DNA of 64,000 nt from an uncultured Flavobacteriales bacterium (lineage in GTDB: Bacteria > Bacteroidota > Bacteroidia > Flavobacteriales > Flavobacteriaceae), in assembly GCA_913063255.1 (NCBI GenBank), contig CAJXYJ010000001.1:1-64000 (forward strand), in the 5' to 3' direction. Positions 1 to 64,000 of the stretch are shown piece after piece. Below the pieces are notes generated by a model, which saw nothing but the letters and a program-made list of their open reading frames with translations, was not told the origin of the DNA and searched no databases. Position numbers and translations under genes: made by a program. Within the stretch, counting starts at the first letter, position 1. Each line of letters starts with the position of its first letter.

Positions 1-30
1 AAAAAGATACCCACTTTCGTGGGCAATATT

Positions 31-315
31 ATGAAAAAAAATTGGCCTCTTTGGGAAGTATTTGTTCGAAGTAAAAATGGATTAGAGCATCGTCATTTTG
101 GAAGTTTGCACGCTGCAGATGAAAAAATGGCTTTAGAAAATGCTAGAGATGTGTATACGCGTAGAAGTGAAGGAGTTAGTATATGGGTAGTAGAAAGCAA
201 ACATATTACTGCTTCAAATCCACAAGATAATGGAGAGTTGTTTGAACCTGCACAAGATAAGGTATATCGTCATCCTACTTTTTACAAATTGCCAGACGAA
301 CTAAAGCATATGTAA
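31..315 (+). CDS. paaB: Phenylacetyl-CoA epoxidase subunit PaaB
   Basis: Translation NWPLWEVFVRSKNGLEHRHFGSLHAADEKMALENARDVYTRR is PaaB-like; directly upstream of paaC. The start at 31 is preferred over 19, which lies in a hairpin. Confidence 0.93.
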   Translation: MKKNWPLWEVFVRSKNGLEHRHFGSLHAADEKMALENARDVYTRRSEGVSIWVVESKHITASNPQDNGELFEPAQDKVYRHPTFYKLPDELKHM

Positions 316-317
316 TA

Positions 318-1070
318 ATGAAAGAGAATTTAATTAAATACATACTTGGGGTATCAGATAATTCATTGATTCTTGGGCAACGTCTTGGAGAATTATGTGG
401 GCACGGACCTAATCTTGAAACAGATATTGCTTTAACTAATATCTCCTTGGATTTATTAGGGCAAACCAGAAATTACTATCAATACATTGCCAGTCTACAA
501 GGGGAAGGTAAAACCGAAGACGATATTGCATTTATGCGTTCTGAAAGAGAATACTTAAATGTTTTATTGGTGGAGCAACCTAACAATCATTTTGGTTTTG
601 TGATGGCACGTCAGTTTTATTTTGATGTTTTTCATGTTTTATTAATGGAAAATTTACAGCATTCTAATGACGAAACCTTGATAGCAATTGCTAATAAAGG
701 AATAAAAGAAGTGAGTTATCACTTGCGATTTTCTTCAGATTGGGTAAAGCGTTTGGGAGATGGAACTTCAGAAAGCCACCAGAAAATGCAAGAAGCAATA
801 GATGGATTATGGGTTTTTACAGATGAATTATTTCATCTTACAGATGCGGATAAGCATATGATTGAAGAAGGAATTGGAGTTGATGTTTCTACACTTAAAG
901 AAGCCTATTATAAAAAAGTCTCTGAGGTATTAACAGAAGCAACTTTATCTGTTCCAGAAGAAAAATATTTTCAAAAAGGTGGGAAGCAAGGAATCCATAG
1001 CGAGCATATGGGATTTATTTTAGCTGAATTACAATATATGCAACGAACTTATCCAAATATGAAATGGTAA
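318..1070 (+). CDS. paaC: Phenylacetyl-CoA epoxidase subunit PaaC
   Basis: Translation LGQRLGELCGHGPNLETDIALTNISLDLLGQTRNYYQY is PaaC-like; operon context. Confidence 0.93.
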   Translation: MKENLIKYILGVSDNSLILGQRLGELCGHGPNLETDIALTNISLDLLGQTRNYYQYIASLQGEGKTEDDIAFMRSEREYLNVLLVEQPNNHFGFVMARQFYFDVFHVLLMENLQHSNDETLIAIANKGIKEVSYHLRFSSDWVKRLGDGTSESHQKMQEAIDGLWVFTDELFHLTDADKHMIEEGIGVDVSTLKEAYYKKVSEVLTEATLSVPEEKYFQKGGKQGIHSEHMGFILAELQYMQRTYPNMKW

Positions 1071-1082
1071 GTCATTTCGCAC

Positions 1083-1613
1083 TTGTTGCGGAATCGCATT
1101 AAATATATAGAATTCTTGGTCGAAGAAAAACAACATATCGAAGAAAGCTTAATTCCAATATTGGATACTGTTTCAGATCCTGAAATTCCGGTGTTAACTA
1201 TTTTAGATATGGGAGTAGTTAGAGAAGCTTCCGAAAATATGGGAGTAGTTACCATTAAGATTACACCAACCTATTCTGGTTGTCCAGCAATGGATGTTAT
1301 TGGTGATGATATTATTGCTGCATTTTCTTCAGTAGGAAAGGAAGCGAAAGTTGAATTAATCCTATCACCAGCTTGGACTACCGATTGGATTACCCCGAAA
1401 GGGAGAAAAGCACTTGAAGAATACGGTATAGCAGCTCCTTTAAATGCAATCGCTGATAAAGAAGCATTACTTGGAAATAAAAAATTAGTGAAATGCACTA
1501 ATTGTGGTTCAACAAATACAAAAGTGGTGAGTCAATTTGGATCTACAGCATGTAAAGCATTATTTAAATGTGAAGAATGCCAAGAACCTTTTGATTATTT
1601 TAAATGTCTATAA
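1083..1613 (+). CDS. paaD: Phenylacetate degradation protein PaaD (MIP18/SufT-like, C-terminal Cys cluster)
   Basis: DPEIPVLTILDMGVV and C-terminal CTNCGSTNTKVVSQFGSTACKALFKCEECQEPFDYFKC. Start codon uncertain (TTG inside a palindromic repeat). Confidence 0.92.
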   Translation: MLRNRIKYIEFLVEEKQHIEESLIPILDTVSDPEIPVLTILDMGVVREASENMGVVTIKITPTYSGCPAMDVIGDDIIAAFSSVGKEAKVELILSPAWTTDWITPKGRKALEEYGIAAPLNAIADKEALLGNKKLVKCTNCGSTNTKVVSQFGSTACKALFKCEECQEPFDYFKCL

Positions 1614-2431
1614 TTCCTGTGAAGGAATCTTTACGAGAAAATCAAAACATGAATAAAAGTATATTGGTAAAAATTGAAAATAGTGTTGCTTTTATAACAC
1701 TTAATAGGTCAGAAGTTTTCAATAGTTTTAATCGAGAAATGGCTTTGTTGCTTCAAAGTATTTTGGACGATTGTGAAACTAATACAGAAGTGCGAGCTAT
1801 TGTCTTAACTGGAAACGGAAAAGCATTTTGTGCTGGTCAAGATTTAAAAGAAGTGACTACTCCGGAATTAAACCCTGGGTTTAAGAAAATATTAGAAGAA
1901 CATTACAATCCAATAATTACAAGAATAAGAAACACAAATAAGCCAATAATTGCTGCAGTAAATGGTGTGGCAGCTGGAGCAGGAGCTAATATTGCATTGG
2001 CTTGCGACATAGTAGTTGCTTCAGAAAATGCTAGTTTCATTCAAGCTTTTAGTAAAATTGGTTTGGTTCCCGATAGTGGTGGAACTTTCTTTTTACCTCG
2101 CTTGATCGGTTTTCAAAAAGCATCCGCATTAATGATGTTGGGAGATAAAGTTACTGCCGAAGAAGCAGAACACTTAGGAATGATTTTTAAAGTAATTCCT
2201 TTTGAAGGATTTGATGCAGAAGTTGAAAAACTAGCTCTTAAATTAGCAAATATGCCTACGAAGGCACTTGGTTATATTAAAGAATTATTAAATAAATCGA
2301 TGAATAACACTTTGGAAGAGCAATTGGATTTAGAAGGAAAACTGCAAATTGAATCTGCCCAATCTGAAGATTATTCTGAAGGAGTAAATGCTTTTATGGA
2401 AAAAAGAAAGCCAGTTTTCAAAGGGAAATAA
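1604..2431 (+). CDS. paaG: Enoyl-CoA hydratase/isomerase, PaaG-like (2-(1,2-epoxy-1,2-dihydrophenyl)acetyl-CoA isomerase)
   Basis: Crotonase signatures (GKAFCAGQDLKEV, AAVNGVAAGAGANIALACDIVVA, PDSGGTFFLPRLIG); likely true start about 1649 (MNKSILVKIENS). Confidence 0.88.
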   Translation: MSIIPVKESLRENQNMNKSILVKIENSVAFITLNRSEVFNSFNREMALLLQSILDDCETNTEVRAIVLTGNGKAFCAGQDLKEVTTPELNPGFKKILEEHYNPIITRIRNTNKPIIAAVNGVAAGAGANIALACDIVVASENASFIQAFSKIGLVPDSGGTFFLPRLIGFQKASALMMLGDKVTAEEAEHLGMIFKVIPFEGFDAEVEKLALKLANMPTKALGYIKELLNKSMNNTLEEQLDLEGKLQIESAQSEDYSEGVNAFMEKRKPVFKGK

Positions 2432-3366
2432 TGAATAAAGAAACTTTGATACAAGTACATGAAAAAGTGAAACCTTATGTTCACCGGACACCTGTACTTA
2501 CATCTGAGTTATTAAATGATATGTGTGGAAGCAAAGTCTATTTTAAATGTGAAAATTTCCAAAAAATGGGAGCATTTAAAATGCGAGGAGCTATAAACAC
2601 AATTTTAAGTTTATCTGACGAGCAACGTAAATGTGGAGTGGTAACCCATTCTTCAGGAAATTTTGCTCAGGCTTTATCTTTAGCTGCTAAAAAAACAGGA
2701 GTTAAGGCTTATATTGTAATGCCTAAAAACGCACCTCAAGTAAAGAAAAACGCGGTTATTGACTATGATGGTGATATTATAGAATGTGATTCTAATCCAA
2801 TAGCTCGTGAGGAGACTGCAGAAAAAGTAAGAAGAGAAAAACAAGCTACATTTATCCATCCCTCAAATGACGATCAAGTTATTTATGGGCAAGGAACCGC
2901 AGCAAAAGAATTGTTAGAAGATCAACCAGAATTAGATTTTATCCTTACACCAGTAGGTGGAGGAGGCTTAATTGCAGGAACTGCTTTAGCAGCTAAATAT
3001 TTTTCAGAAAAATGTGAAGTTATTGGTGCAGAACCTAAAAATGTGGATGATGCTTATCGATCCTTGCAAAGTGGAAAAATAGAGTTTAATGATAATACAA
3101 ATACGATCGCAGATGGATTAAGAACCCACCTAGGGGACCGCAACTTTCCAATAATAAAAGAGAATATTAAAAAAATTATTCGGGTTGAAGAAGAGGAAAT
3201 AATTCAAGCGATGAAATTAATATGGGAGCGTTTAAAAATTGTTGTAGAACCTTCCAGTGCGGTTCCTTTTGCAGCTTTATTGAAAGAAAAAAATGAATTT
3301 AAAAACAAAAACATCGGAATCATAATCTCTGGTGGAAATGTAGATTTAAAAAATTTACCTTTTTAA
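2431..3366 (+). CDS. PLP-dependent threonine ammonia-lyase / serine racemase-family protein
   Basis: KCENFQKMGAFKMRGA (PLP lysine motif), SSGNFAQALSLAAK, TPVGGGGLIAG; ATGA overlap with the upstream gene. Confidence 0.88.
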   Translation: MNKETLIQVHEKVKPYVHRTPVLTSELLNDMCGSKVYFKCENFQKMGAFKMRGAINTILSLSDEQRKCGVVTHSSGNFAQALSLAAKKTGVKAYIVMPKNAPQVKKNAVIDYDGDIIECDSNPIAREETAEKVRREKQATFIHPSNDDQVIYGQGTAAKELLEDQPELDFILTPVGGGGLIAGTALAAKYFSEKCEVIGAEPKNVDDAYRSLQSGKIEFNDNTNTIADGLRTHLGDRNFPIIKENIKKIIRVEEEEIIQAMKLIWERLKIVVEPSSAVPFAALLKEKNEFKNKNIGIIISGGNVDLKNLPF

Positions 3367-3375
3367 ATATAATAT

Positions 3376-4548
3376 ATGAACGTAGGAATAATAGGAAGTG
3401 GAACCATGGGAAGCGGTATAGCGCAAGTTGCTGCTACTGCTGGTTGTATGGTAAATTTATACGATACCAATCAAATCGCATTGGATAAAGCCAAAGCATC
3501 TCTTGAAAAAATATTAAATCGATTGATTGAAAAGGGTCGAATCGATACAGATGAAAAAAACCGAATTCAAAATAACATCAACTATGTTAGTTCTTTAAAA
3601 GAATTAAGGGATTCTAATTTGACTATAGAAGCGATTATTGAAAATCTGGATATTAAACAAAAAGTGTTTTCAGAATTAGAAACTTATGTTTCTAAAGAAT
3701 GTATCATAGCATCTAATACTTCAAGTTTATCAATAGCTTCGATAGCTTCCTCTTTAGAAAATCCTGAACGTTGTATAGGAATTCATTTTTTTAACCCTGC
3801 GCCTTTAATGAGATTGATTGAGGTTATACCTGCAATTCAAACATCTGAAGAGGTAACTCAAAAGACAATTGAAATAATAAAGGATTGGAAAAAAACAGTG
3901 GCTGTTGCTAAAGATACTCCTGGATTTATTGTTAACCGTGTAGCAAGACCTTTTTATGGAGAAGCGCTACGAATTTATGAAGAAGGAATTGCTGATTTCA
4001 AAACCATTGATACAGCAATGAAAACAATTGGAGGCTTTAGAATGGGACCATTTGAATTGATGGACTTTATTGGGAATGATGTTAATTATACAGTAACTGA
4101 AACGGTGTTTAATGCATTTTACCAAGATCCACGTTACAAACCTTCATTTACCCAAAAACGACTTTCAGAAGCTGGTTATTTAGGGAGAAAAACTGGAAAA
4201 GGGTATTACGATTATTCTGTCATTCAGAGTGAAAGCGAAGAATCTCTTAATGTCATTCAAAAAGTAAACGAAGCATCACAAAAAGAAATTTTTGAAAGAG
4301 TTTTAGTAATGCTAATCAATGAAGCTGCAGATGCTTTATTTTGGAAAATTGCTTCCGCAGAAGACATAGATAATGCCATGACCAAAGGGGTTAATTATCC
4401 AAAAGGTTTATTGGCTTGGGCAGATGAAAAGGGAATTGATTGGTGTGTGGATAAAATGGATAGTTTATATAACGAATATCATGAGGATAGATACCGTTGC
4501 TCACCATTATTACGTAAAATGAACCGAGAAAATAAGAATTTCTATTAA
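3376..4548 (+). CDS. paaH: 3-hydroxyacyl-CoA dehydrogenase PaaH
   Basis: N-terminal Rossmann motif GIIGSGTMGSGIAQVAA; 3HCDH C-terminal domain; operon context. Confidence 0.92.
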   Translation: MNVGIIGSGTMGSGIAQVAATAGCMVNLYDTNQIALDKAKASLEKILNRLIEKGRIDTDEKNRIQNNINYVSSLKELRDSNLTIEAIIENLDIKQKVFSELETYVSKECIIASNTSSLSIASIASSLENPERCIGIHFFNPAPLMRLIEVIPAIQTSEEVTQKTIEIIKDWKKTVAVAKDTPGFIVNRVARPFYGEALRIYEEGIADFKTIDTAMKTIGGFRMGPFELMDFIGNDVNYTVTETVFNAFYQDPRYKPSFTQKRLSEAGYLGRKTGKGYYDYSVIQSESEESLNVIQKVNEASQKEIFERVLVMLINEAADALFWKIASAEDIDNAMTKGVNYPKGLLAWADEKGIDWCVDKMDSLYNEYHEDRYRCSPLLRKMNRENKNFY

Positions 4549-4955
4549 TGAAAGGAGAATTAATACCTTATAAAATGTTAAGTCAAGATGCTTATAGCCA
4601 AGGGTTAGGTATCGAAATATTAGAATGTGAAATTGGAAGGTGTAAATTAGGGATGAAAGTTCGAAAAGAAATGTTGAATAGTATGAATAAAGCCCACGGA
4701 GCTATTACTTATGGTTTAGCGGATACTGCATTTGGATTTACAGCAAATACTCATGGTAAGTATGCAGTTTCAATCGAAACCTCCATAAATCATATTGAGG
4801 CTCTTGAACTTGGAGATTATATTACAGCTGAAGCCACGTTGGATCTTCAGAAAACTAAAGTTGGATTTAATATAGTTGAAGTAAAACGAGGAAACGAATT
4901 AGTAGCTCTTTTTAAAGGAGTGGTTTATAGAACTAGTAAAGATTGGGAAGAATAA
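4548..4955 (+). CDS. paaI: Hotdog-fold thioesterase PaaI
   Basis: NKAHGAITYGLADTAFGFTANTHG, hotdog thioesterase pattern; operon context. Confidence 0.88.
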   Translation: MKGELIPYKMLSQDAYSQGLGIEILECEIGRCKLGMKVRKEMLNSMNKAHGAITYGLADTAFGFTANTHGKYAVSIETSINHIEALELGDYITAEATLDLQKTKVGFNIVEVKRGNELVALFKGVVYRTSKDWEE

Positions 4956-6163
4956 TGAAAGAAGCTTATATTATTGATGGTGTTCGTACACCAATAGGAA
5001 ATTATAAAGGAACCTTGTCAGCTGTTCGTACAGACGATTTAGGAGCATTGGTGATTTCAGAAATTGTAAAAAGAAATCCAAGTATTCCAAAGGAAGCTTA
5101 TGACGATGTAATCATGGGTTGTGCAAATCAGGCAGGAGAAGACAATCGAAATGTTGCTCGTATGTCCTCTTTATTAGCTGGCTTGCCTTTTACTGTTCCT
5201 GGTGAAACAGTAAATAGACTTTGTAGCAGTGGGCTTTCAGCAATTATTCATGCCAATAGAGCGATAAAAGCCGGAGATGGTGATTTGTTTATTTCTGGAG
5301 GTGTTGAAAATATGACTCGGGCACCCTATGTTATAGCAAAACCTTCTACAGGTTTTGGTGGAGATTCAAAAATGTATGACTCAACTTTTGGCTGGCGTTT
5401 TATCAACCCAAGAATGAAGGAATTGTATGGAGTTGATGGAATGGGGAATACTGCTGAAAACTTAGTGGAAAAATTTAATATTTCTAGGGAAGATCAAGAT
5501 AAGTTCGCTTATTGGAGTCAAATGAAAGCTACAAAAGCTCAAGAGAATGGACGCCTTGCAAAAGAAATTATAACGGTAGAAATTCCTCAAAGAAAAAAAG
5601 ATCCTATTCAATTTTCAAAAGATGAATTTGTGAAGCCTTCCTCATCATTAGAAGTGTTAGGGAAATTAAGAGCTGCATTTAAAAAGGAAGGTGGAAGTGT
5701 AACTGCTGGAAATTCTTCAGGATTAAACGATGGAGCAGCTGCTACTATTATTGCTTCAGAGGATGCAGTAAAAAAATACAATTTAAAACCTATAGCACGA
5801 ATAGTAAGTTCTGCTGTAGTAGGTGTAGAGCCAAGAATTATGGGAATTGGGCCTGTTGAAGCATCAAATAAAGCATTAGCAAAAGCAGGATTGACCATGG
5901 AAGATATGGATGTAATAGAGCTTAATGAAGCATTTGCAGCACAAGCATTAGCTTGTACTAGGGCTTGGGGTTTAGCAGATGATGATTCTCGAATTAATCC
6001 AAATGGAGGTTCTATAGCAATTGGACATCCCTTAGGAGTTACGGGAGCTAGAATAGCTTTTTCTGCAGCATTGGAGTTACAAGAAACAGAGAAAAAATAT
6101 GCATTAGTAACGATGTGTATTGGTGTAGGACAAGGATATGCAGCAATTATTGAACGAGTGTAA
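4955..6163 (+). CDS. paaJ: 3-oxoadipyl-CoA / acetyl-CoA acyltransferase (thiolase)
   Basis: Thiolase motifs VNRLCSSGLSAI, NPNGGSIAIGHPLGVTGARI, CIGVGQGYA. The start at 4955 overlaps the paaI stop. Confidence 0.9.
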   Translation: MKEAYIIDGVRTPIGNYKGTLSAVRTDDLGALVISEIVKRNPSIPKEAYDDVIMGCANQAGEDNRNVARMSSLLAGLPFTVPGETVNRLCSSGLSAIIHANRAIKAGDGDLFISGGVENMTRAPYVIAKPSTGFGGDSKMYDSTFGWRFINPRMKELYGVDGMGNTAENLVEKFNISREDQDKFAYWSQMKATKAQENGRLAKEIITVEIPQRKKDPIQFSKDEFVKPSSSLEVLGKLRAAFKKEGGSVTAGNSSGLNDGAAATIIASEDAVKKYNLKPIARIVSSAVVGVEPRIMGIGPVEASNKALAKAGLTMEDMDVIELNEAFAAQALACTRAWGLADDDSRINPNGGSIAIGHPLGVTGARIAFSAALELQETEKKYALVTMCIGVGQGYAAIIERV

Positions 6164-6197
6164 AAAAAAAGAATAACGAATTTTAAAAGATATTCAA

Positions 6198-8690
6198 TTG
6201 AAAACACAACATTATACAAAAGGCCAGTGGCTAGAAGGTAAGGGAGTTGGAGTTCCAGTTTACGATTCCATTACTGGAGATCAATTTACTAGTACAACGG
6301 TAGAAGGATTAGATGTAGCATCTATTCTTCAATATGGAAGAGAAAAAGGAAGTGTACTTCGTAAAATGACTTTTCAAGAACGAGGGAACATGCTTAAAAA
6401 ACTAGCCTTTTATCTCGTTAAAAAGAAACAGGCATTTTATGAGCTTAGTTATCGTACTGGAGCAACAAAAATTGATAGTTGGATTGATATTGAAGGAGGC
6501 TTTGGAAACCTTTTTGCCAATGCATCTCTTCGGAAATTATTTCCAAATCAATCTTTTCATGTAGAAGGCGACCCAATCGATTTGTCACATGGAGGTAGAT
6601 TTATGGCGCACCATATTATGGTACCTAAAGAAGGAGTTGCAGTTCATATCAATGCTTTTAATTTTCCGATTTGGGGAATGCTAGAAAAATGTGCGGTCAA
6701 TTGGATGGCAGGTATGCCGGCTGTGGTTTTACCAGCACCTCAAACAGCCTATTTAACAGAGGCGGTTGTAAGAGAAATTATAGCTTCAGGTATTTTACCT
6801 GAAGGAGCACTTCAATTAATTAGCGGTACCGCCAAAAACATATTAGATACCGTTGGATCTCAAGATGTAATCACTTTTACAGGATCTGCTGCTATTGGTA
6901 GAAAATTAAAAAACCACGCACAATTAATAGAAGAATCCGTTCCGTTTACGATGGAGGCGGATTCTTTAAATGCATCCATATTAGGAGAAGATGCGGTTCC
7001 GGGAACTCCAGAATTCGATATTTTTATTAAAGAAGTGCGAAAGGAAATGACCGTTAAATGTGGGCAGAAATGTACAGCCATTCGACGAATTATTGTTCCT
7101 GAAAAACTTATAGAAGATGTTCAAATAGCGCTAGGAAAGGCTTTGGATAAAGTAACCATTGGTGACCCTCGATTAAAGGAAGTGCGAATGGGTTCATTAG
7201 TAAGTGAACAACAACGTAATTCAGTAAGAGAACAAGTAAGTAAGATTGCAGAAACTGCAGAAATTGTATATGGAAGTTTAGATGAGGTGACTACTATTGG
7301 TGCAGATTCTAAAAAGGGAGCTTTTATGAGTCCGATCTTACTTCGGGAGGATCAGCCTTTTAAAAATGAAGCAGCACATGTTAATGAAGCTTTTGGTCCA
7401 GTAAGTACTATAATGCCTTATAAAAATTTAGATGAAGCAGTTACCTTAGCTAAAATGGGTAAAGGATCTTTAGTGAGTTCTATTATTACTAATGACAATG
7501 CAATTGCTCGAGATTATACCGTTAATGCAGCATCACATCATGGTAGAATATTAATTCTTAATAGAGAAAGCGTTAAGGAAAGTACAGGACATGGTTCTCC
7601 ACTTCCTAGTTTAGTTCATGGAGGTCCAGGACGTGCAGGTGGAGGTGAAGAAATGGGAGGTATGCGTGGTGTAAAACATTATCTACAACGTTGTGCCATT
7701 CAAGGTTCTCCTACCAGTCTTACGGAAGTAACAGGCATCTACCAGCCCAAAGCTGCATATAAAGAAACAGATAAACATCCATTTGCATATCATTGGGAAG
7801 ATATTCAAGCTGGAATGTCATTAAAAACACATAAACGTACCATTACGGATAGTGATATCATAAATTTCGCAAATCTTACATGGGATCATTTTTATGCACA
7901 TACCGATATCACCTCTTTGGAAGGTAGTATTTTCGAAAAAAGAACCGCACATGGTTATTTTATAATAGCAGCAGCAGCTGGTTTATTTGTATATCCAAAT
8001 AAGGGTCCAGTGGCTGCTAATTATGGATTAGAAGAATGTAGATTCCTTCGCCCTCTTTATCATAATGATACTGTTTATGTTCGATTAACTTGTAAAGAAA
8101 AAGTAGATAGAGATTCTCCTGGAAAAGAGCATCCATGTGGGATTGTAAAATGGTATGTGGAAGTTTTTGATGCGGAAGATGAATTGGTTGCTATAGCAAC
8201 TATTTTGACTATGGTTCAGAAAAAGCAAACCATTTTTGTTGAAATGACTTCTGAAAAAATAAACTTTTGTTTAAATAAATTAACTGAAAATTCGAAAGCT
8301 AAATGGGGAACTTTAACTCCTCAACATATGATAGAACATTTGGAGTTTACTTATAGAATTGCATCGGGAGAACTACAAGATTTTGAAATAGCAACGCCAG
8401 AAAAGATATTAGAGAAAGTTCAAGCGACTCTTTATAATTATGAACCTTTTCCTAAGAAAGTCGATTTTCCTTTACATAGAAAGGGAGCATTAGAAGACTT
8501 AAATCATTCAGATCTAACAATGTCAAAAGTTAAATTGTTAGAAGCAAGAGCCGAGTATTTATCTCACTTTAAAGAAAACCCTGAGAGTATTACAAAAAAT
8601 GTTGTTTTTGGAGAGTTAAATAAATTTGAATGGTATTTATTAGAAAGAAAACATTTAAACTATCATTTTGAACAATTCAATCTTTTATAA
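6198..8690 (+). CDS. paaZ: PaaZ bifunctional aldehyde dehydrogenase / MaoC hydratase with an extra C-terminal DUF1569/DinB-like domain
   Basis: ALDH motifs (FTGSAAIGRKL, GQKCTAIRR), MaoC region (AHGYFIIAAAAGLFV), then about 150 extra residues (LTPQHMIEHLEFTYRIASGEL). Confidence 0.88.
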   Translation: MKTQHYTKGQWLEGKGVGVPVYDSITGDQFTSTTVEGLDVASILQYGREKGSVLRKMTFQERGNMLKKLAFYLVKKKQAFYELSYRTGATKIDSWIDIEGGFGNLFANASLRKLFPNQSFHVEGDPIDLSHGGRFMAHHIMVPKEGVAVHINAFNFPIWGMLEKCAVNWMAGMPAVVLPAPQTAYLTEAVVREIIASGILPEGALQLISGTAKNILDTVGSQDVITFTGSAAIGRKLKNHAQLIEESVPFTMEADSLNASILGEDAVPGTPEFDIFIKEVRKEMTVKCGQKCTAIRRIIVPEKLIEDVQIALGKALDKVTIGDPRLKEVRMGSLVSEQQRNSVREQVSKIAETAEIVYGSLDEVTTIGADSKKGAFMSPILLREDQPFKNEAAHVNEAFGPVSTIMPYKNLDEAVTLAKMGKGSLVSSIITNDNAIARDYTVNAASHHGRILILNRESVKESTGHGSPLPSLVHGGPGRAGGGEEMGGMRGVKHYLQRCAIQGSPTSLTEVTGIYQPKAAYKETDKHPFAYHWEDIQAGMSLKTHKRTITDSDIINFANLTWDHFYAHTDITSLEGSIFEKRTAHGYFIIAAAAGLFVYPNKGPVAANYGLEECRFLRPLYHNDTVYVRLTCKEKVDRDSPGKEHPCGIVKWYVEVFDAEDELVAIATILTMVQKKQTIFVEMTSEKINFCLNKLTENSKAKWGTLTPQHMIEHLEFTYRIASGELQDFEIATPEKILEKVQATLYNYEPFPKKVDFPLHRKGALEDLNHSDLTMSKVKLLEARAEYLSHFKENPESITKNVVFGELNKFEWYLLERKHLNYHFEQFNLL

Positions 8691-8708
8691 AAGATTGAAT
8701 TGTTCAAA
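8667..8708. repeat. Perfect 42-bp palindrome spanning the paaZ stop codon
   Basis: tttgaacaattcaatctttta / taaaagattgaattgttcaaa are exact reverse complements. Confidence 0.95.
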
Positions 8709-8750
8709 GCACCCGAGAAATCGGGTGTCTCATGAAAAGGAGTTTAAAAC

Positions 8751-9038
8751 ATGAAATATTTTCTCTACATAATTACAAATAAAAAAGAAGGCGTTTTATA
8801 TATAGGATTTACAAAAGGATTAAAGAAAAGAATATATCAACATAAATATAAAGTACATCCAAGTACATTCTCAGCAAGATATAATTTAGATAAACTTGTT
8901 TGTTTTGAAGAATTTAATAATGAAGATGAGGCAAGATTGAGAGAAAAGAGAATGAAAAAGTGGAATAGAGCTTGGAAAATAGAATTAATTGAAAAAGATA
9001 ATCCTAATTGGGAAGATTTATATAATAAATTGACATAA
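8751..9038 (+). CDS. Standalone GIY-YIG nuclease-domain protein
   Basis: FLYIITNKKEGVLYIGFTKGLKKRIYQHK is the GIY-YIG signature. Confidence 0.88.
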   Translation: MKYFLYIITNKKEGVLYIGFTKGLKKRIYQHKYKVHPSTFSARYNLDKLVCFEEFNNEDEARLREKRMKKWNRAWKIELIEKDNPNWEDLYNKLT

Positions 9039-9079
9039 AACATTAAAAAGATTTCCTTTTTTCAAGGGAACACAAAGAA

Positions 9080-9835
9080 GTGATGACAAAACCTTACGTA
9101 AAACAAGATATAGAAAACGGAATTTCAACCATCGAATTCTTCCACCCAGCACATAATAGTCTTCCAGGAGACATCCTTGCAAAATTAGCGAGTACTATAA
9201 CTGAAGCTGGAAAAAATGATGAGGTAAAAGTCATCATTTTAAAAAGTGGTGGCGAACGAACATTCTGTGCTGGTGCAAGCTTTAAGGAATTAATTAATAT
9301 TAATGATGCAGAAACTGGAAGGGTTTTCTTTTCAGGTTTTGCAAATGTGATCAATGCCATGCGAAAATGTCCAAAGTTTATTATTGGTCGTATTCAAGGA
9401 AAAACAGTAGGTGGTGGAGTTGGTGTTGCATCGGCAACCGATTATTGCATGGCCTCTAAATTTGCTGCTATTAAATTAAGTGAATTAAATATAGGGATTG
9501 GTCCTTTTGTAGTTGGACCTGCTGTAGAACGTAAATTAGGATTGACGGGAATGTCACAAATAGCCATAGATTCCAATAGTTTTTATGATGCAGAATGGGC
9601 AAGACAAAAAGGATTGTACGCACAAGTTTATGAATCTACAGAGGAGCTTGACGATGCAGTGCAAGCCTTTGCTGAAAACTTATGTAATTATAACCCTGAT
9701 GCTATGAAAGAAATGAAAAAAGTAATGTGGTCAGGAACCGAAAATTGGGATACATTATTAGCTGAAAGAGCTGCTATTAGTGGACGTTTGGTATTAAGTG
9801 ATTTTACAAAAGAAAAAATAAAGGGATTTAAATAA
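9080..9835 (+). CDS. Enoyl-CoA hydratase/isomerase (PaaF-like)
   Basis: Crotonase fold: TFCAGASFKEL, GRIQGKTVGGGVGVASATDYCMA. Confidence 0.85.
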   Translation: MMTKPYVKQDIENGISTIEFFHPAHNSLPGDILAKLASTITEAGKNDEVKVIILKSGGERTFCAGASFKELININDAETGRVFFSGFANVINAMRKCPKFIIGRIQGKTVGGGVGVASATDYCMASKFAAIKLSELNIGIGPFVVGPAVERKLGLTGMSQIAIDSNSFYDAEWARQKGLYAQVYESTEELDDAVQAFAENLCNYNPDAMKEMKKVMWSGTENWDTLLAERAAISGRLVLSDFTKEKIKGFK

Positions 9836-9840
9836 AAAAA

Positions 9841-9903
9841 TGTCAAACAGAGCAACAGCGAAGAATCTCAATAAGTAGAGATTCCTCTTTCGTCGGAATG
9901 ACA
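9841..9903. repeat. Intergenic palindromic repeat, gtcatt..agcgaagaatctc / gagattcc..ggaatgac type
   Basis: Inverted halves gtcaaacagagcaacagcgaagaatctc ... gagattcctctttcgtcggaatgac. Confidence 0.75.
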
Positions 9904-9969
9904 AACTAGCAATGAGAATTAAGAAATATAAAATAAATAATAAGATTCCTGCCTTCGCAGGAAATTAAT

Positions 9970-10569
9970 ATGATTTATAGTTTTAAAGGACATATTCCAG
10001 TAGTTCACAAAAGTAGTTTTGTGCATCCTTTAGCAGCTGTTACTGGAAATGTAATTATTGGCAAAAATTGTTATATCGGTCCTAGTGCTGCCATTCGTGG
10101 GGATTGGGGTGAAATTATTTTAGAAGACGGTGTAAATGTGCAGGAAAATTGTACGGTACATATGTTTCCTGGAAAAACAATCGTTTTAAAAGAAGGAGCT
10201 CATGTGGGGCATGGTGCAATTATCCATGGTGCTAATTTAGGACGAAATTGTTTAATAGGAATGAATAGTGTTATCATGGATGATGCAGAAATAGGAGATG
10301 AATGTATTGTTGGCGCATTATCCTTTGTGAAAGCGAAGGCTAAGTTTTCTAAAAGAAATTTAATTGTTGGGAATCCTGCTAAAACGATAAAAAATGTTAC
10401 CGATGAAATGATGGAATGGAAAACTGCTGGAACTAAATTGTACCAACAATTGCCATACGATTGTCATGAGAGTTTAAAGGAAGTGGAGCCTTTAAGAGAG
10501 ATTCCAAAGGATAGACCTAAACAAGAAGATTTTTATAAAACACTTGCTGAGTTGAAAAGAAAGAAATAA
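9970..10569 (+). CDS. paaY: PaaY-like hexapeptide-repeat protein (gamma carbonic anhydrase/acyltransferase fold)
   Basis: Hexapeptide repeats (VIIGKNCYIGPSAAIRGDWGEIILEDGVNVQENCTVHMFPGK). Confidence 0.88.
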   Translation: MIYSFKGHIPVVHKSSFVHPLAAVTGNVIIGKNCYIGPSAAIRGDWGEIILEDGVNVQENCTVHMFPGKTIVLKEGAHVGHGAIIHGANLGRNCLIGMNSVIMDDAEIGDECIVGALSFVKAKAKFSKRNLIVGNPAKTIKNVTDEMMEWKTAGTKLYQQLPYDCHESLKEVEPLREIPKDRPKQEDFYKTLAELKRKK

Positions 10570-10574
10570 TAAAA

Positions 10575-10642
10575 TGTCATTCAGAGCGATAGCGAAGAAT
10601 CTCTAAAAAGATTGCCACGTCGTTACTCTCCTCGCAATGACA
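10575..10642. repeat. Intergenic palindromic repeat, gtcattcagagcgatagcgaagaatctc ... cctcgcaatgac
   Basis: Same left half as the copies at 4219, 9841 and 13564. Confidence 0.75.
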
Positions 10643-10667
10643 ACTAACAAACATTAGTTAATAAGAA

Positions 10668-11948
10668 ATGTCAGAGTATAAATTCAAAATGCCTAAACTA
10701 GGCGAAAGTATTACCGAAGCTGCCATTATCAAATGGTTTAAAAACATTGGAGATACTATAGAAGAAGATGAGATTTTGCTGGAAGTAGCAACAGATAAAG
10801 TAGACTCTGAAGTGCCATCTTTGGTTTCGGGTGTGATTACAGAACTTCTATACAAACAAAATGAGGTTATAAAAATTGGCGAAACCATAGCGATTATCAC
10901 AACAGATGGTAAAGAACCAAAAGTAAAAGAAAAGCCTACTCAAAAAAAATCCAATAAAAAAGAAAGTAAGCCTTTAAAAAAAGTTTCTTCGTCCATTCCA
11001 TCCACCTCTTTTAATGTCCCAAATTCTGATTTATATTTCTCGCCACTTATTACAAGTATAGCAAAAGAGCATCATATAAGTTTTGAGGAATTAGCCCGAA
11101 TTCCTGTTTCAGGAAAAGATGCTCGTCTTCGGAAAAGTGATTTAATGAAATATATTGAGGAAGGACGACCATTTAAATATGCACAACCTATTTCTTCAGA
11201 AGGTGGTTTTAAAATACCAGATTTAAAGTTTGATAAAGGAGAAGGTAAAATTGTTGAAATGGATCGTATGCGGCAAATGATTGCCGACCATATGGTTTTT
11301 AGTAAGCATACTTCACCCCATGTTACTGCCTATGTTGAAGCTGATTTAACCGAAATGGTTAATTGGAGAAATAAGGAGAAAGTCAATTTTCAAAAAAAAT
11401 ACAATGAAAAATTAACCTTTACTCCCTTGTTTATTGAAGCTGTTTCCAAAGCCATTGTAGATTATCCGATGATTAATTCTTCCCTTGATGGAAAGAATAT
11501 TATTGTAAAAGAGGATATTAATATTGGGATGGCTGCTGCATTGCCTAGTGGAAATTTAATAGTGCCAGTAGTAAAAAATGCGGACAAGAAAAATTTAGTG
11601 GAACTAGCATCGGCTATAAATACTCTTGCAGTAAAAGCTAGAGAAAATAAATTAAAAGTGGATGATACTGCTGGAAGTACTTTTACCATATCTAATGTAG
11701 GAACCTTTGGTTCTGTAATGGGAACTCCAATTATTAATCAGCCAGAAGCTGCTATTCTTGCCACTGGAATCATAAAAAAACGAGCAGAAGTAATGGAACG
11801 AGAAGATGGAGATTCTATCGAAATAAGACATATGATGTATTTGTCCTTATCGTTTGATCATAGAATTGTAGATGGATTTTTAGCAGGTTCTTTTTTAAGG
11901 AGAATTGCAGACAATATGGAAGATTTTAATGTTGACAGAAAAATATAA
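10668..11948 (+). CDS. 2-oxo acid dehydrogenase E2 (dihydrolipoamide acyltransferase)
   Basis: Lipoyl domain EVATDKVDSEVPS, peripheral subunit-binding domain, C-terminal SFDHRIVDGFLAGSFL. Confidence 0.92.
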   Translation: MSEYKFKMPKLGESITEAAIIKWFKNIGDTIEEDEILLEVATDKVDSEVPSLVSGVITELLYKQNEVIKIGETIAIITTDGKEPKVKEKPTQKKSNKKESKPLKKVSSSIPSTSFNVPNSDLYFSPLITSIAKEHHISFEELARIPVSGKDARLRKSDLMKYIEEGRPFKYAQPISSEGGFKIPDLKFDKGEGKIVEMDRMRQMIADHMVFSKHTSPHVTAYVEADLTEMVNWRNKEKVNFQKKYNEKLTFTPLFIEAVSKAIVDYPMINSSLDGKNIIVKEDINIGMAAALPSGNLIVPVVKNADKKNLVELASAINTLAVKARENKLKVDDTAGSTFTISNVGTFGSVMGTPIINQPEAAILATGIIKKRAEVMEREDGDSIEIRHMMYLSLSFDHRIVDGFLAGSFLRRIADNMEDFNVDRKI

Positions 11949-11990
11949 ATATATAAAAGGTCTTTTGAGTAAGACTTAATAAATAAAGCG

Positions 11991-13043
11991 ATGAAAAATA
12001 TAACTATTACAAAAACGGAACAGTCAAAATTAAGCGAATTAGACTTTGATAATATTCCATTAGGAAAAATATTTACAGACCATATGTTTATCTGTGATTA
12101 TGATAATGGAGAATGGCATAATCCTCGTATTGAGCCTATAAAAGAAATTGGAACTCATCCAGCCACTATGGCATTGCATTATGGTCAAGCAATTTTTGAA
12201 GGAATGAAAGCTACCTTAGATAGTAATGGAGTTCCTTTATTATTTCGTCCTGATAAAAATGCAGCAAGGCTTAATTTTAGTGCAGACAGAATGGGAATGC
12301 CAAGTTTTCCTGAAGAACTTTTCTCTGAAGGGTTAAAACAATTGGTAAAAATGGAAAGCAGTTGGATACCACCACAAGAAGGATCTGCAATGTACTTACG
12401 ACCATTTATGTATGCCGATGAGCATTTTATAGGAATGAGAGCTGCTACAAGTTATAAATTTATAATTATATGTTCTCCTGCAGGGCCTTATTTTAGTGAA
12501 CGAATTAAACTATTTGCTGAAAAAAAATACATTCGCGCAGCAACGGGCGGAACTGGTGAAGCTAAAGCAGCTGGAAATTATGCAGCAGCTATAAAACCAA
12601 CTGAAAATGCAAAATCTAAAGGATACAATCAAGTGCTTTGGTTAGATGCTTTTGAACATAAATATATACAGGAAGTAGGGACAATGAATATCTTCTTTAA
12701 GATAGCTGGAAAAATCATTACTCCTTTTAGAGATGGTAATATTTTAGATGGAATTACACGAATGAGTGTCATCGATTTATTAAGAGATAAAGGATTTGAA
12801 GTTACCGAAAGACCTATCACAATTGATGAGGTGAAAGAGGCTTCAGAAAACGGAAGCTTAGAAGAAGCTTTTGGAACTGGAACTGCTATTGGAATTGCTT
12901 ATATACAGGAAATTGGAACAGACGAAGGTACTATTCATGTTTCTAACGAAAGTCCAGTAGCAGAAGATATAAACGATACCTTAAATAGTATAAAAATTGG
13001 TGCTATTGAAGATAAATTTGGTTGGATGGTTCCAGCAGAATAA
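11991..13043 (+). CDS. ilvE: Branched-chain amino acid aminotransferase
   Basis: Class IV aminotransferase: ALHYGQAIFEGMKA, GTGEAKAAGNYAAAIKP, EEAFGTGTA. Confidence 0.92.
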   Translation: MKNITITKTEQSKLSELDFDNIPLGKIFTDHMFICDYDNGEWHNPRIEPIKEIGTHPATMALHYGQAIFEGMKATLDSNGVPLLFRPDKNAARLNFSADRMGMPSFPEELFSEGLKQLVKMESSWIPPQEGSAMYLRPFMYADEHFIGMRAATSYKFIIICSPAGPYFSERIKLFAEKKYIRAATGGTGEAKAAGNYAAAIKPTENAKSKGYNQVLWLDAFEHKYIQEVGTMNIFFKIAGKIITPFRDGNILDGITRMSVIDLLRDKGFEVTERPITIDEVKEASENGSLEEAFGTGTAIGIAYIQEIGTDEGTIHVSNESPVAEDINDTLNSIKIGAIEDKFGWMVPAE

Positions 13044-13128
13044 TTTGCCAAGAGCATTCTCTTTGTCATCCTGAGCTTGATTCAAGATAACAAAAACAGA
13101 AATAGTAAAAGGAACAAAATATAGAACC

Positions 13129-15207
13129 TTGAACAAAAAAATAAACAAACAAACACTAAAAAAAGCCTTTTCTAATCTTTGTACCGCAAAGGCAATGACA
13201 GAGTTGTACGAAGAAAATTTTAAAGAGGTTTCTAAATACGTACATGCAACATCTCGGGGTCATGAAGTGATTCAAACAGCAATGGGATTGCAGCTATTGC
13301 CTCAGGATTTTGCTTTTCCTTATTATCGGGATGATTCTATGCTTTTAGCCATTGGGATGAAACCTTATGATTTAATGCTTCAAGTATTGGCAAAACGAGA
13401 CGATCCTTTTTCAGGGGGGAGAACCTATTATTGTCATCCAAGTTTAAGAGAAGACGATAAGCCTAAAATCCCACATCAAAGTTCAGCAACAGGGATGCAA
13501 ACCATTCCTGCAACTGGTGTTGCTTTAGGTTTTTGGTATAAGGAAATGGAAGAAATTGAAAATGTCATTCAGAGCGAAAGCGAAGAATCTCTTCCTCCAA
13601 TAGTTATTTGCTCCCTTGGAGACGCATCTGTAACCGAAGGTGAAATTTCTGAAGCCTTTCAAATGGCTGCTTTAAAACAACTTCCTATTTTATATTTAGT
13701 TCAAGATAACGGTTGGGATATTTCTGCAAATGCTGCTGAAACTCGAGCTCAAAATGCTGCTGAATATGCAAAAGGATTTAAGGGATTGGAAGCTATTTCA
13801 ATAGATGGAACCGATTTTGAAGAAAGTTATTCCACTTTGGAAAAAGTAATAAAAACCATTAGAACCGAAAGAAGACCTTTTCTTGTTCATGCAAAAGTTC
13901 CTTTGTTGAATCACCATACTTCAGGGGTTCGAATGGAATGGTATCGAGACGATTTAGAGGAGGCTAGAAGTAGAGATCCCTACCCTAAAATGAAAAAGCT
14001 ATTGGGGGACAATGGTTTTTCAGAAAAAGACATTCAAGAGATTGAAACTAATGCAAAAGAAACGGTAAAAGAAGATTTTAAAAAGGCACTGAAAGCTGAA
14101 GACCCAAAACCTGAAGATTTATTTACCCATGATTTTGCACCTACTCCTATTACAGAAGAAAAGGGAGTAAGAGCCCCAGAAGGAGCAGACAAAGTAGTAA
14201 TGGTAGATTGTGCCTTGTTTGCTATCGAAGAATTAATGACTAAGCACAAAGAGTGCCTTTTATATGGACAAGATGTTGGTGCACGCTTAGGAGGTGTTTT
14301 TAGAGAAGCTGCAACCTTAGCCCAAAAGTTTGGAGATCATAGAGTTTTTAATACCCCTATCCAAGAAGCATTTATTGTTGGAAGTACTGTGGGAATGAGT
14401 GCAGCTGGACTAAAACCAATAGTTGAAGTTCAATTTGCAGATTATATCTGGCCTGGATTGAACCAACTGTTTACAGAAGTTAGTAGAAGTTGCTATCTCT
14501 CTAATGGCAAGTGGCCTGTATCAATGGTTTTACGAGTTCCAATTGGGGCTTATGGGAGCGGAGGACCTTATCATTCGTCCTCTGTAGAAAGTGTTTTGTC
14601 TAATATTCGAGGGATAAAAATAGCATACCCTAGTAATGGAGCAGATTTAAAAGGGTTGATGAAAGCGGCTTATTACGATCCAAATCCAGTAGTAATTTTA
14701 GAGCATAAAGGCTTGTATTGGAGTAAAGTTCCAGGAACCAAAGGAGCAACATCTGTGGAACCAGCAGAAGACTATGTATTGCCATTTGGAAAAGCTTGGG
14801 TTTTACAAGAAATCTGGAAGCAAGAAGACGAAGAAACGCTTTCTATTATTACTTACGGAATGGGAGTACATTGGGCATTAAATGCTTCTGAAGCCTTAGG
14901 GTTACAGGATCGAATTGAAGTAGTGGATTTACGAACCTTACATCCCTTAGATTATAAAACAGTATTTAATTCTGTAAAAAAATGTGGAAAATGTTTAGTA
15001 GTCACTGAAGAACCTTCAGAGAATAGTTTTTCAAGAGCTTTACAGGGTAGAATTCAGGAAGAATGTTTTAGAGAATTAGACGCACCTGTAATGGTTATCG
15101 GTAGTGAAAATATGCCTGCAATTCCATTAAATTCAACTTTAGAACAAACCATGATTCCCTCTACTCAAAAAGTAAAAGAGAAGATAGAAGCTATACTAAA
15201 CTATTAA
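13129..15207 (+). CDS. Fused alpha/beta 2-oxoacid (branched-chain type) dehydrogenase E1
   Basis: ThDP motif region GDASVTEGEISEAFQMAALKQLPILYLVQDNGW, E1-beta region QEAFIVGSTVGMSAAGLKPIVEVQFADYIWPGLNQL. Confidence 0.92.
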   Translation: MNKKINKQTLKKAFSNLCTAKAMTELYEENFKEVSKYVHATSRGHEVIQTAMGLQLLPQDFAFPYYRDDSMLLAIGMKPYDLMLQVLAKRDDPFSGGRTYYCHPSLREDDKPKIPHQSSATGMQTIPATGVALGFWYKEMEEIENVIQSESEESLPPIVICSLGDASVTEGEISEAFQMAALKQLPILYLVQDNGWDISANAAETRAQNAAEYAKGFKGLEAISIDGTDFEESYSTLEKVIKTIRTERRPFLVHAKVPLLNHHTSGVRMEWYRDDLEEARSRDPYPKMKKLLGDNGFSEKDIQEIETNAKETVKEDFKKALKAEDPKPEDLFTHDFAPTPITEEKGVRAPEGADKVVMVDCALFAIEELMTKHKECLLYGQDVGARLGGVFREAATLAQKFGDHRVFNTPIQEAFIVGSTVGMSAAGLKPIVEVQFADYIWPGLNQLFTEVSRSCYLSNGKWPVSMVLRVPIGAYGSGGPYHSSSVESVLSNIRGIKIAYPSNGADLKGLMKAAYYDPNPVVILEHKGLYWSKVPGTKGATSVEPAEDYVLPFGKAWVLQEIWKQEDEETLSIITYGMGVHWALNASEALGLQDRIEVVDLRTLHPLDYKTVFNSVKKCGKCLVVTEEPSENSFSRALQGRIQEECFRELDAPVMVIGSENMPAIPLNSTLEQTMIPSTQKVKEKIEAILNY

Positions 15208-15241
15208 TTTACGTAATTTGTAAATTAAATTAATTTCTTTT

Positions 15242-16849
15242 ATGTTGTTTCGAGTTTGTGTGTTTTTATTTGTCGTTCAGTGTACAATAGCGCAAGAGTT
15301 GGTTACTCCACTTATAGATAGTTTGTCGGTTGTTACTACTGAAAGTGAAAAGTCTAGAATTAGTTTAAAAATTGCTTCCCAATTATCTCATTCAGATTGG
15401 GAACGTTCCCAATATTATATAGAAGTTGCTGAAACTGCTGCCCTTGCTACAGAAGATCTTAAAACCCTAGCAAATTATTATATAAAAACTGGCGAGATAT
15501 ATTATAAGAAAGATGCCTTGGATGTAGCCTTAGATTATTATTTAAAGGCGTATGAATATTATAAAGACAAAGATTTTTCAGAAAGATACGTTTTAGAAAA
15601 TCACCTAGCTATTACCTATGCGAGGGTGGAAAATGAAGAGGTAGCCATAGATTTTTTCAGAAGGGTTTATCAATATCAAATAGAAAAACAAGACAGTTTA
15701 CCCCTTGCAAAAACGTTAAATAATATTGGTAATCTTTACATGGAAATCCAGATAGATTCTTCTATTATTTATTATCAAAAGGCGTTAAAAATTGCAGATG
15801 TGCTAAAAGACAATAGCCTTTACTTCTATTTATACACCAATTTAGGAAGAGTATATCGTATAAGCAAACAATACGATACCTCTAAAAATTACTTTAATAA
15901 AGCAATTTTAACATTAAACGAGCATAACAATCTTAGGAATATAGCGTGGTTATATAATGAGTTTTCTGAATACTACTTAAATCAATCTCAGCCAGATTCA
16001 AGTATTTATTATGCAGAGAAATCGTATAAAATATCTGATAGTTTAGCTCCTTATAGTTTAGAATGCCTAAAATCTGTAGAGTTACTTTACACCTCCTATA
16101 AGTTTAATAGTGAATTTGAAAAAGCAACTAATTATTTTGATCACTTTAACAGAATAAGTGATACCATAAATATAGAAGAGAAAAAGGTTAACGTTGAAAA
16201 AATACTTATTGAAGAAGCTCACAAAACCCAAGATAAAATTCGATCCCTAAAGGAAGGAGAACAGCGATTAAAGTATTTAATATTTGGTTTAAGTTTGTTT
16301 GTTTTACTATTAATAGTTACAATATTATTAGTAAAGTACAGAAATAAACTAAAAAACACACAGTTAGAAAATGAGTTGATATTGACTAAACGGAAAGAGT
16401 TAAATGCTAGTTTAGAAATTAAGAATAATGAACTTATTGGAAAAGCAATGACTGAAATTCATCGAACAGAAATCATTGATGAAATTCTACTAGAATTAAA
16501 AAACATAAAACGAAAAGCAGTAAAAAAGGAAACACAACAAGCTATAGATTATATAGTGAAGAGATTAGAAAGAGATACAAATAGTGATATTTGGAAAGAA
16601 TTTGAAGTGCGTTTTGAGCAAGTTCATGAGTCTTTTTACAAAAACCTTATTTTAAAACATCCCGATTTAACTTCAAAAGATAAGCGATTATGTGCGCTTT
16701 TAAAATTAGATCTAACATCTAAAGAAATAGCTCAAATTACTGGGCAATCTTTTAAATCTGTTGAAAATGCACGTACTCGACTTAGAAAAAAACTAGAAAT
16801 TACCAATTTAAAAACAGATTTATCTACATATCTCTCTAGTTTTAATTAG
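15242..16849 (+). CDS. TPR-containing, single-TM regulator with C-terminal LuxR-like HTH
   Basis: TPR-like repeats, TM (LIFGLSLFVLLLIVTILLVKY), HTH (DLTSKEIAQITGQSFKSVENARTRLRKKLEI). Confidence 0.82.
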   Translation: MLFRVCVFLFVVQCTIAQELVTPLIDSLSVVTTESEKSRISLKIASQLSHSDWERSQYYIEVAETAALATEDLKTLANYYIKTGEIYYKKDALDVALDYYLKAYEYYKDKDFSERYVLENHLAITYARVENEEVAIDFFRRVYQYQIEKQDSLPLAKTLNNIGNLYMEIQIDSSIIYYQKALKIADVLKDNSLYFYLYTNLGRVYRISKQYDTSKNYFNKAILTLNEHNNLRNIAWLYNEFSEYYLNQSQPDSSIYYAEKSYKISDSLAPYSLECLKSVELLYTSYKFNSEFEKATNYFDHFNRISDTINIEEKKVNVEKILIEEAHKTQDKIRSLKEGEQRLKYLIFGLSLFVLLLIVTILLVKYRNKLKNTQLENELILTKRKELNASLEIKNNELIGKAMTEIHRTEIIDEILLELKNIKRKAVKKETQQAIDYIVKRLERDTNSDIWKEFEVRFEQVHESFYKNLILKHPDLTSKDKRLCALLKLDLTSKEIAQITGQSFKSVENARTRLRKKLEITNLKTDLSTYLSSFN

Positions 16850-17194
16850 TATTCTGAATTTATACACATAAAAATAGCCAACTTTTAATTTGTTAAAATA
16901 CACAGGTATAGTCATTTACAATAAAATGAGTGGTAAATTAGTGTGTTAAATTTTCAATAGAGTGATTTTGTAAGGGGTGAAAATTAAATTTAAGAGCGCC
17001 CTAATTCTATTTTTGTACTGTAGCTATTCGAATTTTCAATTATACTTAAAAATGAAAACAAATAGAGAAAGAGAACAAGAAAAAGATCTACTGAATAAAA
17101 TTCAGAATGATAATAAAGTAAAAAAGAAAGCACTAAAAAAGATCATCAAAGCACTTGATAAAAAGAACAATAATAATAACTTAAACTAAAAAAT

Positions 17195-18817
17195 ATGAAA
17201 ACGATTAAAATTACATTTTTAATAATATTTGCATTATTAGTGTCGATTAATGTAAATGCACAATGGATAACCGACACTGATGTTAATACTCTAGTAGTGG
17301 ATTCAGAGGGATTAGATATGCAGGCTATAAGCTCTATAGATGGTAAAACATATATTGTATTTTGGGAAGCAGTAGATGCACCCACAAATATTGAATTGCG
17401 TTTACAAATATTAGATGTAGATGGTACACAATTATTAGGTGATAATGGAATGTTGGTAAGTGATGTAATCCCAATGAGTACTTATACTGTTATTTGGAGT
17501 ATAGTAACAGATAATGAAGGGAACCTTTATATTGGTGTTACAGGAACAGGAGGAGGAGAACAAGCCTATGTTTTTAAGTTAGATAGTAGTGGGAATCATT
17601 TATGGGGAGCCAATGGTGTTAATATAGGTTCTGGATATGCTGTAAATATATTGCCATTATCCACTGGAGAAGCTATCGTTTCTTGGTGGCCTGCTGATGA
17701 GAGTGTAATACAAAAATATGATGCTTCTGGGAATGATATTTGGGATGCTCCACATCCAGTTGTAGGTGATGGAAATTCTACTGTTCCAGCAAATATGTTT
17801 GAATTAACAGATGGAGATTTTATAATGGTTTTTCATAGCATTACTTTTACTATTTACGCTGATTTATACGCGCAACGATACAACGCTGATGGAGATTCTC
17901 AATGGACAGATGCAACAAAGCTATCAGAACATTCCTTGCAATGGAATATACCATACAGTGGAGTAAACGATGGCGATGTTGTTTATATGGGATATAGAGC
18001 TATTCATGACAACCGATTTGATTCTTACTTACAAAGAGTGAATTCTGATGGAACATTGCCCTGGGGTATTAATGGGATGGACTTTGACACAAATCAAACT
18101 GATTTTGAAATGGACACAAAAATAGCATATGAGTCTGGATCACAATATGTATGGGCAGTTTGCACTTATACCAATACAAGCCAGTCTGAAAAAGGAGAAT
18201 ATGTGCAAAAATTTGATAAGGAAACAGGAGAAAGACAATTAACTGATAATGCTAAAGTAATTTACCCAATTGGCGATGAAAAAGTACACTCTGGTTCTTT
18301 ACAATTAAAAGAAGATAGCCCTTTAATCTTGTTAAAAAGTGGAATGGATAATGGTGTAAGTCCAACGACATTAAATACTTTATATTTGGATGGAAACGGT
18401 GATTTTGCTTGGCCAGAAGAAACGATGCCTTTAGCAACATTCTCGGCAAATAAAAGTAGAATTCAATATACAACACCAGTTAACAATCAAAGTGTAGCTG
18501 TTTTTATTGAAGACAAAGGAACAGGATCAAAAATTTATGCTCAAAACTTTATGGATGAAGAATTATCTATAAATGATTTTGAAAATGAAAATGCTATCTT
18601 TTTTGTAAATCCAGTTTCAGAAATTTGGAATTTAAAAAGTAAAAATGCCATTTCATCTATATCCATTTATAATGTATTGGGACAATCGATTTTTGAATTG
18701 GTAAACGATTCTTCTAATGAAGTTTCTATAAATACAGAAAATTGGAATTCAGGAATGTATATTTTAAAAGTTACTACGGAAGTAGGAGTAATTTCAAAAC
18801 AGATTATTAAAAATTAA
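17195..18817 (+). CDS. Secreted T9SS-sorted protein of unknown function
   Basis: Signal peptide; C-terminal NPVSEIWNLKSKNAISSISIYNVLGQSIFEL...SGMYILKVTTEVGVISKQIIKN sorting domain. Confidence 0.82.
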   Translation: MKTIKITFLIIFALLVSINVNAQWITDTDVNTLVVDSEGLDMQAISSIDGKTYIVFWEAVDAPTNIELRLQILDVDGTQLLGDNGMLVSDVIPMSTYTVIWSIVTDNEGNLYIGVTGTGGGEQAYVFKLDSSGNHLWGANGVNIGSGYAVNILPLSTGEAIVSWWPADESVIQKYDASGNDIWDAPHPVVGDGNSTVPANMFELTDGDFIMVFHSITFTIYADLYAQRYNADGDSQWTDATKLSEHSLQWNIPYSGVNDGDVVYMGYRAIHDNRFDSYLQRVNSDGTLPWGINGMDFDTNQTDFEMDTKIAYESGSQYVWAVCTYTNTSQSEKGEYVQKFDKETGERQLTDNAKVIYPIGDEKVHSGSLQLKEDSPLILLKSGMDNGVSPTTLNTLYLDGNGDFAWPEETMPLATFSANKSRIQYTTPVNNQSVAVFIEDKGTGSKIYAQNFMDEELSINDFENENAIFFVNPVSEIWNLKSKNAISSISIYNVLGQSIFELVNDSSNEVSINTENWNSGMYILKVTTEVGVISKQIIKN

Positions 18818-18837
18818 TTCCCTAGTTAATTTTAAAA

Positions 18838-18877
18838 AAAAAGACTGTCCTTCTTAATTTAAGAAGACAGTCTTTTT
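18838..18877. terminator. Bidirectional intrinsic terminator between convergent genes
   Basis: aaaaagactgtc(c)ttctta...aagaagacagtcttttt hairpin with flanking A/T runs. Confidence 0.88.
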
Positions 18878-18902
18878 GATTTTATAAGTGTTTAGATAAA
18901 GT

Positions 18903-20012
18903 TTAGAAATAATAATTCAGACTTAAATTGTATGCACTAGTGTCCACCACAAAAGGATAATAAATGATTACTTCACCAAAACGGAAACTCAAGTCGTTTT
19001 CATATTCTGTAATGTAACTAAGAGTTAAGCCTAAATGTTTACCGTTTTTAAGTTTGTATAATAGACCCACTTTTGGAATGAAAAGATTACTTTGATTATT
19101 ATCTTTAAAAGAAATAGTTCCCATTTTCCCATCATAATGATCTGAAGTAAATCCATAACCAATACCTAAAAATGGTTGTATTGTTCCATTTTTATTAAAT
19201 AAATATTCAATGCCAATTGTAATACGATAGGTATTTAATTTATAATTTAATGGAGTAAATCCATTATTATATTCGCTATCCCCTGTAAAATTCATAGAAA
19301 AGTCGAAATCGAAATAAAGGTTTCCCTGTAAATTCCCTGTAAACCCAGGAGAAGCAGCAATACCTAGGCCAAGCCCATAACCTGTGTTGCTATTTGAATC
19401 AAAGCCATTTACAGTTGTATTGTTAAACTGAGTTTGAAACCCAGCATAAAACCTATAGGTATCTGTATTGTAAGTGTTCGCATTTTTCATTTCATCTTCT
19501 GTTGGAGTATAATCCCCATAGGCACAAGCATTATATTCTGAAACGATTCCTCTTAATATGCGTTCATTTATTTCATCAGATTTATAAATAATATCTCTTA
19601 TTTTATTACAATCTTTAAAAAGAACCCCTAAAATACCAGGTATTTGAGCTTTATTTTCCTCAAGATTGATGATTTTACCTAAACCATTTTCCATTAGGAT
19701 TAAATAGTCAGAATTGTTTAAATCTGATAAAGATGCTTTACCATTTTCTAATGAATGGGCTAAATAGGTATTGTCTTCAAATGTCATCATCGAATATATT
19801 CGGCCACTCATGGTTATCTGAGAAATACTATTAAAACTATAGGTCTGCGTGTTTCCATCTTTTTTCAGATAGACTTTGCTTTCTGAATTATCAATAGATA
19901 AACGCCCTTCAATGGTTTGGTTATTATTGTCTGTAATGCTTCCAGATTTATAAAACTGTGCATTTACAGAAGTACAAAACAATACAAGGAAAATAAAATA
20001 AAAATGTTTCAT
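18903..20012 (-). CDS. Outer-membrane beta-barrel protein, putative
   Basis: Signal peptide, alternating beta-barrel strands, C-terminal YNLSLNYYF. Confidence 0.65.
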   Translation of the reverse strand: MKHFYFIFLVLFCTSVNAQFYKSGSITDNNNQTIEGRLSIDNSESKVYLKKDGNTQTYSFNSISQITMSGRIYSMMTFEDNTYLAHSLENGKASLSDLNNSDYLILMENGLGKIINLEENKAQIPGILGVLFKDCNKIRDIIYKSDEINERILRGIVSEYNACAYGDYTPTEDEMKNANTYNTDTYRFYAGFQTQFNNTTVNGFDSNSNTGYGLGLGIAASPGFTGNLQGNLYFDFDFSMNFTGDSEYNNGFTPLNYKLNTYRITIGIEYLFNKNGTIQPFLGIGYGFTSDHYDGKMGTISFKDNNQSNLFIPKVGLLYKLKNGKHLGLTLSYITEYENDLSFRFGEVIIYYPFVVDTSAYNLSLNYYF

Positions 20013-20055
20013 AAAAGATTATATAAAGAGGGTTAGTGTATTATTAGATTTGGAT

Positions 20056-20592
20056 TTATTTTGTTTCAGATCCCGGAGGATACTGTGCAAGAATTTTTGT
20101 TACAATTTCTTTAATACGAGCTTCTTTTTTCTCCACAGAACTCATTACAAGATCTCCAACTCCAATTCCTTGCCAAACAAGTTCATTTTTATTTCGATCG
20201 ATTAAATCTATAAACAAAGTACCTTCTGGAGTAGATGAAGCGTATGTTCCTCCTCCGTACCAGCCACCATATCTGTAACCATATCCGTAGCCATAACCAT
20301 AACTGTTATATATATCAATTCGCTCTCTTTCTTTAGTAAATATGCTAATTAACATATCTGGCGTTTCTGAAACGGTCATCCCTTTTAAGGTTAAATTTGC
20401 TTCAATTTCCCGCATGATCCTCTTTTTGTCTAGATCAGATATTTTTGCTTTATCTATACCAGGCTTGTAAAAAGCAAAAGTTTTGTATTTAGAAAAATTG
20501 GTTTTAGAGTCATAATCTGAAACCACTCTTACTGTAGAACAAGAAGAAAGAGTTAGAGTAAAAATTAATGCGATAAGAGAAAGAGTTTTCAT
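20056..20592 (-). CDS. DUF4136-family lipoprotein
   Basis: Lipobox LSSCS; DYDSKTNFSKYKTFAFYKPG. Confidence 0.82.
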   Translation of the reverse strand: MKTLSLIALIFTLTLSSCSTVRVVSDYDSKTNFSKYKTFAFYKPGIDKAKISDLDKKRIMREIEANLTLKGMTVSETPDMLISIFTKERERIDIYNSYGYGYGYGYRYGGWYGGGTYASSTPEGTLFIDLIDRNKNELVWQGIGVGDLVMSSVEKKEARIKEIVTKILAQYPPGSETK

Positions 20593-20596
20593 AAGA

Positions 20597-22588
20597 TTAC
20601 ATTTTATTTATTAATTCATCATCAACAAAATTTGGAAGAGTAACCTGCAACATAGGATTTTTTTTCATAGCCCTTTTTATGGCAAATACAGCTTCATTAT
20701 TTCTAGCCCAACTACGTCTTGCAATACCATTATTTACATCCCAATAAAGCATAGATTCTAAACGTCGTTGCGCGTCCTTACTGCCATCAAGAACCATACC
20801 AAAGCCACCGTTTACTACTTCTCCCCAGCCAACGCCACCACCATTATGGATGCTTACCCAGGTTGCTCCTCTAAAGCTATCCCCTATTACATTTTGTATT
20901 GCCATGTCTGCAGTAAATTGACTTCCATCATAGATATTTGAAGTTTCTCTATAAGGGGAATCGGTACCAGACACATCATGATGATCTCTACCTAAAACTA
21001 TCATTCCAATTTTTTCTTCTGAAATTGCTTTGTTAAAAGCAGTTGCAATTTTCATTCTACCTTCGGCATCTGCATAAAGAATTCTTGCCTGAGATCCTAC
21101 AACCAATTTGTTTTCCTGTGCACCTTTAATCCATTGAATATTGTCTTGCATTTGCTGTTGTATTTCAGAAGGTGATGTTTTCATCATTTCTTCTAAAACC
21201 TCACAGGCAATACGATCTGTCTTTTTTAAATCTTCAGGATCTCCAGAAGCACAAACCCAACGAAAGGGTCCAAAGCCATAATCGAAACACATAGGTCCCA
21301 TGATGTCTTGTACATAACTTGGATATCTAAAATCTCTTAAAGGATTTACAGTATCTAATACATCAGCTCCAGCTCGAGAGGCTTCCAATAGAAAAGCATT
21401 CCCATAATCAAAAAAGTAAGTTCCTTTAGCAGTGTGTTTATTTATAGCATCAGCTTGACGACATAAACTTTTTTGAACTTCAGCTTTAAAAGCTTCCGGG
21501 TCATTTGCCATCATTTCGTTGGATTCTTCTAAAGTAAGTCCAACCGGATAATATCCACCTGCCCAGGGATTATGAAGTGAGGTTTGGTCACTTCCTAAGT
21601 CGATATAAATATTTTCTTCATCAAATTTTTCCCATACTTCAACTACATTACCATCATAAGCAATAGACACCGTTTCTTTATTAGAAACTGCATCCCTAAC
21701 ACGAGAAGCCAATAGATCTAAATCTAAAATCACTTCGTCTACCCATCCTTGAGAATGCCTAGTTTCGGTGACCTTTTCATTTACTTCAGCACAAACCGTT
21801 ACGCAACCAGCTATATTTCCAGCTTTAGGTTGTGCACCACTCATACCACCTAATCCCGAAGTTAAAAATAAACCTCCTTGAGTATCTTTTTTAATTTTTC
21901 TGAAACCATTTAATAAAGTAATGGTAGTTCCATGAACAATTCCTTGAGGCCCAATATACATATAACTTCCAGCGGTCATTTGTCCATATTGTGTAACCCC
22001 TAAAGCATTGAATTTCTCCCAATCGTCTTGTTTGGAATAATTTGGAATCATCATCCCATTGGTAACTACAACTCGTGGGGCATCTTTATGTGAAGGGAAT
22101 AAGCCTTGGGGATGACCAGAATACATTACTAAAGTTTGCTCTTCGGTCATTTGAGATAAATACTGCATCGTTAAAAGATACTGTGCCCAATTCTGAAAAA
22201 CAGCACCATTTCCACCATAGGTAATAAGTTCATGAGGGTGTTGTGCAACCGCATAATCCAAGTTGTTTTGTATCATTAACATGATAGCTTTTGCCTGTTC
22301 ACATTTTCCAGGATATTCTGAAATAGGACGTGCGACCATTTTGTAATCTGGACGCAATCGATACATATAAATTCGCCCGTAAGTTTCTAACTCTTCTTGA
22401 AACTCGGGTAGGAGTGTAGCATGGTGTTTTGGATCGAAGTAACGAAGTGCATTGCGAAGTGCTAATTTTTTTTCTTCAGAAGTTAAAATATCTTTACGCT
22501 TTGGTGCGTGGTTTATAGATTCTTCATAGGGCTTTGATGCAGGAAGTGCAACAGGAATTCCTTGTTTTATCTCTTCTTTGAATGTCAT
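20597..22588 (-). CDS. hutU: Urocanate hydratase
   Basis: TYGGNGAVFQNWAQYLLTMQYL, GGMSGAQPKA, GDPEDLKKTDRIA, SIHNGGGVGWGEVVNGGFGMVLDGS. Confidence 0.93.
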   Translation of the reverse strand: MTFKEEIKQGIPVALPASKPYEESINHAPKRKDILTSEEKKLALRNALRYFDPKHHATLLPEFQEELETYGRIYMYRLRPDYKMVARPISEYPGKCEQAKAIMLMIQNNLDYAVAQHPHELITYGGNGAVFQNWAQYLLTMQYLSQMTEEQTLVMYSGHPQGLFPSHKDAPRVVVTNGMMIPNYSKQDDWEKFNALGVTQYGQMTAGSYMYIGPQGIVHGTTITLLNGFRKIKKDTQGGLFLTSGLGGMSGAQPKAGNIAGCVTVCAEVNEKVTETRHSQGWVDEVILDLDLLASRVRDAVSNKETVSIAYDGNVVEVWEKFDEENIYIDLGSDQTSLHNPWAGGYYPVGLTLEESNEMMANDPEAFKAEVQKSLCRQADAINKHTAKGTYFFDYGNAFLLEASRAGADVLDTVNPLRDFRYPSYVQDIMGPMCFDYGFGPFRWVCASGDPEDLKKTDRIACEVLEEMMKTSPSEIQQQMQDNIQWIKGAQENKLVVGSQARILYADAEGRMKIATAFNKAISEEKIGMIVLGRDHHDVSGTDSPYRETSNIYDGSQFTADMAIQNVIGDSFRGATWVSIHNGGGVGWGEVVNGGFGMVLDGSKDAQRRLESMLYWDVNNGIARRSWARNNEAVFAIKRAMKKNPMLQVTLPNFVDDELINKM

Positions 22589-22758
22589 TTTTTTTGGGTA
22601 TTAGTTTTTGAATCAAATCCATAGGGACAATGCCTACAATTACTCTCACAGCAATAGCCTCTTTTTAAAAGATATTGTTCTGTAAAGCATTTATAACCCT
22701 CGGGAGTGAGGTAAAAATCACCATCTTCTAAAGGAATATGTTTTTTAATGTAGGACAT
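22585..22758 (-). CDS. Small Cys-rich DUF5522-like protein (57 aa), absent from the ORF track
   Basis: MSYIKKHIPLEDGDFYLTPEGYKCFTEQYLLKRGYCCESNCRHCPYGFDSKTNTQKK; its stop overlaps the hutU start (ATGA). Confidence 0.82.
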   Translation of the reverse strand: MSYIKKHIPLEDGDFYLTPEGYKCFTEQYLLKRGYCCESNCRHCPYGFDSKTNTQKK

Positions 22759-22982
22759 TTTACAAAAGTAACAATTTCTTAAATTGTTTGAAGAATTGTT
22801 TTTGTGAATTGAGGGTAATTAGTAATCTTTAATGTTGAAGTGTTTATATGGTATTTGTTTTGAGGAAGTAGTTTTAATTATTTTGTTATGTATAAATGAT
22901 GCAGGGAACTCATTTTAATTTAAAAACCCGTCAGCAAAATTAATTGAGGACGGGTTTTAAATAATAGGAATTGAAAATTATA

Positions 22983-25900
22983 TTATTCCTTCACTATTTT
23001 TTTAGTAATAGACCCACTTTCTGTATAGATTTTAACAAAGTATAAAGCCGAGTTTAAATTTGTTAGATCGACTTGATAATTGTTATTTGTATTAAAATCA
23101 ATATTATTTACTTTCCTTCCTCTAACATCATATACTTCAATATTTATAATATCTTCTTGTGGAGATATTATGTTTAGAATATTTTGTATTGGGTTAGGAT
23201 AAATATAAATATATTGCAATGTATCTGAAGTCCCTAAAACAACTTCTGTAAAGACCAATTCAAATCTATCTATTTGATGCCCTTCATTTGAAGTAAAACT
23301 ATAGTCTGTTTCCGATAAATTAGTCCGAGTATTTAATAAATTGTCTTTTAAATAAACTGTAGCATTACTAATTAATTCCCCTTCTAAAGAATTTATCGAT
23401 ATTGTATATTCTTGATATTCTTCTACGTGAGTAGTAAACCCTAGTGGAATGATATGATCCTCATTAAATACAGATCTTCCTTGAATTCCCAATTCTTTTT
23501 CACTATTTAAAGAATACAAGGATATAGGTGTGGCCATTCGTTTGCTATCGTAATTCTGATCGTAGCCATCGGTTGCTAATTCGGTAAAGCCAATTAATGT
23601 TAGTCCTCTTAGTCCATAAGTATCATTACTAACTTTTAAATATAATCTATCGATATCCGATTCATTATTTCTATACCCAGTATTTGGACCTGTAGAACGC
23701 ATGGTATTGTTAAAAGTAATAGTTCCTGCTCCACTAGCCTTTATCCCAAAACCTTGACCAGATGGCAATAGGTTGGTTGGAATACTCCCCCCATTTGGAG
23801 CTACTAAACCCCCAGTAGCATTACGAGAGGAAATATCTCCCATATTATAGTTTGCGGAAGAATAACCAGGATAATTTGAATCTACTGCCATAAGATGCTC
23901 CCAGAAATACACTACCCCACCTGCATTATTATTGGCATTTAAAAAATCATCTATTCGTATTGCTGAAGCATAAGGATTACTTAATACATTAGGACTGTCA
24001 TTTTGATTGTCGCCAAATATGGTCGTATAAGTTATAACTCCATTATTAAGGGTTCCTGTATTATAGTTTGTTGTTAATGTACCTCCAGCTGCTGATGGGC
24101 GTACCAAATACCCTTCTCCAGGTGTTAATAATCCTGTATGTGTAATCCAGTTATCGCCATTATCATCCGCAAAATTCACTGCAAGGGGATCTTGATCTTC
24201 AACTTCAGCATTTGGATTAAATAAATTAGTGTCATGGTACCTTACCATAGTGCTTACACTATACTCTACTTCTCTTGTAGCTCCAGTCATGGGGCTTCCT
24301 AAAATTGTAAAGTCGAGAGGTTCTAATGCCGTAGTTATTTTCTCTACTGTAATACTACCATTATTTGTAACTAAAGCTGCATCGTCTACTTGTACAACAG
24401 ATCCTTCATGTTCTACAAATAAAGTTCCATCCACTAAAATATCTCTTGTAATATCTAAATATCCACCAGAATTTATAGTTACTGCTTTTCCAGTTTCTAT
24501 TTCACAAGAACAAGCTGTTACATCTCCAAATGAAGTTGTATCATAATTATCGCTAAATAATGCCTCACTACCTAAACCTGGAGTAACATCCCAAGAGCCA
24601 GAGGCAAAAGTAGAAGTTGGGGATTGTACAGTAACCACTGCAATGCAATTTGAAGTATTTCCATAATCGTCTTCCACTGTAAGTGTAACATTAAAAGTAT
24701 TTCCCACATCATCACAGGTGAAAGTCGTTTGACCGTCAATAGTGCTTTTAACAATTCCAAAATTATCTGTTGATCCGCCATCTAAATCTGAGGCATTGAT
24801 GGTAACAGAGCCTGTTACCGCATCTAAAGTTGCTGTGTATGCTTGACATATTACAACAGGATCTACATTATCGAAATTTGGGTCTTTAACAATGATAAGT
24901 CCTTCGTCCAAATCACTAATAATTATATTACCACTTTCGAAGAAGGGATAAACATTCCATGATCCGTGGAATGTGGCAGCATTAGTGCTTGGGTGAGTGT
25001 CAAAATAACTATCTTCTGTAAAGGTAGGAGTAGGGTTTCCATTAACATCCTCGTCATAAAGGCCATCCACTTTCATCACTCTCATACCAGCGTTGTAATT
25101 AGCTAAGTAAAAACGATTTCCTACCACATATCCATTATGGTCTATGGCGATGCTTGTCGCTGATGTGTAGGTATGATGTAATATTGGATTATCCAGATCT
25201 TTTAAATCGAAAATAAACGTTCTGGTACCACCACCTATGTTCTCTTCGTCCACCTCATCTCCTACAATAAAAAAGCGTTGGTCTTCGGTAAACCATCCTT
25301 GGTGTGTATAATACTTATTGGAGTAAGTTACTTCTCCAATGAGAGAAGTGGCATTCTTATTTGTAACATCGTAAATTCTTACATAATCAGTTCCGCTAAA
25401 AGCACCAATCAATATTTCTTTTCCTTGATGTTCCGTATCAGGACCATTATATACCACAACTTGAGCATCATGACAATAACTGCCGGGAAACTCAATAATA
25501 GATAAAGTTGCCATTGGATCTTGAATATTAACCATAAGGGGAGCCCCACTATTGGTTGAACCACCAAGAATATATGCATATCCAGTATCTTCATTGATAA
25601 TAACATTATGTGCTTTTCCTTTATTGTTGGGATTTCCCGATCCCCAATCTAAATGGTTGTCTTCCGAAAATATTCTCATACTTGCATTTGCACCTGGACT
25701 AGTGGATAATCCTCTTAACTTTGTTAGGTCAAAAACCTGCATTCCATGATTACCATTACTATCACTAACTATAAAAGCATAATTGTTATAGACCTTTACA
25801 TCGCGCCACCAGCTAGTACTGGTTTCAGACTCTAGCCTACCCAAAAACCGTGGGGCAGTAGGGACTGAAATGTCTACAAAAGCAGTACCGTCGTTCATAC

Positions 25901-26135
25901 ATACAATGGCATATTCTTTACCGTCCAAAGGGTCTGTCCATCCCCAAGAATCTGTAGCTTCCATGGGGTCATTGCTGCCATAACCCAATCCTCCCATATC
26001 AATAATCTCAATTTGACTTTGAAGGTCGTAACCATCACAAGGAAATCCTCCAGCCATTCCACTAGAGCAAGGGGTTTGTGCATTTAAAGAACAAGATAGG
26101 ATGATGGCGAATGTTAGTAGTAATAATTTTTTCAT
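22983..26135 (-). CDS. Choice-of-anchor B / LVIVD-repeat secreted protein with T9SS sorting domain
   Basis: Signal peptide, LVIVD-like repeats (AFIVSDSNGNHGMQVFDLTKL), C-terminal YPNPIQNILNIISPQ...ALYFVKIYTESGSITKKIVKE. Confidence 0.82.
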   Translation of the reverse strand: MKKLLLLTFAIILSCSLNAQTPCSSGMAGGFPCDGYDLQSQIEIIDMGGLGYGSNDPMEATDSWGWTDPLDGKEYAIVCMNDGTAFVDISVPTAPRFLGRLESETSTSWWRDVKVYNNYAFIVSDSNGNHGMQVFDLTKLRGLSTSPGANASMRIFSEDNHLDWGSGNPNNKGKAHNVIINEDTGYAYILGGSTNSGAPLMVNIQDPMATLSIIEFPGSYCHDAQVVVYNGPDTEHQGKEILIGAFSGTDYVRIYDVTNKNATSLIGEVTYSNKYYTHQGWFTEDQRFFIVGDEVDEENIGGGTRTFIFDLKDLDNPILHHTYTSATSIAIDHNGYVVGNRFYLANYNAGMRVMKVDGLYDEDVNGNPTPTFTEDSYFDTHPSTNAATFHGSWNVYPFFESGNIIISDLDEGLIIVKDPNFDNVDPVVICQAYTATLDAVTGSVTINASDLDGGSTDNFGIVKSTIDGQTTFTCDDVGNTFNVTLTVEDDYGNTSNCIAVVTVQSPTSTFASGSWDVTPGLGSEALFSDNYDTTSFGDVTACSCEIETGKAVTINSGGYLDITRDILVDGTLFVEHEGSVVQVDDAALVTNNGSITVEKITTALEPLDFTILGSPMTGATREVEYSVSTMVRYHDTNLFNPNAEVEDQDPLAVNFADDNGDNWITHTGLLTPGEGYLVRPSAAGGTLTTNYNTGTLNNGVITYTTIFGDNQNDSPNVLSNPYASAIRIDDFLNANNNAGGVVYFWEHLMAVDSNYPGYSSANYNMGDISSRNATGGLVAPNGGSIPTNLLPSGQGFGIKASGAGTITFNNTMRSTGPNTGYRNNESDIDRLYLKVSNDTYGLRGLTLIGFTELATDGYDQNYDSKRMATPISLYSLNSEKELGIQGRSVFNEDHIIPLGFTTHVEEYQEYTISINSLEGELISNATVYLKDNLLNTRTNLSETDYSFTSNEGHQIDRFELVFTEVVLGTSDTLQYIYIYPNPIQNILNIISPQEDIINIEVYDVRGRKVNNIDFNTNNNYQVDLTNLNSALYFVKIYTESGSITKKIVKE

Positions 26136-26172
26136 AAGTAGGCATTTTATATTTAATAAGTAAGCTGATTAA

Positions 26173-27078
26173 TTAATCGTCAACGTAGGTAAACTCTACA
26201 GAACAAGGAAGGTCACGGCCTACATAGCCTTGGCCTGCCAATGTATTAGGAAAGTTAGTGTACGTATAATTGTTTACTCTAAGGCTAAAGGTATAGGGCA
26301 TATCCGCTGTGAGGTATTCGGTATAAACAACAGAGGAATAATGAGGTATACCCTCAGTTAATACCCCCTCTATATCATTGTAGACGCCATAGGCATGCAT
26401 ATAAATCCAGCCATCAGCGAATGTTTCTATATTTGCCGTAGGGTCAATTATATTTGTTGCTCCTTGAGAAAAAAAGAATACAAAATCACCTTCTGTAGAA
26501 CCCATAGATATTAAATTTCCAGCGTAGTAATTGTTAATTTGACCAGCAGCAAAATTAGTACTCACCATAATTTTATATATGCCCGAGTACTTAGGAGTAA
26601 ATGTCTGGTTTACTAATCCTGTAATGCCATCGGAATTGGTATTGACAGTAGAGGCAGTCGTAAGTGATCGACGTGTAGGTCTTACTAGGGCTGTCTGATC
26701 AAATTTGCTGTAATCCTCTCTAATAAATTGTCCAACCCATTTAGCACCGTCCCAAACATACAAACCTGGATATACATCGTTAGCTCCGGTTTGGGATTTA
26801 TAGGTATTATAAACCGTGGTTCCTACCGCTAGATTGGGACCATTTGTATTTACCACGGGTGCTTCAACTATCGTACTAGATAGAGCAACTCTTGGGTAAA
26901 CTAAGCCTTGGGTACTTGTATTTAAGTGCATTGCGCCTTCAGGAGCTGTAGTATTTACCCCCACTTGTGCATACGTCAAGTTTGACATTGCAAAGCAAGC
27001 TAGTAGCGCCAAGATGATATGAAAATTAAAAGTTGTATTCATGCTAATTGTAATATTTTTTAAAATCCTATTACTCAC
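26173..27078 (-). CDS. Secreted VGVNT-type surface protein, paralog 1 of tandem triplet A
   Basis: AQVGVNTTAPEGAMHLNTSTQGLVYPRVAL; C-terminal DLPCSVEFTYVDD. Confidence 0.75.
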   Translation of the reverse strand: MSNRILKNITISMNTTFNFHIILALLACFAMSNLTYAQVGVNTTAPEGAMHLNTSTQGLVYPRVALSSTIVEAPVVNTNGPNLAVGTTVYNTYKSQTGANDVYPGLYVWDGAKWVGQFIREDYSKFDQTALVRPTRRSLTTASTVNTNSDGITGLVNQTFTPKYSGIYKIMVSTNFAAGQINNYYAGNLISMGSTEGDFVFFFSQGATNIIDPTANIETFADGWIYMHAYGVYNDIEGVLTEGIPHYSSVVYTEYLTADMPYTFSLRVNNYTYTNFPNTLAGQGYVGRDLPCSVEFTYVDD

Positions 27079-27949
27079 CTATATATGTGAACTCTATAGT
27101 ACATTTAATGTTATTGGTTACGGTAATATACCCCCTACCATCGATGCCTGCACCTATGTTTCCATCTTCTTCAAAGCCTGGGGCATTTTCTTGGTTAAAA
27201 TTTAAACTAAACGTGTAGGTGTTGTTTGTTTCAAGTTCGGACTCCATAACATAAAAGGTTTGGGTGTAATTATTAGTATAAATACTGTGATCTGTAGCAG
27301 GGTTGTTAAATAGATCGTCAGTATTGTATCCAGAAAAAGAACGGGCATTAATTGTTTTTGGCGTACCCCCATTAAAGGTAAATGTAAATTCCCCTTCTTC
27401 GGCACCAAAATTAACATATTGAGTACCTGTAGGTGCATCTATCGCACCGCCTCCATAATGAACCGTTAGTTTAATTTTGTAACTTCCATTGTATTTAGGA
27501 CTAAAAGGATAATTTGAAGTGACATCAAAAAGGATGGCTTCGTCTCCTAACAACGAAGAAGGTCTTGTATTGGTAGCTAACGAAATTTGCTCAAAGATTA
27601 TGTTGTCTCTTTTACTAAACTGTGGCACCCAAACAGAACCATTCCAAACATAAATACCAGGATAGACACTATTGGCTATATTGGTTGGGGTGTTGGTATT
27701 GGTATTGTACACGGTTGTACCTTGAACAATAACATTTGAACTCGATGGATTAGGGTTGTTGATTTCTTGAACGGTTACATCGTCTAAGGCAACCACAGGA
27801 TATACAAATCCATTTTTGATGTTCGAAATTCCTGTGGCACTACTAATATCTAGCGCACCTTCGGGTGTAGCCGTGTTTACTCCAACTTGAGCAAAAATAG
27901 ACGGCGCTATTGCGAGGAATGATATGAAAAGAAATGTTTTGAACTTCAT
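27071..27949 (-). CDS. Secreted VGVNT-type surface protein, paralog 2 of tandem triplet A
   Basis: AQVGVNTATPEGALDISSATG...YPVVALDD; C-terminal KCTIEFTYIGE. Confidence 0.75.
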   Translation of the reverse strand: MKFKTFLFISFLAIAPSIFAQVGVNTATPEGALDISSATGISNIKNGFVYPVVALDDVTVQEINNPNPSSSNVIVQGTTVYNTNTNTPTNIANSVYPGIYVWNGSVWVPQFSKRDNIIFEQISLATNTRPSSLLGDEAILFDVTSNYPFSPKYNGSYKIKLTVHYGGGAIDAPTGTQYVNFGAEEGEFTFTFNGGTPKTINARSFSGYNTDDLFNNPATDHSIYTNNYTQTFYVMESELETNNTYTFSLNFNQENAPGFEEDGNIGAGIDGRGYITVTNNIKCTIEFTYIGE

Positions 27950-27963
27950 GCTTAATTTATTTA

Positions 27964-28872
27964 TTATTCACCAATAAAACTTACTTCAACGGTGCAGGGA
28001 GTATCAAACCCAACGTGGCCATCTCCACCATCAAAACCAGCCGCACCCATACCGTCAGAGTTACCATTATCTCCTTCACCATCAAAAGCAAAGGCTGTGT
28101 CTTGAGTAAACGTTAAAGATATAGGGGTTGGAACACCCGCTGTAAGTACTTCGTAAAAAACCACCGTATATTGTTTCCAAATACCAAAATAAATTCCATT
28201 TCCAGGAGAACTTGCCCCACCACTGTTATTCTTTTCGTAGGCAAGAGAATAGGAACCTACAGTAATTGTTTTTGTGGTACCGTTAAAAGTAATTGTAAAA
28301 TCACCTGTCATCCTTGCAATGTTCATTTCGCCATTACTTCTATCCGCAGGGGGACCAGTCGTTGTAGGATTCTTAGTGATGCCACCTCCAAAATTAACGT
28401 TTACTTCAATGCGATAGGTACCTGTAAATTCGGGAGTAAATGTTTGGCCGTTCACACCATTTATACTTCTAGGTGTATTGGATCGAGTACGCATATTCTG
28501 CACACTTTGTTCGTATAACACATATTGCTTTTTACTAAATTGAGATAACCATTGTGTACCATCCCATACGTATATTCCTAGTGCAACATCATCAGAAACA
28601 CCTACAACGGTTCCATTTGAAGTTGCGTTCGTATTATAGACCACAGTACCTATTGCTAGCGAGCCACTACCGTCTGGATTGGCAACGGGGGATTCTTGAT
28701 ATCTGTCTTCTAATGCTACGACGGGAAGCACAACCCCTTGCGTGCTACTCTCTACATCCAAAATCCCATTTGGAGTTAAGGTGCCTATACCTACTTGACC
28801 AATGGCATGTATAAATATAAAACCAATAATAAAGAGACTAATAAAGTTTTTATTTACATTCTTAAAGTTCAT
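27964..28872 (-). CDS. Secreted VGIGT-type surface protein, paralog 3 of tandem triplet A
   Basis: GQVGIGTLTPNGILDVESSTQGVVLPVVALEDR; C-terminal PCTVEVSFIGE. Confidence 0.75.
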   Translation of the reverse strand: MNFKNVNKNFISLFIIGFIFIHAIGQVGIGTLTPNGILDVESSTQGVVLPVVALEDRYQESPVANPDGSGSLAIGTVVYNTNATSNGTVVGVSDDVALGIYVWDGTQWLSQFSKKQYVLYEQSVQNMRTRSNTPRSINGVNGQTFTPEFTGTYRIEVNVNFGGGITKNPTTTGPPADRSNGEMNIARMTGDFTITFNGTTKTITVGSYSLAYEKNNSGGASSPGNGIYFGIWKQYTVVFYEVLTAGVPTPISLTFTQDTAFAFDGEGDNGNSDGMGAAGFDGGDGHVGFDTPCTVEVSFIGE

Positions 28873-29108
28873 ATAAAAGGGGGAAAAGTATATTGTTAAT
28901 TATATGCAATTATACAAATATTAACTAATATAAAGCAAATGAAAGCTATACGTTATAAGATAAATAAAAAACAGCTAATGTTTAAAAAAAATAACACTTC
29001 CAGGATATTTTATAGTATTAAGTAAATATTAATAGATAGTCTAAAATATTTTGAACTTAAACTATTTCAAATCAACTTGTTTTTCTATTTTGCGCAAAAA
29101 TTTAATTA

Positions 29109-30029
29109 TTGTTTTCTAATAAATTAGATATAAAAAATCGTAAAATTCCTTTAGAAGAGTTTTTCGATTCAAATTGTTCTCTTTTTGTTAAAAGGGAAGA
29201 TAATTTACACCCTGATATTTCTGGAAATAAATATCGAAAATTAAAATATAATTTACTTGAAGCCAAAAAACTAGAAGAAAACACCCTTTTAACTTTTGGT
29301 GGTGCTTTTTCAAATCATATTTCAGCTGTTGCTGCAGCAGGAAAAGAATTTAATTTTAAAACTATTGGCGTAATAAGAGGGGAAGAATTAATTCATAAAA
29401 TAGAGTCGAACGCCACATTATCCTTTGCTGAAAAATGTGGAATGAAATTTCATTTTATTTCTAGGGAAGAATATCGGCAAAAAGAAGAAATTGAATTTAT
29501 TGAGAATTTGAAAAATATTTTTGGTAATTTTTATTTAATTCCAGAAGGAGGAACTAATAATTTAGCGATAAAGGGATGTGAAGAAATTCTAACAGCAATC
29601 GACAATGAATTTGATTATATCTGTTCTCCAGTTGGAACAGGCGGGACTTTAGCTGGTTTAATTAAATCTTCTCTACCACATCAAACTGTGATAGGATTTT
29701 CAGCATTAAAAGGAACATTCCAATCTTCAGAAATAGAAAAATATACTCCTAAAACTAATTATAAAATCATCGATGATTATTGTTTTGGAGGGTATGCTAA
29801 AATAGATGAGCAACTTATTCGTTTTATAAATAACTTTAAAGAAAAAACAAATATTCCCTTGGATCCAGTTTATACAGGAAAAATGTTATTTGGGATATTA
29901 GACCTTATAGATAAAGGAATGATAAAGCAAAATAGCCGTATTTTAGCAATCCACACTGGAGGCTTGCAAGGAATAATAGGAATGAATCAATTATTGAAAA
30001 AGAAAAATTTACCTCAAATAATATATTAA
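29109..30029 (+). CDS. PLP-dependent ACC deaminase / D-cysteine desulfhydrase family
   Basis: KREDNLHPDISGNKYRKLKYNL, FGGAFSNHISAVAAAG, PVGTGGTLAGL. Confidence 0.88.
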   Translation: MFSNKLDIKNRKIPLEEFFDSNCSLFVKREDNLHPDISGNKYRKLKYNLLEAKKLEENTLLTFGGAFSNHISAVAAAGKEFNFKTIGVIRGEELIHKIESNATLSFAEKCGMKFHFISREEYRQKEEIEFIENLKNIFGNFYLIPEGGTNNLAIKGCEEILTAIDNEFDYICSPVGTGGTLAGLIKSSLPHQTVIGFSALKGTFQSSEIEKYTPKTNYKIIDDYCFGGYAKIDEQLIRFINNFKEKTNIPLDPVYTGKMLFGILDLIDKGMIKQNSRILAIHTGGLQGIIGMNQLLKKKNLPQIIY

Positions 30030-30866
30030 ATGTTTCAAAATTTTATAAAATTATTTTTTATCACTATAATTTTGCTTAGTAGCTGTAAATCGAAAAAAAA
30101 GATTGCATCAAGTAACAATAAAACAAAACCAAAAACAGAACGTGTTGTAAAGAAACCTAAGTCAACAAATGCTAATAGTAAAATTACAACTACTAAAATT
30201 AAGCCCACTCCAAAAAACGCTTCTTATACCGAGATTGTAGCAATTTACATTGATAATTATAGTACAATTGCTAAAGAAGAAATGGTGCAATATGGTATTC
30301 CAGCAAGCATTACATTGGCACAAGGAATATTAGAAAGTGGTGCAGGAAGGGCAGAGTTAAGTAAAAAGTCGAACAATCATTTTGGAATTAAATGTCATAA
30401 AGGATGGACAGGAGAACGCGTATATCATGATGATGATGAATTGCAAGAATGTTTCAGAAAATATAAAGATCCAAAATATTCATTTAGAGATCATTCATTA
30501 TTTTTAACACAACGAAGTCGCTATGAAGATCTGTTTTCTTATAAAAAAGACGATTATAAATCTTGGGCAAAAGGATTGCGAAAAGCTGGATATGCTACAG
30601 ACCCTAAGTATCCTCAAAAATTAATTAGTATCGTGGAAAAGTATAAGCTTTATACTTTTGATGATGAAGTTTTAGGAAAGAAGTCTAAAAAGAAAAACAA
30701 AAATGACCCTAAAGTTAAAACCTATATTGTTGAAAAGGGAGATACGCTTTATAGCTTATCTAGAAAATTTAATGTTACTGTAGATTCCTTAAAAGAATAT
30801 AATGGTTTAGAATCTAATACAATTTCAATAGGACAAGAATTGTATATACATTTAATTAATAACTAA
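30030..30866 (+). CDS. Glucosaminidase-domain lipoprotein with C-terminal LysM
   Basis: Lipobox LLSSCKS; GIPASITLAQGILESGAGRAELSKKSNNHFGIKCH; LysM YIVEKGDTLYSLSRKFNVTVDSLKEYNGL. Confidence 0.92.
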   Translation: MFQNFIKLFFITIILLSSCKSKKKIASSNNKTKPKTERVVKKPKSTNANSKITTTKIKPTPKNASYTEIVAIYIDNYSTIAKEEMVQYGIPASITLAQGILESGAGRAELSKKSNNHFGIKCHKGWTGERVYHDDDELQECFRKYKDPKYSFRDHSLFLTQRSRYEDLFSYKKDDYKSWAKGLRKAGYATDPKYPQKLISIVEKYKLYTFDDEVLGKKSKKKNKNDPKVKTYIVEKGDTLYSLSRKFNVTVDSLKEYNGLESNTISIGQELYIHLINN

Positions 30867-30871
30867 AAATT

Positions 30872-30921
30872 ATTCCTATAAAAAAAGACTGTCTTAATAG
30901 ACAGTCTTTTTTTATAGGAAT
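30872..30921. terminator. Perfect 22-bp-stem bidirectional terminator
   Basis: attcctataaaaaaagactgtc - ttaata - gacagtctttttttataggaat. Confidence 0.93.
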
Positions 30922-30933
30922 AAGAAAAATAGT

Positions 30934-31284
30934 TTATTGCTCTAAAGAGCTAAGCCATTTAGCATATTGTTTTTCATTTAAAGTAGTTTTCATAGCTTTC
31001 ATAAAAACATCATCTGTTTTCTTTTTGTCTGCTGCTACTTGCGAATTATTAATGTCTTTTCCATTAACAAGCTTTCTGTAATTCACTTCTTTAGTAACAA
31101 AAGCTCTATATAATGTTCTACTTTGATCTCCAGATAAGCCTAATTGTGTTGTAAGTTCTGCAACTTGAGTTTTAGCAACAACTTCAGGTCTTGTTTCATC
31201 TTCTGATAAACTTTGAGCTGAAATAGTTTGTACGCTAAGCATCATTACAAATGCAAATGCAATAAGGGATAATAATTTTTTCAT
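30934..31284 (-). CDS. Small secreted hypothetical protein
   Basis: Signal peptide MKKLLSLIAFAFVMMLSVQTISAQ; helical remainder. Confidence 0.65.
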   Translation of the reverse strand: MKKLLSLIAFAFVMMLSVQTISAQSLSEDETRPEVVAKTQVAELTTQLGLSGDQSRTLYRAFVTKEVNYRKLVNGKDINNSQVAADKKKTDDVFMKAMKTTLNEKQYAKWLSSLEQ

Positions 31285-31361
31285 TTTATTTTAATTTAGG
31301 TTACTAATTTAATAATTTTAGATTCTATAATCCAAGAATTAAGCCAAAAAAGTTAATAAAA

Positions 31362-32393
31362 TTAATCTTCTATAGCTTCTAAGTATTCTAATAACATTAC
31401 TACAGCTTCATCATGTACCAAACTTCTACCTATTTGAGGCATCAAATATGTTGGTACAGTACTTTGAACTCGACTTTCAATTTGTCCTCTATGTGAGTAA
31501 ATACCAGTGGTTTCGAAATCGGTTTCAAGTCTGAAATCTAATAAAAATCCTGTAGGGACATATCCTCCTGGTAAATGACAATGCGCACAATTAATATCGA
31601 TATAGCCTCTTCCTCTTTCAAAAATATCGAAATTAGCTTCATCTTCCCAGTCTGGTAATACTGTTACTTCTGAAACATCTGACAATCCTTCTAGTAATCC
31701 TTCATTAATAAAAAATTGCAATTGATTCATATTGATTTCACCATTTTGTGGATTGAAATTCATATTTCTCAATTTTGGCCCAATTGGCACTTTTTCCTCA
31801 TAAATATGATGACAAGTGATGCAATCATCATTTGCTGGAATTTGATAGGTAATATCTTGTGTAATTCCTTCTGCATTTAAATAACTGATTGAAACTTGAC
31901 TGCTATTATCGGTATAAATTGCATCCGTCTGATCCTCATTCCATTTGTAATTTCCTATCTTCCATGTGCCTTCGGTCTTTATTAAAACGCGTGTTTCAAT
32001 AATTATTTTATTTGAAGAGGTATTGCTTTCATCTTCATAATAATAAAATGTTTTTGAAATTAAGGTGTTGTCAGGAAAATCGGGTAAATTACTACTTCCA
32101 TTATACTGCATTGCTTCTCCTTCTGGTAGGCGTAGGAGTCTTTGTTTATGTGCGTAATCTGTAAAAAGCTTGCTGTTTAACTCAAATAAATGAACATCTT
32201 CAGCAGGAGTTAAATCAGATAATAATCCACCATAAACTCCCATGTCTGATAAATTAGTTTCGAAAGTTAATGGGATTATAGGATCTGGTTCGCCATCGTC
32301 TGTAGCAACATATCCATCATCATCACTTCCGCAAGAAGTTGTTATTAAAGCCAATACAGATAAGCCTAGAATAAAATACTTTTTCATTTTCAT
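31362..32393 (-). CDS. SO2930-like diheme c-type cytochrome lipoprotein
   Basis: Two CxxCH motifs (DDCITCHHIY, DINCAHCHLPGG); lipobox TTSCGSD. Confidence 0.78.
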   Translation of the reverse strand: MKMKKYFILGLSVLALITTSCGSDDDGYVATDDGEPDPIIPLTFETNLSDMGVYGGLLSDLTPAEDVHLFELNSKLFTDYAHKQRLLRLPEGEAMQYNGSSNLPDFPDNTLISKTFYYYEDESNTSSNKIIIETRVLIKTEGTWKIGNYKWNEDQTDAIYTDNSSQVSISYLNAEGITQDITYQIPANDDCITCHHIYEEKVPIGPKLRNMNFNPQNGEINMNQLQFFINEGLLEGLSDVSEVTVLPDWEDEANFDIFERGRGYIDINCAHCHLPGGYVPTGFLLDFRLETDFETTGIYSHRGQIESRVQSTVPTYLMPQIGRSLVHDEAVVMLLEYLEAIED

Positions 32394-32568
32394 TAAATTT
32401 TCGCCTAAAATACAAATTTGAAATAAACGAAAGCAGTTTTTAGAAATATTTAAGAGTTTCCTTTAAAGATTTTATTAAAGGTATTGCGTTATTTTAAAAT
32501 TAGGGTCTTGATAATTTTTAATTAAAATGGTTTGCATTTTAACCAACGGATATTTTGTGCTAAGAAAA

Positions 32569-32904
32569 TTATTTAAGGATTCGACTTAATCCATTGAAAA
32601 GATTTTTTTCTAATATTTCATAAGATCCGTCAGATAGAAACAATTCTTTTATTTCGTTGAATAAAGTTTCTTTTTCATCTTTTGAGTAGCCATGCTTCTC
32701 CATAGAATAAAGCATTTTTTGTATACTTTCATAATCGCTACTCTTAGTCACTTCAAATTGAATTTTCTCAAAATGATCTATTTTAATTTTTGACTTAATA
32801 TAATCTGTTTCTTGTTTTGATACTACAAAATCAGCTTGTGAACAATACATTAATATATATGCTTTTAACTCATCTTTTGACCAGTTCGTTTCAAATTCAT
32901 TCAT
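32569..32904 (-). CDS. Hypothetical protein, TerB-like appearance
   Basis: Acidic all-helical 111 aa; no decisive motif. Confidence 0.5.
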   Translation of the reverse strand: MNEFETNWSKDELKAYILMYCSQADFVVSKQETDYIKSKIKIDHFEKIQFEVTKSSDYESIQKMLYSMEKHGYSKDEKETLFNEIKELFLSDGSYEILEKNLFNGLSRILK

Positions 32905-33149
32905 TTTTTAAAATTTTAAATAAGGATTAATTAACATCAATAAGCTATATAGTATTATAGCATAATAATATTCATAAAATTAATGCTTTTTGTTTAATCT
33001 GAATTAAATAATCTTACTAATTTACTTTATTAATCAATGTTATGATTAGGTTATCTATTAATAGGGCAATAAATTTGAAACCGTAAAATAAAAAGAAAAA
33101 AGAGAGTGCCTAAAAGTGATAGATGAAGAATGACTCCTTAAATAAAAAA

Positions 33150-34463
33150 TTACGGTCTTCTATTCTTCTTTAATTTTGAGTTTATAGCAAAAAAAACTAC
33201 AGTTAGAAATATGATGGACAAACCTACAGCAATCATTTTATTTAATGATAAATTAGAAAGGAACCAAAGGATGGCGATTGAGGATAATATAGGAATAGTA
33301 GCTCCTCCAGGAATTCTAAAGGATTTTGAATCTGTATTATAACGATCTTTTCTTCTTAATTTAATAACAGCAATAGATATCCCTAACGCGATAAGTAATG
33401 AAGTTGCACTAGAAAGGATGGCCAATTCCTTAAATCCCCCAGCAATGGAAAATAAAAAGCATAAACTGGCATAAACTATAATCGAAATATGCGGTGTTAA
33501 GTATTTAGAATGAATATCAGATAATTTTTTAATTGGAATTACTTGATCTAATGAAGCTGCAAAAAAGATTCTTGGAGTACTTAAAACCTTAGAACTTACA
33601 TTTCCAAACATAGAAACAGCAGCCCCTATGGTTAGTAGGGTGAAACCAATAGGACCTATAATTTTATTTGCAACTTCTCCTAAAGGGTTTTCAATAAATA
33701 AAGGTAATGTATCTCCCAAGACTCCTTGTGCTACAGTTTGGATAATTATATATATTATCAATATAATTAAGGTGCTTAAAAGAATAGCACGAGGAATTGT
33801 TTTTTGAGGATTTTTAACTTCTCCATTTACCGAAAGAGCCGATCCAGCGCCTGAAAAGGCAAAGAAAAGGATAAGAGAAGTTGTGCCAATTTGCTGAAGT
33901 GATGGAGCTGTTTCCCATTGTAGATTCACTAAGGAAACGTCTTTAAATCCAATTAATACAAGTAATAATAGAGGACTAAGCTTTATTAGGGTAATCATTT
34001 TAACAAGCCCAACTCCTTTTTTAAGTCCGAGGATATTTATATAAGCCAATCCGCCAAACAGGAAAAGAAAAAATAGAACCTTAATAAAAGGGTTTTCATG
34101 GATTTGAAATATTTGAGATATAATATTAATAATTGCATTTGCAACTGCTGCTGTTCCAGTAATGTTTGAGAATAAAAATAGAATAGCAGTTAAGAATCCA
34201 GCATAATGACCAAAAGACCTTTCTATATATGTATAAACGCCACCGGTAGCTGTAATCTTGCTTCCAACTTCTGCAAAACATAACATAATTAATGTGATTA
34301 AAACCCCACAAAATATATAAGCTAAAATACTTGCAGCTCCAAGATCTGCAGCAACAATAGCTGGCAATACAAATATTCCTGCTCCAATTATAATATTAAT
34401 GATGTTTGCACTTAAACCTATAAGTCCGATTTCTCTTTTTAAACTTTTCTTAGGATCATTCAT
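33150..34463 (-). CDS. APC-family amino acid permease
   Basis: LSANIINIIIGAGIFVLPAIVAADLG plus about 12 TM segments. Confidence 0.9.
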   Translation of the reverse strand: MNDPKKSLKREIGLIGLSANIINIIIGAGIFVLPAIVAADLGAASILAYIFCGVLITLIMLCFAEVGSKITATGGVYTYIERSFGHYAGFLTAILFLFSNITGTAAVANAIINIISQIFQIHENPFIKVLFFLFLFGGLAYINILGLKKGVGLVKMITLIKLSPLLLLVLIGFKDVSLVNLQWETAPSLQQIGTTSLILFFAFSGAGSALSVNGEVKNPQKTIPRAILLSTLIILIIYIIIQTVAQGVLGDTLPLFIENPLGEVANKIIGPIGFTLLTIGAAVSMFGNVSSKVLSTPRIFFAASLDQVIPIKKLSDIHSKYLTPHISIIVYASLCFLFSIAGGFKELAILSSATSLLIALGISIAVIKLRRKDRYNTDSKSFRIPGGATIPILSSIAILWFLSNLSLNKMIAVGLSIIFLTVVFFAINSKLKKNRRP

Positions 34464-34750
34464 TAGGGTAAGATATAAATATTATTTAAAGCAATAGTTC
34501 TTCGTTTATTAATTAGAGGCAATTTATAATCTAATAATCGCCATTTTTAGATTATAAAAAGTAGCACATCTCCTATTATTTTCGACTAGCGAAAATAAAA
34601 AAAGGGTAATCATGTTTTGTGATATATTTTTCATATAAATCATTCCTTTAATTTATAATTCACTTATATTAATTACTCAACTTTAGATAGTTATAATAAC
34701 TTGTAATATTAATTGTATATTTATATTCTAATTATATTTTATTTCAATAA

Positions 34751-35611
34751 ATGGATTCTGAGTTAATTTTTGTGAGTTATTCAAGTAAGGATAGACCGTT
34801 TGCTTTAGAATTCAGTCAGGAATTAGAACTTTTAGGTGCCAATATTTGGATCGATCAAAATAGTATACAGCTGGGTCAGAATTGGGATAATGCTATAGAA
34901 GATGCCTTAGAGACTGCAGACACATTTTTACTCCTAATCTCACCCACGGCAGTAGATTCTCAAAACGTTCAGGACGAAGTATCCATTGCAAAAGAAAATA
35001 ATAAGAAACTTATCCCAGTATTAATTATGCCTTGTGAACTTCCAATGCGTTGGAAACGACTACAATTTGCCGACCTTACAAAAAATGCAGACAAGGCAAT
35101 AAAAGATATAGTGGATGAGCTTGGTTTGCAATTGGAAGCAACTTCAAATTTAAAAAACGTTTTGTCATTAATTGGCTTGTCAGAAATGTCTCCAGATCAA
35201 ATAGTAAAGAATTCTGATAAACAAAAAATGTCTGAGCAAAAATTAGAAGACGAATTGGAACATCTGTTAATTTCAAATGAGGAAATTGATAGCGCTATTG
35301 TTATGCATAAAAAGGGAATTAAAAAAAGTAAACAACTTATGGTAATGGTAGTTCTTGGAAGTTTAATTTTATTAAGTGTATTATTATTTATTGATATAGC
35401 ATTTCCTTTATGGATGATAATAATAGGATGTTTGTCTATAAATTTATTAGCTATAAGACCAGTTGCAAGCATTAGGAAGCGAGATGGGAATATTGATCTT
35501 ATGGATCTTTTAAAACTTAAAAGAGATCGCTTAGTTAGAATTATAAATAAATTGAACGAAAAAGAAATTGAAAACTTTAATCAAGAATTCTTTGATTATA
35601 TTAAAATTTAA
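34751..35611 (+). CDS. TIR-domain protein with C-terminal two-TM module
   Basis: ELIFVSYSSKDRPFALEFSQELELLGANIWIDQNSIQLGQNWDNAIEDALETADTFLLLISPTAVDSQNVQDEVSIAKENNKKLIPVLI; TMs MVMVVLGSLILLSVLLFIDIAFPLWMIIIGCLSINLLAI. Confidence 0.88.
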   Translation: MDSELIFVSYSSKDRPFALEFSQELELLGANIWIDQNSIQLGQNWDNAIEDALETADTFLLLISPTAVDSQNVQDEVSIAKENNKKLIPVLIMPCELPMRWKRLQFADLTKNADKAIKDIVDELGLQLEATSNLKNVLSLIGLSEMSPDQIVKNSDKQKMSEQKLEDELEHLLISNEEIDSAIVMHKKGIKKSKQLMVMVVLGSLILLSVLLFIDIAFPLWMIIIGCLSINLLAIRPVASIRKRDGNIDLMDLLKLKRDRLVRIINKLNEKEIENFNQEFFDYIKI

Positions 35612-35623
35612 AACATTATTTCA

Positions 35624-36295
35624 ATGAAACGCATTGACGATAAAATAAAGGAAATTGAGAAAAAGGATAAAAAATATCGCATACTCTATATATTATTTAT
35701 AATTTCTATTGTCTCATTCATGGCTTATGTCTTTAATAGTGAGAAAAAAATAAAAACACAGAGCAAGACCATAGTTAGTCAGACCGATACCATTAACTAT
35801 ACGAAAGAGCAACTAAAGTATAAGAATGATTCACTTATAAAGGTTGTAGAAAAGCTTAAAAATAGTTTGACGCCAGAAAGGTATTGGGTAGATGTTAAAA
35901 ATATTGGCACTGCAAAAGCTTATATAAACTATGTATCTGCCGATGACCGAAGGATTAAAATTAATTATCGTCCTGAGGCAATAGTAAAAATTGAATACCC
36001 GTCGACAAAGGGAACCATAGGCTGGTTGTATATCGGAAATAAGAGTGGTGATAAATTAGTGAAAGGAATATGTACAATTGGTTGGCGTAATGATGATCAA
36101 GATGTCAATCCAAAAGACATACCCATAAAAGGTGATATATTAGAACTTAATGGTTCAAGCAGGTATATTTACTCTAGTTTTAGAAACGCAAAAAAAAGCA
36201 ATAAAAAAAAGGGTTCTTGGCCAGTTGATGATAAAGCATATGTTTTGGATATTAAAACAGATGGTCCAGCAGTTTATATTAAAATTAAATTTTAA
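35624..36295 (+). CDS. Single-TM hypothetical protein co-transcribed with the TIR gene
   Basis: Starts 12 bp after the TIR gene; N-terminal TM (ILYILFIISIVSFMAYVF), coiled region, globular C-terminal domain. Confidence 0.72.
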   Translation: MKRIDDKIKEIEKKDKKYRILYILFIISIVSFMAYVFNSEKKIKTQSKTIVSQTDTINYTKEQLKYKNDSLIKVVEKLKNSLTPERYWVDVKNIGTAKAYINYVSADDRRIKINYRPEAIVKIEYPSTKGTIGWLYIGNKSGDKLVKGICTIGWRNDDQDVNPKDIPIKGDILELNGSSRYIYSSFRNAKKSNKKKGSWPVDDKAYVLDIKTDGPAVYIKIKF

Positions 36296-36360
36296 CCTCT
36301 AATGGTTAGATTGATTTTTAGTGACCATAATTTAGGAAGTGATTTGCGACTTAAAAGCAT

Positions 36361-36393
36361 AAAAAAAGGATTTACTGTTAGGTAAACCCTTTT
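36361..36393 (-). terminator. Cassette terminator hairpin, copy 1
   Basis: Minus strand AAAAGGGTTTACCTAACAGTAAATCCTTTTTTT downstream of the 36427 gene. Confidence 0.75.
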
Positions 36394-36426
36394 ATTAAGA
36401 TAAGATTCTAACTAAAGTTAGAATGA

Positions 36427-36933
36427 CTATTCAGCTGTTAAATTTGAATTGAAAATATCTCTAAAAAATTTCCATTTCCCGTCAACTTTTTTCCATAGTA
36501 CCAAATATTTTCCATGATCCACTTCATCCTCTCCAACAAACAACGAATATTCTCCTTCTTCTGTAATAAGGTCTTCAGTACCCCAAACTTCTATGGTTCT
36601 AAGGTCAGCACCTGTAATACCTGAATTAATTATTCCTGAAAAAGTAGATTGAATATTGTTTTTTCCAATAATGGCAGGAGCCCCAGTCATCATAAACTTA
36701 GCATCTTGTGTATATAAATTGGCTATTGCAACGGAGTCTGCCGCCGCAATAAGGGTCGCTAATTCTTTTTCAGCAGCTACGATTTCTGCTTTTGCAGTTG
36801 TCAAATCAAATGTAGACTCAACAACAGCTTTAACTTCTGTGGTTTTTTCTGCTTTTTCATTACAGCAAGCTGTTGAAGAAATAACTAATATAGTTATTAT
36901 AATAAGCGATAAAAGGTTTGTTATTTTTTTCAT
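36427..36933 (-). CDS. DUF4440/SnoaL-like lipoprotein
   Basis: Lipobox STACCN; ADSVAIANLYTQDAKFMMTGAPAIIGKNNIQSTF. Confidence 0.78.
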   Translation of the reverse strand: MKKITNLLSLIIITILVISSTACCNEKAEKTTEVKAVVESTFDLTTAKAEIVAAEKELATLIAAADSVAIANLYTQDAKFMMTGAPAIIGKNNIQSTFSGIINSGITGADLRTIEVWGTEDLITEEGEYSLFVGEDEVDHGKYLVLWKKVDGKWKFFRDIFNSNLTAE

Positions 36934-37278
36934 TTTGTGTTAATTTAAATTGCCTACTCTATTCGGTTTTCAGCTTCTCCGTTAATGTAATATTTAATAT
37001 TTTAAATCAAAGTTATTCTGTCTTTCACGTTTTTGTATGATGCTGGTATTAATCCACTTGTATTTTATTTTTAAATATTCCTTAAAGTTAATGATTTTTT
37101 TTATTCAAACTAAAATGAATTATTGTAAACCAAAAAAAGGTCTATCCTTAAGTAAACTATTTTATCTTATCTTTAATTTTTATATTTCTATGGTGTCCCG
37201 TTTTACAGTATATCTGAAACAAATGCTTCAAGAGACCGTCTGTATGGAATACTCTTAATCTTAATTAAAAAAACAGTT

Positions 37279-39438
37279 ATGAAATATTTATTCTCTCCGC
37301 TTATTTTAATTCTATTCATTTTCAATTTGAGTTATTCACAAGATATTACTGGAGATTGGTATGGCCTAAGAGAATACCCAGATCGACCTATTCGTATGGT
37401 AATGCATATATCGAATGATGCCGCTAATGTAACGGCGAATTACGATAGCCCAGATAACGATATATTTGGCATTGCGCTAGATTCTGTGAGCTATGTAGGC
37501 AATAGCTTGTATTTTAGATATAAAGCTGCCAATGTCTCCTTTCGGGGTATAGTAGATTTAAAGTCTCAGACCATTACAGGAATTTATTATCATAGTCAGG
37601 GCGAATTATTTCTCACCTTAGACAGAAATCCAATTCCAACCCCAAAAAATGGCTTGGCTTATTTAAAGGAAACTTATGATAAAAAAGAAGTTTATATCCC
37701 TATGCGTGATGGAAAAAAACTGTTTACTTCTATCTATACACCTAAAGATAGCTCTGAACCTTCTCCCATCTTACTTTGGCGTACCCCTTATAATAGTGAA
37801 AATTCTGAAGAAAGTTATTCGGGAAGGTTATTATCGATGACCCATTTTTTAAATGAAGGATATACCATAGTGTACCAGGATAACCGAGGAAGGTTTATGA
37901 GTGAAGGAGAATTTGTCGATGTTCGTCCTTATATTCCGAACAAAAAAGACAATGAAATAGATGAAAATAGTGATACTTATGATACCATCGAATGGCTGAT
38001 TAACAATGTAGATAACAATAATGGGAAGGTTGGAATATTAGGAATTTCCTATCCTGGGTTTTATTCCACTATGGCCTTACCAGATGCACATCCTGCTTTA
38101 AAGGCGTCTTCTCCACAGGCACCAGTAACCGATTGGTTTATAGGGGATGACTGGCATCATAATGGTGCATTTTTATTGATGGATGCCTTTAATTTTTATT
38201 CTTCTGTAGGCGTTCCAAGACCAGAACTAACCAGAGAATGGCCCCCTAATTTCGATTATAAAAATAGCGACAACTATGATTTTTATAAGGATATTGGTCC
38301 GATTAAGAATGTGCGAAAAAAGTTTTTTGGGGATAGTATTCAATTTTGGAATGATCTAATGGCGCATCCAAATTATGATGAATTTTGGAAAGTTCGAAAT
38401 GTACTTCCACATCTCACAAATATTAAACCTGCCGTTTTAGTGGTTGGGGGTTGGTTTGATGCCGAGGATCTTTTTGGTCCATTAAAAACATATGAGGCCA
38501 TTGAAACTCAAAATGCAGACAATGAAAACCGATTGGTGATGGGACCTTGGTCTCATGGGCAGTGGTCTGATTCCAATGCAGAAAATCTTGGAAATATTCA
38601 CTTTGGAAGTAATACTGCCGATTATTTTAGAGAAATAGAATTGCAATTTTTTAATTATTATTTAAAGAATAAAGGGAAAATGAATATTCCTGAAGCTTCA
38701 ATTTTTATTACTGGCAGTAATGAATGGAAGTCATTTGATAGCTGGCCACCAGTAAATGTAGAACATAAAAATTTGTATTTAGATTGTAATGAAAGCCTTT
38801 CCTTCGAAGTATCTACTTCAGAAGATTGCTATGAGGAATATGTGGTAGACCCGAGCAGACCTGTGCCCTATACAGAAGATGTTCATTTACGTCGAACTAG
38901 AGAATATTTAACCGATGACCAGCGATTTGCAAGTCGCAGGCCCGATGTGATGGTTTACCAGACAGAAATTTTAGACGAAGCGATTACTGTGGTCGGACCT
39001 TTGGAAGTCAGTTTTTTTGTAAGTACTACAGGAATGGATGCTGATTATGTGGTAAAAATAATTGATGTCTTTCCCGACCAAATGGATGATTATCCAGAAA
39101 ATGACAAGGAGGTGCCTATGGGAGGCTATCAAATGTTGGTACGAGGAGAAGTATTACGAGGGAAATTTAGAAATAGTTTTGAAACACCCGAGCCTTTTGT
39201 TTCAGGTAAAGTGACTGAGGTGTCGTTTACCATACCAGACCTAGCACACCAATTTAAAGAAGGACATAAAATTATGATTCAGGTACAAAATTCTTGGTTT
39301 CCATTGGTGGATATCAACCCACAGAAATTTTTAAACATTTATGAAGCGGACGAAGAAGATTTTATAGAAGCCACACATCGCATTTATCACGATGTAGAAA
39401 GGCCTTCTAAAATTGGAATACGTATTTTAAAAGACTAG
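37279..39438 (+). CDS. CocE/NonD-family (X-Pro dipeptidyl-peptidase S15-like) hydrolase
   Basis: VYIPMRDGKKLFTSIYTPKD, GILGISYPGFYSTMALPDAHPALKASSPQAPVTDW; C-terminal jelly-roll region. Confidence 0.9.
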   Translation: MKYLFSPLILILFIFNLSYSQDITGDWYGLREYPDRPIRMVMHISNDAANVTANYDSPDNDIFGIALDSVSYVGNSLYFRYKAANVSFRGIVDLKSQTITGIYYHSQGELFLTLDRNPIPTPKNGLAYLKETYDKKEVYIPMRDGKKLFTSIYTPKDSSEPSPILLWRTPYNSENSEESYSGRLLSMTHFLNEGYTIVYQDNRGRFMSEGEFVDVRPYIPNKKDNEIDENSDTYDTIEWLINNVDNNNGKVGILGISYPGFYSTMALPDAHPALKASSPQAPVTDWFIGDDWHHNGAFLLMDAFNFYSSVGVPRPELTREWPPNFDYKNSDNYDFYKDIGPIKNVRKKFFGDSIQFWNDLMAHPNYDEFWKVRNVLPHLTNIKPAVLVVGGWFDAEDLFGPLKTYEAIETQNADNENRLVMGPWSHGQWSDSNAENLGNIHFGSNTADYFREIELQFFNYYLKNKGKMNIPEASIFITGSNEWKSFDSWPPVNVEHKNLYLDCNESLSFEVSTSEDCYEEYVVDPSRPVPYTEDVHLRRTREYLTDDQRFASRRPDVMVYQTEILDEAITVVGPLEVSFFVSTTGMDADYVVKIIDVFPDQMDDYPENDKEVPMGGYQMLVRGEVLRGKFRNSFETPEPFVSGKVTEVSFTIPDLAHQFKEGHKIMIQVQNSWFPLVDINPQKFLNIYEADEEDFIEATHRIYHDVERPSKIGIRILKD

Positions 39439-39503
39439 TTATTTATATTATGAGATACCTCATTCCATTCGGAATGACAAATCAACTTTTATATCACCTT
39501 CAC

Positions 39504-39590
39504 AATTAAACCATCCTCGGTTTTATTCACCTAAACAATTCCGTGATTTGTAAGACCTTTAATAGTCTTATTCCTCTACTATTACTTAAT
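39504..39590 (-). pseudogene. Degenerate 3' remnant of the 70-aa wHTH-like ORF
   Basis: Minus strand GGATTAAGTAATAG..GAATAAGACTATTAAAGGTCTTACAAATCACGGAATTG..GTGAATAAAACCGAGGATGGTTTAATTGTG matches the 51609/60885 genes. Confidence 0.8.
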
Positions 39591-40557
39591 CCTTGACTAC
39601 AAATGTTTTTAGCATATTTTTACTTAAAGCATTTGGGACTTCAGATATCAATGCATAATTTCCTGGCTGAAGATCTACAGTGAAAAAACCCTTATTACCA
39701 GCCGGCATATTATTCACTCCTCCTAAAAAAGTAATATCAGTTGGTGAGGGTTCGATCAAACCTTTAGGGTCAGCCCAATTCATCCAATTCTCCAAGTCTT
39801 CAAGATTTGCATTTTCGCCTAGTTTAGTAAGATTAATATCATGGCCACTAAAATTTTCATGTACAATTTGATCTTTGAAGAATACAGAAAATGTATGTTT
39901 TCCAGAAGAGATAGAATCATTAAATACAATTCCTTCTGTACTCGAAATATCAATATTAATATCAGCTTTTAATTCTGTATTACCAGAATTAGTTTCAGAA
40001 ACAATAAGTTCTTTTATCATTCCCATGGATGTGTGAAATACTCCGTTACTCATTTTTACATAGCATTCTACTATATAAAAACCCGGATCTAATTTTATCA
40101 TGGTTTCTGTATGTTTTCCGGGGGAAATCAAGCCTGAACCACCTAAGAATTGTACTTCACTAAACCAATCCGGAAGTTTGCCAAATTCAGCAAATCCTTC
40201 TTCACTTTTACCTTCATTGATCAGTTTCATACCACTATTAAAATAAGGCATTACCAGATTGTCAATTTCTTTTAATGTAATTCCTTCCGGATATTTATCT
40301 ATTATAAAAAAATGTGTTTGTGAAGATTTATTTTTATAACGGAAAGTGTTCCATCCAGATGAAATTGTATCTGGTATTTGAAAATCCATATTTTCAGTGA
40401 TTATCTCTATGACATTTTCCATTTCAACTTTGATAGGTTGTTTATTACTCTGTTTTTTATCAGAATTACAGGATTGTATTAATATTGAACAAAACAAAAT
40501 AGCTATCGTCCAGACGATAAGACATAATATTTTAGAATATTGACTTAAACTTTTCAT
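39586..40557 (-). CDS. Secreted/lipoprotein hypothetical, two repeated beta-sandwich-like halves
   Basis: Lipobox IQSCNSD; internal repeat ISSGWNTFRYKNKSSQTHFF / ISSGKHTFSVFFKDQIVHENF. Confidence 0.65.
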   Translation of the reverse strand: MKSLSQYSKILCLIVWTIAILFCSILIQSCNSDKKQSNKQPIKVEMENVIEIITENMDFQIPDTISSGWNTFRYKNKSSQTHFFIIDKYPEGITLKEIDNLVMPYFNSGMKLINEGKSEEGFAEFGKLPDWFSEVQFLGGSGLISPGKHTETMIKLDPGFYIVECYVKMSNGVFHTSMGMIKELIVSETNSGNTELKADINIDISSTEGIVFNDSISSGKHTFSVFFKDQIVHENFSGHDINLTKLGENANLEDLENWMNWADPKGLIEPSPTDITFLGGVNNMPAGNKGFFTVDLQPGNYALISEVPNALSKNMLKTFVVKD

Positions 40558-40833
40558 AATTTCTTTTATTAGTTGGTAACTATCTCTAAATCAATATAAA
40601 AATAGTGATAATTTACTAAAGTGACCAATTCGTGACCGGAATGAGCTTTAAAATGTGTGGTGTACATTTTTAGCACTTCGATACTTCGACAGACTCAACA
40701 TATCGCTTCGCTCAGGATAAACTTCGGGACCAACAGTTGAGTTGACGGTGCTTTGTTATCATCTGGGAATACACTTCGATACATTCCGACTTTGTTGGAA
40801 CACTCATAGTACTGCTGTATTTTGTGAAGGAAT

Positions 40834-40867
40834 AAAAAAAAGGATTTACCGTTACGTAAACCCTTTT
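40834..40867 (-). terminator. Cassette terminator hairpin, copy 2
   Basis: Minus strand AAAAGGGTTTACGTAACGGTAAATCCTTTTTTTT. Confidence 0.75.
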
Positions 40868-40934
40868 ATGTTTTATAGATTCTTCGCTACACTTCGACTA
40901 CGTTCAGTGACAACGCTCTGAATGACAATTTAAC

Positions 40935-41017
40935 GATTAAACTACATCAACAAATAAACTATCATCAGTTTAATGCCATGCTAGATAAATCTTTTAAATA
41001 TATTCTACTAAGGTTAT
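40935..41017 (-). pseudogene. Degenerate 3' remnant of the 70-aa ORF abutting the DUF11 gene
   Basis: Minus strand CATGGCATTA..AACTGATGATAGTTTATTTGTTGATGTAGTTTAATCG. Confidence 0.6.
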
Positions 41018-44011
41018 CTATTCTATAATTAATTTATTTACAACAGATTCATTTGTTGTGTTATCTTGGACTTTTACAAAATAAAGACCAGTATTTAAAT
41101 TACCTAAAGTAATAGTATTGATGCCATTGTTAAGAGTCCCAATTTTAACTACTTGTCCTAGCATATTTACTATAGAGTAACCAAAATTTTCATTTAAATC
41201 AATAAGATTAATATTTAATGAATTACTGGTAGGATTAGGATACATCACCATGTTTTGAGCTAAGGTATCGTTTACGCCAAGGCAGTCAGATGATGGGAGC
41301 ACTATTTCTGTTGGATCATTTTCCAATACACTATTGTCATCTGATAAATCAAAAACTATTTCCCCTACTGGACTTGTTCCGTCAACCGTTGCTTGATTAA
41401 TTACTACTTCAGCAACTATATCTTCCTGAGTAATCGAATAAGTCGCACTAAAGGTTGTGGTATCTTCCTCGCCTAGTTCCAATATTGCTATAGGACCTCC
41501 TACTAATATTAACCCAGGTAATGGGTCGGTTATCATAATATTGGTTAAGGGAACCCCTCCAGTATTTACTACTGTAAATGCATAACTAATTGTTTCTCCT
41601 ACATCGGCACATCCATTCTGATTTTCATCAATCCATGATCCTGTTTTAATTAGAGCGATAGTTGTATTTTGACAAATATAAACTACCGTTGGATCATCTT
41701 CTAAATAACTATCATCATCAGATAAATCGAATACTTCATCGCATATATCAACAATTACTGAAATAAATGGCCCTCCATTTCTACTACTACCATCTATTAC
41801 TACAAAATCACCAAAAACGGAACCTATACCAATAGGAATGGAACAGCTGGTATGTATAAGTTGATTAAAAGAGTTATTAATAAAAATATTAATTTTTGGT
41901 CCAAAAGTTATTTGCGGTGGGTCCTGACCGAAAAACTCAAATTCTTCTCCGGGTTGGACAATGCCTTGATATACAGTTTGGCCATCATGTTCTATAACTT
42001 CAATATTTGCATCTGGGATATTACCCAAATACTTTAACTTTAAATAATTTACATGTCCATCACAATTTCCATCTGAAACCTCCTCCTCATAACAAGCTTC
42101 AACCTCTGCTTGATTTTCTACATACCCAGTATTAATATTATTTTGTGTAAAGAGATATAAAGCAGTAAAAGTAGTCGTATCTTCTTCTCCTGGTGCTAAA
42201 GTAATTGGTCCACCACTTACTGTTACAAGGGGATCTGTTACGATGATATTGCTTAAGGTTACATTTCCTGTATTCTTTACACTAAAAGTATATAAAATTT
42301 CTTGTCCTGGGGCACTTATACAGTTACCATCTATATCGTAACCATCATATGTCCCAACCTTTATTAAGGCAATTTTTTCATTTTGACAAAAATAAACAAC
42401 CGTTGGATCATTTTCTAAATAACTATCATCATCAGATAAATCGGTTACATCGTCTCCCGTTGGTGTAGTTCCTATAGCTTCTGCCTGATTTTCAAACTCT
42501 TCTACATCAATATCGTTCTGAGTAATGGTATAAATTCCGATAAAGTTTGTAGTATTTTCCTCATCTACAGCCAAGTCTATTGGCCCACCAATTACAGGCA
42601 GCAATGGATCGGTTACTATAACATTAGTTAAGTCTACAAGTCCTGTATTCTTAACACTAAAGGTATAGGTAATCGTTTCCCCTACATCGGCACAATCGTC
42701 CTGATTTTCATCATTAAATGTTCCTGTTTTAATAAGAGCAATTTTTTCATTTTGACATAAATAAACTACCGTTGGATTATTTTCAAAATAACTATCATCA
42801 TCAGATAAATCGGTTATATCGTCTCCTGTTGGTAGAGTTGCTGTAGCTTCTGCCTGATTAATAAACTCTTCTGCATCAATATCGTCCTGAGTAATGGTAT
42901 AAATTCCAGTAAAGTTCGTAGTATTTTCCTCATCTACTGCCAAGTCTATTGGACCACCAATTACAGGTAGCAATGGATCGGTTACTATAACATTGGTTAA
43001 GAGTGCAAGTCCTGTATTTTTAACACTAAAGATATAGTTAATCGTTTCCCCTACATCGGCACATCCATTCTGATTTTCATCATTAAATGTTCCTGTTTTA
43101 ATTAGAGCGATAATTGTATTTTTACATATATAAACTACCGTTGGATCATCTTCCAAATAACTATAATCATCAGATAAATCTTCTACATCGCATATATCAA
43201 CAATAACTGGTATAAATGGACCCCCATTTCTACTACTGCCATCAATTACTTCAAAATCACCAAAAATGGAACCTATGCCAATAGGAATGGAACAGCTGGT
43301 ATGTATAGATTGATTTAAAGAGTTATTTATAAAAATATCAATTTTTGGTCCAAAAGTTATTTGTGGTGGGTCCTGACCAAAAAACTCAAACTCTTCTCCA
43401 GGTTGGACAATGCCTTGAAATACAGTTTGCCCATCATGTTCTACAACTTCAATATTAGCATCTAGGATAGTACCCAAATACTTTAACTTTAAGTAATTTA
43501 CTTGTCCATCACAATTTCCTTCAGTATCCACTTCATAACATGCTTCAGCTTCTGCTTGATTTTCTACATTCCCAGAATCAATATCATTTTGTGTAATGAG
43601 ATATAAAGCAGTAAAAGTAGTCGTATCTTCTTCTCCTGGAGCTAACGTAATTGGACCACCACTTACTGTTACAAGAGGGTCTGTGACCATGATATTGCTT
43701 AAGGTTACATTTCCTGTATTCTTTACACTAAAAGTATATAAAATCTCTTGTCCTGGCTCACTTATACAGTTACCATCTGCATCATAACCATCATAAGTTC
43801 CAACCTTTATTAAGGCAATTTTTGGATTATCATTTAAAAGGGAACCTTCAACTTTCTCATCGATAATAGAAGTATTCCTATTATCTATTGATAATAAATC
43901 GAAAGAGTCTACATTTTTTTCAGAAGATGATACTATTGAATTCACAAAGAATGTTATTAAAAAAAGAAAAAATGCTTTTTTTAAATTTGAAGTAATCGTA
44001 GAATAAATCAT
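41018..44011 (-). CDS. Large DUF11-repeat surface protein with T9SS sorting domain
   Basis: Repeats IALIKTGTFNDENQNGCADVGETINYIFSVKNTGLALLTNVIVTDPL; C-terminal YPNPTSNSLNINLIDLNENFGYSIVNMLGQVVKIG...GLYFVKVQDNTTNESVVNKLIIE. Confidence 0.88.
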   Translation of the reverse strand: MIYSTITSNLKKAFFLFLITFFVNSIVSSSEKNVDSFDLLSIDNRNTSIIDEKVEGSLLNDNPKIALIKVGTYDGYDADGNCISEPGQEILYTFSVKNTGNVTLSNIMVTDPLVTVSGGPITLAPGEEDTTTFTALYLITQNDIDSGNVENQAEAEACYEVDTEGNCDGQVNYLKLKYLGTILDANIEVVEHDGQTVFQGIVQPGEEFEFFGQDPPQITFGPKIDIFINNSLNQSIHTSCSIPIGIGSIFGDFEVIDGSSRNGGPFIPVIVDICDVEDLSDDYSYLEDDPTVVYICKNTIIALIKTGTFNDENQNGCADVGETINYIFSVKNTGLALLTNVIVTDPLLPVIGGPIDLAVDEENTTNFTGIYTITQDDIDAEEFINQAEATATLPTGDDITDLSDDDSYFENNPTVVYLCQNEKIALIKTGTFNDENQDDCADVGETITYTFSVKNTGLVDLTNVIVTDPLLPVIGGPIDLAVDEENTTNFIGIYTITQNDIDVEEFENQAEAIGTTPTGDDVTDLSDDDSYLENDPTVVYFCQNEKIALIKVGTYDGYDIDGNCISAPGQEILYTFSVKNTGNVTLSNIIVTDPLVTVSGGPITLAPGEEDTTTFTALYLFTQNNINTGYVENQAEVEACYEEEVSDGNCDGHVNYLKLKYLGNIPDANIEVIEHDGQTVYQGIVQPGEEFEFFGQDPPQITFGPKINIFINNSFNQLIHTSCSIPIGIGSVFGDFVVIDGSSRNGGPFISVIVDICDEVFDLSDDDSYLEDDPTVVYICQNTTIALIKTGSWIDENQNGCADVGETISYAFTVVNTGGVPLTNIMITDPLPGLILVGGPIAILELGEEDTTTFSATYSITQEDIVAEVVINQATVDGTSPVGEIVFDLSDDNSVLENDPTEIVLPSSDCLGVNDTLAQNMVMYPNPTSNSLNINLIDLNENFGYSIVNMLGQVVKIGTLNNGINTITLGNLNTGLYFVKVQDNTTNESVVNKLIIE

Positions 44012-44269
44012 GTTTTATTATTTGCCTCAATTTGAAATTATAAATATTATAAATTCAACTGTAATTTATCTAAATGTACAATGTATTCAAAGAAAACTCC
44101 TACAATAATTGACTTTTAGCTAAACTGTAAAAAACACTCGTTGAACAACATTGTTTAAAAAAAATAGTCTTGAATGGCTTGTTGTATTTACAGTTAATAC
44201 CTTAATCAACAGTGTATTCGAAAACTTTTATTTAAAAAAGAAGTGGTAATAAGATTTTAAAATTGGCTA

Positions 44270-44370
44270 GTGTGTATTGAGATTGGATCATTAAAATAAA
44301 TCTCAGTATTATTTTTTTTATCACTTTTTGAGTTCCAAAAACGCCTTGTTTATCTCTTATTAAATTAAAG
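44270..44370 (-). pseudogene. Possible decayed 3' end of a T9SS-sorted gene
   Basis: Minus-strand translation NKMAILFNLIRDKQGVFGTQKVIKK resembles SQGIYFIKIMDEKGTIGTQKVLKK of the VCBS/M1 genes. Confidence 0.45.
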
Positions 44371-44656
44371 AGAATAGCCATTTTATTAATGTAGAAAACA
44401 ATTGATTCTTTGTGGTTTCTGAGCTTTAAGGAAAATAGCATGATAATTAAGGTATAGCAAATGCTTAATAGTGTCCAATCCGTGACTATAAATAGGGGTC
44501 TATCTGCTACTTAAAAGCATAAAAAAATGGGGTGGAGTGTTTAGAAAATGTCTGGTAGATATTTTTAACGTACGAGCCAGCTGGCACACTGGCGTCTAGT
44601 AAATCCTTTTATATAATATAGATTCTTCGCTTTCGCTCTGAATGACAATATAACGA

Positions 44657-44755
44657 TTAAACCATCTCCACAAATAAGCCACCATCGGTTTTATTCACTT
44701 TGGCAACACCGCACATTGTATAGACTTTAATGGTCTTGTCCCACTTTTTGTTGCT
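44657..44755 (-). pseudogene. Truncated in-frame C-terminal copy (32 codons plus stop) of the 70-aa wHTH-like ORF
   Basis: Minus translation SNKKWDKTIKVYTMCGVAKVNKTDGGLFVEMV* vs SNKKWDKTIKGLTKHGITKVNKTDDGLFVEVV*. Confidence 0.88.
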
Positions 44756-45502
44756 TTAGTCAGACTGAGTGTTTAGCTCAACCTCAATCATGTTAATTAT
44801 TGATATTATTTCATTTTGAAGATCTTCTCCCTTTTTTAATGTAATAATCATATAGCTCCAATAAAAGAGAAATTCATTTCTTGCTCTATCAGATTTAATT
44901 ACTTCTCGATAATTTACATTGTCATAGTTATATTGCTCCTCTGTTCTGTTTTTGAATGGATACCTGTAGTGTAATTGTGTACGCATATATGGAGTTAAGA
45001 AATTGGTGCCATAATAATTTGCACCGATTTCTTCTTCTTCATAGTCAATTAGATAATTATTAAAGTTGGAAATAGCATTCTTTAACGAATCATTGGAAAT
45101 TATTTCAATTTTTCCTGAATTGATAACAGAATTATAGATGCCTGTTGACGGATTAAATTTGAAATTCCATCCCAGAAAATATATTAGAGAGTCCAGAGTT
45201 TCAAATGGTGCTTGTGTGATTTTAGGATCTAAGAGTCGTTTAACAATTCTATCTCGATTAAGTTGTTCCTTATAATTTATATCAAACTTTACCAGATTGT
45301 CTAAGAATTCTTTGTGAAGGCTATTTAGAGTCTTTATTTCCTCTATTTTTAAAAGCCTGTTTTGATTCCAATTGTTTATTTGAAGCGCGATAAGAATTCC
45401 AATAACAACAAGTACAATTTCCCCAATGGCATATCTCAAATACTTTAAGGGCTTGTTATCATCAGCCATTTTTTTGCGTATTTTTCTAAAAAAAGGGATC
45501 AT
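44756..45502 (-). CDS. DUF6090-like membrane-anchored protein
   Basis: MIPFFRKIRKKMADDNKPLKYLRYAIGEIVLVVIGILIALQINNWNQNR. Confidence 0.82.
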   Translation of the reverse strand: MIPFFRKIRKKMADDNKPLKYLRYAIGEIVLVVIGILIALQINNWNQNRLLKIEEIKTLNSLHKEFLDNLVKFDINYKEQLNRDRIVKRLLDPKITQAPFETLDSLIYFLGWNFKFNPSTGIYNSVINSGKIEIISNDSLKNAISNFNNYLIDYEEEEIGANYYGTNFLTPYMRTQLHYRYPFKNRTEEQYNYDNVNYREVIKSDRARNEFLFYWSYMIITLKKGEDLQNEIISIINMIEVELNTQSD

Positions 45503-45609
45503 ATTATTATTAGTATATATCCCTATAAATCTAATGAAATTTTAATCAACCTTATTAAAGTGACTAATCCGTGTCTATAAATAAGAGGCTATTTGCTATC
45601 AAAAAGCAT

Positions 45610-45642
45610 AAAAAAAAGGATTACCCTTAAAGTAAACCCCTT
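45610..45642 (-). terminator. Cassette terminator hairpin, copy 3
   Basis: Plus strand aaaaaaaggattacccttaaagtaaaccccttcg. Confidence 0.65.
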
Positions 45643-45740
45643 CGTTTTTATAAAGATCCTTCGACAACACTTCGACAAACTCAGTGAACAGTTCAGCACA
45701 GGCAAACTCAGTGACCACGCTCAGCATGATAATTTAACGA

Positions 45741-45780
45741 TTAAACCATCTCCACAAATAAACCGCCATCGGTTTTATTC
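45741..45780 (-). pseudogene. Short 3' remnant (about 13 codons) of the 70-aa ORF
   Basis: Minus strand GAATAAAACCGATGGCGGTTTATTTGTGGAGATGGTTTAA. Confidence 0.88.
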
Positions 45781-46833
45781 AGTTCTTAATTTATTTAATA
45801 TTTGTTTTTGAAATTGGGCATCGTTTTCTAAAATTTCAAAAAAATCTAAAATATAATCCCTAGCTTCTAAAAACTGTTTTGGATCTTCAAAATTTGATTC
45901 ATAACTATCTACAATAGCAATGAGTTTGGTTTTATTGTCCAAAAATTCTTGTCTTACTTGTTGAAGGATAGCTTTCTTTCTTTTAAATCCTCTGTATAAT
46001 CTATCTCTAACTGAAGTGACACCTAATTCATTCATTTCATCTGAAACAATTGCATAGTTTGGGTTTACAAATCCAGACATATCAAAATCGTAAGGAATAG
46101 GTATAATTCTATTGTTCGCAAATAATAGTTTTTCATTATGCTGAAAGGCTGTTGAGAAATCGGTACAACCAATCATAAACTGAAAAAATGCATTCTGAAC
46201 TGAAGTAATAGGGTCATGATTTAATGGATGAATAGTCCTTTTAATAATTTCACCACCACTTCTTTTAGCAACGACCTTATCATCTTCAACTACTATACCT
46301 TTTAGAAAATGAGATTTTGTTTTATTTCCAGCAATTTCTGTATAGGAAATAGTAGTTATTCTGGTTTTAAAATGATAATTAGATATTTCTTCATATAGTT
46401 TATAAGCTATATACTCTTTCAGAATATAATCATTCTTGCTTTTGTTTGTAAAACAGGGGAGTACTAGCTTTAATTTTTTATTTCCTTCAAATAAAGTTCC
46501 TTTGCTATTAGACTTTTTTATTTTAATTTTTATTGGCGAATAATGACAATTTTCTAATCTAAAATTTCCTCGCTTTCTTAATTTAATGTCGATTGTTTTC
46601 CATGTTCCGCTATCATTTTGATAAGATAAATTTACTTTTAAATAGGTACTGTCATTGGTTTTTTCTTTTATGTATCTATTGGAGTAACTTATTTTTAAAG
46701 GAAGTACTTTTTGGCTCTTAAAAAGTTTAGAAACTTGATCTGATTGGTCTGTAATAATTTTATTTTGAGAATAAGAAATGTAAAATGAAATAGTAAACAG
46801 AAAAATGAAAACACTTAATAATGCCTTTTTCAT
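45775..46833 (-). CDS. Secreted CotH-kinase-like protein
   Basis: Signal peptide; LRKRGNFRLENCHYSPIKIK, FQFMIGCTDFSTAFQHNEKLLFANNRIIPIPYDFDMSGFVNPNYA. Confidence 0.65.
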   Translation of the reverse strand: MKKALLSVFIFLFTISFYISYSQNKIITDQSDQVSKLFKSQKVLPLKISYSNRYIKEKTNDSTYLKVNLSYQNDSGTWKTIDIKLRKRGNFRLENCHYSPIKIKIKKSNSKGTLFEGNKKLKLVLPCFTNKSKNDYILKEYIAYKLYEEISNYHFKTRITTISYTEIAGNKTKSHFLKGIVVEDDKVVAKRSGGEIIKRTIHPLNHDPITSVQNAFFQFMIGCTDFSTAFQHNEKLLFANNRIIPIPYDFDMSGFVNPNYAIVSDEMNELGVTSVRDRLYRGFKRKKAILQQVRQEFLDNKTKLIAIVDSYESNFEDPKQFLEARDYILDFFEILENDAQFQKQILNKLRTE

Positions 46834-46876
46834 AAAATTATATTAGATTTATAAATCTAATGTAAAATAAATTAAT

Positions 46877-47614
46877 ATGAAAAAATATATAACCATATTG
46901 ACTTTCAGGACATTAATTTCATTAATAATTGCTATTGCTACTTTGTTTTTTGCCTATAAATATGAACTATATTTTAATATAGATCTAACACTTATAAGTA
47001 TAGCCATTATATTTCCATTGGTATTTAATATTCGTGGATCTTTTAGAAGAAGAGAAAAAGCATTAGAACATTTAAGCCAATATAGAAGTGCTTTAAAAAC
47101 GATTCACTATTTGTTTTTGAGTAACCCCAATCTTACAGAAAGCGATAAACAGAAAATTTCAGATATATTAATAGATATTAGTGATAAAGTAATAAGTCAT
47201 CTTAGAAATAATAAATTTGACACAAAAGAGCTTGATGAAAGTGTCAAAAGAATTTTTGAATTTGTTAAAGAAATAAATGGTCAAATTTCTCCAAGGTTTA
47301 AAGATAAAATATTTCGTTTTGTTAATGATGTTCATGAATCTATAGAGAATCTAAATGCCATTCATGTACACAGAACTCCTATAAGTTTAAAAGCATATTG
47401 TGAATATTTCATTTATTTTTTCCCAATAATTTATGCGCCAGCCATAATTTATCAAGTTGGAATAGATTCTCCAAAATGGGTAACGTATCTAGTTGTGATA
47501 TTTAGTGAATTTATGTTAATCTCACTTTATAATATTCAAGATCAATTGGAATATCCCTTCGACAATATTGGGGTGGATGATATAGACCTTGAAATTTTCA
47601 GAATTGAAAGATAA
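46877..47614 (+). CDS. Bestrophin-like multi-TM protein
   Basis: FNIRGSFRRREKALEHLSQYRSALK, HVHRTPISLKAYCEYFIYFFPIIYAP, LEYPFDNIGVDDIDLE; TM segments. Confidence 0.55.
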   Translation: MKKYITILTFRTLISLIIAIATLFFAYKYELYFNIDLTLISIAIIFPLVFNIRGSFRRREKALEHLSQYRSALKTIHYLFLSNPNLTESDKQKISDILIDISDKVISHLRNNKFDTKELDESVKRIFEFVKEINGQISPRFKDKIFRFVNDVHESIENLNAIHVHRTPISLKAYCEYFIYFFPIIYAPAIIYQVGIDSPKWVTYLVVIFSEFMLISLYNIQDQLEYPFDNIGVDDIDLEIFRIER

Positions 47615-47642
47615 ATCGTTATAGAAGTTTTTTTACAGAAAT

Positions 47643-48896
47643 ATGTTCCGCAAAATAAAAAACACAAAATTAAAGGCATTTGTTATTTTTAACCTATTAA
47701 GTGTTGTATCGATTATTACCATAAGTTTTATTCCTACCAATAATGATTACATTAATAATACTACTAATAACGGTTATGAGTTTTTTGGAACGAACTCCCT
47801 TTTTATAGAAACAGATAAAGGATTAAAATTTCATTGGATAACAAATGATAATGCTATTGGAGATTATGAATTAATTAATTCAGATAAATCGGTTATTTTA
47901 AAAGGAAATACAGCCTCTAGCCGTAGACACACAGCTTTTATAGATCATAATATAGAAGAAAATTTAATATTTAGATTTGGTAGTCTAAACGAATCTAAAT
48001 ATGAAGTAAAACTCCGTCCAAAATTGGTTAATCATAATGCCATATTTAAAAATGTAGATTCATTATTTGTCGTTGGTGATGTACATGGAAGGTATGATGA
48101 ATTAATTAATTTACTTGAAAAATCTAATATTATAAATAAAGAATTGGATTGGGTTGGAGGAAAATCTAATTTAGTTTTTCTAGGGGATTTATTTGATAGG
48201 GGGAATAATGTTACAAAAGTACTTTGGTTTATTTATGAACTGGAAGAAAAAGCTAAAAAAGCTGGAGGTAAAGTTCATTTGGTTTTAGGAAATCATGAAA
48301 TCATGACCATGACAAAAGACTTAAGGTATCTAGGAAAAAAAGAGGCAGCAATTGCTAGAGTTTATGGATTAGAATATAATTATATGTATCATCCAAATAA
48401 GTCCTTTTTAGGGTCTTGGTTAAGTTCAAAACCATCTGTAATAAAAATTGATGATGCTTTATTTGCTCATGGAGGAATCATAGATATAGGCATAAACTCC
48501 ATTAATGACTTTAATAAAACGGTCAAAACCTATATTCAAGATCCCATTTTTTTAGAATTAATGAAGGATAAAATAGACAGCTCAAAATATGACCCTCAAA
48601 TATGGGAAAATATGAAATATTTTTTCTATAATGAAAATAATCCATTTTGGTATCGAGGATATGTGACCTCAGACACTTTAAGTAAACAATTAAATGCCAT
48701 GTTGAGAAAATATGAATCAAAGACCCATATTGTTGCTCATACTCCACTAAAAACAATTACAAAGAAATATAATGGTAAACTATATACAACAGATCTAAAT
48801 GAAGCAGCCACTCAATTATTATTACTTGTACGAAAAAAAAGAAAATATTCAAGTTTTAAAATAGATAGCTCAGGAGCGATAACTAAACTCAATTAA
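47643..48896 (+). CDS. PPP-family (Shewanella-like) metallophosphatase with N-terminal signal/TM
   Basis: GDVHGRYDEL, FLGDLFDRGNN, LGNHEIM, AHGGIID, VAHTPL. Confidence 0.88.
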   Translation: MFRKIKNTKLKAFVIFNLLSVVSIITISFIPTNNDYINNTTNNGYEFFGTNSLFIETDKGLKFHWITNDNAIGDYELINSDKSVILKGNTASSRRHTAFIDHNIEENLIFRFGSLNESKYEVKLRPKLVNHNAIFKNVDSLFVVGDVHGRYDELINLLEKSNIINKELDWVGGKSNLVFLGDLFDRGNNVTKVLWFIYELEEKAKKAGGKVHLVLGNHEIMTMTKDLRYLGKKEAAIARVYGLEYNYMYHPNKSFLGSWLSSKPSVIKIDDALFAHGGIIDIGINSINDFNKTVKTYIQDPIFLELMKDKIDSSKYDPQIWENMKYFFYNENNPFWYRGYVTSDTLSKQLNAMLRKYESKTHIVAHTPLKTITKKYNGKLYTTDLNEAATQLLLLVRKKRKYSSFKIDSSGAITKLN

Positions 48897-48931
48897 TTTG
48901 AAAGATTCTGCTGCCATCTGCGATTTTATAG

Positions 48932-48964
48932 AAAAAAAGGATTTACAATTAAGTAAACCCTTTT
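48932..48964 (-). terminator. Cassette terminator hairpin, copy 4
   Basis: Plus strand aaaaaaaggatttacaattaagtaaacccttttc. Confidence 0.75.
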
Positions 48965-49066
48965 CTTATGATATTAACATTTAATGTTTGTATGTGAATG
49001 TAAAAAATTATAATTATATTTTTATAGAAAAGATAACATCGTAATGTGAGATATTTATAAAAATAA

Positions 49067-49705
49067 TTAACTTTTAAACTTAATCACAATCCATCTGCCC
49101 AATCCATCATTGCCAGCATTTTCATCATATACCAGATCAATCAATCCATTTCCATTTATGGTAAGTTGTGAGGTACTTAGTGTGATAATGCGATTTTGTG
49201 GGCTGGAATTTGAGTTGTCCTCAAGGATGTTAAAAACTACAGTATCTTCCCAAAAATAAAGTGTTAATCTACGACCATGATAACCTCCAGTTATACCGCT
49301 AAGTTTAGTCGTTGAGGAATAGTCAGTAACTTTTATAAAGGTGCTGGTCTCATTTATTTCGTCCTGCCCAATATAAATATCCAAATTATCTATTCTTATT
49401 CCGCTAGTATAGTCCTCAGGTAGTATAGAACGATTACCCATAGCACGAGCTACTGGAGCAGTAATAAGCCCATCTTCATAAGATAGAAAAATATTGATCC
49501 CTAATTCTGTTTTATTTATTTTATTGGCAGTACTAATACCACCAAGTCCTTGTGATGCCTCAGCTACAGTTATTTTTGGTATGTCTGTTATACGAACTGT
49601 ACCATTAATGTCTATAATCGCATCGGGATTTGATGTTCCAATACCAACTTGTGAAAATATAGAAGCGGTGGCAAAATAAATTAATATTAAAATAAATCGT
49701 TTCAT
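49067..49705 (-). CDS. Secreted VGIGT-type protein, paralog 1 of tandem triplet B
   Basis: SQVGIGTSNPDAIIDINGTVRITD; C-terminal NGLIDLVYDENAGNDGLGRWIVIKFKS. Confidence 0.75.
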   Translation of the reverse strand: MKRFILILIYFATASIFSQVGIGTSNPDAIIDINGTVRITDIPKITVAEASQGLGGISTANKINKTELGINIFLSYEDGLITAPVARAMGNRSILPEDYTSGIRIDNLDIYIGQDEINETSTFIKVTDYSSTTKLSGITGGYHGRRLTLYFWEDTVVFNILEDNSNSSPQNRIITLSTSQLTINGNGLIDLVYDENAGNDGLGRWIVIKFKS

Positions 49706-49717
49706 AATATTGTTTCA

Positions 49718-50341
49718 TTAATCGTGAATACTCAGAAATAGCCATTTTTGGGATACTCCATCGTAAAGAAGTTCAATACAACCTAAGCCTGAAATAGTTT
49801 CATTATTCAATAAGACTTTGATCTTATTTTTAGGTGAAGAGTTATTACCCAAGGTACTCTCATCCAAGAATTGAATATTTTTTGTACTGGTATTGTATAA
49901 AAAAATGTGCATACCTTCCATGCCATCCTGAATACCCGTAAGTTTGACGTTAGCCGGTAGATTGTTCAAATAAATAATAGTCTTTCCTTCGTTCGATTCT
50001 CCTTCTCCTAAATTTAGTTCAAGATCGATTATTTCACCACTCACTATGGGTGTGGTACTAAGATCGACGCTTCCAAATTCATACTCATAGGATCCCGTGA
50101 TTTCAAGTCTGTTTTCTATTATGGATAAATTACTGTCTATATTAAGGGATGTTAATGTTCCTTCAGCATCTGCACCAATAAGTGCTGATGTTTCATTTAC
50201 ATCATCAGAACCTTCTACACGAAGTGTTCCTACCACATGTAATGTTTCTTGAGGTTGGGTTGTACCTATACCAATTTGAGCCAGTGTAATAGTGGGTAAA
50301 AAGCTGAATAGGATAATAATAAAAATGGCTAATCTTTTCAT
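49718..50341 (-). CDS. Secreted VGIGT-type protein, paralog 2 of tandem triplet B
   Basis: AQIGIGTTQPQETLHVVGTLRVEG; C-terminal CIELLYDGVSQKWLFLSIHD. Confidence 0.75.
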   Translation of the reverse strand: MKRLAIFIIILFSFLPTITLAQIGIGTTQPQETLHVVGTLRVEGSDDVNETSALIGADAEGTLTSLNIDSNLSIIENRLEITGSYEYEFGSVDLSTTPIVSGEIIDLELNLGEGESNEGKTIIYLNNLPANVKLTGIQDGMEGMHIFLYNTSTKNIQFLDESTLGNNSSPKNKIKVLLNNETISGLGCIELLYDGVSQKWLFLSIHD

Positions 50342-50355
50342 AATTTATTTACGAA

Positions 50356-50970
50356 TTAAGTTCTTATATTAATTAAAATCCATTTTAGAGTAGAGGAATC
50401 ATATATGAATTCTGCGACACCTTCGGCATTGATTGACTCATCACCGCCTGTTCCAGTGATAATTTGATTTTCATCTTCACTTGAACCCGACAAATTTTTA
50501 AAGGTCATATTATGGGATTGGGAATTGAAAAAATAGATGACACGCCCATTGTAGCCATCGGCGAAACCTGTTACTTCGTATCCTGCGGTTTCTCCTGTAA
50601 CTCGTATTACAGTATTAAAGGCATTTTCATCTCTTATTCCAAGATCCATATTATCCCAAGACAATGTGCTTTCAGCAATTGAAGATTGATCAATATCTCC
50701 AATTAAAATGATGTTATTGTCATTTGTTATAGATACTATTAGTGTATCATTAACAATATTAAATCCATTTACTAAAGGGAACTCAAGAATATCGCCATCA
50801 CCGTCTGTGCCTATTAATCTCGTTGCAGATATTGTGTTGTCAGGGATAAATTTAAAATCTCCAGCAACGTGTAACGTAGCTGTAGGATTTGTAGTATTAA
50901 TGCCTACGTTTTGTCCATTCCCTAAGTAGATGGAAAAATAAAACATTAATAAGTAGGTAAAATATTTCAT
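50356..50970 (-). CDS. Secreted VGIGT-type protein, paralog 3 of tandem triplet B
   Basis: QNVGINTTNPTATLHVAGDFKF; C-terminal GVAEFIYDSSTLKWILINIRT. Confidence 0.75.
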   Translation of the reverse strand: MKYFTYLLMFYFSIYLGNGQNVGINTTNPTATLHVAGDFKFIPDNTISATRLIGTDGDGDILEFPLVNGFNIVNDTLIVSITNDNNIILIGDIDQSSIAESTLSWDNMDLGIRDENAFNTVIRVTGETAGYEVTGFADGYNGRVIYFFNSQSHNMTFKNLSGSSEDENQIITGTGGDESINAEGVAEFIYDSSTLKWILINIRT

Positions 50971-51393
50971 GTTTAATCGATTTGGTTACACGAAGTTAAG
51001 TAGTTGATTTTAAACAAGTAGGAAAAAACCTACATTTTAGACATAAGGTATTATTATGTCGATGAAGTACCTGAATATTGTTAAAATTTGTAAGAAAAAT
51101 ACACTTTTTAATAAGTCGAACATATTAATAATCAAGTTCAACGTGTATTTTTAAGATCTCTAATAATCTAATATCATCCATATTTATTTTTATATTGGAA
51201 ATGGATAATTGAAATCATATGGAAGGATCTATAATTTCAATTAAGTAAACAACAGTTGATTATTTTATACTTTTATATTGGGATCAAAATTGTTTATGAT
51301 AGTTGGAGTTTTCAAGGAGGTAGATAACTTTATTCGAGTGATCAATCCGTGATCATAAATAGGAGTCTTGCTACTATCTACTATAAAAAAGCA

Positions 51394-51428
51394 TAAAAAA
51401 AGGATTTACTGTTAAGTAAACCCATTTC
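51394..51428 (-). terminator. Cassette terminator hairpin, copy 5
   Basis: Plus strand ataaaaaaaggatttactgttaagtaaaccca. Confidence 0.7.
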
Positions 51429-51532
51429 CATTTTATAGATTCTTCGCTTGCACTTCGATACTTCGGCAAGCTCAGCACAGGCAAGCTCAGTGAACTACTC
51501 AGTAATCAAGTTCAGAATGACAAATCAACGAT

Positions 51533-51570
51533 TAAACCATCTCAACGAATAAACCGTTATCGTTTTTATA
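51533..51570 (-). pseudogene. Short degenerate 3' remnant of the 70-aa ORF next to the full-length copy
   Basis: Plus strand gattaaaccatctcaacgaataaaccgttatcgttttta. Confidence 0.7.
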
Positions 51571-51608
51571 GAGACCCTTCGTCTGCGCTCAGGGTGACAT
51601 TGTGCTAT

Positions 51609-51821
51609 TTAAACCACCTCAACAAATAAACCATCATCGGTTTTATTCACTTTGGTAATTCCATGCTTCGTTAGGCCTTTAATGGTCTTATCCCATTTTT
51701 TGTTAGATAATCCAGATTGGGTTTTCAATTCCAATAAGTCGATAGGGGAGTTGTCTTTCAGAATAGCAAAAACCGCCTTTTCGTCATCGGTCATGGCGAC
51801 CTGCTTTACTTCGGGTTTCAT
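51609..51821 (-). CDS. 70-aa winged-helix-like small protein, full-length copy 1
   Basis: MKPEVKQVAMTDDEKAVFAILKDNSPIDLLELKTQSGLSNKKWDKTIKGLTKHGITKVNKTDDGLFVEVV; near-identical paralog at 60885. Confidence 0.85.
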   Translation of the reverse strand: MKPEVKQVAMTDDEKAVFAILKDNSPIDLLELKTQSGLSNKKWDKTIKGLTKHGITKVNKTDDGLFVEVV

Positions 51822-51952
51822 TTGGGGGAAGAATAAACTGAAAAATACTTAAACCCTATTGTTGCTGGGATTAACAGTGTGTGTATAGAGTGCCCTGACT
51901 AATGCGTGACCAAGATCAGTGATGTATCTGCTACAATCTGCTACTTAAAAGC

Positions 51953-51985
51953 ATAAAACAAGGATTTAGCCTTAAGTAAACCCTA
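51953..51985 (-). terminator. Cassette terminator hairpin, copy 6 (degenerate)
   Basis: Plus strand ataaaacaaggatttagccttaagtaaacccta. Confidence 0.55.
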
Positions 51986-52071
51986 CTTAATTAAATTTTA
52001 TAAAATATGTTTTTAAATTTCCTCAACAAATAATCAATTATTTTTTATTGTTTTGATTGGTTAGAAGAGAA

Positions 52072-54240
52072 TTACTCATTCCCATGATTAATAGGCAAAT
52101 AAAGATTCTTTAAAATATCTTTAAACCTTTCTTCTTTTCGATAAGGATCAAATTCTCTTCGTCCGAATATCTTAATGTTTCTTATACGCTTAGCTGACAA
52201 TCTTTGCAAATATAAATACATAGAATCTTTCTCCTCTAAAATGGCATAAATAACAGCTTTAGTCTGTCTCTTGTATCCTTTTCCTCTTGCATCACCTGTG
52301 AATCTGTTAAATTCTTTTTCAATGGGTGCTCTATCTCCAAGCTGTGCATAAACTTTCATTTTACTTGTATATTGATCTGCCATTAAGCTATCTTTTAAAA
52401 CCTCTTGTGCATTTTTATAATTTTCTTGATAATAGTAAAAATCAAATAAGTGTATTAGCTGTTGCTTTTCACTAGATAAGGTTTTAAAATTTGTACTCTC
52501 AAATAATTTTCTGGCTTCTTTAAATTGATTGCTTTCTACCAATATGTCATAATAAGAAAAAGCATATTCGGAATTTGTTGAATCTAAGGTATAGGCCTTC
52601 TTTAAATATTCAATAGCCTTGAGGTGATCATATAGAATTTCATCATAGGAGCTTCCTAACATATGAAATAGAAAAGGGTTTTCAGGATCTTTTTCTATTT
52701 CAGTTTTAAAAAATCGAATGGCTTCTCTCCAGTCTTTATATTTATATATTTCTATATCCCTTTTTTTTATAATTTTAAATTCTTCACCCCAAATCCAACT
52801 TATTTTGTTAAAATATTTCACTACCTCCTCTATTTTATCATTAAAAAGAAGAGCATTAAAATAGTAATAGGCGATCGCTAAAGAAAAGGGGTCTAGTCGT
52901 TGTGCATTCCTCATATGATAAAGAGCCTTTTTGAGATTGGGATCATCTTCTGGAAAATAAAAATAATGCAAACCATAAAAATAATGGCTTATGGCATTAT
53001 TAGGGTTCAATGCTAAGGCCTTTTCATATAATTTTTCAGCTTTATCAGGATCCCTATCAACAAAACCTGTTATCAATGCTTTTACAGTAATTGCCATCAC
53101 GCAATTTGGATCGATCTTTAATGCTTTTTCATAATAAAAAATTCCTTTATCTATAGCAAATTCCCATTCAAAATAATCCTTTGTTCCTAATGCATGATAA
53201 CAATAAGCTAATTGGGCATAAGCCTCTGCATAATTGGAGTCTAATGCTACAGCTTGCTTATTATATTCAAGACTTGATACAAAACTCTCTGTAGTTCTGC
53301 TATCATTGATCAATCGTCCTTTTAAAAATAAGCGATAGGCTTCCAAATTATCTGTTGGATACTTTTTTAACGCTTCTTCTTCTTTAGGACTTAAGGTGAG
53401 TTCCAGTTCTCTTGCAATTTCTTCAGATATATTTTGCTGAATGGTAATCACATTTTCAAAATTCTCATTATAATCTTCAGACCATAGATGCTCATCGTTG
53501 GCATTGATTAACTGGGTATTGATCTTCACTTTATCTTCAAAGACCGTAACACTTCCTTCCAATATATAAGAAACACCTAATTCTTTGGCGATCTCAGGAA
53601 TTGATTTATCGGTATCCCTAAAGTTACTGGTGGATGTAAACGAAATCACCGTTAGATCTTTTATATGGGATAAATAGATTAAAATATTATCGGATACCCC
53701 ATCAGAAAACCACTGGTTATCTTCAGGGCTCATATCCCTAAAGGGCAACACTGCAATAGAATTTGATCTGGGTTTAATTTTAGAAGAAGTCTTATTAACT
53801 ATAAAATACCCTACTGCAAAAAGTAAAATAGCTGAAACAAGAAAAAAGGCCTTTTTAAAATTGAGAATTGTATGAGCTTTATTTTTGGCCCTTTTTGAAG
53901 CTAATTCACCTGAGCTAATATTTTGAGTTTTATATTCCCCCGGCGTGATGCCATACCGATTTCGAAATGTTTTACTAAAATAGGGTTGACTGTTAAATCC
54001 CACTTTAAAAGCTATTTCAGAAATAGTAAGGTCAGTTTTCTTTATTAATTTGCTTGCTTTTTTTAACCGCAGCTCTCTGATGTATTGATTTACCGATTTT
54101 CCTGTTTCGGTTCTTACTTTCCTTAATGTCTGAGAAGCGCTTAAACCTAAAAGAGAGGCAAGTTTACGAACACCAAATTTTTCATCTGTAATATTGCTCA
54201 TCACAATATGATGCACTTGGTCTATAAACTTTTTATCCAT
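52072..54240 (-). CDS. Membrane-spanning AraC-HTH / TolB-like / TPR regulator
   Basis: AraC HTH (ISEIAFKVGFNSQPYFSKTFRNRYGITPGEYK), TM (AFFLVSAILLFAVGYFIV), TolB-N-like SIAVLPFRDMSPEDNQWFSDGVSDNILIYLSHI, TPRs. Confidence 0.88.
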   Translation of the reverse strand: MDKKFIDQVHHIVMSNITDEKFGVRKLASLLGLSASQTLRKVRTETGKSVNQYIRELRLKKASKLIKKTDLTISEIAFKVGFNSQPYFSKTFRNRYGITPGEYKTQNISSGELASKRAKNKAHTILNFKKAFFLVSAILLFAVGYFIVNKTSSKIKPRSNSIAVLPFRDMSPEDNQWFSDGVSDNILIYLSHIKDLTVISFTSTSNFRDTDKSIPEIAKELGVSYILEGSVTVFEDKVKINTQLINANDEHLWSEDYNENFENVITIQQNISEEIARELELTLSPKEEEALKKYPTDNLEAYRLFLKGRLINDSRTTESFVSSLEYNKQAVALDSNYAEAYAQLAYCYHALGTKDYFEWEFAIDKGIFYYEKALKIDPNCVMAITVKALITGFVDRDPDKAEKLYEKALALNPNNAISHYFYGLHYFYFPEDDPNLKKALYHMRNAQRLDPFSLAIAYYYFNALLFNDKIEEVVKYFNKISWIWGEEFKIIKKRDIEIYKYKDWREAIRFFKTEIEKDPENPFLFHMLGSSYDEILYDHLKAIEYLKKAYTLDSTNSEYAFSYYDILVESNQFKEARKLFESTNFKTLSSEKQQLIHLFDFYYYQENYKNAQEVLKDSLMADQYTSKMKVYAQLGDRAPIEKEFNRFTGDARGKGYKRQTKAVIYAILEEKDSMYLYLQRLSAKRIRNIKIFGRREFDPYRKEERFKDILKNLYLPINHGNE

Positions 54241-54517
54241 GAGAGTCCAATATTAACTCCCATAAAGTTAGGTAATTATTTATAGATTTCCAGTTTGCCC
54301 ATTAAAGCCTGCTGTTACATTATGAAAAGAAACCAATGATAATAGTCAATGAACAGCATTAATAAAAAGTAAATAAGTATTATGTATTGCTGTAAAATTA
54401 AAAAATAACACCCTAACCAACCATTTATTCACTAATTTTTAAAAATAATAATAACATACAATTTTTTATAATTGGTCAGGGTGTATTTCAATTGGCTAGT
54501 TGAAATAAATCCTTTTA

Positions 54518-55870
54518 CTATTTCTTCAGCACTTTTTGCGAACCAATATTTCCATTCTCATCTTTTACTTTTATAAAATAGATGCCTTGACTTACACTTG
54601 AAATATCGATAGTATTTTTGTTGTTGTTTGATACTACTAATTGCCCTAATTGGTTATACACGTCTATTTGGGTTATAGGAATTGTTGATTGAATATATAA
54701 AAAGCCCGTTGTTGGTGAAGGAAAAACAGAAATGTCTAATAATGCATTTTCATTAACTCCTAATGGGGTTAAATTTTCATACCAGACAAGTTCACCCTCA
54801 CCAGGTTGACTATCAATAGCAAGTACATCCATATCACCATCACCATCTAAATCTTCCGCGTAAACTGACCATGCATTAAAAATATCAAAAATTTGTTTAG
54901 GTCCAAAATCACCTAGTCCATCTAAATTTTCATACCATGCAATTTCACCAGAAATTACATCCATATCCCCATCACCATCTATATCGGTGAAGTATACTGA
55001 CCATGTTCCTAAAGCATTTGTTGTTATAATTTGTTGAGGACCAAAATCACCATTTCCGTCATTTTCGTACCAGGCTATTTTATTATCCCCAGAAGCAGAA
55101 AGCACATCCATATCCCCATCACCATCTATATCAGTGGAGTAAACTGACCTTGCCATTCCAGCATCTGGACTTATTATGTGTTCTGTCCATACGGTGCCGA
55201 GACCATTTACATTTTCATACCAGGCTATTTCATTATCTAATTCAGAAGCAGAAAGCACATCTATATCCCCATCACCATCTATATCGGTGGCGTATACTGA
55301 CCATGCTCCTAAAGCATTTGATGTTATAATATGTTCTGTCCATACGGTGCCGTCACCATTTACATTTTCGTACCAGGCAATTTTATTATCAATTTGTGAC
55401 GCAGAAAGCACATCCATATCCCCATCACCATCTATATCGGTGGCGTAAACTGAGCTTGCATATTCAACATTTGTTGTTATAATTTGTTGAGGACCAAAAT
55501 CACCTAGACCATCAATATTTTCATGCCAAGCTATTTTACCTATAGATGCAGAAAGCACATCCATGTCTCCATCACCATCTATATCGGTGGCGTAAACTGA
55601 CACTGTATCATCAATAGTATTTTCTAATATAATTTGTTGAGGACCAAAATTACCCTCTCCATCATTTTCGTACCAGGCTAATTGAACATTAATCCCAAAT
55701 CCGCCCTCTGAAGCAGAAAGCACATCCATATCCCCATCACCATCTATATCGGTGGCGTAAACTGAACTTCCAAAACTAAGATTTGTTGTTATAATTTGTT
55801 GTGGACCAAATTGAGCGTAAGTGTTTACAAAAATTACAAGTACCAGTAAAGTAATTAGTTTTGTTTTCAT
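54518..55870 (-). CDS. VCBS/FG-GAP repeat T9SS-sorted protein, array copy 1
   Basis: Repeats SVYATDIDGDGDMDVLSAS..IAWYENDGDGNFGPQQIITTN; T9SS C-terminus. Start set at MKTKLIT. Confidence 0.9.
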   Translation of the reverse strand: MKTKLITLLVLVIFVNTYAQFGPQQIITTNLSFGSSVYATDIDGDGDMDVLSASEGGFGINVQLAWYENDGEGNFGPQQIILENTIDDTVSVYATDIDGDGDMDVLSASIGKIAWHENIDGLGDFGPQQIITTNVEYASSVYATDIDGDGDMDVLSASQIDNKIAWYENVNGDGTVWTEHIITSNALGAWSVYATDIDGDGDIDVLSASELDNEIAWYENVNGLGTVWTEHIISPDAGMARSVYSTDIDGDGDMDVLSASGDNKIAWYENDGNGDFGPQQIITTNALGTWSVYFTDIDGDGDMDVISGEIAWYENLDGLGDFGPKQIFDIFNAWSVYAEDLDGDGDMDVLAIDSQPGEGELVWYENLTPLGVNENALLDISVFPSPTTGFLYIQSTIPITQIDVYNQLGQLVVSNNNKNTIDISSVSQGIYFIKVKDENGNIGSQKVLKK

Positions 55871-55896
55871 GATTAATTGGTTTTTTAGCACTATTT

Positions 55897-57240
55897 TTAT
55901 TTCTTCACCACTTTTTGAGTGCTAATGCTTCCCTTTTCATCCATTATTTTAATTAAATAGATGCCTTGGCTGACATTTGAAATATTGATACTGTTTTGGT
56001 TCTTGTTTGACGCAAACAATTGCCCTAATTGGTTATAAACTTCTATGTGGGTTATGGGAATTGTTGATTGAACGTTTAAAATACCTGTTGTTGGTGAGGG
56101 GTAAACAGAAAAGTCTAATAAAGTGTTTTCATTTATTGATAGTGCATGTAAATTTTCATACCAAGCTATTTTATCATCAACATCAGAAGCCGAAAGCACA
56201 TCCATATCATCATCACCATCTAAATCTTCCGCATAAACTGAATTTGCTCCACTAGCATTTGTTGTTAAAATTTGTTGAGGTCCAAAATTACCATCTCCGT
56301 CATTTTCATACCAGGCTATTGTATTACCAAAAGCAGAAAGCACATCCATATCCCCATCACTATCTAAATCTTCCGCATAAACTGACCTTGCTGTAAAAGC
56401 ATCTGTTGTTAAAATTTGTTGTGTACCAAAATTACCATCTCCATCATTTTCATACCAGGCTATTTTATTATCATGTTGTGAAGCCGAAAGGACATCCATG
56501 TCTCCATCACCGTCTAAATCTGTGGCGTAAACTGACCTTACTCCATCAGCATTTGTTGTTATTATTTGTTGAGGTCCAAAGTTACCATCTCCGTCATTTT
56601 CATACCAGGCTATTTTATCATCCTCAGTAGAGGCAGAAAGCACATCTATATCTCCATCACCATCAATATCTTCAGCATAAACTGAGAATGCTCCAAAAGC
56701 ATTTGTTGTTATAATTTGTTGTGTACCAAAATTACCATCTCCATCATTTTCATACCAGGCTATTTTATTATCATGCCATGAAGAAGAAAGCACATCCATA
56801 TCCCCATCACCATCAATATCTTCAGCATAAACTGATTGTGCTGTAAGAGCATTTGTTGATATAATTTGTTGAGGTCCAAAATTACCATCTCCATCATTTT
56901 CATACCAGGCTATTTTAGCATCCTGCCAGGAAGCCGAAAGCACATCCATATCCCCATCACCATCTATATCGATGGCGTAAACTGAGAATGCTCCAAAAGC
57001 ATTTGTTGTTATAATTTGTTGAGGTCCAAAATTACCATCTCCATCATTTTCATGCCAGGCTATTTCACTTTCACTTTGTGAAGCAGAAAGCACATCCATA
57101 TCTCCATCACCATCTAAATCGGTGGCGTAAACTGATTGTGCCAAAAGTGCATTTGTTGTTATGATTTGTTGAGAACCAAATTGAGCATAGGTGTTTACAA
57201 AAATTGCAAGTACCAGTAGAGTAATTAGTTTTGTTTTCAT
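55897..57240 (-). CDS. VCBS/FG-GAP repeat T9SS-sorted protein, array copy 2
   Basis: Same repeats, signal peptide and C-terminus as copy 1. Confidence 0.9.
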   Translation of the reverse strand: MKTKLITLLVLAIFVNTYAQFGSQQIITTNALLAQSVYATDLDGDGDMDVLSASQSESEIAWHENDGDGNFGPQQIITTNAFGAFSVYAIDIDGDGDMDVLSASWQDAKIAWYENDGDGNFGPQQIISTNALTAQSVYAEDIDGDGDMDVLSSSWHDNKIAWYENDGDGNFGTQQIITTNAFGAFSVYAEDIDGDGDIDVLSASTEDDKIAWYENDGDGNFGPQQIITTNADGVRSVYATDLDGDGDMDVLSASQHDNKIAWYENDGDGNFGTQQILTTDAFTARSVYAEDLDSDGDMDVLSAFGNTIAWYENDGDGNFGPQQILTTNASGANSVYAEDLDGDDDMDVLSASDVDDKIAWYENLHALSINENTLLDFSVYPSPTTGILNVQSTIPITHIEVYNQLGQLFASNKNQNSINISNVSQGIYLIKIMDEKGSISTQKVVKK

Positions 57241-57265
57241 GATTAATTGGTTTTTTAGTACTGTT

Positions 57266-58597
57266 TTATTTTTTCACCACTTTTTGAGTTCCAATAGTTC
57301 CGTTTTCATCCAATATTTTTATAAAATAGATGCCTTGGCTGACTCTTGAAATATCAATATTGTTTTTATTTGAATTTGATAAAACTAACTGCCCTAATTG
57401 GTTATACACTTCTATGTGGGTTATAGGAATTGTTGATTGAATATTTAAAATACCCGATGTTGGTGAAGGAAAAACAGAAATGTCTATAATTGCATTTTCA
57501 TTTATTGATAGTGGATGTAAATTTTCGAACCAAAAAAGAATACCTGAACCACTTGATGGGTCATTTTTCCCAGCAAGTACATCCATATCCCCATCACCAT
57601 CAATATCTTCAGCATAAACTGATAATGCATCAAAATTATCAATAATTTGTTGTGAACCAAAAATACCTTCTCCATCATTTTCATACCATGCAATTTCACC
57701 AGAAAGCACATCCATATCCCCATCACTATCTATATCGGTGGCGTAAACTGACCCTAATGGAGTTCCATTTGTTATAAATTGTTGTGAACCAAAATTACCA
57801 TCTCCGTCATTTTCGTACCAAGCTATTAAACCAGCATTAAAAGAAGAAAAAAGTACATCCATATCCTCATCACCGTCAATATCGGTGGAGTAAACTAACC
57901 TTGCATCTATATTTATTGCTATTATTATTTGTGGCCCAAAAATACCATTTCCGTCATTTTCGTACCAGGCTATTTTACCATCATTCTCTGAAGCAGAAAG
58001 CACATCCACATCCTCATCACCATCTAAATCTTCTGCATAAACTGAGTTTGGGAAAAGGGTATTTGTTGTTATAATTTGTTGAGAACCAAAATTACCGTCT
58101 CCGGTATTTTCATACCAAGCTATTTTATTATCATTAAATGAAGCAGAAAGCACATCCATATCGCCATCACCGTCTATATCTTCCGCATAAACTGATTTTG
58201 CACCATCAGCATTTGTTGTTATAATTTGTTAGGGTCCAAAATTTCCATCTCCGTCATTTTCGTACCAAGCAATTTTATCATCATCCTCTGAAGCTGAAAG
58301 CACATCCATATCCCCATCACCCTCTATATCGGTTGCGTAAACTGACGTTGCGTCATTAACATTTTCTGTTATAATTTGTTGAGGTCCAAAATTACCATCT
58401 CCATCATTTTCATACCAAGTAATTTTATCATCAATATCAGAAGCAGAAAGCACATCCATATCCCCATCACCATCTAAATCTGTTGCATAAACCGAGTATG
58501 GGGTATCAACATTTGTTATAATTTGTTGAGGACCAAATTGAGCGTAGGTGTTTACAAAAATTGCAAGTACCAATAGAGTAATTAGTTTTGTTTTCAT
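57266..58597 (-). pseudogene. VCBS/FG-GAP repeat T9SS protein, array copy 3, split by an in-frame TAA at 58229-58231
   Basis: ORFs 57266-58159 and 58229-58597 share a frame; FGP*QIITTNADG replaces the FGPQQIITTNADG seen in sister repeats. Confidence 0.85.
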
Positions 58598-58622
58598 GAT
58601 TAATTGGTTTTTTAGTACTGTT

Positions 58623-60536
58623 TTATTTCTTCAGCACTTTTTGAGTTCCAATAGTTCCCTTTTCATCCATTATTTTAATAAAATAAATGCCTTGGCTGAC
58701 ATTTGAAATATCAATAACCTTTTTGTTGTTGTTTGATACTACTAATTGCCCTAATAGGTTATAAACTTCTATTTGAGAAATAGGTGTATCAGATTGTATA
58801 TTTAGAATCCCAGAAGTTGGATTTGGGCAAATTGAAAAATTCAATGGTGAATTGTCACCTATACCGAGGACCACCTCACTATATCTGGAGATCAAATGAT
58901 AATCAGGATCAAATGCAACAGCACCAACGTCGAATCCCGGTTGCACAAGAAATTCTTGTCCATCAACGGTATTGTCAAGCTCTACATCCAATACCACACC
59001 TCCGGCACCGAATAACCTAAGAGGGACAGTGGCTTCAAAGAAAACTCCCGAGGGATAACTTTGATTTTGATTGATTACCACATTGATATCGTAGGTTTCG
59101 GTTTTATTCCACTCGATAAGGTATAGGGGATGACCTTGATCATAGATCCAATCATTAAAAAATTCGGTCAGATCCTCTCCGGATGTCGTTTCCATCACCT
59201 CAATAAAATCTTCTGTCTTGGCATAACCGAAAGCGAAATTTGGATTGCTCAAAAAATTCTGTAACCCAGTAAAGAAATCAGTATCGCCTAATTTTCTTCT
59301 CAACATGTGTAAAACCATCGCCGGTTTTTTATAGGTCAGACTGTTGTTGAAAACACGGCCTACATTAGTCGTATCCTCGGCTGGAACATAAACCGATCCG
59401 CCTGGATTTGTGGTGGCAATATCGATAAAACCTGCTCTCCAGTTTCTAAATGAGGTTTCACCGTCGAAAGCTTCAACAACCAATCCCTCACAATAGGAGG
59501 CAAAACCTTCGTTAATCCAGATATCCTGCCAGCTTCCACAAGTTACCTTGTTTCCAAACCACTGATGAGCCAGTTCGTGAGCTATCAAGTCCATGTTAAA
59601 ATCTCCCATAAAAGAAACGGTGGTATGTTCCATTCCACCTCCCCAGCCATATTGTGCATGGCCATATTTTTCATCGGCATATGGGTATTCTTCAAATAGA
59701 TCGGTGAATAGATTAATGAAATCTACCGTTATGGGGGTGTTTGCTTGTGCATAACTAAGGTCTTCAGGAAACACATAGTTTATAATATCGAATGGATTTC
59801 CATTATTCGGCACCACATGGGAATAGATCTCATAATTGGTCACTGCAATTGCCACTAAATACGCCGGAATCGGATATTGATGCCTGAAATGAGTAGTTTT
59901 TGTATTCCCATTAATCTCCTGACTTTGCTCCATACCATTGCTTACAGCAAAATATTCTTCATTGGATGGATTGAATTGGGGGGTAGTTATATAGACATCA
60001 ATAATATCAATCTTATCTATTAGATCTTGTTTACAAGGCCACCATCCCTTGGCTCCATAAGGTTCTGAGAGTGTCCAGATGATAGGATCCCCGTCGTGTG
60101 TGGATTGTTCAAAGGATCCTAATCCAGTGTTAATTGGATTTCCTGAATAACTAATGGTTAAGGAGTCCAAAACCCCTTGATTTTGAGGTTGTGGTAAAGT
60201 AATTACCACCTCATCATCATTATTTTGGACAAAGGTTAATGGATTTCCTCTTTGCAATACCTGAGAAACCACCAAGTTAACTGCTAACTCAAAAGTGATT
60301 TCTGTTATTTTCTCTTTTGCTTCAAAATAAGAGGTCACATCTCCGGATATGAAGGCGACGTTTGGATCGACATTAAATTCAAGTCTGTGGTACTTTAAAT
60401 CATAATCTCCAGTATTTGGGTTTCTTGTGCCATTAATAAATTTCATTGCCGATTTGGTTTCTGCTTCGGCTATTGTGATTTGCCCAAAGAGAACTAATGG
60501 TGCAAAAAATAGTAGAAATAATAGTTTAGTTTTCAT
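58623..60536 (-). CDS. M1-family metallopeptidase with T9SS sorting domain
   Basis: GGMEHTTVSF, HELAHQWFGNKVTCGSWQDIWINEGFASYCE; C-terminus as in the VCBS genes. Confidence 0.93.
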   Translation of the reverse strand: MKTKLLFLLFFAPLVLFGQITIAEAETKSAMKFINGTRNPNTGDYDLKYHRLEFNVDPNVAFISGDVTSYFEAKEKITEITFELAVNLVVSQVLQRGNPLTFVQNNDDEVVITLPQPQNQGVLDSLTISYSGNPINTGLGSFEQSTHDGDPIIWTLSEPYGAKGWWPCKQDLIDKIDIIDVYITTPQFNPSNEEYFAVSNGMEQSQEINGNTKTTHFRHQYPIPAYLVAIAVTNYEIYSHVVPNNGNPFDIINYVFPEDLSYAQANTPITVDFINLFTDLFEEYPYADEKYGHAQYGWGGGMEHTTVSFMGDFNMDLIAHELAHQWFGNKVTCGSWQDIWINEGFASYCEGLVVEAFDGETSFRNWRAGFIDIATTNPGGSVYVPAEDTTNVGRVFNNSLTYKKPAMVLHMLRRKLGDTDFFTGLQNFLSNPNFAFGYAKTEDFIEVMETTSGEDLTEFFNDWIYDQGHPLYLIEWNKTETYDINVVINQNQSYPSGVFFEATVPLRLFGAGGVVLDVELDNTVDGQEFLVQPGFDVGAVAFDPDYHLISRYSEVVLGIGDNSPLNFSICPNPTSGILNIQSDTPISQIEVYNLLGQLVVSNNNKKVIDISNVSQGIYFIKIMDEKGTIGTQKVLKK

Positions 60537-60825
60537 AATTCCAAAATTTAAAGGTTAGTCATAAATTGTGTTTAAAATCTTTTATTAAATTAAAGAATTT
60601 TGCCTTTTTATACATACAGAAAACAATCAATTCTATGCATTTTTTGCGCATTTCTATCTAATTTTCAATCAGATAGTGATTTTTGGATGCTAAAAGTGTT
60701 TTGTTAGGATCTAAAAGTGATGGAGTTGTGAAAAGAAAATAGTACCAGTATATTATTATTCACGTGAGTGACCAATCCGTGACCATAAATAGGCATCTAT
60801 CTGCTATCATCTGCTACCTTAAAGC

Positions 60826-60860
60826 AAAAAAAAAGGATTTACAATTAAGTAAACCCTTTC
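60826..60860 (-). terminator. Cassette terminator hairpin, copy 7
   Basis: Plus strand aaaaaaaaaggatttacaattaagtaaacccttt. Confidence 0.75.
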
Positions 60861-60884
60861 TATTAAATTGTAAAATATTTGCTA

Positions 60885-61097
60885 TTAAATCATCTCCACA
60901 AATAAACCGTCATCAGTTTTATTCACCCTGGCAACACCATGCTTCGTCAAGCCTTTAATAGTCTTATCCCATTTTTTACTGCTTAATCCAGATTGGGTTT
61001 TAAGAGCAACCAAATCCATTGGAGAATTGCTTTTCAGTATTCCAAAAACCACCTTTTCATCATCGCTCATCGCCACCTGCTTCACTTCAGGTTTCAT
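60885..61097 (-). CDS. 70-aa winged-helix-like small protein, full-length copy 2
   Basis: MKPEVKQVAMSDDEKVVFGILKSNSPMDLVALKTQSGLSSKKWDKTIKGLTKHGVARVNKTDDGLFVEMI. Confidence 0.85.
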   Translation of the reverse strand: MKPEVKQVAMSDDEKVVFGILKSNSPMDLVALKTQSGLSSKKWDKTIKGLTKHGVARVNKTDDGLFVEMI

Positions 61098-61266
61098 TTG
61101 GGGGAAGAATGAAACGAAAAACCCTTAAGCCTTATTATGACTAGGATTAACTATGTGTGTCTATAGTGCCCTGACTAATTCATGACCAAGATCAGTGATG
61201 TATCTGCTACAATCTGCGATTTTAAATTGTTATTTGGGTTGTTTATTAAAGAATTGTTATTGATTA

Positions 61267-61617
61267 TTACTCATTAATGATTTCATTAAAAATATCATCT
61301 AACCCATATATCTTACTTGAAACTATTTGATATAGTTCTGTAAAAGATTCATCTGATTCTTGAGTTTTGATGTCTTTTGTAGTATAAGTAATGTATTCTT
61401 CAAAATCGTTCCAATTATCAAGAGCTGCTAATTCTTCAAGAGTTAAATTAGAAGTAGGATAAAAATGCACATAATAATAATTATCACTACCAGTTGCAAT
61501 TGACCATTTATGTTTTTTATTGTATAAGAAAAAATATTCTTTTTTGTCTTTTAACACATTTGTAATTTTCTCCTTATTTGAAATCATTGCGTTTATTACT
61601 TGTACTATTTTTGACAT
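61267..61617 (-). CDS. Hypothetical protein
   Basis: Coherent 116-aa ORF, 2 bp from the upstream ORF. Confidence 0.6.
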   Translation of the reverse strand: MSKIVQVINAMISNKEKITNVLKDKKEYFFLYNKKHKWSIATGSDNYYYVHFYPTSNLTLEELAALDNWNDFEEYITYTTKDIKTQESDESFTELYQIVSSKIYGLDDIFNEIINE

Positions 61618-61619
61618 TT

Positions 61620-62051
61620 TTATTTCTTTTTAACGATATTATTATAATTGGATACATCAATATTTCTTACACTTTCTCTTAGTTCGCTTACTAAACTGCG
61701 CTTCATTGGTTCGGTAAGAAGTTTATTATTATTAATATAAGTGTTTATTTTTTTAGTTTGATTTTCTAACTCCTCATTTAACATTTCGTTTCCAAGTACT
61801 TGCCCTTCTATCTCAGCAAGGATATTAATCACTTCTTCTTTTTGAGAAACATCATTTGTTGTATAATCATTAAGGCGCTCAATTTTATATTTTAGTTCTG
61901 TTAATGTAATTTGTTTTGAGTAATTTAAAACAAAAAGTATTGCAGATGATATTTTTTCTCTATTTACAAAAAACACATAAATTGCTATACCAGATGCTGT
62001 CATCGCAAATATCCTTGAAATAAATGTTACCCAATAATTAATTTCTGCCAT
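61620..62051 (-). CDS. Hypothetical single-TM protein
   Basis: N-terminal TM (YWVTFISRIFAMTASGIAIYVFF), coiled helices. Confidence 0.6.
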   Translation of the reverse strand: MAEINYWVTFISRIFAMTASGIAIYVFFVNREKISSAILFVLNYSKQITLTELKYKIERLNDYTTNDVSQKEEVINILAEIEGQVLGNEMLNEELENQTKKINTYINNNKLLTEPMKRSLVSELRESVRNIDVSNYNNIVKKK

Positions 62052-62355
62052 TTTTCAGTTTTAAGATTGTAATAAATTAAGGTTATTATCACTCTGTAAT
62101 TTATATATACTTACAAATTTAATGGAATTTAATCGATTTTTATTTAATACGTAATACAATTTAACAATGAGACTGAATCACCCAAGTCAATTAACTATCC
62201 AAAACCAATATGTGCCCTGAGGTATTATACTGCTTAAAGATTCAAATCCCTTATTCCTTTTTCATTCTCTAGTAGTTCATTACTCTATAATCTTTAGTAC
62301 ATATAGTATTATATAAGAAGTCTTACTAGAGAAGCTGTGAGTGTGGTTGTTTTTA

Positions 62356-62541
62356 TCATTTTACTACCATTGATGTTAGTTTAGTGTCACATTCTACGAT
62401 TTGTAGTGAAATGGTCTTTGACCATTTGAACCGTCTTGTATTTTCATCGACAACCTCAACAAAGGATTTAGGGATAAGGGATTTAATGATTTGTCTTGTT
62501 TCTGATATAGAATTATCTATTATAATACTTTCCTTTACCAT
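62356..62541 (-). CDS. Small hypothetical protein
   Basis: 61-aa ORF only. Confidence 0.3.
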   Translation of the reverse strand: MVKESIIIDNSISETRQIIKSLIPKSFVEVVDENTRRFKWSKTISLQIVECDTKLTSMVVK

Positions 62542-62819
62542 AATTAGTTAGTGTTGGTTGATAGTTTATCTAATATACTTGTTTATAATTGCTCTTGAAA
62601 GGAAAGTGATAAGGATTAACAAAAGTCCTTTATGCGTGCGTAAAAAACTTGTGGTAGTAAAACAGGCTCTCCGTATTATAGATAAAAAAGCATTTAATAA
62701 ATTTTATGGGGGACAAAAATAATATGAAAGTGTAAGTAGAAATGAATTATAAAATAATTACACTATTTGCACTTTAATGATAAGGTTTCAAATTGTATAT
62801 TTATATAAAATATATCCTT

Positions 62820-63311
62820 ATGAGTGATAAAGTTGAAAAATTATTATTGTTTTATGGTGAAATAACTTTGCGTTGTCGTTACCTCTATAGAGATTGTGAT
62901 TCCTTTTATAATTATATAACAGATGACAATGTAAAAGATGTTGTTATACGGACTAAGGGACCAAGAATTAAATTTGGTTTAAATTCTATTAATATAACGT
63001 TATTTAAACAGTTTAAACCTGTTGATACTTATACTCTTTCTGATGAGCATAAGCTATTGATTGATAGTGAGATAATTTATGATAAACAATGGAAAATTCT
63101 AAAATTAAAACCTAATAAAAGTATAAACCTTAAAGAAGCAACAGAAGAAACACTTAAATCACATTCTCTATATATCTTCTCAATTCTACAGTTTGCATTA
63201 CTTTATTTGATAAAACCAAAGGTAGAAAGTGGTCAATCATTATTTAGAGATTATAGGAATGAGGAAGTATTATCAGAAACACGAAAAACTATCATTGATT
63301 TAAAAGATTAA
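62820..63311 (+). CDS. Hypothetical protein
   Basis: MSDKVEKLLLFYGEITLRCRYLYRD...; internal Met preferred over the track start 62793. Confidence 0.55.
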   Translation: MSDKVEKLLLFYGEITLRCRYLYRDCDSFYNYITDDNVKDVVIRTKGPRIKFGLNSINITLFKQFKPVDTYTLSDEHKLLIDSEIIYDKQWKILKLKPNKSINLKEATEETLKSHSLYIFSILQFALLYLIKPKVESGQSLFRDYRNEEVLSETRKTIIDLKD

Positions 63312-63512
63312 TATTAGAATAATACAAGTAAACAAGCAATACTTCGATTTCCTGAAAGGAATCGAAGTACTACACGAAGTGTAGTTAGTTAATAGATTAT
63401 TATATATTTTTCCTACGGAAAAATACTAAGATGTCTTCATTCAAATTACTGTCGTAATTTTCATATCCCTACATCTTAGTATCCTTACTTTATTGAAATG
63501 TTATAATATTCT

Positions 63513-63583
63513 TGGATTTGTAGATAGTGTAGATAGTGCAATCATTTTATATAAAGATAAAATCTACACTATCTACAAATCCA
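63513..63583. repeat. 22-bp perfect inverted repeat with 27-nt spacer
   Basis: tggatttgtagatagtgtagat ... atctacactatctacaaatcca. Confidence 0.95.
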
Positions 63584-63601
63584 ACTCAATATGTGATTAG
63601 T

Positions 63602-64000
63602 TTATATATCTTTCCCCTTCTTTAATGGGTTCTGAATTAGCCTATATTTTCCGTGACTTACTTTTTCAATTAATTCATTTTTAATTAATTTTTTAAGTTG
63701 ATTATATAAGGTCTTTTTAGTGATTAATCCGTTATCCTCTATAAAATGAAAGTGTAATAATTTTGACTCAATAATACCTTCATCATCTACACTTTCATTA
63801 ATAAACTCAAAAACCATTTCCGTATTATCATTATTAACTCTACCATCAGTTAGTTTAAGTAATTCATATTCATAAGATTCTTCTACTAGGTCAATTAGAG
63901 AGTTGTTTTGTATTTCAATAACTTTACATTTATCTAAAGTAGGGTAGTATCTACTATCAATGAATTTGATATACCTAATCCCAATAGATAACCTATTAAC
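63602..64000 (-). CDS. C-terminal part of a protein truncated by the window edge; C-terminal wHTH-like segment
   Basis: Frame stays open from the listed start (63817) to 64000: VNRLSIGIRYIKFIDSRYYPTLDKCKVIEIQNNSLIDLVEESYEYELLKLTDGRVNNDNTEMVFEF... Confidence 0.65.
   Translation of the reverse strand, partial: VNRLSIGIRYIKFIDSRYYPTLDKCKVIEIQNNSLIDLVEESYEYELLKLTDGRVNNDNTEMVFEFINESVDDEGIIESKLLHFHFIEDNGLITKKTLYNQLKKLIKNELIEKVSHGKYRLIQNPLKKGKDI

Follow-up and report, generated by a model that had tools for sequence, protein, structure and literature searches.

In the variable region analysed here, integrative elements have very probably accumulated in tandem at the 3′ end of lysS, the gene for lysyl-tRNA synthetase, and one of these units carries a DUF6090 gene as cargo, now joined to a decayed, displaced lysS tail. 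The region lies in a window of 64,000 nt (positions 1 to 64,000 of contig CAJXYJ010000001.1, called C1 below) from an incomplete metagenome-assembled genome of the Flavobacteriaceae. A sequence-only reading of this window had proposed that the DUF6090 gene is fused in frame to a repeated 70-aa module, with its stop codon inside the module, and had suggested the capture of a host gene 3′ end.

Copies of the lysS 3′ end and the empty site

The sequence of the 70-aa module identifies it as the C-terminus of lysyl-tRNA synthetase (LysRS). An intact lysS of 563 aa, ending in FFPQMKPEVKQVAMSDDEKVVFGILKSNSPMDLVALKTQSGLSNKKWDKTIKGLTKHGVAKVNKTENGLFVEVV, is located on the minus strand of the same contig (C1:71570-73261), outside the window, and the C-terminal segment is present in 380 of the 399 genomes of the family. 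Seven further lysS 3′ ends lie in the window, and every one of them is on the minus strand, like lysS itself. Two are full length: the one at 60885-61097 comprises 70 codons and a stop and is 94% identical to the present lysS end (protein match and alignments), while the one at 51609-51821 (protein match) is the 70-aa ORF of the earlier reading; the 70-codon frames of both (60888-61097 and 51612-51821) are still open and begin with ATG. The shorter copies are found at 51531-51574 (alignment), at 45741-45790 (DNA match), where the copy overlaps the stop of the ORF 45775-46833, at 44657-44782 (protein and DNA matches, alignments), where approximately the last 41 codons and the stop remain and overlap the end of the DUF6090 gene, at 40938-40974 (alignment), and at 39488-39592 (protein and DNA matches, alignments), the most distal remnant, which overlaps the stop of the ORF 39586-40557. 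Most of these tails precede a conserved GTCAC..ATT.GTCA repeat. The proposed module is real as a repeated sequence, but its copies are most likely integration (att) scars formed by the lysS C-terminal segment and not a gene that belongs to a cassette.

An eighth, truncated lysS 3′ end is present on contig C45, where this tail, together with a left arm and the decayed core AATCTTCCCCCAT (L022, 11781-11909 and 15300-15345), is a further part of a lysS-type array. In another genus three lysS 3′ tails in one orientation lie within 5 kb (G234:C191:47935-52719, L091) and are a second stacked array.

The site is empty in three genomes of the same genus (G012, G010 and G016), in which lysS and an SO2930-type cytochrome gene are 156-180 bp apart and the latter is followed by a 114-118-aa ORF and then a glucosaminidase-like gene. 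The same three-gene set is found in the window at 32393-30030, with the cytochrome gene, the ancestral neighbour of lysS, on the minus strand at 31362-32393 (TIGR03806, 5.1e-68, below the curated cut-off). Here this gene is 39.2 kb from lysS, with the tails in between. The most distal tail is still 7.1 kb from the cytochrome gene, and lysS integration does not explain that stretch. The window also encodes a TIR-domain protein (34751-35611; PADLOC TIR models, best E = 1.9e-16), close to where the variable region ends distally. A match to the Rfam family RF02914 (DUF805b RNA; 40.7 bits) is located on the minus strand at 36951-36983, upstream of the ORF 36427-36933.

The integrase element and its attachment sequences

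The stretch between lysS and the tail at 60.9 kb encodes a tyrosine integrase (C1:65751-66818; Phage_integrase 2e-25 and SAM-like domain 1.7e-20 in a profile search), an excisionase-family HTH protein, an AAA/DnaB-like ATPase, a C5 cytosine methylase and a restriction-enzyme-like protein. This lysS-adjacent unit is the only one in the stack that has kept an integrase. Across the 399 family genomes this integrase has three relatives at 57% identity or above, and all four are located 0.2-4.8 kb downstream of lysS, in four genera (the others being those of G020, of G203, with one stop, and of G196, a fragment); the next relative, from G368 at 40% identity, is on a different contig from its lysS. 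The integrase, the intact target with a copy on the far side, the empty site and the relatives at the same site together mark this as a probable tyrosine-integrase element of the lysS 3′ end. No conjugation or mobilisation genes were recognised among the subset of ORFs scanned. Outside the window, an extra right arm (C1:68139-68188; L020:10139-10188) separates the integrase part from a methylase/restriction part of 3 kb, and the lysS-proximal stretch may itself consist of two stacked units. At 54518-60536, adjoining an M1 peptidase, one unit carries as cargo the genes for three or four secreted proteins in tandem, which have repeats of 50 residues and C-terminal tails like those of type IX secretion.

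The full tails at 60.9 and 51.6 kb and those of G020, G196 and G352 have a common start, at the lysS codons for FFPQ-(M/I), and upstream of that start all carry a conserved left arm, GTCA...ATT.GTCA. In the window the left arms are at 61172-61207, in the integrase element, and at 51896-51931, before the 51.6-kb tail (both minus strand, motif search), and sequence comparison places the putative start of the integration core, TTCTTCCCCCAA(ATGA), at 61098-61109 (minus strand), where the integrase element has its far end. Decayed versions are found in G013, G245 and C45. A matching right arm follows the lysS terminator here, in G020 and in G203. Further right arms within the window, all on the minus strand, belong to the next, older unit (60769-60804, motif search), to a unit with its arm at 51337-51397 (DNA match) and to the unit that holds DUF6090 (45559-45619, DNA match and motif search), and one lies behind the tail fused to DUF6090 (44470-44530, DNA match and motif search); an arm repeat GTCACGAATTGGTCA is found at 40622-40636 (minus strand, motif search). 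The arm motif has six matches in the window versus 0.72 expected, and a longer arm motif has seven versus none in the whole-genome control; Rfam gave no match at the repeats. Behind the tail at 39.5 kb there is no arm, which is what the original host end would show. As the truncated tails lack the core, their origin by integration rests on the full tails. A second core near LLELKTQSG, where several truncated tails start, was considered and dropped, the start points differing from copy to copy.

In the mechanism we propose, the tyrosine integrase would recombine the attP of an element with the conserved lysS segment that codes for FFPQMKPE (core TTCTTCCCCCAAATGA). The incoming element would leave lysS intact, since it supplies a lysS 3′ end of its own along with terminator and arm repeats, and the old lysS 3′ end (∼70 codons and the stop) would be pushed to the far side of the element. 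Repeated integration would then give a row of displaced tails, which would decay and lose their 5′ parts by deletion. The sequence itself shows what the tail is, that the homology crosses the DUF6090 stop, how the copies are oriented, the arms, the empty site and the association with the integrase; we infer the action of the integrase, the order of these events, any excision or transfer of the elements, the deletion at DUF6090 with its breakpoints and the origin of the stop. The body of lysS is nearest to that of G005 (89% nucleotide identity), while its last 69 codons are nearest to those of G012 (85%, versus 78% for G005). Such a discordance is what elements that came with their own lysS end would produce; since the tail is also the faster-evolving part, the comparison is suggestive only. 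A more far-reaching idea is that the lysS integrase acts in trans on the units that have no integrase of their own, the 1.1-kb DUF6090 unit among them, and mobilises them as non-autonomous cassettes, the lysS 3′ end being a gene-collecting site of the Flavobacteriaceae at which the LysRS C-terminal end is routinely replaced by the versions of other species; we regard this as speculative and rather unlikely.

If instead the lysS tails were segmental duplications produced by homologous or illegitimate recombination, for example upon natural transformation with the DNA of relatives, no integrase would be needed, which would suit the absence of an integrase from most units and the varying start of the truncated copies. 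However, full tails in several genera share the core start and the same arm at a similar distance, and the integrase family at 57% identity or above is found only beside lysS, which makes duplication improbable as the source of the tails.

The junction between DUF6090 and the lysS remnant

Given a stack of integrative elements at lysS, DUF6090 would be the cargo of one small unit. The gene (44756-45502, minus strand) codes for a 248-aa protein that matches the PF19578 profile with 58.1 bits versus a gathering score of 23.5 (E = 1.3e-15) and belongs to this family; PADLOC gave no match for it. Its C-terminal end is NMIEVELNTQSD, followed by a TAA at 44756-44758, and the same frame stays open for 32 codons past this stop to a second TAA at 44657-44659, such that the minus strand from 44782 to 44657 reads V-E-L-N-T-Q-S-D-stop-SNKKWDKTIKVYTMCGVAKVNKTDGGLFVEMV-stop. 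The DUF6090 stop falls on the Gly-Leu position of the 70-aa module, and the in-frame homology to the module spans 126 nt. This copy is recovered by a protein search with the module (E = 7.2e-13); at the DNA level, 44657-44783 is 77% identical to the lysS 3′ region (E = 1.0e-21). These matches confirm the in-frame fusion, with the stop inside the module, that had been proposed.

The homology continues upstream of the stop. The 21 nt that code for VELNTQS, directly before GAC-TAA, agree with the lysS of a relative (VELKTQS) at 16 of 21 positions in register, which none of 8188 in-frame control windows equalled when scored against the best of 25 lysS references. This backs the earlier proposal that the last residues and the stop of DUF6090 are derived from the repeated sequence. 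The C-termini of DUF6090 homologues place the natural end of the protein near I-E-x-E-(L/I)-K/N, so E-L-N is compatible with both DUF6090 and lysS, and the lysS of G012 reads V-E-L-K-T-Q-S-G-L at the corresponding stretch; from these two observations the breakpoint would lie in or just before the shared E-L-(K/N). T-Q-S-D and the stop are the part explained by lysS only, and the lysS-derived end may possibly extend to V-E-L-N-T-Q-S-D in full. The net change to DUF6090 would probably be a small loss and a gain of about four residues and a stop.

Could ELNTQSD be native to DUF6090, with the remnant starting right after the stop and the similarity before it due to chance? Homologue ends of the E-x-E-(L/I)-K type would allow a native E-L-N, but the match to lysS in register argues against this, as do the C-termini of ∼44 DUF6090 homologues: none ends in TQSD or NTQSD or runs into SNKKWD. 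The finding that would have refuted the sequence-only reading, the same ending in orthologs from genomes without the cassette, did not turn up among these homologues, the closest of which are ∼45% identical and not strict orthologues. A native end is thus very improbable.

Left arm, core and the first ∼30 codons of the tail are all missing from the remnant at 44.66 kb, which also carries changed residues, such as VYTMCGV where lysS has GLTKHGV. The DUF6090 gene and the tail were probably joined by a deletion, which would have taken the left arm, the core and these first codons and brought the DUF6090 3′ end to the tail at the shared E-L-(K/N). On this account the DUF6090 frame terminates as T-Q-S-D-stop within DNA derived from lysS, and what remains of the tail is an untranslated relic. 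As for the stop itself, GAC-TAA can be derived from the GGA-TTA or GGA-CTA of lysS by a few substitutions or by deletion of a single G plus insertion of a single A, and the data favour neither route. The suggested capture of a host gene 3′ end is right in that the repeat is the 3′ end of a host gene, lysS, but DUF6090 captured nothing actively; it is cargo left beside a truncated scar, and its function plays no part in the explanation.

The 32 open codons beyond the stop could also be read as a functional in-frame fusion, in which DUF6090 would be extended by the LysRS C-terminal segment whenever its stop is read through. We set this aside as extremely improbable because the remnant is decayed, in both its missing codons and its altered residues, and because the remnants in which two neighbouring ORFs terminate are out of frame: 45775-46833 terminates within TGAATAAAACC and 39586-40557 within GGATTAAG, both matching lysS in another frame. 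For the latter reason the register at DUF6090 is probably coincidental, one in-frame junction in three being the chance expectation; the out-of-frame neighbours fit accidental junctions and give no support to readthrough or a selected fusion. An integron cassette array with the repeats as attC sites, brought to mind by units of one orientation with a repeat between them, was considered and dropped as extremely improbable, as the integrase scores 71.7 bits versus a cut-off of 265 for the integron integrases of TIGR02249 and the repeat consists of lysS coding sequence accompanied by arms.

In a further genus, an 84-aa ORF (G023:C15:162172-162426, L084) consists of a DUF6090 start and the LysRS C-terminal segment and is an independent junction of DUF6090 with a lysS tail.

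Relation to known integration sites

What looked like a puzzling repeated ORF can now be read as the trace of elements inserted in succession at a single essential gene, and the integrase, arms and core have been recognised in several genera. Integration scars can change how cargo genes end, as the 248-aa protein shows: it belongs to DUF6090 (PF19578) by profile, but unlike the family it has a C-terminal end that appears to be lysS-derived. The C-terminal end of an essential enzyme has probably also been swapped by integration. In the open-licence literature we found no report of lysS islands in Flavobacteriia, Bacteroidetes or Flavobacteriaceae, and the present array extends a hotspot known from Firmicutes to the Flavobacteriaceae with nearly the same 13-bp core.

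lysS is already known as an integration site in Streptococcus and Enterococcus. The vanD genomic islands Tn6711-Tn6713 are located at the 3′ end of Enterococcus lysS and have a 13-bp repeat, TTCCCAACAATGA (PMC8301612). Like the element described here they are integrase islands at the lysS 3′ end, and their repeat is almost the same as the core here, TTCCCCCAAATGA. In contrast to our stack, however, they are single, large and carry vanD, and their site is 17 bp from the lysS end, so little is displaced compared to ∼70 codons here. Streptococcus ICEs integrated in lysS (PMC4701971) likewise use a tyrosine integrase and the lysS 3′ end, with direct repeats of 13-17 bp, but they are conjugative, whereas here no conjugation genes were recognised among the tested ORFs and the units are stacked. 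Finally, the ssrA islands of Dehalococcoides are stacked in tandem at an essential gene, some of them without integration genes (PMC3146451). They resemble the lysS array in following one another in tandem behind an essential single-copy gene, with the 3′ end of that gene repeated at each island, and the stop codon of their element gene dsiB, like that of DUF6090, is found beyond the att site; they differ in their target, an RNA gene, in their Ccr-like serine recombinase and in their 20-bp repeats.
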